A stretch of DNA of 35,256 bases from Candidatus Woesearchaeota archaeon (GTDB lineage: Archaea > Nanobdellota > Nanobdellia > Woesearchaeales > UBA10216), in NCBI GenBank assembly GCA_018303115.1, contig JAGVYT010000018.1, forward strand, positions 1-35,256. The letters are read 5' to 3'. Positions 1-35,256 of the stretch are shown piece by piece (position 1 is the first letter of the stretch; every line of letters begins with the position of its first letter). The translations under genes and the position numbers were made by a program. The notes under the pieces are model-generated. The model did not search any database, had not been told where the DNA came from, and saw nothing but the letters and a program-made list of their open reading frames with translations.

Positions 1-98
1 GCACTAAGAAGCGCAAAGCGCTTCTTATGACTAAGAACCACCAGTCTATGCTAACATAATGTTAAATCCCACCAGTCTTTGACTGGTGGTTCTTTAGA
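1..98 (+). repeat. Multi-hairpin repeat element, copy A (left part cut by window edge)
   Basis: GCAC then taagaagcgc-aaa-gcgcttctta hairpin, then aagaaccaccagtc...gactggtggttctt; ends in ggtggttctttaga as copies B and C do. Confidence 0.8.
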
Positions 99-258
99 AT
101 TTGGTATTATCAGCCCACATGACCACTGGACACTGGACAGCGAGAAGCCCTGCTTCTAAGCCCAGTGTCCCACTGGACACTGGACATGTGCGGATAGGGT
201 TTATAACCTGCTTATGTTCTGATAGATGGCAGTATTTGCCAATGGGGGAGGAGAAAAA

Positions 259-516
259 ATGCAACCGGAAAAGAAATTTAGGGCAGGGCTGGTGTCTGCC
301 ACAGTGTGGCAGAACATGTCCGAGAAGGGAACTTACGCCACAGTAACCTTGTCCAGGGCTTATTTGGACAAGGAAAAGAACTGGAAGGACACCAATTCGT
401 ATAAGGCAGCTGACCTGCCAAGGGCTGTTCTGGTGCTGAACGAGGCTTTTAAGTACCTTCAGCTGAAGAACGGGCAAGACAAAACAATGCAGGTTACAGA
501 GCAGAGGATAGCGTAG
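259..516 (+). CDS. Small conserved hypothetical protein upstream of radA
   Basis: ORF 226..516; internal ATG at 259 is preceded by ggaggag at 247-253, so MQPEKKFRAGLVSATVWQNMSEKGTYATVTLSRAYLDKEKNWKDTNSY... is the likely protein. Confidence 0.65.
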   Translation: MQPEKKFRAGLVSATVWQNMSEKGTYATVTLSRAYLDKEKNWKDTNSYKAADLPRAVLVLNEAFKYLQLKNGQDKTMQVTEQRIA

Positions 517-586
517 TTTTTTATTTTCCCATGCTGCCCTGCCCTTTAGGAGGGTTAATATCAAAAAGTTTATATGAGGTGAAAAA

Positions 587-3109
587 ATGCCAAGGAATAA
601 AGCAATAGTTGTTGAAGAAGAGGAGGTTGTTGAGTTGGGCAGGGAAAGCAATGTAAAAGAGACCAATGTTAATGAAATACCCGGAGTAGGGGCAGCTACC
701 GCTGAAAAGCTTATAGCTTCTGGTTATGATAACCTGCTTAGCATAGCGGTTTCCTCTCCCAGGGAGCTTGTAGGGCTTGCCGGAGTTACAGATGTTGTTG
801 CAAGGAAGATGATTCAGTATGCCAGGCAGAAGCTTGACCTCGGCTTTGAGTCAGGGGAGGATGCCCTTAAGAAGAGGGAGAGCGTTGAGAAAATATACTC
901 TGGAAGCAAGGCTTTGGACTCGCTTCTTGGCGGGGGTTTCGAAACGCGGGCTATAACAGAAGCCTTTGGGCAATACGGGAGCGGCAAGTGCGTATCAAAA
1001 GATACAAAGGTGTTGTATTTTAACAGCTCAAAATCGCACCTACAGCCAATAGAGGATGTTTATAACAAATACGCTGCTATGAATGGTGAGAAGCCGTTTG
1101 ATAATGGTTGCATAGTTGAAGTGCCTCAAGTAAGAGTCCTGGGCCTTACAGATGAAGGACTGGCTAGAACCAAAGCGACTGCCATATACAGGGAAAAAGT
1201 TCCAAAGCTGATAACTGTTAAAACAAAGCGCGGCAGGACTATTAAGATAACACCATCACATAAACTGCTAAGCTTTGACAATGGCATGCTATGGCAGCCA
1301 TCCGCAACGCTTCAGGCTGGAGCAGTAATTGCTCATCCAAAGGAAATAAGTGCAATCTCAGGATGCAATTTAACATCTGACGACGCATATTTTCTTGGTC
1401 TATTTGCAGCAGAAGGCACTTCAAACCCTTTATCGATATCAACTTCTTCAGTTGAGTTGAAAGATTGGGTTGCTAGCTATATCGAAAGAAAATTTAATTA
1501 CAAGCCTACGGTAAGGAAAGATACTAGACGGGAAACGCCAGCATATTATATACTCTTAAGAACCGAAACAGCGCTTTTCCTCGATAAACTTGGCACTTCA
1601 CATTCAGTTTCTAAATTTGTTCCGGAAAGCATTTTTGGAGCAAACGAAGGAGTAACCTCTGCTTTTCTGGGGGGTTATATGGATGGCGATGGTCATTACG
1701 GTAAGCTTACAGCAGAGGCAACTACAAAAAGCAAGGAACTTAAATCTGGACTAGCCTACCTATTCGCAAAATTAGGTATTACAGTAACATCAAGAAAGAA
1801 GGAAGTTAATGGCGATACTTTCTACAGGCTTAGCGTGGTAGGTGATGACAAAAGGAATTTACCGAAAATAATATCAAAAATAAAGAATTTTAGCTACTTG
1901 CCTAAGAACAGCAGCTACGGCTACCCTGTGCCGTTTATCAATTATGTAAAAAAAGTCTATAAGGAAACTCTTGGTGGCAATAGGGGAAGAACTGGCAAGG
2001 CTATTGGCAATAAGGATATGCGTGGCAATTTTTTCTACGAATATTTGGCAGGCATAAAAGCCCCTGCAGATGTTATGAATGAAAAAACTATGGAGGCTAT
2101 AAGATTGGCATTTTTTAACGGGCTTAAAGATTTATTGAGCGCGAGGGAAGCAATAGTAAATCTTGAAAGCCGGTCACAAAGCGAGTTTGTTAAAATGATA
2201 AATTCTTTGCCCTTTGCTTTCAACTCAATAGCGGAAAATATTGGCTTAAAAAAAGCAGGCATAAGGAATTATATGAGTAGAGGTATTGCCCCCCACAAAA
2301 TGGAATCATTGAAGAAAGTTCTTATTGACGAGATAGAAAAACGAAGCATAAAATTAGAATCTGCTCTTAAAACAATCAAAAACTTTGTTTATCTAAACTG
2401 GGACGTTGTTGAGCAAATTCAGGAGATTGATTATGATGATTACGTATACGACTTTGTTGTTCCAGAAGGACACAGCTTTGTTGGCGGAGAAATGCCAACT
2501 ATAATGCACAATACCCAGATTGGGCATGCTATCGCTACTAACTGCTTAAAGCAGTATCCGGATTCTTATGTTGTTTACATTGATACAGAATCCACGTTCA
2601 GGCCGGAGAGGATTGTTTCCATTGCCAAGAACATTGACTTGGATCCGGCTAGTGCGCTAAAAAGGATTAAAGTTGCCCGTGCTTTCAATTCAGACCACCA
2701 GGTTATACTGGCTGAGAAGGTTGAGGAGCTGGTAAAGCAGGGCTTGAACGTAAAGCTCGTGGTTGTTGACTCTCTAACAGCCCATTTCAGGGCGGAGTTT
2801 ATCGGCCGGGGCACTTTGGCTGACAGGCAGCAGAAAATAAACAAGCACCTGCATACTTTAATGAAGCTTGCTGAGGTGTACAACCTTGCGATTTACGTAA
2901 CCAACCAGGTTATGGCAAGGCCTGACGTGTTTTTTGGAGACCCGACAGAGGCCATTGGCGGGCATATAGTCGCGCATGCAACAACTTATCGCATGTACTT
3001 AAGGAGGGGCAAGAAGGGCTCCCGCGTGGCAAAGCTTGTTGACTCCCCTAACCTGCCAGAGGCAGAGGCAGCGTTCTATCTGGATGAAGTAGGCTTGAAG
3101 GATGTTTAG
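587..3109 (+). CDS. radA: DNA repair and recombination protein RadA, intein-containing precursor
   Basis: N-terminal HhH region (VNEIPGVGAATAEKL), split Walker A (GQYGSGK // TQIGHAIATN), Walker B (VKLVVVDSLTAHFRAEF), ADRQQKINKHLHTLMKLAEVYNLAIYVTNQVMARPD. Confidence 0.97.
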   Translation: MPRNKAIVVEEEEVVELGRESNVKETNVNEIPGVGAATAEKLIASGYDNLLSIAVSSPRELVGLAGVTDVVARKMIQYARQKLDLGFESGEDALKKRESVEKIYSGSKALDSLLGGGFETRAITEAFGQYGSGKCVSKDTKVLYFNSSKSHLQPIEDVYNKYAAMNGEKPFDNGCIVEVPQVRVLGLTDEGLARTKATAIYREKVPKLITVKTKRGRTIKITPSHKLLSFDNGMLWQPSATLQAGAVIAHPKEISAISGCNLTSDDAYFLGLFAAEGTSNPLSISTSSVELKDWVASYIERKFNYKPTVRKDTRRETPAYYILLRTETALFLDKLGTSHSVSKFVPESIFGANEGVTSAFLGGYMDGDGHYGKLTAEATTKSKELKSGLAYLFAKLGITVTSRKKEVNGDTFYRLSVVGDDKRNLPKIISKIKNFSYLPKNSSYGYPVPFINYVKKVYKETLGGNRGRTGKAIGNKDMRGNFFYEYLAGIKAPADVMNEKTMEAIRLAFFNGLKDLLSAREAIVNLESRSQSEFVKMINSLPFAFNSIAENIGLKKAGIRNYMSRGIAPHKMESLKKVLIDEIEKRSIKLESALKTIKNFVYLNWDVVEQIQEIDYDDYVYDFVVPEGHSFVGGEMPTIMHNTQIGHAIATNCLKQYPDSYVVYIDTESTFRPERIVSIAKNIDLDPASALKRIKVARAFNSDHQVILAEKVEELVKQGLNVKLVVVDSLTAHFRAEFIGRGTLADRQQKINKHLHTLMKLAEVYNLAIYVTNQVMARPDVFFGDPTEAIGGHIVAHATTYRMYLRRGKKGSRVAKLVDSPNLPEAEAAFYLDEVGLKDV
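989..2512 (+). mobile_element. RadA intein (508 aa) with LAGLIDADG/DOD homing endonuclease
   Basis: Starts with Cys directly after GSGK, ends with His-Asn directly before Thr; N-terminal block CVSKDTKVLYF, block-B-like TIKITPSHKLLSF, endonuclease motifs YFLGLFAAEG and FLGGYMDGDGHYG, C-terminal YDFVVPEGHSFVGGEMPTIMHN. Confidence 0.95.
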
Positions 3110-3154
3110 TGAAAAACTTGATGCGTTGCCATAGACAGGACCAAAACCTTTTTA

Positions 3155-3180
3155 TAGTTAATTATACGTATAATTAACTA
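3155..3180. promoter_or_regulatory. Perfect 26-bp palindrome, candidate TA autoregulatory operator
   Basis: tagttaattatac|gtataattaacta is a perfect inverted repeat overlapping the TATA-like region (tttttata) just upstream of the antitoxin start. Confidence 0.75.
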
Positions 3181-3189
3181 GTGCTCGAT

Positions 3190-3432
3190 ATGATAAAATC
3201 TGAAACAAGATTAAAGGCGTGGGGAAATTCAATAGGGGTGATTCTGCCCAAAGAAGAGCTTCAAGAGCAGGCTTTATCTGTAAATGATGAAGTGGAGGTT
3301 GTTGTAAGAAAAAAATCAAATCCATTAAAAGACGCTTTTGGAAAATTAAAGCAGTTTAACGCTAAATCTCGTAAGTCTACTGATGAACTACTAAATGAAG
3401 TGGACAAGGAGTTAAAAAGCCGATTCGATTAG
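3190..3432 (+). CDS. AbrB/SpoVT-like (VapB/MazE type) antitoxin
   Basis: ETRLKAWGNSIGVILPKEELQEQALSVNDEVEVVV matches the swapped-hairpin AbrB pattern. ATG at 3190 favoured over the GTG at 3181. Confidence 0.85.
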   Translation: MIKSETRLKAWGNSIGVILPKEELQEQALSVNDEVEVVVRKKSNPLKDAFGKLKQFNAKSRKSTDELLNEVDKELKSRFD

Positions 3433-3433
3433 A

Positions 3434-3796
3434 ATGAAATATTTTCTGGATACTTACGCTTTAATAGAAATTGCAGCGGGCAATAATAAATACGAAAAAT
3501 TTTTGGAAAGTGATGCGGTCACTTTAAAGGACAATCTGGCGGAACTATTTTATTTTTTGTTAAGGAGGTATGATGAGAAAACAGCTAATCTTTTTCTTAA
3601 TAAGTTTTCCAGGTTAATTGTTGAAGTACCTTTTGCAATCATTTCCAAAGCAATGATATTCCGGTATCGCAATAAAAAAACAAAATTTTCCTACATTGAT
3701 TGCTTTGGGTATGTTTATGCTTTAGAGAATGAAAGATTCTTTTTAACTGGTGACAGGGCATTTAAAGGCATGAAAAATACGGAATTAGTTAGGTGA
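3434..3796 (+). CDS. PIN-domain toxin (VapC-like)
   Basis: MKYFLDTYALIEI, NLAELFYFLL, SYIDCFGYVYALENERFFLTGDRAFKGM; 2 bp downstream of the antitoxin ORF. Confidence 0.85.
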   Translation: MKYFLDTYALIEIAAGNNKYEKFLESDAVTLKDNLAELFYFLLRRYDEKTANLFLNKFSRLIVEVPFAIISKAMIFRYRNKKTKFSYIDCFGYVYALENERFFLTGDRAFKGMKNTELVR

Positions 3797-3843
3797 CCGA
3801 TTTTAGAAAATATTAAATAATGCATCCTTAATTGTAATAAGAT

Positions 3844-4440
3844 ATGGACGCAATTGAGCAAGCACAAGAATTTGAAAGAATTCTTAAAATGTCAGAATTT
3901 TCCATCAGTCTATGACTGATGGCAAGCTTCGCTTGCTGTTGGTATTTTGCAGACTGGAAAATTCTGAGCACTAAGAACCACCCCGTCTCTGACGGGTGGT
4001 TCTTTAGAACTGCACAAGCTTATGGCCTGAGATTAGAACTTATGGCTAGAAGAAATCAAATTCTTTCTAACATACATAGCGTAGAGGATATTAATACTGT
4101 AGCAAGAAGTCTTCTAAATGTGCTTGAAAAAGAAAGAAGAATCATAAATATTATTTTGAGTGAGGACGAATTAGAAAGAAGAAATATCGATATTGCTATA
4201 GATACACTATTTAAAGTGAGGAAAGAGCCTGCCATAATAGATGAACTGAAAAGGCGAAATATCGATTTTGAAAAATTAAGAGAGGCCGCAGGAATTGGTT
4301 TAACAATATTGAAAGGGATGGCAAAAAGACTGAAGCACATTATAAGAAGAATTGAACTTAAGGAAGCATTGATTAGCAATCCGACATCTCAAAATTTCAA
4401 GAATTATTTAAAGCAGTGGGGCAGAGATATTGTATTATAG
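3844..4440 (+). pseudogene. Helical hypothetical gene interrupted by multi-hairpin repeat B
   Basis: TATA (tattaaataa, 3811-3820) about 29 nt upstream of ATG 3844; MDAIEQAQEFERILK continues in the same frame after the repeat as TAQAYGLRLELMARRNQILSNIHSVED... The only in-frame stop is TGA 3913-3915, inside the repeat. Confidence 0.65.
3885..4008 (+). repeat. Multi-hairpin repeat element, copy B
   Basis: taaaatgtcagaattttcc...ggaaaattctgagcactaagaaccacc...ggtggttctttaga; about 124 bp; near-identical in inverted orientation at 26860-27008. Confidence 0.9.
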
Positions 4441-4449
4441 GCACTTCTT

Positions 4450-4572
4450 ATGGCTGTTTCATTAACTAACCTTTATGTATGGATGATAGATAGAGAGGAT
4501 GAAGCACAAATCATAGACATTCAAAGTAAGGAAATTCTTGAGGGTTTAAGGTCTGGAAAGTTTGTTAGATAG
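4450..4572 (+). CDS. Short ORF (40 aa), hypothetical
   Basis: ATG..TAG ORF MAVSLTNLYVWMIDREDEAQIIDIQSKEILEGLRSGKFVR just downstream of the interrupted gene; below the ORF track cut-off. Confidence 0.3.
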   Translation: MAVSLTNLYVWMIDREDEAQIIDIQSKEILEGLRSGKFVR

Positions 4573-4697
4573 TTTTCTAGACTTATCTTAACAGATATCT
4601 CAAAAATGTGGCTTTGATGGTCTTCTGTATTCTGGTAAGAATCAATCTAATCAATAAAGGCGGTAAAAAACGTCATCTAATGGCGCCTAAGCGAAGC

Positions 4698-5579
4698 TCA
4701 TCTTCTTTTCCTGTCTGCGTAGAATCCGAACAGTATGAATTGCAGCCCTATTATGAGCAGGAGCATGGTTAGTATTATGCTTGGCGTTTTTCCTATTGCC
4801 CCGAGTGTCAGGAATCTGTACAACAGCCAGCTTCCAAGAGCAAGTCCTGCGGCTATGAAAGCCATTCCTATTGAGCCGAAGAATGTTATTGGGGCGTAAT
4901 CCCTGAACAGCCTTATGAGGTTCGCCCCTCCCCTGATTCCGTAGTCAAGGGGGCTTTTCATAAGCCTGCTTTTCCCGTCCCTTTTCAGGAATGTTACCGG
5001 AACCTCCGCTATTCTGAATTTTTTCCTGCTTATCGCTATTATCTGGTCCTGCGTGTATGTGAAAGCCGAGGTTATTTTTGTCTCTTCGGCTACCTTTCTG
5101 GTGAAAGCCCGGAATCCTGTCTGCGCATCCGAAATGTTCATCTTTATAATGTAAGAGACGATTAGGGAGAAGATTCTGTTGCCTGCTTTTTTAGTTAGGG
5201 ACATGCCTTCTATTCTTCCCTTGAATCTTGAGCCAAGCACAATGTCAGCGCCTTTTTCTATCTTTTCAAGAAGCAGCGGGATTTCCTCGGGCATGTATTG
5301 GCCGTCTGCATCAATGTGGACTATCACGTCTGCCTTTCTTTCAAGCGCCTTGTCTATTTCTGTCTTAAAGGTCTCGCCAAGCCCGTAATTTCTCGGATGG
5401 GAATAAACAACCGCTCCCGCCTTCTTGGCTATTTCTGCCGTCTTGTCAGTTGAGCCGTCATCTACCACTATTACCTCGCTTTTGTGCTTCAGTTTTTTTG
5501 TAACCGCGTTTATTCTTTTTATTACAGAAGCCAGAGTTTTCTCCTCATTATATGCGGGTATCGAAACTACTATTTTCAT
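4698..5579 (-). CDS. Family 2 glycosyltransferase with C-terminal TM segments
   Basis: VVSIPAYNEEKTL, VVDDGSTDKT, VIHIDADGQY-type motif (VIVHIDADGQYMPEE), GSRFKG, hydrophobic C-terminus. Confidence 0.9.
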   Translation of the reverse strand: MKIVVSIPAYNEEKTLASVIKRINAVTKKLKHKSEVIVVDDGSTDKTAEIAKKAGAVVYSHPRNYGLGETFKTEIDKALERKADVIVHIDADGQYMPEEIPLLLEKIEKGADIVLGSRFKGRIEGMSLTKKAGNRIFSLIVSYIIKMNISDAQTGFRAFTRKVAEETKITSAFTYTQDQIIAISRKKFRIAEVPVTFLKRDGKSRLMKSPLDYGIRGGANLIRLFRDYAPITFFGSIGMAFIAAGLALGSWLLYRFLTLGAIGKTPSIILTMLLLIIGLQFILFGFYADRKRR

Positions 5580-5623
5580 GGTTCATGGCAACAGGCGGAA
5601 CTTTAAATAAGTTATTATTTTGC

Positions 5624-5681
5624 GGTAATTTAAAGTTAAGTGGCAAAACTTTTCTCACACTGCACGCAAGTTGACATTACC
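5624..5681. repeat. GGTAAT...ATTACC inverted-repeat element E1
   Basis: ggtaatttaaagttaag...cttgacattacc-type ends; the left arm shares aagttaagtggcaa with the right arm of E3 (inverse complement). Confidence 0.55.
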
Positions 5682-5810
5682 TTATTCTGCAAAGTAAAGG
5701 TGTTAAGTATCCGCCTTTACCCTTCGCTGGCTCTGCCGGCGAGTGAGTAGCTAGAAAGTTGATTTAACACAATCCAAAACTATTTAAAACGTTTTCCTTT
5801 AGCTTAGCAT

Positions 5811-7235
5811 ATGAGGGTTTTCAGTGTTTTTGAGAATATCGGCTTTTTGTTTGTTTCTGACGTAATTTCCAGGCTCCTCTCATTTGGCCTGTTTCTGGCT
5901 ATTGCGCACACTCTTGGCAAGTCCGGGTTGGGAGACTACTCGTTCATCTTTGCCTTTGTCGGCCTGCTTGTGGTTTTTAACGACCTTGGCATCCAGGTTT
6001 TGTTTGTAAGGGACGTTGCAAAGAACCTTGCCAGGACAAGTTACATTCTTAAGAACACCCTGTCCATGAAAGTGTTGCTCGGCTTAATTGTTGCTTTTTT
6101 GACAGCAGTTGCCGTCAACTTTACCAATGTTTCCGCTGAAGTTGTGCTTTCGGTTTATATTGTTGCCTTGGCAACATTTTTCTTCAGCCTTAAAACAATG
6201 TTCCTGGCTGTTTTCTATGCGCATGAGCGCATGCTGTTTGTCGCGTTTGCAACCATGCTTGAGATGTTCCTCGCAGTTGTTTTGGGCGTATCTGCAATAA
6301 TTTCAGGCTACGGTCTGGTTGGGCTTTCATTCGCTTTTCTTATGTCTTACTTTGTTGTTTTTGTGGTAAGCATTGTTGCTGTCAGGCGCCTGACTACCAT
6401 AAGCTTTGGCTTCAACCTTGACTTCCAGAAAAGGTTTCTCAGAAGCTCCCTTCCTTTTTGGTTTTCAGGCCTGTTCATGGCAATTTACTTCAGGATAGAT
6501 ACAGTTATGATTTCCCTTATCAAGGGCTCGGCAGAGACAGGCCTTTATAACGCCTCTTACCGCCTGCTGGACGCGCTTTACTTTATTCCCTCGGCTGTTA
6601 TAGGGGCTGTTTTCCCTGCAATGTCCAGGCTTCATGTAAAAAACAAAAACGTTCTTCGCAGCCTTTACAGAAAGTCCTTTTACTACCTTCTTGCAATAGC
6701 ACTTCCGATGGGCGTCGGCGTTACCATGCTGGCTGAGCGCCTTACCCTTTTCATTTTCGGGAGCGGGTTTTCAGGCACTCATCTTGCCCTTCAGATTTTA
6801 ATATGGGCGCTTGTTGCTATTTTCCTAAGCTCGCTGACAGGGTTTCTCATGAATGCTGTTAACAAGCAGCTTCTCTTCACCTTGACAACTGCCTTTGCTG
6901 CTCTGCTGAATGTTGCTTTAAACCTTTTCTTCATACCACTGTGGAGTTATATTGGGGCGGCAATATCTACTGTTATGACTGAGTTCTTTGTGTTAATCCT
7001 GCTGGTGTATTTTGCCAGAAAAAACAGTTACGCTTTTGATATGTTCAGGACGCTCCTGAAACCGGTAGCAGCAACGGCTTTCATGGCTGTTGTTATATTT
7101 GCCTTGCTGAACTTCCATATTATGTTGATAGTTCCTGTTGCGGCAACTGCCTATTTTGTTATGCTGTTTTTGATAGGCGGTTTGGAGAAGGAAGAATTTC
7201 ACCTGCTTAAGGGTTACCTGAAGCGCATTTTCTAG
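5811..7235 (+). CDS. Polysaccharide flippase (Wzx/MATE-like)
   Basis: 474 aa polytopic; FLFVSDVISRLLSFGLFLAIAHTLGKSGLGDYSFIFAFVGLLVVFNDLGIQVLFVRDVAKN, YFRIDTVMISLIKGSAETGLYNASYRLLDALYFIPSAVIGAVFPAMSRL. Confidence 0.9.
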   Translation: MRVFSVFENIGFLFVSDVISRLLSFGLFLAIAHTLGKSGLGDYSFIFAFVGLLVVFNDLGIQVLFVRDVAKNLARTSYILKNTLSMKVLLGLIVAFLTAVAVNFTNVSAEVVLSVYIVALATFFFSLKTMFLAVFYAHERMLFVAFATMLEMFLAVVLGVSAIISGYGLVGLSFAFLMSYFVVFVVSIVAVRRLTTISFGFNLDFQKRFLRSSLPFWFSGLFMAIYFRIDTVMISLIKGSAETGLYNASYRLLDALYFIPSAVIGAVFPAMSRLHVKNKNVLRSLYRKSFYYLLAIALPMGVGVTMLAERLTLFIFGSGFSGTHLALQILIWALVAIFLSSLTGFLMNAVNKQLLFTLTTAFAALLNVALNLFFIPLWSYIGAAISTVMTEFFVLILLVYFARKNSYAFDMFRTLLKPVAATAFMAVVIFALLNFHIMLIVPVAATAYFVMLFLIGGLEKEEFHLLKGYLKRIF

Positions 7236-7284
7236 TTAAGCCTGGTTAGTATGGTATTGCCGTTTCATGGCTGCAAAATTTTTT

Positions 7285-7337
7285 GGTAATAATTCTCGAG
7301 AAACCTCATGCGGGGGTGGGGTAGTGCTTGCATTACC
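7285..7337. repeat. Possible GGTAAT...ATTACC element E4
   Basis: ggtaat at 7285 and cattacc ending 7337, with internal ggggtagtgc/gcattacccc hairpin; terminal similarity limited to GGTAAT. Confidence 0.3.
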
Positions 7338-7393
7338 CCGCAATTGTTGCAGTGGTAGATGTCAAAACCCGCCTTTTGGTATAATTTCTCCAT

Positions 7394-9442
7394 TTATGCC
7401 GCCTTAAGCACTATTGCCCCGCTTGTCTGGTATGCTATTTCAAAAAATCCGGACGTGGCAAGTTCGTTTATTTTATTTACAGTGCGGTTCTGCCCGAATT
7501 TTCTGACTTCTAATCCTCCTATTATCAGGTATTCGTAGCCGTTTCTTTTCATCCATGCTGACATTTCAGCAGGGGTGTCGTCAAGCCCTGTCTCCCTATA
7601 CTTTGCTTCAGCCTCGCACCAGCCGCAGACAAACTTGTCCATTGAGATAACCTGGCCGTCTGTAAAGAACGAAAACACTTTGGTGTCCACCGGCAGGGTT
7701 TTGAGCCAGAGGTAAGCGCTTATCTCCTCATTTGAGGTCCAGAAAGCGCCTGGCGGCCATATTGCTGTGTTAACCTCATACTTCTGCTGGGCTGAAGTTG
7801 CGAATATGCCTGCCAGAACAACTACGGCTATTGCTATCTTAGCTAAAGGAATCATTTTTTTGTCTATCTTAAATAATGGCAAAGCCAGGAATATGCTCCA
7901 AAGCCCTTCAGTGGCGATTAGCGCAACAGGGACTGCAAGCATCATCCAGGTTCTGAATGCAAAAAAGCCTATTGGCAGGTCAAATGTGAGGTTATTGACT
8001 ATTGTGAACGTAAGTAAAAACCACACTAGTGCTGTGAAAAACCAAAGTTTCTCTTTCCATGCTTTAGTGAAGAACATAACCAGTATCATGATTGCAGAAT
8101 AAACAGCCATGAACGCCAGAAAGTTTTGTGTCTGGTAACGTGCAGTGTAAACAAAGATTCCCAGAAGAACGGCAATTAGTATTGCTTTGGTTGGCGTGCT
8201 AAGTCTTTTTATGCTTAGTATCGGCGCTGCAACCAGCCCGGCTATAAGCAGCGCCATCACTGCAATTCCTATTCCAACAGGGTTGTTTATCATGTTTTGC
8301 CCTTTTGCGACAAAAAAGTCGCTGAATGTGTAGGGCCTCGAGGCTGTCCCGCTCCACTTGTAAAAAACTTTTAAGAATGCATTTACTAATTTTGCGAAAA
8401 TGCTCGCGCTTTCAGTAGTCAGGGTTGGCCCTCCAATTTCCACGGCTGAAGTCACAACCCCCCCCATGAACGACTTGCCGTGGAATCCCCACCAGCTTAA
8501 TGAAGCCGTCATTCCGCCAATTGCGGATGTTGCATAAGCTTTCCAGTCTCTTTCTGCCAGAAATTTTATGAAAAGATAAATGATTATCATTAAAAACAGG
8601 GTTAACGTGCTTGTTGGGTGGGAAACAAGCAGCCCGCCTATTGCTATGGCCGCAATCCACTTCCACCTTTTATCATGCTTTATTCTTTCAAGGGCGTAAA
8701 GCGCAGGGAAGAATGCCGTCATTGCGAGTGCAGGCGCCCATATGAAATGGCTCATGTAGGCTGGGACTGCCGCCAGGACAGCTGTTGCAAACAATGCCTT
8801 GTTTCTGTTGCCAATGAACTCTGCTGCAAAGAAGTAAAAGTAAATCAGGCTTAGCGAGATTATGAGCGCGTTAAAGAATTTGATTGTCCAGTAAATCGAG
8901 TTTTCTGTCTGGTGCATCAGCCCAAATATGAAATCATAGCTTGGCGGATAGGGGTTCATGTAGGCAAAGCCCCTGTATTCAGATGCCCGGAATGTCTTCT
9001 CAACTGCGATATACTTTACCCCTTCGGCATGGCTCCATGGGTCGTCGTCCTCAAGGTAAGGGTAGGAGAACGAGCCTGACGCATACATGTAAAAGCTCGC
9101 TAAAAATATGATAATTGCCGGCAGTATGTTAATGTCGGATTTTTTTATCCTTAATCTAATCTGCTGCAGGCTGCTGCTGACAGTTTTAAAATTCTTGGAA
9201 AGGTAAAAAGCAGGGGCTGCAAGGGCTAATGCCAAAAATATTCTCCAGTCAAGGGGGATTCTTGCAATGTTCAGGATTATGGCTGTTATCATCAGGAATG
9301 CAGCCCCTATCCCTGTACGCATCATCTGTCTTTCAAGAAAATTGCCGGCTTCTTTTGCCTTTGCAAGCTTCACTGCTGCAAGCCCAAACCCCCAAAAGTA
9401 CAAGAAAAACAGCGATACTGATGTTAGCCACATTTTATTCAC
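7394..9442 (-). CDS. Large GT-C-like polytopic membrane protein
   Basis: 682 aa, many TM segments, first-loop acidic motif SYPYLEDDDPWSHAEGVKYIA. Confidence 0.75.
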   Translation of the reverse strand: MNKMWLTSVSLFFLYFWGFGLAAVKLAKAKEAGNFLERQMMRTGIGAAFLMITAIILNIARIPLDWRIFLALALAAPAFYLSKNFKTVSSSLQQIRLRIKKSDINILPAIIIFLASFYMYASGSFSYPYLEDDDPWSHAEGVKYIAVEKTFRASEYRGFAYMNPYPPSYDFIFGLMHQTENSIYWTIKFFNALIISLSLIYFYFFAAEFIGNRNKALFATAVLAAVPAYMSHFIWAPALAMTAFFPALYALERIKHDKRWKWIAAIAIGGLLVSHPTSTLTLFLMIIIYLFIKFLAERDWKAYATSAIGGMTASLSWWGFHGKSFMGGVVTSAVEIGGPTLTTESASIFAKLVNAFLKVFYKWSGTASRPYTFSDFFVAKGQNMINNPVGIGIAVMALLIAGLVAAPILSIKRLSTPTKAILIAVLLGIFVYTARYQTQNFLAFMAVYSAIMILVMFFTKAWKEKLWFFTALVWFLLTFTIVNNLTFDLPIGFFAFRTWMMLAVPVALIATEGLWSIFLALPLFKIDKKMIPLAKIAIAVVVLAGIFATSAQQKYEVNTAIWPPGAFWTSNEEISAYLWLKTLPVDTKVFSFFTDGQVISMDKFVCGWCEAEAKYRETGLDDTPAEMSAWMKRNGYEYLIIGGLEVRKFGQNRTVNKINELATSGFFEIAYQTSGAIVLKAA

Positions 9443-9480
9443 GCATATTCTGAGGCTTATTTAAAGTTTATCCATGAGCT

Positions 9481-9539
9481 TGGTTAAGGCGGGGAAAATT
9501 CAGCCGCATGACGGCAAATAAGGTAATCGAGCAGGGACT
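9481..9539. repeat. 59-bp dispersed repeat, copy 1
   Basis: tggttaaggcggggaaaattcagccgcatgacggcaaataaggtaatcgagcaggga; second copy at 24975-25033. Confidence 0.8.
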
Positions 9540-9600
9540 TTTCAATGACGCCCATATGAAGAAAACCTTTAAATAACAACTGTCAAGTTGCTTTTGTAAC

Positions 9601-10317
9601 TTGAAAAGGCTTGTCAGCGTTATTATTCCTGGATACAATGAGGCATCTGTCGTTGCCGGCACTGTTTCTGTTGTAGAGCGGGCAATGCGCCTCCTTAAGA
9701 GGCCTTTCGAGATTCTCATTGTTGATGACGGCTCAAAAGACTTGACTCCTGTTATTCTGGAGAGGCTTGCCAAGAAGTACAAAAACCTTCGCTTTGTTTC
9801 CTACAAGGACGGCCCTTCAAGGAGGGAGAATCTTGCAAAGTCTTTTAAGCTTTTAAGGGGTGGGTATGTTCTTCTTCTTGACATGGACCTTTCGCTTGAC
9901 ATCAGCCATTTGAAGGATATGCTTTACTGGCTTGAGCAGGGTTATGGCATGGTCATAGTGAACCGCTACCACAAACAGTCACGTATCAGGAGGCATCTGA
10001 AAAGGTACATTGTGAGCAAGCTCTACAATGCCTTTATCAGGCTGCTGTTCAGGACAGGATACCATGACAACATATGCGGCTTCAAGGCGTTTAAGCGCGA
10101 TGTGATAGCAAAGCTTGTTGCGCAGGCTGGTATTGATGAGACAAGGAAGAGGAGCGTTTTCTGGGATACGCAGATTCTTATCCTGGCCGTTAGGAACGCT
10201 GTTCCCATAAAGGAAATCCCTGTTTGCTGGACTGAGGGCAAGAGTTCAGCCCTGAGTTTCAGCAAGGAAATCAGCATGCTCCCTTACATTGTGAGATTCT
10301 GGTTGCGCAAGAATTAA
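9601..10317 (+). CDS. Family 2 glycosyltransferase (TTG start)
   Basis: KRLVSVIIPGYNEASVVAGT, ILIVDDGSKDLT, YVLLLDMDLSLD; TATA-like ctttaaataa upstream. Confidence 0.88.
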   Translation: MKRLVSVIIPGYNEASVVAGTVSVVERAMRLLKRPFEILIVDDGSKDLTPVILERLAKKYKNLRFVSYKDGPSRRENLAKSFKLLRGGYVLLLDMDLSLDISHLKDMLYWLEQGYGMVIVNRYHKQSRIRRHLKRYIVSKLYNAFIRLLFRTGYHDNICGFKAFKRDVIAKLVAQAGIDETRKRSVFWDTQILILAVRNAVPIKEIPVCWTEGKSSALSFSKEISMLPYIVRFWLRKN

Positions 10318-11222
10318 GGCTTAGCAGCTTTTCCGTTGTTGTCAATTGATTCCTGGCAGGCCTCCAGAACCCTTACCACTTTTAGTCCTTCCTCTCCATC
10401 TGTAAGCGGCTTTTTGTTGTTCTCAACGCAGTCAATGAAATGCTTCAGCTCCTCTGTCAAGGGCAGTGCATCGCTAAGTTCAATAACCTGCTCTGTTTCA
10501 TTATGGTATTTTAGTTCCTTTGCGTAGTCGTCATAAAACGCGGACATTTTTTCCCCGACTACAATAAGCTTGCGCTGCCTTAGCGGGCAAACCCAGCTTC
10601 CAAAGCACGTTGCAAAAACGCCATTGAATTTCATGTCTACCGTTACCTTGTCTTTATCCCCGTTGGCGCTTACGCTTTCAGGGTAGCCTCCGAGCAGGTA
10701 AGGCAGAATCGTTAAGTCGTGCGGTATGAAATCCCATAAAACGGCAGTGTCCTTTCTGGGCGAGTTGTTGGTTGCTGTTGTCTGGACATACCTTATCTTT
10801 CCAAACACGCCTGCATCAATGCCCTCTTTTATTTTCTGTATTCCCGGGCTGAATCGGTGTATGTGCCCGACCATCAGTGTTTTTTTTCTTTTACCTGCCA
10901 GCTTGACAAGCTCCTCGGCTTCCCTGCTGTTTAATGTAAACGGTTTTTCCACAAGAACGTGCTTGCCCGCCTCCAGCGAGTCCTTGGTGATGCGGTAGTG
11001 CGTGGAGTCTGGAGTGGCTATTGCCACCGCCTCTATTTCATTGTCGCTTAGAATATCCCTGTAATCCGTAGTGGTTTGGGCTTTCACATTGGCCTTTTCA
11101 ATCGCTTTCTTCAGGCTGCTTTCGTCAGCCGCGCAAACCCATTTGGCATTGACGCCCAGCTCACTGAATGCCTTCAGGTAATTTGTTCCCCACCTTCCTG
11201 CTCCTATGATGCCGAGGTTCAT
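10314..11222 (-). CDS. Gfo/Idh/MocA-family oxidoreductase
   Basis: MNLGIIGAGRWGTNYLKAFSEL, AVAIATPDSTHYRITKDSLEAGKHVLVEKPFTLNSREAEELV. Confidence 0.95.
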   Translation of the reverse strand: MNLGIIGAGRWGTNYLKAFSELGVNAKWVCAADESSLKKAIEKANVKAQTTTDYRDILSDNEIEAVAIATPDSTHYRITKDSLEAGKHVLVEKPFTLNSREAEELVKLAGKRKKTLMVGHIHRFSPGIQKIKEGIDAGVFGKIRYVQTTATNNSPRKDTAVLWDFIPHDLTILPYLLGGYPESVSANGDKDKVTVDMKFNGVFATCFGSWVCPLRQRKLIVVGEKMSAFYDDYAKELKYHNETEQVIELSDALPLTEELKHFIDCVENNKKPLTDGEEGLKVVRVLEACQESIDNNGKAAKP

Positions 11223-11300
11223 GCAATTCTCGAATCAGGGCTCTTATATAAACATTGCTTTCAGCAAATTTTATAAACACCCCTCTTTTAACTTTTTTTT

Positions 11301-12515
11301 ATGGAATGCAGGATTTGCGGTAGCGAGACCGAAAGCTTCCTTTCGCTGGGCGAGACTCCGCTGGCAAATAGTTACGTTGCTGTGGCTGATTTGGGCAGGA
11401 CTGAGCCCGAGTTTCCACTTGAATTGTCGTTCTGCCAAACATGCAGCGTTGTGCAGCTTACACACACTGCGCCTCCCGAGATGATGTTTAAGCATTACCT
11501 TTACGTTACTTCCACGTCAAACACTTTCAGGCAGCACTTTACTAAATACGCTGAAGACGTGGCAAAGGAGTTTAATCTCAATGAAAATTCCCTGGCAGTT
11601 GACATAGGCAGCAATGACGGACTCCTTCTAAAAGGATTTCAAAAGTTTGGGGTTAAAACAATAGGGGTTGAGCCTGCTTCCAATGTTGCCAAGATTGCCG
11701 AAGAAGATGGTGTTGAGACAATCAACGCCTTCTTTAACTGGAATGTCGCTGCTCAGATAATTGATTCAAAAGGGCAGGCCGATGTTGTTACCGCTAATAA
11801 CGTCTTTGCCCACACTGATACCATAAAGGATATTGTGAAAAATGTTCGCAAGCTTCTGAAGGATGACGGAATTTTTATTATAGAGGTAGCTTACCTTGTT
11901 GACATGCTTGAGCAGATGACTTTTGATGCAGTATACCATGAACACCTTTTTTACTATTCACTGACAGCACTGAAGTATTTCTTTGAGGATAATGGGATGA
12001 GTATTTTCAAGGTGCAGCACGTTTCCAGTCATGGAGGCTCTTTAAGGGTCTTTGTTGAAAAGCAGGAGTCCGGCCGTCAAGTTGATTCTTCCGTAGCTGA
12101 GATGCTTGGGAAGGAAAAAGGGCTTGTGGACAGCATCAGAACGTATAAGAAATTTGCAGCTGAAGTTTATGATAACAAAGAAAAGCTTGTGAAAGTTCTT
12201 AAGGAGCTGAAGGGCCATGGCAAGTCAATTGCCGGCTATGGTGCTCCTGCAAAGGCAACAACACTTCTTAGTTTTTGTGGTATTGGAAAAGAAGTTATTG
12301 ACTTTATTGTGGACGATTCCCCGCTTAAGCAGGGCCTGTTCATGCCAGGCTCCCATATTCCAGTTGTCGGCCCTGAAATGCTGGAAAAAAAGCGGCCTGA
12401 TTATATCCTGATTTTGGCATGGAACTTTGCTGATGAGATTATGAAGCGCTGTTCAGAAGTTGTTTCGGGTAAAACAAAATTCATAGTGCCTGTTCCTGAG
12501 CCAAGAATTATGTAG
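11301..12515 (+). CDS. SAM-dependent sugar C-methyltransferase-like protein with N-terminal Zn-binding domain
   Basis: CRICGSETESFLSLGETPLANSY...LSFCQTCSVVQLTH, AVDIGSNDGLLLKGF, EVAYLVDMLEQMTFDAVYHEHLFYYSLTAL, SIAGYGAPAKATTLL. Confidence 0.9.
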   Translation: MECRICGSETESFLSLGETPLANSYVAVADLGRTEPEFPLELSFCQTCSVVQLTHTAPPEMMFKHYLYVTSTSNTFRQHFTKYAEDVAKEFNLNENSLAVDIGSNDGLLLKGFQKFGVKTIGVEPASNVAKIAEEDGVETINAFFNWNVAAQIIDSKGQADVVTANNVFAHTDTIKDIVKNVRKLLKDDGIFIIEVAYLVDMLEQMTFDAVYHEHLFYYSLTALKYFFEDNGMSIFKVQHVSSHGGSLRVFVEKQESGRQVDSSVAEMLGKEKGLVDSIRTYKKFAAEVYDNKEKLVKVLKELKGHGKSIAGYGAPAKATTLLSFCGIGKEVIDFIVDDSPLKQGLFMPGSHIPVVGPEMLEKKRPDYILILAWNFADEIMKRCSEVVSGKTKFIVPVPEPRIM

Positions 12516-13599
12516 TCCTTAGCGACTTCACCAGCGGGGATTTTATTTTGTATTCTTCGATAGCCCATTCTATGAATCTTTTGATTCCTGTTTTTAAATC
12601 AACTTTTGGCTCATAGCCGAGCTTCCTTATCTTTGTCAACTCAGGGCATCTCCTTTTTGGGTCTCCTGTCGTGTAAGCATCGTTCAATCCGGAAGTTTTT
12701 TCTATCTGCACTTTGTTGTCAAAGATTTCAGCCATAACCTTTGCAAGGTTCTCCATGCTTATCTCGTTATCTTCGTTGCCTACGTTAAACGGCTCTCCGT
12801 TTAGGTTGTCTGCAAGCAGGACTTTGAAAAACCCTGTCATTGCATCGCTTACATAGCAGAAAGTCCTTGTGTTGTCGCCTTCACCGTAAACAGGTATTGG
12901 CTCTCCGTTGAATATTTTGGCTACAAAGTTTGGTATGACCCTGTAATCATCCATCCTCATGCCAGGGCCGTAGATGTTAAATGGCCTTATCATTTTTACA
13001 GGCACTTTGTGCATCTCAAAATACGCCCTGCAGAACGTTTCCCCAAGTCTTTTGGACTCGTCGTAATTGGACCTTGGCCCTATGCACGAAACGTTTCCGT
13101 TATAGCCTTCGGGTGTTGGAACAAATTTCGGCTCAGGGTCGCCGTACACTTCGCTTGAGCTGAAGAATAGCATGCTTTTTACATTCTTCTCTTTGGCAAG
13201 CTCAAGCATGTTTTTTGTTCCCAAAGTGCCTACGTCAATTGTTTCTATTTTGTATTTCCTGTAGAATCTTGGCGATGCTATGCCTGCCAGGTGTATCAGG
13301 TAGTCAATATCCTCTTCAACTTTTAATGGCTCCTTGACATCGTGCTTTATTGCCTTGAAATTAGGCCCCTCCTTGACTCTGTAGCTTACTCCTGTTATGA
13401 AATTGTCGGCAGAAATCGCCCTGCACGGCTTTTCCAGCACGTTTTTGTTCAGGAACTCAATTGTCAGAAGGAAGTAATTGCCCAAGAACCCTGCCCCGCC
13501 TGTTATCAGGAGTGTTTTGCCGCTTAGCTTGCCTGCATTTGTCCCTATGCCTGCTGCAATGTTCTTGACGTCCTCGTCTATTATCTTGCTTGCCATCAT
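12508..13599 (-). CDS. NAD-dependent epimerase/dehydratase (UDP-glucuronate decarboxylase-like SDR)
   Basis: LLITGGAGFLGNYF, IHLAGIASPRFY, FFSSSEVYGDP, RSNYDESKRLGETFCRAY, RPFNIYGPGMR. Confidence 0.92.
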   Translation of the reverse strand: MMASKIIDEDVKNIAAGIGTNAGKLSGKTLLITGGAGFLGNYFLLTIEFLNKNVLEKPCRAISADNFITGVSYRVKEGPNFKAIKHDVKEPLKVEEDIDYLIHLAGIASPRFYRKYKIETIDVGTLGTKNMLELAKEKNVKSMLFFSSSEVYGDPEPKFVPTPEGYNGNVSCIGPRSNYDESKRLGETFCRAYFEMHKVPVKMIRPFNIYGPGMRMDDYRVIPNFVAKIFNGEPIPVYGEGDNTRTFCYVSDAMTGFFKVLLADNLNGEPFNVGNEDNEISMENLAKVMAEIFDNKVQIEKTSGLNDAYTTGDPKRRCPELTKIRKLGYEPKVDLKTGIKRFIEWAIEEYKIKSPLVKSLRTT

Positions 13600-13994
13600 A
13601 TCAGCTTATATTTTTTTGTGTGTTTTTCATAATCTTTTGGGTCTCTTGAGGCTGTTGTTAGGTTGAGCATGGCGGAGTCCTTTAAAAACCTCATGGCATG
13701 CGCTACCATTGGGGGTGTGATGACAAGGTCTCCAGGTTCAACTGTTATTTTCTCTGTCTCCGCATTTTCTTTATTCAAGTCCTTTGAAATGCTCTCGTAC
13801 CTTCCGCTTATGAGGTAAACATGCTGGGTTTGTTCAGGATGATAATGGTTGGCTCTGATGCTGCCTGCTTTTGAGGTTATTATTGCCACGTGGTTTATTG
13901 GCTCTTCAAGAATGTTTGAAATTGCCCCCCGTTCATCAGAAAACTCAACACCGATTTTCTTTATTGTTTCATTCATTTCCCTGAATTTGCCCAT
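13596..13994 (-). CDS. Cupin / sugar epimerase-like protein
   Basis: SDERGAISNIL, GSIRANHYHPEQTQHVYLISGRYE, VEPGDLVITPPMVAHAM; overlaps the next gene by 4 bp. Confidence 0.8.
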   Translation of the reverse strand: MGKFREMNETIKKIGVEFSDERGAISNILEEPINHVAIITSKAGSIRANHYHPEQTQHVYLISGRYESISKDLNKENAETEKITVEPGDLVITPPMVAHAMRFLKDSAMLNLTTASRDPKDYEKHTKKYKLI

Positions 13995-14026
13995 GCCAGC
14001 TTCTTCTTAAATTTTTCTATTGCCTT

Positions 14027-14130
14027 GGTCCTGTCCTAAATCCTGTTCGTGTAGCTACTGCATACCCTCAAACCTGTTCTCCAAAACTTCTATGACCACT
14101 CTATGGCTCACATACGGCAGAGCAGGAGGG
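14027..14130. repeat. 104-bp repeat, copy 1 (truncated element end)
   Basis: 99/104 identical by eye to the reverse complement of 27015-27118; begins with terminus-like ggtcctgtcctaaatc and enters the 3' end of the 14108-16336 CDS. Confidence 0.88.
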
Positions 14131-16336
14131 TTGACTGCTTGCCCTGTATTGTGATTTTGTGCTGTCCTGCGCTGGTTTTTACCGCTATGGTGTTTATGGC
14201 AGTCTTCCAGTAATCAGTTTCCTTGCCGTCTATCTTTACGTATAGCCTGCCATGCGCATAGCTGAGCTGGAGGAATGCGTCATCGCTTATATTGTATTCT
14301 ATCTCAACCTTGTTTGCGCTTGTCTTTACGTTCTTTACGTCCAGCTCCGGTTCCTTGCCTGTTATCATTTCGTTATTGCTTTCTTTTACCAGTATCTGTC
14401 CGGCAGTCCCTTTTTTAACGTCAAGCCGCATTGAATCTATGATTTGGTCTGTTTCGCTTGAATCTATGGCCCTTTCCTCGAAAAGCGGCCTTAAGTTCCA
14501 TCCTTCAAGCTTCTCCAGTGAAGGCTCGTAAGTTATCATGGTTTTTTGCTTTGAGGCTATTATTGGGGAGTGTTGAAGCTCTATGGCTTGCAGGCCGCGT
14601 TCAATTCCTGTGCTGCCTCTTTTTTCTGCAAAAACATCTTTTGGATTCCTGCCTGTTTGCTCGTTGTGGACTATTGCGTATTTTACCCCAAGAAGGTAAA
14701 ATCCTTTTATTGTTTGTTCTGAGAAGTTCTGCTGAAGGTCATAAAATTCCTGTGCTGCCCTGTTTGATATCGCGGCTGCGTATGGCAGGCTTCTCGGCGC
14801 GCTTTCTATGACCGGGCCGAAGACTGTTTCAGCTTTGTTGTTTATGTAACCAAGTGCAGGCCAGAAAGTGTTCCTGTCTGTTGATAAATCAATTATCCTT
14901 TCGCCGTCGCTTGATTTTATTTCGTCATAGAAGCCCTTGCTGTAGCTGAAGTCTGGGTAGCCGAGCTGCATTGTTGCCGGAACCATGTCAACTGCCATTA
15001 TTATCCCTATAACCAGCAGAAGTTTTGTGTTGTCCACATTTAATTTTCTGCTTAAATACATAAAGCCGTATCCTGCGCTTATTCCTAGCAGAAGCAGCAT
15101 GGCAGGGGCATGCCTTGTTGTTTGCATGGTAAGCAGCATTACTGCCGCTATCGTGGCTGCCGCTATTGCCGTTTTTCCTGTTTTTACAAGGTAGAATAGC
15201 CCCAAAGCGCTCAAAGCCAAGGCGCTTATTCCGAGGTAATAAATCTGCCTGAGCCCCCATTTTCCAGGCCACAGGACAGCATCCCTTATTACAGACGGCT
15301 CTGGAGCATGCAGCCTGAACACGTCAAGGGCCTTGCTTGTGCCGCTTGCTTCCCCTCCTTCTGCAATCATCGGCACAGCCCAGAATGACGCCAGCACAAA
15401 CGCAAGGGCAAAACTGATTACAAGCTCTACTGCGAGTTTCTTGTCTTTTTCAAGCGCTTTTAATAAAGCGTAAAGCGCAAATATTGCAAGAATGAACACA
15501 GCGTTTGCAGGGTGGTTGAAGACAAGCAGCGCAGACGTTATTGCTATAAGCGCTACGGATTTATTAATGCCGAGTTTTTTGTTTAATCTCAGTTCGTAAA
15601 TGAGAAACAAAAGCGGAATCAGGAAGTAAGTCAGGGACGTAAAGCTTCTGCCAATCATAACCTTTGCGATATGTTCAAAGCTGAGTCCGTAGACCAGTGC
15701 TGCTATTATTGCTGCCTTGCCGTTCTTAGTTGCAGTCTTAACAAACTTGTAAGCCAGCAGGGCACTGCCTATGTGCAGGAGGAGGAACAGGAGCTTGTTT
15801 GTCCAGTCTATTCCTATGAACAGGTTGACTATTCCTGAAACCAAGAAGTATAGCCAGCCGTAAAATGCAAAAACGCTTGCGCCCATGTGCCAGTAAAAAG
15901 CAGTAGTCGGGATGCTCAGCGACCCTATTGCCTGTTTCATGTATATTGTCAGTGCAGAAAAGTGCATTGCATCTCCAAGAAAAACATTGCCGGATGAGAG
16001 GTAAGGGAGCGCCCCGAGCGCCACTGTAGCAGCGACTATCACCCATTCCTTTTTTCTGTCTTCAAGGTATCTGTATAGCTTTGCAAAATAGTTTTTTCTT
16101 AGTTCAATTAAAACTATGGTTGCAGAGGTGATTGCCAGTAACGCAGATGCTGCCAATAAGGTTGCGATGCTGCAGCTGTTTAATGCGTTAATAACAGAAG
16201 TGAAAGAGGTTAAGCCGCTTACCCCTTCATTTTCTAAAACACAATTCCTTAATCCTGGAAGAACGGCTAACTGCAAGTAAAAAAATGCAAAAACCCAGAT
16301 GGCGGCCGCAAAATAACAATATTTAAAAAACTTCAT
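14108..16336 (-). CDS. Large GT-C-like polytopic membrane protein
   Basis: 742 aa, many TM segments, loop motif GNVFLGDAMHFSALTIYMKQ; soluble C-terminal domain. Confidence 0.75.
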   Translation of the reverse strand: MKFFKYCYFAAAIWVFAFFYLQLAVLPGLRNCVLENEGVSGLTSFTSVINALNSCSIATLLAASALLAITSATIVLIELRKNYFAKLYRYLEDRKKEWVIVAATVALGALPYLSSGNVFLGDAMHFSALTIYMKQAIGSLSIPTTAFYWHMGASVFAFYGWLYFLVSGIVNLFIGIDWTNKLLFLLLHIGSALLAYKFVKTATKNGKAAIIAALVYGLSFEHIAKVMIGRSFTSLTYFLIPLLFLIYELRLNKKLGINKSVALIAITSALLVFNHPANAVFILAIFALYALLKALEKDKKLAVELVISFALAFVLASFWAVPMIAEGGEASGTSKALDVFRLHAPEPSVIRDAVLWPGKWGLRQIYYLGISALALSALGLFYLVKTGKTAIAAATIAAVMLLTMQTTRHAPAMLLLLGISAGYGFMYLSRKLNVDNTKLLLVIGIIMAVDMVPATMQLGYPDFSYSKGFYDEIKSSDGERIIDLSTDRNTFWPALGYINNKAETVFGPVIESAPRSLPYAAAISNRAAQEFYDLQQNFSEQTIKGFYLLGVKYAIVHNEQTGRNPKDVFAEKRGSTGIERGLQAIELQHSPIIASKQKTMITYEPSLEKLEGWNLRPLFEERAIDSSETDQIIDSMRLDVKKGTAGQILVKESNNEMITGKEPELDVKNVKTSANKVEIEYNISDDAFLQLSYAHGRLYVKIDGKETDYWKTAINTIAVKTSAGQHKITIQGKQSTLLLCRM
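16320..16330 (+). promoter_or_regulatory. TATA box for the 16354 gene, inside the opposite gene's first codons
   Basis: tatttaaaaaa about 29 nt upstream of ATG 16354. Confidence 0.55.
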
Positions 16337-16353
16337 CTTTTCCGGATAACCTT

Positions 16354-17469
16354 ATGAAGTATAAAATTCTTGTCACTGGGGGCGCGGGCTTTATAGGCTC
16401 TTTTCTGGTTGACAAGCTTGTTGAAGAGGGCCATGAACTGGTTATCCTTGACAATCTTGAGCCTCAGGTTCACCAGGGCAATGTCCCTTCTTACCTGAAT
16501 AAGTCTGCCAAGTTCATTAAAGGCTCGGTTCTTGATTATGGGCTTTTTAGGGATGCTGTAGCTGATGCTGATGTGGTGTTTCATGAGGCGGCTATGGTTG
16601 GCGTTGGCCAGTCAATGTATCAGGTAAGGAAGTATGTTGGAGCAAACGTTATGGGAACTGCCTGCCTTCTTGATATTCTTGCAAACGAAAAGCACAATGT
16701 TAAGAAGGTTGTTGTAGCGGCCTCAATGAGCAGCTATGGCGAGGGGGCTTATGAGTGCGAGTCCTGCGGTGTCGTCTCTCCCCCCTTAAGGAGCGAGGAG
16801 CAGCTTAAATCCAGGAAGTGGGGGCTTGTCTGTAAATGCGGGAATCAGCTTACCCCTATTACGACTTCTGAGTCAAAGCCTTTGCAGTCAAACAGCATTT
16901 ACGGCATTACAAAAGCCAATCAGGAGCAAACAACACTGACTCTGTGCCGGGCTTACGGCATCCCGGCTGTTTCCCTTAGATACTTTAACGTTTACGGTCC
17001 TAGGCAGTCTTTGTCAAACCCCTATACTGGCGTTGTTGCTATTTTCATGAGCCGTATCAAGAACAATAACCCGCCTCTTATTTTTGAGGATGGGCTGCAG
17101 TCGAGGGATTTCGTCTCAGTTCATGATGTTGTTCAGGCAAATCTTCTGGTTATGAAATCAAGTTCGGCTGATTATGAGGTGCTTAACGTTGCTTCCGGCA
17201 ATCAGACTACCATAAAAAACGTTGCAGAAATTCTAATAAAGCTTTATGGCAAGGACGTAAAGGCCGAGGTAACGAATAAGTATAGGAAGGGTGATGTGCG
17301 CCATTGTTTTGCTGATATTTCAAAAATCAAGAAGCTTCTTGGTTACTCTCCAAAAGTCTCTTTTGAGCAGGGAATGCAGGAGATTATTCACTGGTCTGAA
17401 GCTCAGAAGTCTGTGGATAAAGTTGATGAAGCAATCCGGGAACTGAGGGATAAGGGGCTAATGGAGTAA
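16354..17469 (+). CDS. NAD-dependent epimerase/dehydratase with zinc-ribbon insertion
   Basis: ILVTGGAGFIGSFLVDKLVEEGH, SNSIYGITKANQEQTT, RYFNVYGPRQ; insertion CESCGVVSPPLRSEEQLKSRKWGLVCKCG. Confidence 0.93.
   Translation: MKYKILVTGGAGFIGSFLVDKLVEEGHELVILDNLEPQVHQGNVPSYLNKSAKFIKGSVLDYGLFRDAVADADVVFHEAAMVGVGQSMYQVRKYVGANVMGTACLLDILANEKHNVKKVVVAASMSSYGEGAYECESCGVVSPPLRSEEQLKSRKWGLVCKCGNQLTPITTSESKPLQSNSIYGITKANQEQTTLTLCRAYGIPAVSLRYFNVYGPRQSLSNPYTGVVAIFMSRIKNNNPPLIFEDGLQSRDFVSVHDVVQANLLVMKSSSADYEVLNVASGNQTTIKNVAEILIKLYGKDVKAEVTNKYRKGDVRHCFADISKIKKLLGYSPKVSFEQGMQEIIHWSEAQKSVDKVDEAIRELRDKGLME
16360..16367 (-). promoter_or_regulatory. TATA box for the 14108-16336 gene, inside the opposite gene's first codons
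   Basis: attttata on the minus strand (tataaaat on plus), about 27 nt upstream of the minus-strand ATG. Confidence 0.45.
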
Positions 17470-17509
17470 ATAGGTTCTGCTGCATGTTAAGTCAGCATTC
17501 TGCACTATA

Positions 17510-17643
17510 GGCTCTGTCCTGAGACTTTGCTTGCACCTTTTGTAGCTCTCCTTCTTTACTTTCCCACTCCTTGCTTTGCAGAGGAGGGGGAAAGTAAAAA
17601 GGAAGCGATAAACATGCGAGAAAGCGCTTTTAGGACAACGCCT
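17510..17643. repeat. GGC..TGTCCT inverted-repeat element F1
   Basis: Left ggctctgtcctgaga, right cttttaggacaacgcc; 17600-17643 matches the inverse of 26808-26861. Confidence 0.6.
17554..17599. other. Long hairpin
   Basis: ctttactttcccactcc ... ggagggggaaagtaaa, about 16-17 bp stem with about one mismatch. Confidence 0.75.
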
Positions 17644-17688
17644 AAACTATAGAAAAGTTTAAAAAACAGTTGAAACGTTTTCTTCTTT

Positions 17689-19365
17689 ATGAGACCTGAA
17701 ACTATCCTTGGCCTGACGGGTCTTGAAACTTACAGCGGGCACAGCCATGATTCAAGCGCCTGCATGGCTGATGAGGCGAGGATTGTTGGCGCTGTTTCGG
17801 AAGGCCGCTTCACCCGTAACAGGCACCATGCCGGCTTTCCTTGGATGGGCGTTAAATACCTCTTGAGCCTTGGATACTCGTATTCTGATATAGATGCGGT
17901 TGCAATACCCTGGCCGCTTAAAGAATATTCCAAACGCCTGAAGATTGTTAAAAATCTTTACAGTATGATTCCTGTGTTTAAGGCCAGGATGTATTCAAAC
18001 CAGTATTTGCCTGTTGAGAAAAAAAAGATTATTGGCATAGGCCACCAGCGCGCCCATGCTGCATCTGCTTATAGGACTTCTGGTTTCAAAAAAGCCTTGG
18101 TTGTTTCCCTTGACCTTGGCGGTCCTGAGGAAGACGTAGCCAACGCAGGCGGCGGTATTTTTGTCGGCGATAATGGCGAGCTTACCAGAATAAAGGCGTT
18201 AACTGCAAGCTTTGGGGTTTTTTATGCCTTTGTTACAGAAGGGCTTGGGTTTAGGGCTGTTGATGATGAAGGAAAGATAACAGGTCTGGCTCCTTATGGT
18301 GATTCCAATAGCAACGCTTACAGCATCCTGAAGGATTATGCGCCAACTGTTAACGGCCTTAATCTGGTTAAGCAGAAAAAGGGGCTTAGAATTGATTTTA
18401 GCGTAGTAAACAATCACCAGCGTTTTGTTTTTAATAATTTGGGTGTTATTGGTTCCCTGGTTAAGCGCTTTTCAGATAAGGATGTTGCTGCTGCTGCCCA
18501 GAGAATTCTTGAGGAGGGTGTTGTTGAGCTTGTTGAGAATGCCCTGGAAGACACAGGCATGGACAGGCTTTGTCTCGCCGGGGGGATTTTCCTGAATGTC
18601 AAACTTAACAAGAGACTTCGTGAGTTAAAGCGCGTTAAGGGCGTTTACGTGTCTCCCAATCCAGGTGATGCAGGAACTGCTGTGGGCGCTGCCCTGGAAG
18701 CGCACCACAATCTTACCGGGGAAAAAATTCCCAAGGCTGAAAATAATGTTTACCTTGGTCCTGAATACACTGATGCCGAAATTGAAGCTGTTCTAAAAAA
18801 GCATAAAGGCCTTAATTTCAGAAAAACCTCTGAGCCTTCAGGTGATGCTGCGGAGCTTATCAGTAAAGGCAGGATTGTTGGCTGGTTCCAGGGAAGAATG
18901 GAATGGGCGCCTCACTCTCTTGGCGCAAGGTCTGTTCTTTCCTCTCCCCAAGAAATAAAGATTAAGGAAAAGATTAACTTCTGCCTTAAGCAGCGCGACC
19001 GCTCTACTCCTTACTCTCCGTCAATTCTCCTGGAAGAGGCTTACCGGTATTTGAAAAAGCCTTCCGAGAGCCCTTATATGAATATGGCTTATGATGTTCT
19101 GCCACATGCTAAGGATGAAATAGCTGCTGCTGTTCACGTTGACAATACTGTGCGTGCCCACACTGTTAAAAAGCAGCTCAATCCGTTGTATTATGACCTG
19201 ATTAGGGAGCATGAAAAGATGACAGGCGTCCCTGCTGTTCTTAACACCTCTTTTAGCAGGCAGGACCAGCCTATTGTCTGCTCTCCTGAAGATGCAGTAA
19301 ATTATTTGCTTATGAAGTGCGTGGAGGACCTGGTTATAGGGAATTTTGTAGTAAATCTTAAGTGA
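17689..19365 (+). CDS. Carbamoyltransferase (NodU/CmcH family)
   Basis: GLTGLETYSGHSHDSSACMADE, GHQRAHAASAY, LCLAGGIFLNVKLNKRL, YVSPNPGDAGTAVGAAL, GWFQGRMEWAPHSLGARSVLSSP, ILLEEAYRY, NTSFSRQDQPIVCSPEDAV. Confidence 0.95.
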   Translation: MRPETILGLTGLETYSGHSHDSSACMADEARIVGAVSEGRFTRNRHHAGFPWMGVKYLLSLGYSYSDIDAVAIPWPLKEYSKRLKIVKNLYSMIPVFKARMYSNQYLPVEKKKIIGIGHQRAHAASAYRTSGFKKALVVSLDLGGPEEDVANAGGGIFVGDNGELTRIKALTASFGVFYAFVTEGLGFRAVDDEGKITGLAPYGDSNSNAYSILKDYAPTVNGLNLVKQKKGLRIDFSVVNNHQRFVFNNLGVIGSLVKRFSDKDVAAAAQRILEEGVVELVENALEDTGMDRLCLAGGIFLNVKLNKRLRELKRVKGVYVSPNPGDAGTAVGAALEAHHNLTGEKIPKAENNVYLGPEYTDAEIEAVLKKHKGLNFRKTSEPSGDAAELISKGRIVGWFQGRMEWAPHSLGARSVLSSPQEIKIKEKINFCLKQRDRSTPYSPSILLEEAYRYLKKPSESPYMNMAYDVLPHAKDEIAAAVHVDNTVRAHTVKKQLNPLYYDLIREHEKMTGVPAVLNTSFSRQDQPIVCSPEDAVNYLLMKCVEDLVIGNFVVNLK

Positions 19366-19371
19366 CCTCAC

Positions 19372-20163
19372 ATGAAATCAACCATAACCGCTTCAGTAAT
19401 TTCCTACAATGACGAGTCGAGGATTAAGCAATGCCTTGACTCTGTTAAACCTGTTGTTGATGAGATTGTTTTTGTCCATGACGGCCCATGCTCTGACAAT
19501 ACTTTGAAGATAGCGAAAAAATATACAAAAAAGGTTTTTGTCCGCCAAAGGATTGGCGAAGCAGAGCCTCACAGGCAATTTGCAATGGAACAGGCAGAAT
19601 CAGAGTGGATTTTAACGCTTGATACTGACGAATATCTTTCCCCACGGCTTCAAAAAGCAGTAAAAAAGCTTGTTCAGGATAATAGTGTTGACGGGTATGA
19701 GTTCTACTGGTCTTTTTACGATAAGGGACGCAAAATAACCTCCGGGCCTCTTTCCAGGTCTTACCGTCTTGCCTTGTTCAGGAAGGCAAAAACAACTGCC
19801 CCAAAAAAATTCCATGAGTGGTATAAGGTGAAAGGTAATGTGAAACGCGTTAACCTTATCTTGGAACACGCTGTTCCTTACGACAACTGGGCTTTTTCAG
19901 GTTTCATGAGGAAGCACTGGCCCCGGGCAAGTTATGATGCCCGTCATAGAATCGTAGCTGGCTATGCAAAATGGCCTTTCTTCATTTACCTTCCTAAAGC
20001 GGTTCTTTGGTTTTTTCTTTTGCTGCCTTACAATTTCATAATCCGGAAAAGTTTTCTGAACGGTCTGCTTGGGTTAAGGGTAGCTTTCCTGGTTGCCGCC
20101 TACAATTTTCTTACTTACTTTTATATTTTCAAATATAAGCTGGCGGGAAAGCTGCCGTTCTGA
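19372..20163 (+). CDS. Family 2 glycosyltransferase
   Basis: TASVISYNDESRIKQCLDSVKPVVDEIVFVHDGPCSDNT, EWILTLDTDEYLSPRL. Confidence 0.9.
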   Translation: MKSTITASVISYNDESRIKQCLDSVKPVVDEIVFVHDGPCSDNTLKIAKKYTKKVFVRQRIGEAEPHRQFAMEQAESEWILTLDTDEYLSPRLQKAVKKLVQDNSVDGYEFYWSFYDKGRKITSGPLSRSYRLALFRKAKTTAPKKFHEWYKVKGNVKRVNLILEHAVPYDNWAFSGFMRKHWPRASYDARHRIVAGYAKWPFFIYLPKAVLWFFLLLPYNFIIRKSFLNGLLGLRVAFLVAAYNFLTYFYIFKYKLAGKLPF

Positions 20164-20167
20164 CTTA

Positions 20168-21256
20168 TCAGGCTTTTTCAAGCAAGCTTCTGTAAAGCTC
20201 TTTCAGCTTTTTGTGCACGGCATTGTAATCCGCCACTGCCGCATATTTCATGGCCTTTGCGCCGTTGGCTTTTCTCAATTTTGGATTTTTATAGTAAGTT
20301 AGCAAGTCTCTGGCAAGGCCTTCAGCATCTCCGACTTTGTGGTAGAGCGCAGCTGATTTGAAAACAGAGGTAAACGCCGGCAGGTCTGACAGGCATAGCG
20401 GAATGCTGTCAGCGCCAGCCTCGTAAATGGATATGCATTGTGCATCCACGCTTGAGGCCATGCAGAAAACATCGCTCAGGTCCAGCACTGCCTTGATATC
20501 ATGTCCATGCAAAAAGCCAAGGTGTATCACGTCTTTGCCTATCTTCAGTTCTTCTGCTGTCTGCCTTATTGTCGGTTTGCCCTCTTCTCCAAGAAAGTCC
20601 TTTCCAACAAGCACAAGCTTTGTCTTTTTTGCTTTCTTTCTGAATAAGCTAAATGCTTTTAGTAACACGTGGACTCCTTTTATGCTCCTGAAATTTGCTA
20701 CACACGTGACTATGAACGGTTTTCCTTTTACCTTCAGCATGCTCATCCCTTTTGCTGATTTTGGCCTTGAAAAGAATTTGAGGTTTACTGGCAGGGGAAG
20801 CACTTCTACTTTTTCTTTTGAAAATCCGTTGTCAAGGAACAGCTGTTTCCCGTATGGCGTATGGGCCAGTATCTTATCATACCTTTTATAGAGTGATACG
20901 GATAACGCTTTGATGATTTTATTTGAGCCCAGAATGTCGCTCATTGGCGTATGCACTTTCTTGCACGGCAGCAGCCCTGCAAGCAGTGAAGGCAGGTAAG
21001 GCCTTAGGTTTGAGTGCACTAAGCTTGGCCTTTTTTTAATGCTGTAAAGAAACAGGCTTAATGGGCTGGCAAACCTTCTTACATTGAACCCTTCTATTAC
21101 CTCTTTTTTAGGCTGCCCGCTCTGTCTCAGGGTTAGAATTTCAACTTCTAATCCTAACTCGCTAAGAAGCCTTGCTGGTATGTTAATGTAGTCTTCATTT
21201 TCAGTCTGGTTTAACGGGTAAACTGGTGCTATGATTGCTGCCCTTTTCATTCTCAA
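20168..21256 (-). CDS. Family 4 glycosyltransferase
   Basis: IIAPVYPLNQTENEDYINIPARLLSELGLEVEILT, ANFRSIKGVHVLLKAF, LVLVGKDF, IYEAGADSIPLCLSDLPAF. Confidence 0.9.
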   Translation of the reverse strand: MRMKRAAIIAPVYPLNQTENEDYINIPARLLSELGLEVEILTLRQSGQPKKEVIEGFNVRRFASPLSLFLYSIKKRPSLVHSNLRPYLPSLLAGLLPCKKVHTPMSDILGSNKIIKALSVSLYKRYDKILAHTPYGKQLFLDNGFSKEKVEVLPLPVNLKFFSRPKSAKGMSMLKVKGKPFIVTCVANFRSIKGVHVLLKAFSLFRKKAKKTKLVLVGKDFLGEEGKPTIRQTAEELKIGKDVIHLGFLHGHDIKAVLDLSDVFCMASSVDAQCISIYEAGADSIPLCLSDLPAFTSVFKSAALYHKVGDAEGLARDLLTYYKNPKLRKANGAKAMKYAAVADYNAVHKKLKELYRSLLEKA

Positions 21257-21294
21257 AACAAATGCAAGTCAATATAAAAAGATTGTTCTGCTGT

Positions 21295-21414
21295 GGTAAT
21301 TTCAAGTTAGCTGTCAAGCCTATTCCCCTTCTGCTTGCCCTGTTTCATCTCCCACTACGCAATGCAAGGGGGAGTGAAACAGGGGCGAGCCAAGGCGCAT
21401 AACTTTGCATTACC
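21295..21414. repeat. GGTAAT...ATTACC inverted-repeat element E2 with internal hairpin
   Basis: ggtaatttcaagtta ... taactttgcattacc (12/15 arm identity) enclosing gccctgtttcatctccc/ggggagtgaaacagggg-type hairpin. Confidence 0.65.
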
Positions 21415-21504
21415 CTATATGACTAAACTTAAATAATAGTTCTTGTTTTCGCATAACTTGGCATTACCCTATATGACTAAACTTAAATAATAGTTCTTGT
21501 TTTC
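21397..21504 (+). promoter_or_regulatory. 54-bp tandem duplication carrying a TATA promoter
   Basis: gcataact(t/g)gcattaccctatatgactaaacttaaataatagttcttgttttc, two head-to-tail copies (21397-21450, 21451-21504) with one mismatch. Confidence 0.9.
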
Positions 21505-21511
21505 TGGCAGC

Positions 21512-22585
21512 ATGCCAAAAAAACCTGCAGTATCCGTCATAGTCCTGAACTGGAACGGCATTCGCTATACAATTCCATGCCTTAAGTCGTTGAAGCAGCA
21601 GTCTTACAAAGATTTTGAAATAGTTGTGGTGGATAACGGCTCTACAAAGGATGATTCTGTTGAAGTGCTGAAAAGGACTAAAGGCATAAAGCTTGTTTTA
21701 AACTCTGAAAATCTCGGTTTTGCCGGAGGCAATAATGTCGGCGTTAGGGCTTCCTCTGCTGCCAGGTATGTTGCTTTTTTAAATAACGACACTACTGTTT
21801 CGAAAAACTGGCTAAGGGGGCTTGTCTGGGCGATGGACAGGCATCCCGAACTTGGCGAGGCAGAGTCAAAAATATACAACAGGTATTACGGCAAAGGCTA
21901 TAAATTCAGCTACTATGGAACTCCTACGCATCTCCTGTTCCTTACAGAGTATGATTTTAAAGTGTCTGAAAGGGATTATGTTCCCATGTTCAGCACAAGC
22001 GGGGCTGCCATGATTTACAGGAAAAACCTTGTTGACCTGCCTTTTGATGGCGATTATTTTATTTATCATGAGGACAGCTATCTTGGCTGGTTTTTGAGGC
22101 TTAAGGGCTACAAGGCGGGGGTTATCCCGGGGGCAAAGGTCTACCATGAGGGGGAAGCCACAATCAAGAGCGCCAAGGGCGTTAGCGGCAGGTTTGCTTA
22201 TCTTGGCGAGAGGAACAGGCTGATGAATCTTTTCCTTTTTTACAGTCTTTCAACCCTGCTGAAGCTTTTGCCCCTGATTTTTTTGACGATGTTGTTCACA
22301 AATATTTACGATTTCGGAAGGCTTCATTTGAGGCTTTTGAGTTACCTGTGGCTTTTGACGCACCCCTTTCTGGTAATTTCAAAAAGGTTCAGAATCCAGA
22401 GGCAGAGAAGGGTGCCTGATTCAGCTATAACCCCCTATATGTCTTCCAAGCTGTTTGAAGTGAAGTATTTCAAAAGCGGCATGGCAAAAATGGTCGCAGG
22501 CCTTCTGAATAAGTTTTCCTTCGCTTACTGCAGGCTTTTAAGAATAAAATCCGTGGAGTTTGACAGAAAGGAAGCAGGTTTCTAG
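21512..22585 (+). CDS. Family 2 glycosyltransferase (rhamnosyltransferase-like)
   Basis: VSVIVLNWNGIRYTIPCLKSLKQQSY, VVVDNGSTKDDS, NLGFAGGNNVGVR, FLNNDTTVSKNWL; ATG 21512 chosen because 21497 lies within the duplicated promoter. Confidence 0.9.
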   Translation: MPKKPAVSVIVLNWNGIRYTIPCLKSLKQQSYKDFEIVVVDNGSTKDDSVEVLKRTKGIKLVLNSENLGFAGGNNVGVRASSAARYVAFLNNDTTVSKNWLRGLVWAMDRHPELGEAESKIYNRYYGKGYKFSYYGTPTHLLFLTEYDFKVSERDYVPMFSTSGAAMIYRKNLVDLPFDGDYFIYHEDSYLGWFLRLKGYKAGVIPGAKVYHEGEATIKSAKGVSGRFAYLGERNRLMNLFLFYSLSTLLKLLPLIFLTMLFTNIYDFGRLHLRLLSYLWLLTHPFLVISKRFRIQRQRRVPDSAITPYMSSKLFEVKYFKSGMAKMVAGLLNKFSFAYCRLLRIKSVEFDRKEAGF

Positions 22586-23061
22586 TTCTTCCCTGACTTA
22601 TAAGCAAGATAAAGTAAAAAAAGGAACAGAACTGCACCGTCGAACTGCATAAGCCCTTCAGGGCTTAAAAACCCTGCACAGAATCCAAACCCGTTCCAAT
22701 TAGGGACCAGTGAAGGGGCTAAACCAAAGGTTGAGTAGCAGTCTAAAATAACATGCACAAGCCACGCTACAGCTGCAATTAAAATTGCTGTCGCAGCCTT
22801 CACGTTAAATTTCTTAACAGTTAAGGCAGTTAAATACAAGACCAAGGGTATTAGCAGAGCGTGCGTGTAAATCTTATGGAAATAAACGCTTGTTCCGAAA
22901 ATCCGGTTAATCGCCAGAGCCAGCGGCATGTCTATGTCAGGGAGCAGCCCTATTAAACCTCCAAGAAGCAGAAGTCTGTTGCTGAATTTTATTTTAAGGA
23001 ACTTTCTTACAGCCGCCAAGACTGCAATTGTTATTACTATGTGTGTTCCGGCAAGAGGCAT
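22582..23061 (-). CDS. YdjM/DUF457-like membrane-bound hydrolase-like protein
   Basis: THIVITIAV, GGLIGLLPDIDMPLAL, FHKIYTHALLIPL, AWLVHVILDCYSTFG. Confidence 0.75.
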   Translation of the reverse strand: MPLAGTHIVITIAVLAAVRKFLKIKFSNRLLLLGGLIGLLPDIDMPLALAINRIFGTSVYFHKIYTHALLIPLVLYLTALTVKKFNVKAATAILIAAVAWLVHVILDCYSTFGLAPSLVPNWNGFGFCAGFLSPEGLMQFDGAVLFLFLLYLAYKSGKN

Positions 23062-23062
23062 C

Positions 23063-24100
23063 TTAGCCCTTTGTTAATTTCTTATACAGCTCTGTGTGCC
23101 TTTCAGCAACCGCTTTCCAGTTTGCCTCTTTTCTGTAATCAACCAACCCTTTTTTGTAACTGCCGTAGTTTTTCATAACTTTCCTTACCCCGTCTGCTAT
23201 GGCTTTGGGATTCCTTTCGACCGACTCCCCGAACCTGAAGTGCTCGACAGTCTCTCCTAAAGCTCCGGATTTTGTTACAACTACGGGTATCCCTGCGGAG
23301 ACCGCATCATTTAAAGCCCCTGACTGGTTCTGTATTTTAAGGTAGGGAAAAACCGCAACATCCGCATTTTTGAAATGCCTCCACCTTTCCTCGTCGCTTA
23401 CCCACCCGAACCTGCCGCTTATGTTTTCGGTATTGACAAGCATCTTCCTTATCTGCTTTTCGTATTTTTTGTCAATGAAACTGCCTACTATTTTCAGCCT
23501 GAATTCAGGGAGCATTTTCATTGCCCTTATAAGAAGTTCGAGGCCCTTCATTCTTGAAATCTTCCCGAAAAACAGGAGGTTGCGGCCCTTTCTTTTGTGG
23601 AATTCAAAAAGCTCAAGCCCGAGATGTATAAACACCACGTTCTCCGCTTTGTACTTCTTCTCTAGGAACCTCTTTTGCTGCGGCGTGTGCGCAATCACAG
23701 CATCAGAATTCCTTACAACCTCTTTTTCAAGGAAGTTAAGCACGCTCTTTCTCAGGAAATTATAGCCCTCATAACTGTAATGAACCTCGTGCATAGTGCT
23801 TACTACAGGAATCTTTTGTGAGAGCGCCTGCAGCAGGTTAAGATTTAATGTATGCCTCCCAAAATAGGATGCAATATACTGTATGTGCAGCAGGTCAAGC
23901 TTTTCTTTTTCTATTATTCTCTGCAGAAGCGCCTTAAGGCGGAACGACTTGAAATTTATTTTGTAGTCTGCAGATTCCGACTTAGCATCGCCTATCTTTA
24001 TGACTTCGTGGTTCTTCGAAAGCTCCTTGCACAGGTTTTCTGAAAACCTTGCTATGCCGTCCTTTTCCGGAAGGAACTTGCTTACCATGCCTATTCTCAT
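23063..24100 (-). CDS. Family 4 glycosyltransferase
   Basis: MRIGMVSKFLPEKDGIARFSENLCKEL, DLLHIQYIASYFG, LLFFGKISRMKGLELLIRAMKML, AVFPYLKIQNQSGALNDAVSAGIPVVVTKSGALGE. Confidence 0.92.
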   Translation of the reverse strand: MRIGMVSKFLPEKDGIARFSENLCKELSKNHEVIKIGDAKSESADYKINFKSFRLKALLQRIIEKEKLDLLHIQYIASYFGRHTLNLNLLQALSQKIPVVSTMHEVHYSYEGYNFLRKSVLNFLEKEVVRNSDAVIAHTPQQKRFLEKKYKAENVVFIHLGLELFEFHKRKGRNLLFFGKISRMKGLELLIRAMKMLPEFRLKIVGSFIDKKYEKQIRKMLVNTENISGRFGWVSDEERWRHFKNADVAVFPYLKIQNQSGALNDAVSAGIPVVVTKSGALGETVEHFRFGESVERNPKAIADGVRKVMKNYGSYKKGLVDYRKEANWKAVAERHTELYKKLTKG

Positions 24101-24111
24101 TCTAACCTCGC

Positions 24112-24858
24112 TTAGTTTGCATTCCCGCTCTTCTCTTCCCCGCCATTTTTCATTTTCCCTCCCCGCCTAAGCTTTAGCGCTTCAATCCCGTATGAAATTC
24201 CTGACTTCAGCAGGGGTGTTTTGCTCTTTCCATACCTGCGCGGCATGTATTTGAACGGAAGCTCCTTTATTCTCAGCCTTGCAGGCTTCAGGGCGTAAAG
24301 CATCCTGAAGCAGTAATCGCCATACCCCTTAAAAACCTGTTCAGTTTTTATTCCTTTGATGGCTTTTCTCTTTATTGCAAAAAACCCTCCTGTTGAGTCA
24401 AGCACCTTTATTCCCAGCATTGCCTTGATGGCATAATTAAACAGTTTGCTTAGGTAATACTGTATGAAGTCAGTGTTCATGCTTCCTCCACTTGCATACC
24501 TTGATGCGAAAACAGCATCGGCGTCGTCAATCCCTTTTACAAGCACAGGCACAGAGCCCGGAGGGTGGCTGAAATCAGCGTCCATGACAACGATTATGCT
24601 GCCGCTGCTCTCGTTTATTCCGCGAAGAACCGCTGTCCCCAATCCTCGTTCAGTTCTTACTATCGCTTTTATCAGCTTGTTTTTTTTACTGATGGCAGTT
24701 GCAACCTCGCCGGTCCCGTCAGGGCTGCTGTCGTCCACTATCACAATCTCGGGAACGTAGCCGGCTTTCTTTAACTCTTTAATAAGCTCGCTGCTTAACT
24801 CAGCGATATTGCCCCGCTCATTATAAGTTGGAAGCACCACAGAAACCCTGGTTGCCAT
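24112..24858 (-). CDS. Family 2 glycosyltransferase (dolichyl-phosphate mannose synthase-like)
   Basis: VSVVLPTYNERGNIAEL, IVIVDDSSPDGTGEVA, IIVVMDADFSHPP, FASRYASGGSM. Confidence 0.92.
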   Translation of the reverse strand: MATRVSVVLPTYNERGNIAELSSELIKELKKAGYVPEIVIVDDSSPDGTGEVATAISKKNKLIKAIVRTERGLGTAVLRGINESSGSIIVVMDADFSHPPGSVPVLVKGIDDADAVFASRYASGGSMNTDFIQYYLSKLFNYAIKAMLGIKVLDSTGGFFAIKRKAIKGIKTEQVFKGYGDYCFRMLYALKPARLRIKELPFKYMPRRYGKSKTPLLKSGISYGIEALKLRRGGKMKNGGEEKSGNAN

Positions 24859-24974
24859 AGCAAAATGCAGTCAAACATAATCTTTTAAAGGTTTTTGTTG
24901 GAAGGCGGTATTGAAAAGTTACTCCGTGTTGCCATGCCCCGGCGCTGCAGTGCTGAATTTCTCCCCTCCATGCC

Positions 24975-25033
24975 TGGTTAAGGCGTGGAAAATTCAGCCG
25001 CATGACGGCAAACAGGGCAATCGGGCAGGGACA
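24975..25033. repeat. 59-bp dispersed repeat, copy 2
   Basis: tggttaaggcgtggaaaattcagccgcatgacggcaaacagggcaatcgggcagggac; supplies the stop codon of the overlapping GtrA-like ORF. Confidence 0.8.
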
Positions 25034-25544
25034 TGTCAAAACCACTGCGGGCTAATGTCAGAAATGTCAGGAACAAGTTCCTGAGCACCATCAGAAGCAT
25101 TAGCTTCTGAGGCCAAATGTTTCTGAGCACAGTCAAAAATGGAGTATTTTTGATGAGCCCACAGCGTGCGGTTTTAAAGCTAATGATAGTGTCACTAATC
25201 GGAAGCTCCAGCACAACCCTGCCAAAGGAAAATAAAGCCCAGTTGAAAAAAGCTATTAATATGACCAGTATGGAGAACTGCACAAAACGGAACTGCAGGT
25301 TTGTTTTAATCCTGAACGTAACAAGAACGTGGTAAACAAAAGTGAAAACAATTGCAAAAAACATGCCGATGCCGTAGGAAACAGCTGGATGCAAGGAATA
25401 AGTATCTCGGAAAAATATGTGAGAGCCGATAAGTATAAGCCAGCCGATAAGGCCGCCAAAGACGAATATCAAATAGCGCCTGACAGTGCCAAAAAAAGAC
25501 TCGCCAGTCAGGCGGTGCTGGTAATGCAAAGCCCTTCTAATCAT
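24978..25544 (-). CDS. GtrA-like membrane protein with repeat-derived C-terminus (possibly degraded)
   Basis: RRYLIFVFGGLIGWLILIGSHIFFRDTYSLHPAVSYGIGMFFAIVFTFVYHVLVTF is GtrA-like; about the last 60 codons are repeat sequence. Confidence 0.6.
   Translation of the reverse strand: MIRRALHYQHRLTGESFFGTVRRYLIFVFGGLIGWLILIGSHIFFRDTYSLHPAVSYGIGMFFAIVFTFVYHVLVTFRIKTNLQFRFVQFSILVILIAFFNWALFSFGRVVLELPISDTIISFKTARCGLIKNTPFLTVLRNIWPQKLMLLMVLRNLFLTFLTLARSGFDMSLPDCPVCRHAAEFSTP
25056..25153 (+). repeat. Multi-hairpin repeat element, diverged copy D
   Basis: Outer tcagaaa/tttctga (25058-25064/25120-25126) encloses tcaggaac-aa-gttcctga and tcagaagc-atta-gcttctga, then gagcac, then tcaaaaat-ggagt-atttttga. 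Confidence 0.7.
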
Positions 25545-25676
25545 TCTGGCAGAACATCTTCTAAAGGATTTATAAAGTTTTGGGATGCGGCGGGTAGCTC
25601 TTGAACCCCTTTCTTCTTAGGGGAGGAAAAAGTGTAAAAATAGGAAACAACTGACAAAAAGCCGGTTGACAGGCAC

Positions 25677-26762
25677 TTATTTGCCCTTAATCACGTCGCA
25701 AACCCGCTTAATGTCCTCTTCAACGAGGAGCGTTGAGGACGGGAGGTTGACCCCTTTTCTTGAAAGCCCCGAGGCTATTGGAAAGCCGTTTCCCTTGTAA
25801 GGGGGAAGCTCGTGCATTGGTATAAAGAAAGGCCTTGAATCAATGCCTGCTTCTTTCAGCTCCTTCATCAGCTCATCGCGGCTGCACCTAAAATCGCCCT
25901 CAACAAGGATGGAATGGAGCCAGAAAACAGACTTTGCATAAGGCTCTTCTGGCTGGAAAGTAATGCCTGGGGTTCTGTCAAGCAATTTGCGGTATAGCTT
26001 TGCATGCTTGATTTTAGTGGCAATAATGTCGTCTATCCTTTCAAGCTGTGCGAGCCCAATAGCCGCCTGCAAGTTGGTCATTCTGAAATTAAACCCGACT
26101 TCAGGATGGTAGTAATAAGGCCTTGTCATGCCATGGTCTTTCAGGAAGCGCATGCGCTTGACAAGTTTTTCATCATTTGTAACGCACATGCCGCCCTCCC
26201 CAGTTGTTAAAATTTTGTTGCCGTAAAAGCTGAAGCAGCCCACATCGCCAAGGCTGCCCACCTTCTTCCCCTTATACTCTGCACCGTGAGCCTCTGCGCA
26301 ATCCTCAACCACGAACAGTCTGTTCTCCCTGGCTATCTCAAGAATCGGGCCCATGTCGCATGGATGCCCGTAAAGATGGACTGGAATTATCGCCTTGGTT
26401 TTCGGAGTGATTTTTTCCATGATTTTCGCAACGTCAATGTTCCACGTATTTTTGTCAGCGTCAACAAAAACAGGCCTGGCGCCGGTATAAGTGACTGCGT
26501 TTGCCGTTGCTATAAAGGTAAAGTCAGGAACTATAACTTCGTGCCCCTTTCCAATCCCAAGAGCGGCAAGGGCAAGATGCAATGCAACTGTGCCGTTAAA
26601 AACAGAAACCCCGTAACCCGCACCGCAATAACTGCTGAACTTCTCCTCAAATTCGGTAATGTATTTCCCGAGGCTGGAAATCCAGGTGCTGTCAATGCAG
26701 TCCATCACATACTTGCGCTCGTTCCCCCTCAAGTCAGGCTCCGCAACAGGCAAAAACTTCAT
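25677..26762 (-). CDS. DegT/DnrJ/EryC1-family PLP-dependent sugar aminotransferase
   Basis: NERKYVMDCIDSTWISSLGKYITEFEEKF, FNGTVALHLALAALGIGKGHEVIVPDFTFIATANAV, EDCAEAHGAEYKGKKVGSLGDVGCFSFYGNKILTTGEGGM. Confidence 0.96.
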   Translation of the reverse strand: MKFLPVAEPDLRGNERKYVMDCIDSTWISSLGKYITEFEEKFSSYCGAGYGVSVFNGTVALHLALAALGIGKGHEVIVPDFTFIATANAVTYTGARPVFVDADKNTWNIDVAKIMEKITPKTKAIIPVHLYGHPCDMGPILEIARENRLFVVEDCAEAHGAEYKGKKVGSLGDVGCFSFYGNKILTTGEGGMCVTNDEKLVKRMRFLKDHGMTRPYYYHPEVGFNFRMTNLQAAIGLAQLERIDDIIATKIKHAKLYRKLLDRTPGITFQPEEPYAKSVFWLHSILVEGDFRCSRDELMKELKEAGIDSRPFFIPMHELPPYKGNGFPIASGLSRKGVNLPSSTLLVEEDIKRVCDVIKGK

Positions 26763-26859
26763 AGAAAAAAGGATGGTAAACTGATTTATAAAGGTTTATC
26801 AAGTTTGGGCGTTGTCCTAAAAGGGCTTTCTCACATATTCTCGCATGTTTATCGCTTCC

Positions 26860-27008
26860 TCTAAAGAACCACCCGTCAGAGACAGGTTGGATTATGTGAC
26901 TATTGTGATGGGTGGTTCTTAGTGCTCAGAATTTTCCAGTTTGCAAAATGCCAACAGCAAGCGAAGCTTGCTATCAGTAATAGACTGATGGAAAATTCTG
27001 ACATTTTA
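26860..27008 (-). repeat. Multi-hairpin repeat element, copy C (inverted relative to B)
   Basis: Reverse complement reads taaaatgtcagaattttccatcagtctattactgatagcaagcttcgcttgctgttggcattttgcaaactggaaaattctgagcactaagaaccaccc...ggtggttctttaga. Confidence 0.9.
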
Positions 27009-27014
27009 CCTCCT

Positions 27015-27118
27015 CCCTCCTGCTCTGCCGTATGTGAGCCATAGAGTGCTCATAGAAGTTTTGGAGAACAGGTTTGAGGGTATGCAGTAGCTACACGAAC
27101 ATGATTTAGGACAACGCC
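27015..27118. repeat. 104-bp repeat, copy 2 (inverted relative to 14027-14130)
   Basis: ccctcctgctctgccgtatgtgagccatagag...acgaacatgatttaggacaacgcc; ungapped, 5 mismatches by eye. Confidence 0.88.
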
Positions 27119-27128
27119 ATAGCCACAA

Positions 27129-27196
27129 GATAAAGTCAAGTTACGTGTTTTAGGGCGAGAAGAAGGAAAGCGGTTGCCACTTAACTTGACATTACC
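27129..27196. repeat. GGTAAT...ATTACC inverted-repeat element E3
   Basis: gataaagtcaagttacgtg ... cacttaacttgacattacc; 16/19 arm identity. Confidence 0.65.
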
Positions 27197-27240
27197 TAAC
27201 CACAACAACTTTTATATAGCAACATTTTCTTCCGCTTTTT

Positions 27241-28887
27241 ATGAATAAGGCAGACATTGTTGCACTGGCAGTTCTTTTCATTGTGGCTTTTTCTCTTTGG
27301 ACCATCCCTATTCAGAGCGACCCCCGTCCTTTCGGGGAAGGGGATGCGGCATGGCACTTTTCAATTGGCGATTATATTGCCTCTTCTGACAAGCCGATAT
27401 GGAGGCTGCCGTATTACGTTGGCATGTGGTATTACGGCTATAATTCCATACTTGGCCCTTTTGCTCCCGAGTATCCCCCTTCAAACCATTACAATTATGC
27501 TTTGACTCAGGTTATCGGGGGAGAGCGCTTTGTTCCTGTGCTTATGTACCGCGCGATAGCAAGCTTTCTGGGAATATTCGCGGTCTATTTTGTTATCACA
27601 AAGCTTTATGGAACCGCAGCTGCTATGATTGCATCTTCAGCCCTGGTATTTTCGCTCAGGGAGCAGATGATTTATCTTTGGGGTCAGCAGCCAACCCTTG
27701 TTGCAGTGGTTATAGCCCCTGTTACTTTTTACGCATTTTACCGCTACCTTGATTCTTATTATAAAGGCGAAACAAAAACAGTTTATCTTTACATTACCGC
27801 TTTGCTTTTGGGCTCACAGTATCTTCTGCACATTCAGGGCTTTACGCTCTCTTCGCTTGTAATCGGCGTTTTTACGGTTTTAATGTTCTTAAAGCACAGG
27901 AAGCTGCCGTTCATTAGGGATAGCAAGAAGCATGTTGTTGCCGCATCTTTAATCTTCCTTGCCATAGCAGTGCCGTTTTTTTTGATTTATCTTGGCGCTC
28001 CGGACCTTGGCGCTTCAGAGCCTGACTACAGCAGGGTTTTCAAGTGGGGCGTTGACCCTGTCCTGCTTTCCCAGAGTTATCCTTCTTCATATACGACTTT
28101 TTCTGGCGAATATAAAAATCCTATGCTTATGCTTCCTTTCCTTTTCTTGGGCATCCTGTTTGCATTGCTAAGGCGCACAAACAAGGACCTTCTTATGCTT
28201 GGGTGGTTAGGCGGCGTTTATCTTGTGCTGCACGTTGACCTTTATCTTGGCGTCAGTCAGGAAAGGTCTGCACGCCTGCTTACTGCAGAGCCAGCCCTGT
28301 TTTACTCGCTGATGGGCATTGGAATGATTTCCCTGCTTTCTTTCGCGCTTTCTCATGTTAAAATTCGTTCCAGCGCAAAGAGCATTGCGAAATTTGCATT
28401 GGCAGCAGTGGTTGTTCTTGTAATCTTTCAGGGCAATATGGAAACGTCTAAGTCCGCTTTATCCAGCTCTTACCAGAGCATTTTCCGCATAACGCCTGTT
28501 CAGTCTGAGTTTGCTGACTGGCTGTATGAGAATGTTGCTGAAAACGCTTACCTTTATTACATGCCAGGAAGTGATCCTTATAAGATTGGCAATTGGCAGT
28601 ATCCGAAGATGAGGTGGATTCTCGCTTCCTCCCAGCGCCATCTTGCTTCTTATGGGGGGAGAATCACAGACAACCCGGATACGGCAAACTCTTCCTTTTA
28701 TTTTGTTTTTGATTATTCAGACCTGGCGGCAATTACTAACTCTGCCCCAAATCAGATGCAGCCGGCTGCCCGGCAGAGTGCGCTTGCATTGCAGCAGTTT
28801 GAAGAAAGTGCTTTTAATGTTTCAGATGCGCTGTTCAATAAGAACAGCATAAGGGTGTATGAAGTTGAAGCTGAAGATTTCAAGTAG
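27241..28887 (+). CDS. Large GT-C-like polytopic membrane protein
   Basis: 548 aa, many TM segments, loop motif RPFGEGDAAWHFSIGDYIA; TATA ttttatatag about 30 nt upstream. Confidence 0.75.
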   Translation: MNKADIVALAVLFIVAFSLWTIPIQSDPRPFGEGDAAWHFSIGDYIASSDKPIWRLPYYVGMWYYGYNSILGPFAPEYPPSNHYNYALTQVIGGERFVPVLMYRAIASFLGIFAVYFVITKLYGTAAAMIASSALVFSLREQMIYLWGQQPTLVAVVIAPVTFYAFYRYLDSYYKGETKTVYLYITALLLGSQYLLHIQGFTLSSLVIGVFTVLMFLKHRKLPFIRDSKKHVVAASLIFLAIAVPFFLIYLGAPDLGASEPDYSRVFKWGVDPVLLSQSYPSSYTTFSGEYKNPMLMLPFLFLGILFALLRRTNKDLLMLGWLGGVYLVLHVDLYLGVSQERSARLLTAEPALFYSLMGIGMISLLSFALSHVKIRSSAKSIAKFALAAVVVLVIFQGNMETSKSALSSSYQSIFRITPVQSEFADWLYENVAENAYLYYMPGSDPYKIGNWQYPKMRWILASSQRHLASYGGRITDNPDTANSSFYFVFDYSDLAAITNSAPNQMQPAARQSALALQQFEESAFNVSDALFNKNSIRVYEVEAEDFK

Positions 28888-29191
28888 GGGCATTGCAATA
28901 GCAGGGTTTGTTGCTGCTTTGATGGCTGCAGCAAAACTTTTCGGCATTACCGGAGTGAGGACGATAGCGGGCATTGCTGTTTTCTTTTTCCTTGCCTTTT
29001 ACCTCATCTTAAGAAAAGTGAATATCGAGGATGACGAGCGGGTTTTCTTTGCTTTCTTCATTGGCTTGGGTTTGTTCTCGGCAATTGTTTTCTATGTTGG
29101 GCGGGTGGTCCCTTCTTACAGGTTCTCGGTAGCCATAGCTTTTATTGCTTTGCTTCTGGTGCCGTTTATTCTGAAAAGGTTGAAGAAATGA
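28859..29191 (+). CDS. Small membrane protein paired with the upstream GT-C-like gene
   Basis: 110 aa with several hydrophobic segments; start overlaps the 27241 ORF by 29 nt. Confidence 0.7.
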   Translation: MKLKLKISSRGIAIAGFVAALMAAAKLFGITGVRTIAGIAVFFFLAFYLILRKVNIEDDERVFFAFFIGLGLFSAIVFYVGRVVPSYRFSVAIAFIALLLVPFILKRLKK

Positions 29192-29569
29192 TTATCTTTT
29201 TCTTTTCATTATGATGGCGGCAACTACGGAAACTGCGAGCATGGCTGCCGGCAGTATTATGCCATGATACTTTACCTGCAGGCCTATCAGCCCGAGGTAG
29301 TAGCTGGCTATTGCCGTTACTGCAGCTGCGGCTGCCGTCCCTATTACAATCCTCTCTCCAAAGTCCATGCGCTCTTTCCAGTAGTGCATAAGGGCATACC
29401 CTGGCAGCGAAAACATCCAGAACAGCGATAATGCGGTTCTTGTTGTTGTTGCGATGTCCTGCCTGTAGAATACTATTTTCAAAATTACTGCAAAAGCTGC
29501 CAATAACAATAACAGGCCCTTAAACTCGCTTTTAAGCTTGCTGTCCAATACAATCCCCTCCTGCGTCAT
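29192..29569 (-). CDS. Small membrane protein paired with a GT-C-like gene
   Basis: 125 aa with several hydrophobic segments; overlaps the 29532-31304 ORF by 38 nt. Confidence 0.7.
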   Translation of the reverse strand: MTQEGIVLDSKLKSEFKGLLLLLAAFAVILKIVFYRQDIATTTRTALSLFWMFSLPGYALMHYWKERMDFGERIVIGTAAAAAVTAIASYYLGLIGLQVKYHGIILPAAMLAVSVVAAIIMKRKR

Positions 29570-31304
29570 TGTTCTTTACAACGCTTGTTGCCTGGTTGCT
29601 TAGCACTTCCCCCATCCCGTTCTGGATGAATGTTTGGCGTATCAGGTTATTATACTGTATCAGCGGAACAAACTGCTGGCTTGAGGTAACTTTGTCAAAA
29701 ACATAGTAGTCATAGCCGCATATGTCAGGGTCTGTTTTGGGGTAGTCAGGCTCAAGCAAATGGTATCCGAAGCTTAATAGTCCTTTCCTGTAGGGAAGCC
29801 CTGGCCCGTAATCAACGTTCTTTCCGTATCTGTATTCGCGTTTTATTGTCTGCTTGTTAAGTCCGTCTATGTAATCGTTCATGTCCACAAGGAAATTTTC
29901 TGTGCCGGCATTGTAAAGCATGGATGTCTGGCCGTAGCCATCCCCGTAAAAGAACAATACCTTGGTTTCTGCTGCGTTTTCCTGCAGCCACTTAAACACA
30001 TCCCACCTTTCTTTATACATGGTTCCCTGCGTGGAAACAGGGCTGTAGTTCATTCCAATGATGATTGCTGCCAGTATAACCGCCAGTCCCGTGGTATAAG
30101 CGGCGTTCCACTTTATTTTTCCTGATTTTTTTGCCAGCATAAGAATTTTGTAAGCGGCAATTCCAAACAGCGGGGCAAGTGTTACTGGCCACATGAACCT
30201 TGTTTGCATGGCCCTTGGCCCGAATCCGATGAAGTTTGAGAATCCAACTATCAGCATGTAGGGCGAGAAGGCCTCTGCAAATTCAGGTTTTCTCTTCCAC
30301 ACCGCATAAAGGAATGCCGCTATCAGCGCAAAGTATATCCCGAGGGCAAGGTTATCTGACGTTAGTTTTCCTGGTATGTCAAAAAGTTTTATTGCAGCCA
30401 GCGAAACAAAAGCAGCGGCAATCGAGATGATTATGTTTCTGTAATATATGCTTATCATTCCTGCAAGCATTACAAGTATTATCCACAGTTGAAAGTCTTG
30501 AAAGACTGTTACGTTTGGAAACCCTAGATTAACTCGTTCCACGAAAAACCTGTATCCAAACTGCTTTCCCCAGGTGTAGCTGAATATTATCAGGTAATAG
30601 GCGCTGGCAGCCAGCGCCACCATTCCCGCCTTTACTAGTTCTTTAGCCCCTTTCCAGTCCTTTTTCATGAATGCAAGCAGGAACGCAACTCCCAGCAGTC
30701 CTACGACAAACACAAGCTCTGATGTGTGCGTTAGTGCAACAGCGCTGACAAACAGGGCAATGGGCCACATTGACATTGGCCAGTTCAGCTTTGTCAGAGC
30801 CCAGAATGAGCTTGCCAAAAATAGTGTTCCGAAAATGAACGGCAGCTGCCCAACAAGTATTCCGAAATAGAACGTTTTTGCAAATATTAGCGTCATGACC
30901 GGCAATGCGAGCATTGCTGCCTGCCTGTTGTAACCCCGTAGCCCGTAATAAACGATGAGGGCTGCCATTATTGCAACAAAGTATACGAGAAACATCAGCG
31001 CATCATAGCTCTCGAGCCCGCTGACGTGGGAAAAGACGCCTGTTAAGTGAAAGGCTCCTGGCATGTAGTAGCCGATAACGTCATCATAGCCGCTTACAAT
31101 GGCAGGCGCTTCTGTCGCATACCCGTTATTCTTCACCCATTCTGCCCTTACCTGGTGCTGGTATGCGTCTGATGAGGAGTAGCTGTAAGGGAAATCGTGA
31201 GCAAGCTCGTGGTTCCAGAGGGTTCCCAATCCTGTCCATAACATTAAAGCAAAGAATGCAATCAGCAAGACTTTTTCAATGTCTAATTTCATTGACGATG
31301 GCAT
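29532..31304 (-). CDS. Large GT-C-like polytopic membrane protein
   Basis: 590 aa, many TM segments, loop motif SYSSSDAYQHQVRAEWVKNNG; minus-strand TATA tttataaata just upstream. Confidence 0.75.
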   Translation of the reverse strand: MPSSMKLDIEKVLLIAFFALMLWTGLGTLWNHELAHDFPYSYSSSDAYQHQVRAEWVKNNGYATEAPAIVSGYDDVIGYYMPGAFHLTGVFSHVSGLESYDALMFLVYFVAIMAALIVYYGLRGYNRQAAMLALPVMTLIFAKTFYFGILVGQLPFIFGTLFLASSFWALTKLNWPMSMWPIALFVSAVALTHTSELVFVVGLLGVAFLLAFMKKDWKGAKELVKAGMVALAASAYYLIIFSYTWGKQFGYRFFVERVNLGFPNVTVFQDFQLWIILVMLAGMISIYYRNIIISIAAAFVSLAAIKLFDIPGKLTSDNLALGIYFALIAAFLYAVWKRKPEFAEAFSPYMLIVGFSNFIGFGPRAMQTRFMWPVTLAPLFGIAAYKILMLAKKSGKIKWNAAYTTGLAVILAAIIIGMNYSPVSTQGTMYKERWDVFKWLQENAAETKVLFFYGDGYGQTSMLYNAGTENFLVDMNDYIDGLNKQTIKREYRYGKNVDYGPGLPYRKGLLSFGYHLLEPDYPKTDPDICGYDYYVFDKVTSSQQFVPLIQYNNLIRQTFIQNGMGEVLSNQATSVVKNNDAGGDCIGQQA

Positions 31305-31362
31305 GCCTGTTGTATTTATAAAAGTTGTGTCATTGGGTTACAGCAGAGTTTAACAGTATTTT

Positions 31363-31413
31363 CGCAGTAGTTGCGACAGCAATAGCGTAGTCGTGGTAGT
31401 CGCTGCTGCTGCG
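31363..31413. other. Hairpin in divergent intergenic region
   Basis: cgcagtagttgcgac ... gtcgctgctgctgcg; 15-position stem with 12 Watson-Crick, 2 GU and 1 mismatch. Confidence 0.65.
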
Positions 31414-31495
31414 AATAATTATTGTAACAGGCAACACTAAACTTCACAGTTTGTCAGAAAAATTTATAAAACGCCCCGCAGCACGTTTTGGTCGC

Positions 31496-32218
31496 ATGGA
31501 ATTGTCTATCGTCCTGCCGACGTATAATGAAAGGAAAAACATTGAGGTTCTTATTCCGAGAATTGAGCAGAGCCTCAAAAGGCATTCTCTTAAGGCAGAG
31601 ATAATCGTTGTTGATGATGACAGCCCTGACAGCACAGGCGAGGCTGCACGTAAGTTGAACAAAAAATATCACAACGTGGTGGTTATGGTTAGAACGGGTA
31701 TTAAGGGCATTGCATCTGCCTGGCTTGATGGCTATGGCATTGCCAGGGGCAAGTATATCGCAACTATGGACGCCGACCTTTGCCATAACCCGGAGGACCT
31801 TGTGAGGATGTGCAGGAAGCTTCCTGAATACGATTTTGTCATTGGCTCGCGTCATATGCCGGGGAGTGGCGGCATGCAGAAGGACAAGACTTTTATCCAG
31901 CTTCTTGCCAGCAGGATTGCGCGCAAAATAAGCAGCCTGCTCATAGGCCTGCATTTTACAGACCCGACCCACAGCTTCAGGGTTTTCAAGAGGGATGTGT
32001 TCTATTCGGTTAGGGGCAAGGTTAACAGCCAGGGCAATTATTTTTTGGCAGAGTTTCTTTTTTATGCCGTCAGGGCAGGCTACAAAGTCGCTGAGGTTCC
32101 TATTACTTATGGTAAGCGCGGCTATGGCCGCACAAAGCTGAACGTTTGGAAAGAGGGAATCCGTTTCCTTGCAAAAGCCCTCAAGTTGTTTGTAAGGTCT
32201 CGCATGATGAGAAGATGA
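31496..32218 (+). CDS. Family 2 glycosyltransferase (dolichyl-phosphate mannose synthase-like)
   Basis: MELSIVLPTYNERKNIEVLIP, IIVVDDDSPDSTGEAA, YIATMDADLCHNPEDL, GSRHMPGSGG; TATA tttataaaa upstream of ATG 31496. Confidence 0.92.
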   Translation: MELSIVLPTYNERKNIEVLIPRIEQSLKRHSLKAEIIVVDDDSPDSTGEAARKLNKKYHNVVVMVRTGIKGIASAWLDGYGIARGKYIATMDADLCHNPEDLVRMCRKLPEYDFVIGSRHMPGSGGMQKDKTFIQLLASRIARKISSLLIGLHFTDPTHSFRVFKRDVFYSVRGKVNSQGNYFLAEFLFYAVRAGYKVAEVPITYGKRGYGRTKLNVWKEGIRFLAKALKLFVRSRMMRR

Positions 32219-33105
32219 AGACTGTGCTTATCACTGGCGGCAATGGAATGGTTGGAGGCTTTCTTGCAAAATACTTTGCAAGGGACTATAAGGTAGTTTC
32301 TGCTTTTTACGACGCTCCTGTCCCTGAGGCTGCTGAAATGATGAAATTTGTTCTCCTTGATGTTACTGATAAAGAAGCAGTTCTCAGCACAATTGGCAGG
32401 GTTAACCCGGACATGATTGTCCATGCCGCAGGCGTTAAGGATGTTAAATTATGCGAGCAGGATAAGGAATTGGCGCGAAGGGTCAATGCAGAAGGCACAA
32501 AGCACGTTGCAAAAGCTGCATCAGAGAACGATTCTTTTCTTGCTTACGTCTCCAGCGATTATGTTTTTGAAGGCTCCGCAGGAATGTATAAGGAGGATTC
32601 CCTTGCCAATCCCTGGACTGTTTACGGCAAGACAAAGCTTCAGGGCGAAAAAGAAGTGCAGTCCCTTTGCAGGCGCTATGCTGTTTGCCGCACTTCCGGG
32701 CTTTACGCGTATCACGAGCAAAACGTGCTTTATTTTATTCTAAACGCCCTTAAAAGCAACCAGCAGCAGTCATACTTCACAGATGTTTTTAATTCCGCAA
32801 CCCATCTTGGCAATTTTGCAGATATGCTTATTAAGGTTCTTGAAATGGGAAAAACCGGCGTTTATCATGTTGCAGGCGGCGAGCGCATAAACCGGTATAA
32901 GTTTGCCCTCAAAATAGCCGATACATTTAAATGTGATAGCAGCTTAGTGAAGCCTCTTGAGCTTGGCTGGAAGCGAAGGCGTGCAGAGTTCAGGCCTTTC
33001 GACCTGTCTTTGGATGTTTCGCGCTCTAAAAAGCTGCTTGGCATTGATTTTTTGGATGTAAATCAGGGTCTGGAAAGGGAAAAAAATGAAGCGAATATCT
33101 CTTAA
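32215..33105 (+). CDS. dTDP-4-dehydrorhamnose reductase-like SDR (RmlD-like)
   Basis: MKTVLITGGNGMVGGFLAKYF, DMIVHAAGVKDVKLCEQDKELARRVNAEGTKHVAKAA, YVSSDYVFEGSAGMYKEDSLANPWTVYGKTKLQGEKEV; ATG overlaps the previous stop (ATGA). Confidence 0.88.
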   Translation: MKTVLITGGNGMVGGFLAKYFARDYKVVSAFYDAPVPEAAEMMKFVLLDVTDKEAVLSTIGRVNPDMIVHAAGVKDVKLCEQDKELARRVNAEGTKHVAKAASENDSFLAYVSSDYVFEGSAGMYKEDSLANPWTVYGKTKLQGEKEVQSLCRRYAVCRTSGLYAYHEQNVLYFILNALKSNQQQSYFTDVFNSATHLGNFADMLIKVLEMGKTGVYHVAGGERINRYKFALKIADTFKCDSSLVKPLELGWKRRRAEFRPFDLSLDVSRSKKLLGIDFLDVNQGLEREKNEANIS

Positions 33106-33439
33106 GGAAGTTTTCAGCGATGAAAGGGGTAAAATAGAATCGATTAATGCAGGCATTCCGTGGAGGGAGCTTAATAAGTTCACTTCAGAAGCCGGCACAG
33201 CAAGGGGAGGCCATTACCATAAGGAGTCAGTGGAACTTATTTTTGTAATCGAAGGCAGGGTTGAGGTTGAGGTAAAAGACGTTAAAGCGAATAAAACCTC
33301 GAAGTTCGTCATGGAAAAGGACCATGGCATAATCGTCAATCCCTATGAAGCCCACAGTATAAAAATTCTTGAAAAAAGCGTCTGGCTCAATGCGCTGACC
33401 AAAGAGTATGACAAAGAGAACCCTGATATTTACAACTAG
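33086..33439 (+). CDS. Cupin-domain protein
   Basis: ARGGHYHKESVELIFVIEGRVEVEVKDV, HGIIVNPYEAHSIKIL. Confidence 0.85.
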   Translation: MKRISLKEVFSDERGKIESINAGIPWRELNKFTSEAGTARGGHYHKESVELIFVIEGRVEVEVKDVKANKTSKFVMEKDHGIIVNPYEAHSIKILEKSVWLNALTKEYDKENPDIYN

Positions 33440-35256
33440 TTATACACTACCTCATACAACTTTCCGTAGTCATTCCAGTAAAGCAGCTTTGCATTTTTCT
33501 GCAGCAATCCTGTAACTGCTTCATTGCCCCGCTGAATAAGGTATGTGCGCGATGTTATGTTTTTCTTGTCAGCATACATGGCGTTCTCCACTAAAAGATG
33601 TGTTATGCCTATTTCCTCAAGCCTGTTAAGCAGCAACGTGCTGCTGTTGATGGTTGAAAAGTCTATGTAACCCTGCCATGCCGGATGGCATCCCACATAG
33701 TCGTGCTCGCTATAGTATCCTCTTATATCGCCGTAAAGGCAAATCTTGGCTTCCTGCAGGTTCTCGTTTGCATATTGCAGCAGCTCATAATTTTGAACCT
33801 TCTGTCTGAGAAAGTCCTCCCTTGTCTGCAGCCCTGCAGCAACTTTTAGTTCATCTGAGTTTGCGCCAGCCCACATTGCCGCATTCACCGCTATAATGAC
33901 TGCGAAACTGACTGCTGCGACAACTGTCAGTTTCTTCTTGAGCATCATGCTAACCGAATAAGCGGATGCTACCGATAGCATTGCAAACGCCACAAAGAGG
34001 TATCTTAATATCTGGGCTGTAAAGAACCATGGGATTATGAAGGCCGCTGTCATTAAGAGCAGCACTTTTATCTTTTTGTCCACGTTCTTCATCAAAAGAA
34101 GGGCAGGCACGTAAGCCAGGAAAACAGGCCCTATCCCTGTAAGCTCCCTAAACGCTGTGCTGTGCATTGTCGCATTCCATGGCAGTTTTATCAGTTCGAT
34201 TACGCCTGTTCCAAGTCCTACGCCTGCCAGTGTTTCTGTCCAGAATTGAGAAAGCACTGAATTAAGGTATTGCCCTCCAAAGATATTGTAAAAGAGCGGG
34301 TAAACCGGGTTGCCTGTGTTGATAAAAGCCCTTGCAAGCCATGGCAGGGCAACGCCTGCTGCCACCATTGCGTATAATGCAAGCCCATTGAAATCTCTTT
34401 TTCTCTTTATTATCAGGTAATCGTATGCAAGGAACACTCCTATTATTGCCGGTGCTAGTATAGCCGATGTTTTTGTTGATGCTGCCATTCCTGCCATTGC
34501 AGCGCTGACAGCAATCATCGATTTTTTCCCCGTGCTGTGCCAGATGAAAAACGCGTATACTGCCAGGAAAGCGTAGAGCCCTGTCGCTATGTCCACAAAG
34601 CCCCTTACATTATAGAGGGAGAATATCGGCAGCGTGTAAAATATCGCAGCAGCCAGCAGCCCGCTCCTTTTTGTAAAGTATCTCGCGCAGAAAAAATATA
34701 TTGCGAGTGCCAGAAGCAGTCCGATGTAGACTGCTACAGTCTCGCTCAGCTCTCCGCTTTCAAGAAGGTAGCCGTCTAAGAAAAGCATGTTTGCTGCAAG
34801 CGGGTAGTTTGATGGTATGATGTCCGGGATGCTTGTTATTCGGTGCTGTTCGGCATAAATTTTCGGCACGGCAATGTGGTGGGCTATGGCATCTGACGAG
34901 TGCACAGGGGCAAGTGCTGCGGCTAAGTTAAGAACCGCTAAAACAGCCAGCATCAGCAGCAGGATGTTGTCAAAGTTCAGTTTGTAATCATGATGCCTTA
35001 TGCTACGCCATAAATACAGCACTGCCTTTTTTACCCTTCTGTAAAATATTAGCAGCAGCAGCAAAAGGATTACTCTGAAATAGATGCTGTGCAAAAATCC
35101 CAAAAGCCCTATGGCAAATGTTGCGTATGAAAAAATAACAAGCCCTACCGCCTGCGAGAACACCGCCTCTTCGCCGAAGCTTCTGAACATTATCCTTGTT
35201 TTGTCAAGGAAAAAGCTTCCAGTAGCGTAAGCGGCAAGAACAAACGCTGCCAGGTA
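33436..35256 (-). CDS. Large GT-C/GT39-like polytopic membrane protein, 5' end beyond the window
   Basis: Loop motif APVHSSDAIAHHIAVPKIYAEQHRITSIPDIIPSNYPL; frame stays open from the listed Met (35190) to the edge, encoding YLAAFVLAAYATGSFFLDKTRI. Confidence 0.78.
   Translation of the reverse strand, partial: YLAAFVLAAYATGSFFLDKTRIMFRSFGEEAVFSQAVGLVIFSYATFAIGLLGFLHSIYFRVILLLLLLIFYRRVKKAVLYLWRSIRHHDYKLNFDNILLLMLAVLAVLNLAAALAPVHSSDAIAHHIAVPKIYAEQHRITSIPDIIPSNYPLAANMLFLDGYLLESGELSETVAVYIGLLLALAIYFFCARYFTKRSGLLAAAIFYTLPIFSLYNVRGFVDIATGLYAFLAVYAFFIWHSTGKKSMIAVSAAMAGMAASTKTSAILAPAIIGVFLAYDYLIIKRKRDFNGLALYAMVAAGVALPWLARAFINTGNPVYPLFYNIFGGQYLNSVLSQFWTETLAGVGLGTGVIELIKLPWNATMHSTAFRELTGIGPVFLAYVPALLLMKNVDKKIKVLLLMTAAFIIPWFFTAQILRYLFVAFAMLSVASAYSVSMMLKKKLTVVAAVSFAVIIAVNAAMWAGANSDELKVAAGLQTREDFLRQKVQNYELLQYANENLQEAKICLYGDIRGYYSEHDYVGCHPAWQGYIDFSTINSSTLLLNRLEEIGITHLLVENAMYADKKNITSRTYLIQRGNEAVTGLLQKNAKLLYWNDYGKLYEVVYN

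Follow-up and report, generated by a model that had tools for sequence, protein, structure and literature searches.

Nested hairpin clusters in a Woesearchaeota genome as probable non-autonomous elements of IS200/IS605 type

Insertion sequences of the IS200/IS605 group, such as IS608 and ISDra2, are characterized by subterminal hairpins, a fixed short target at the left, guide bases 5' of the hairpin, and insertion that leaves the target unduplicated. In the archaeon Haloquadratum walsbyi, palindrome-associated transposable elements (PATEs) have palindromes near both ends, carry no transposase gene, do not duplicate their target, and possess ends related to those of IS605-type transposons (PMC3119063). 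The stretch of DNA analysed here, which we call the window, comprises 35,256 nucleotides and forms contig C7 of a Candidatus Woesearchaeota genome of 993,512 bases (45 contigs, about 96% complete), and it contains several hairpin clusters, among them copies B, C, and D. We conclude that these clusters are probably (with a probability of roughly 0.8) mobile elements that resemble PATEs and REPINs, are non-autonomous, and belong to the IS200/IS605 (HUH/Y1 transposase) type. The initial annotation had offered an IS200/IS605-like origin as one of two options, and it is well supported by the lack of target duplication, by exact empty sites, by ends resembling those of a Y1 transposon, and by a Y1 gene on another contig.

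The hairpin clusters are present in far more copies than expected by chance. Hairpins of the pattern TCAGAA-N(4..34)-TTCTGA were found 68 times in the ~1 Mb source genome, against 2 for the reversed-pattern control, and the same pattern occurred 33-34 times in a genome of the same genus (G018; control, 2) and 16 times in G017 (control, 1). Copy D is one of dozens of related clusters, with further copies both in its own genome and in related genera. Copies were collected by sequence search combined with the reading of individual genome stretches. Using B as a query, we obtained matches on many contigs of the source genome, several of them at contig ends, and B-type matches in 12/19 family genomes (counting the source genome), including one in another genus with 96% identity across 149 nt. 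A DNA-pattern scan of named genomes placed the elements in Candidatus Woesearchaeota assemblies, mainly from groundwater together with one marine bin. Pattern matches in Thiomargarita, Aenigmatarchaeota, WWE3, Nitrosopumilus, Lachnospiraceae, and one bacterium were dismissed as chance upon reading the sequences, which contained no hairpins, and the element was not found in the viral contigs searched. Other features of the window include a RadA gene with an intein bearing a LAGLIDADG domain (587-3109; Pfam) and, at 21396-21503, a 54-nt sequence that is present in two tandem copies (98% identity) immediately upstream of a glycosyltransferase-like ORF.

Empty sites fixed the ends of the elements. 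Copy B (3890-4007, forward strand) runs from TGTCAG to TTTAG and directly follows the target AAAA (3886-3889), while copy C (143 nt; 26861-27003, reverse strand) is inserted in a MITE at 26808-27118, with terminal repeats GGCGTTGTCCTAAA / TTTAGGACAACGCC, and adjoins a target AAAA that is the complement of 27004-27007. Both clusters had been recognized correctly by the initial annotation, which placed their limits at 3885-4008 and 26860-27008; we reset the ends to TGTCAG and TTTAG. Another copy of C's host MITE is unoccupied, and at 17594-17621 (forward strand) it matches the joined flanks of C exactly over 28 nt. Locus L007, upon removal of its element, likewise shows a 23-nt exact match across the junction to an unoccupied MITE in L047. 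Compared with these unoccupied copies, the target bases at C and L007 are not duplicated and AAAA is present in the empty sites. The AAAA to the left of the element belongs to the target; it stands directly before 22/29 B-type copies. Two earlier candidates, TAA as part of the element and a TA duplication, were dropped, as the MITE empty sites set the ends at TGTCAG and TTTAG. The MITE family concerned is represented in the window at 26808-27118, 17593-17642, and 14032-14130 and at loci L020, L035, L047, and L052; some copies carry an extra 53-nt hairpin segment, and the family is a repeated host of B-type elements. At the contig edge (1-97, forward strand) lies a truncated B-type right half that contains an extra inserted hairpin, AAGCGCAAAGCGCTT, between TAAG and AACCACC. 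In a further B-type copy (L010; G000:C11:21980-22075), the segment enclosed by the outer stem arms runs in the opposite orientation to that of L007 and L008, as recombination between the arms predicts.

Copy D proved to be larger and differently built than first described. All arms that the initial annotation named for the hairpin clusters are found at their positions and its extent for D, 25056-25153, is real, but this span covers only the inner two-hairpin unit (TGTCAGAAA..TTTCTGA, linker GCACAG, then TCAAAAATGGAGTATTTTTGA at 25133-25153) of a composite that reaches from about 25034 to 25176 on the forward strand, with outer arms TGTCAAAACCAC (25034-25045) and GTGCGGTTTTA (25166-25176) around the nested hairpins. 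Inside the inner unit sits a 48-nt two-hairpin module, TGTCAGGAAC..GTTCCTGAGCACCATCAGAAGC..GCTTCTGAGG (25065-25112, forward strand). Locus L034 corresponds to the inner unit minus this module, its flanks joining cleanly between AGAAA and CCAAATG (insert 48, shared junction bases 0), and in L032 and L033 the D-type 48-nt module is accompanied by a second one of 51 nt. D thus differs in layout from B and C because whole two-hairpin modules were inserted: D is not a B/C element with swapped stems but a composite with one complete module inside another. It has no second terminal hairpin, which its fuller relatives L172, L164, and L173 possess. On its left side D is fused to a second MITE family, represented there by its left portion (24904-25033, forward strand; GGCGGTATTGAAAAG...); a fuller copy of this MITE ends at 9538-9552 (CTTTTCAATGACGCC). 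This second family, with ends of about GGCGTCATTGAAAAGT / ACTTTTCAATGACGCC, occurs at 9478-9552 and 24904-25033 of the window and at L034-L036, L041, and L042, and in three copies it is fused with D-type elements and has lost its right end there.

The same grammar underlies the short and the long forms. The basic unit is a hairpin pair, TGTCA-hairpin-TGAGCA(TG)-hairpin, ending in TGACA or TTTAG. Stand-alone small modules (TGTCA-hairpin-TGAGCATGCTCA-hairpin-TGACA; L148, L162, L164, L167, L169) are inverted dimers of two hairpins with the palindromic centre GAGCATGCTC, the hairpins being repeatedly spaced by 6 nt. In B/C-type elements the arrangement is the same, except that the first hairpin, TCAGAATTTTCC..GGAAAATTCTGA, is longer and encloses a pair of inner hairpins, and the second ends in TTTAG. 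Variants at L021, L070, L072, and L137 have the linker GAGCATG(C/A)TCA or similar and the end TTGACA. Elements of 118-149 nt carry a hairpin near each end and no transposase gene. Two-hairpin modules of 46-51 nt were gained or lost precisely, with 0-1 shared junction bases in most cases, and clean gain or loss was also seen between CAGAAT and TTTCC (in a B-type stem), TAAG and AACCACC (in the right hairpin), and GAGCATG and CTCAG (between hairpins). A dispersed hairpin repeat, CCACTGGACACTGGACA ... TGTCCCACTGG, lies at 107-186 of the window and at L012 and L168, the L168 copy holding an inserted two-hairpin module. The inverted dimers, their palindromic centre, the recurrent 6-nt spacing, and the exactness of module gain or loss could also be read as the signature of a REPIN/RAYT-like system, in which what actually moves are the dimers of ~50 nt, multiplied by a domesticated enzyme of the TnpA-REP type, and the long B/C forms are secondary. 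The foot of the hairpins is TGTC/GCTC, however, and lacks the GTAG/GTGG or CGTC tag.

Pairing is conserved where stem sequences change, albeit in a narrower sense than initially proposed. Within the B/C family across genera, four pairs of inner hairpin 1 are changed on both sides, with a covariation score that 0/500 shuffles reached, a control that is weakened by the relatedness of the copies. Inner hairpin 2, counted by hand (MAFFT misaligns this helix, with stem lengths of 15 vs 19 nt), shows A-T/G-C, G-C/A-T, and C-G/A-T exchanges across genera. These compensatory changes are genuine; the earlier claim that structure is kept while stems change holds for B/C-type copies, whereas the difference in stems between B and D reflects the insertion of a nested module. 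As single strands, B, C, and D fold with z = -8.3, -7.2, and -5.0, respectively, relative to dinucleotide shuffles, none of which folded as well. Perfect palindromes make up 36/44 listed short hairpins, with loops of <=5 nt and at least 10 different distal stems. A structured non-coding RNA family or cis-acting RNA element under selection for base pairing, the other option of the initial annotation, would account for the compensatory changes in the inner hairpins, but transposase-read hairpins would give the same covariation. It also found no positive support: Rfam gave no match, either at the gathering score or, over 24900-27200, when E values as high as 1 were admitted, and B, C, and D show no consistent position relative to genes, B overlapping the 5' portion of an ORF, C lying within its MITE between divergent genes, and D at the end of a gene. 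We therefore consider an RNA function hardly credible. The reading frames flanking B do not join cleanly, and we hence do not claim that B broke a gene; a search for its empty site by way of the ORF downstream of B gave no homolog in the family.

The non-autonomous reading calls for an enzyme supplied from elsewhere. The initial annotation was right that the window contains no Y1 gene, and the sole Y1 gene found in the genome lies on contig C23. It is apparently intact and encodes 160 aa (Pfam PF01797, E=2e-15) with the motifs NHVH and YIRKQ (Y---Q). The nearest solved relatives of the protein are the transposases 2fyx and 2xm3/2xma/2xo6, all of which we take to be ISDra2-type TnpA, and it is 68% identical to a Y1 protein of another family member (G005). 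Its NHVH and Y---Q motifs fit the IS200 class (PMC6006769). Several copies of the G005 transposon, with differing flanks on both sides, defined exact ends that run from TCAGAATTCC, directly after TTTAA, to CCGCCGGTCTCTGACCGGCGGTTGTTTAA, and in three copies TTTAA and TCAGAATTCC follow differing upstream flanks. This IS200-type element (664 nt, target TTTAA) occurs in near-identical copies at several contig ends (C1, C3, C4, C5, and C6; L177, L184, L191, L206, L209, L212).

The ends of the hairpin elements resemble those of the transposon. Element L208 begins with TGTCAGAATTCC after TTTAA (TTTAA followed by TGTCAGAATTCCACC), close to the left end of the G005 transposon, the common left end of Y1 transposon and hairpin element being TTTAA followed by T(GT)CAGAATTCC. 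At the right, the B-type hairpin with its 8-nt tail is 27/34 identical to the right end of the genome's own and the G005 Y1 elements, with compensatory differences at two of the base pairs. Across 683,628 bases searched, all remaining 34-mers that reached >=24 matches proved to be right ends of hairpin elements, and the background went no higher than 22. The source genome has a single Y1 copy, the left end of which is unlike that of the hairpin elements. In a marine Woesearchaeota bin (L137), a hairpin element starts right after sequence that resembles the downstream right end of another Y1 gene (L094, L096: ...CCCCTTATTTCAT). For the REPIN/RAYT-like alternative, the Y1 data are unfavourable, since other hairpins and not the small modules flank the genome's own Y1 gene and Y---Q is the IS200-class motif, not that of class 2 (PMC6006769, PMC3733652), and we deem it unlikely.

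Y1 genes were found in only 6/19 family genomes and in none of the hairpin-carrying genomes G014, G017, and G018, which may mean that the enzyme was lost, acts from elsewhere, or is not the mover. The presence of copies where no Y1 gene was found would fit a replication error without any transposase, in which hairpins are copied through template switching at cruciforms, a process that also keeps stems perfectly paired; the near-universal perfection of the stems, the lack of target duplication, and insertions that fall in palindromes agree with it as well. Such errors would not be expected, however, to place the same whole elements, with fixed ends and target and up to 96% identity, at unrelated sites across genera, nor to give them the ends of a transposon, so that we regard this explanation as very improbable.

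We suggest that the Y1 enzyme of the genome, or a lost relative, moves the elements through single-strand steps. Acting in trans, the transposase would read the hairpins while the DNA is single-stranded. Its left cut would fall just 3' of a short A/T-rich target, which is AAAA for copies B and C and TTAA for other elements, and its right cut behind TTTAG or a comparable tail; the element would then be joined in at a new site, leaving the target unduplicated. As the elements are palindromic, their arms and loops would themselves serve as landing sites, such that modules nest and the layout of D arises. The putative guide bases agree in part with this scheme: the left guide 5' of the hairpin foot covaries with the target, TTTT accompanying AAAA (22/29 copies) and AATT accompanying TTAA, while on the right AATC goes with TTTAG in 20 copies and AATT with TTTAA in 5. 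The pairs TTTT/AAAA, AATT/TTAA, and AATC/TTAG fit the guide rule of IS200/IS605 elements (PMC6006769), although common descent of the B-type copies that have a given guide leaves few independent events behind this agreement, and a simple guide-target rule does not hold for the TTGACA-ended variants, in which the guide is CATT or CATG. The near-symmetric ends of the smallest modules, unlike those of IS200 elements, count against the IS200-type reading. A bolder extension, which we put forward as a doubtful but conceivable idea, is a self-nesting economy in which one structure-reading, stem-tolerant Y1 enzyme moves everything from 48-nt pairs to 150-nt elements, mutual palindromes act as landing pads, architectures arise by insertion, and the target follows the guide bases.

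So far, PATEs, small mobile repeats, and REPINs have been known as distinct systems, whereas here a single archaeal lineage shows a gradation that has a Y1 transposon at one extreme, minimal hairpin dimers at the other, and two-hairpin elements between them, in a series that comes with empty sites and in which changes of guide and target predict the insertion site of each variant. It provides a natural test of how far a Y1 transposase tolerates changed stems, and the hairpin elements explain some of the contig breaks that repeats cause, and some of the changes at gene edges, in these small DPANN genomes.

Within the incomplete body of open-access literature that was searched, we found no description of such elements in Woesearchaeota. 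Mitochondrial double-hairpin or repetitive hairpin elements (PMC2800124) are likewise mobile-looking single and tandem hairpins across intergenic DNA, but they are organellar, have no known enzyme, and are unrelated to IS200 ends. REPINs and GTAG/CGTC-tagged REP dimers (PMC3116915, PMC3733652) are inverted dimers of short hairpins in many copies, some in palindromes, and the CGTC-type dimers likewise occur without a linked transposase; they differ in their foot sequence, while our elements go with an IS200-class Y1 enzyme rather than a RAYT and include long forms with target-specific insertion. The IS200/IS605 insertion sequences share the hairpin, target, and guide features set out above, in contrast to which the hairpin copies have no transposase gene. 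The SMR-A small mobile repeats of Haloquadratum (PMC3119063), which are short, have inverted ends, and do not duplicate their target, insert inside palindromes of PATEs and IS605-type elements and are the closest precedent for nesting; they are about 110 bp long and unlike their targets, whereas here guest and host come from one family. All the features for which the present analysis had a clear outcome are shared with PATEs (PMC3119063), from which the Woesearchaeota elements differ in their host lineage, in terminal hairpins that hold nested two-hairpin modules, and in a size series that extends down to about 48 nt.
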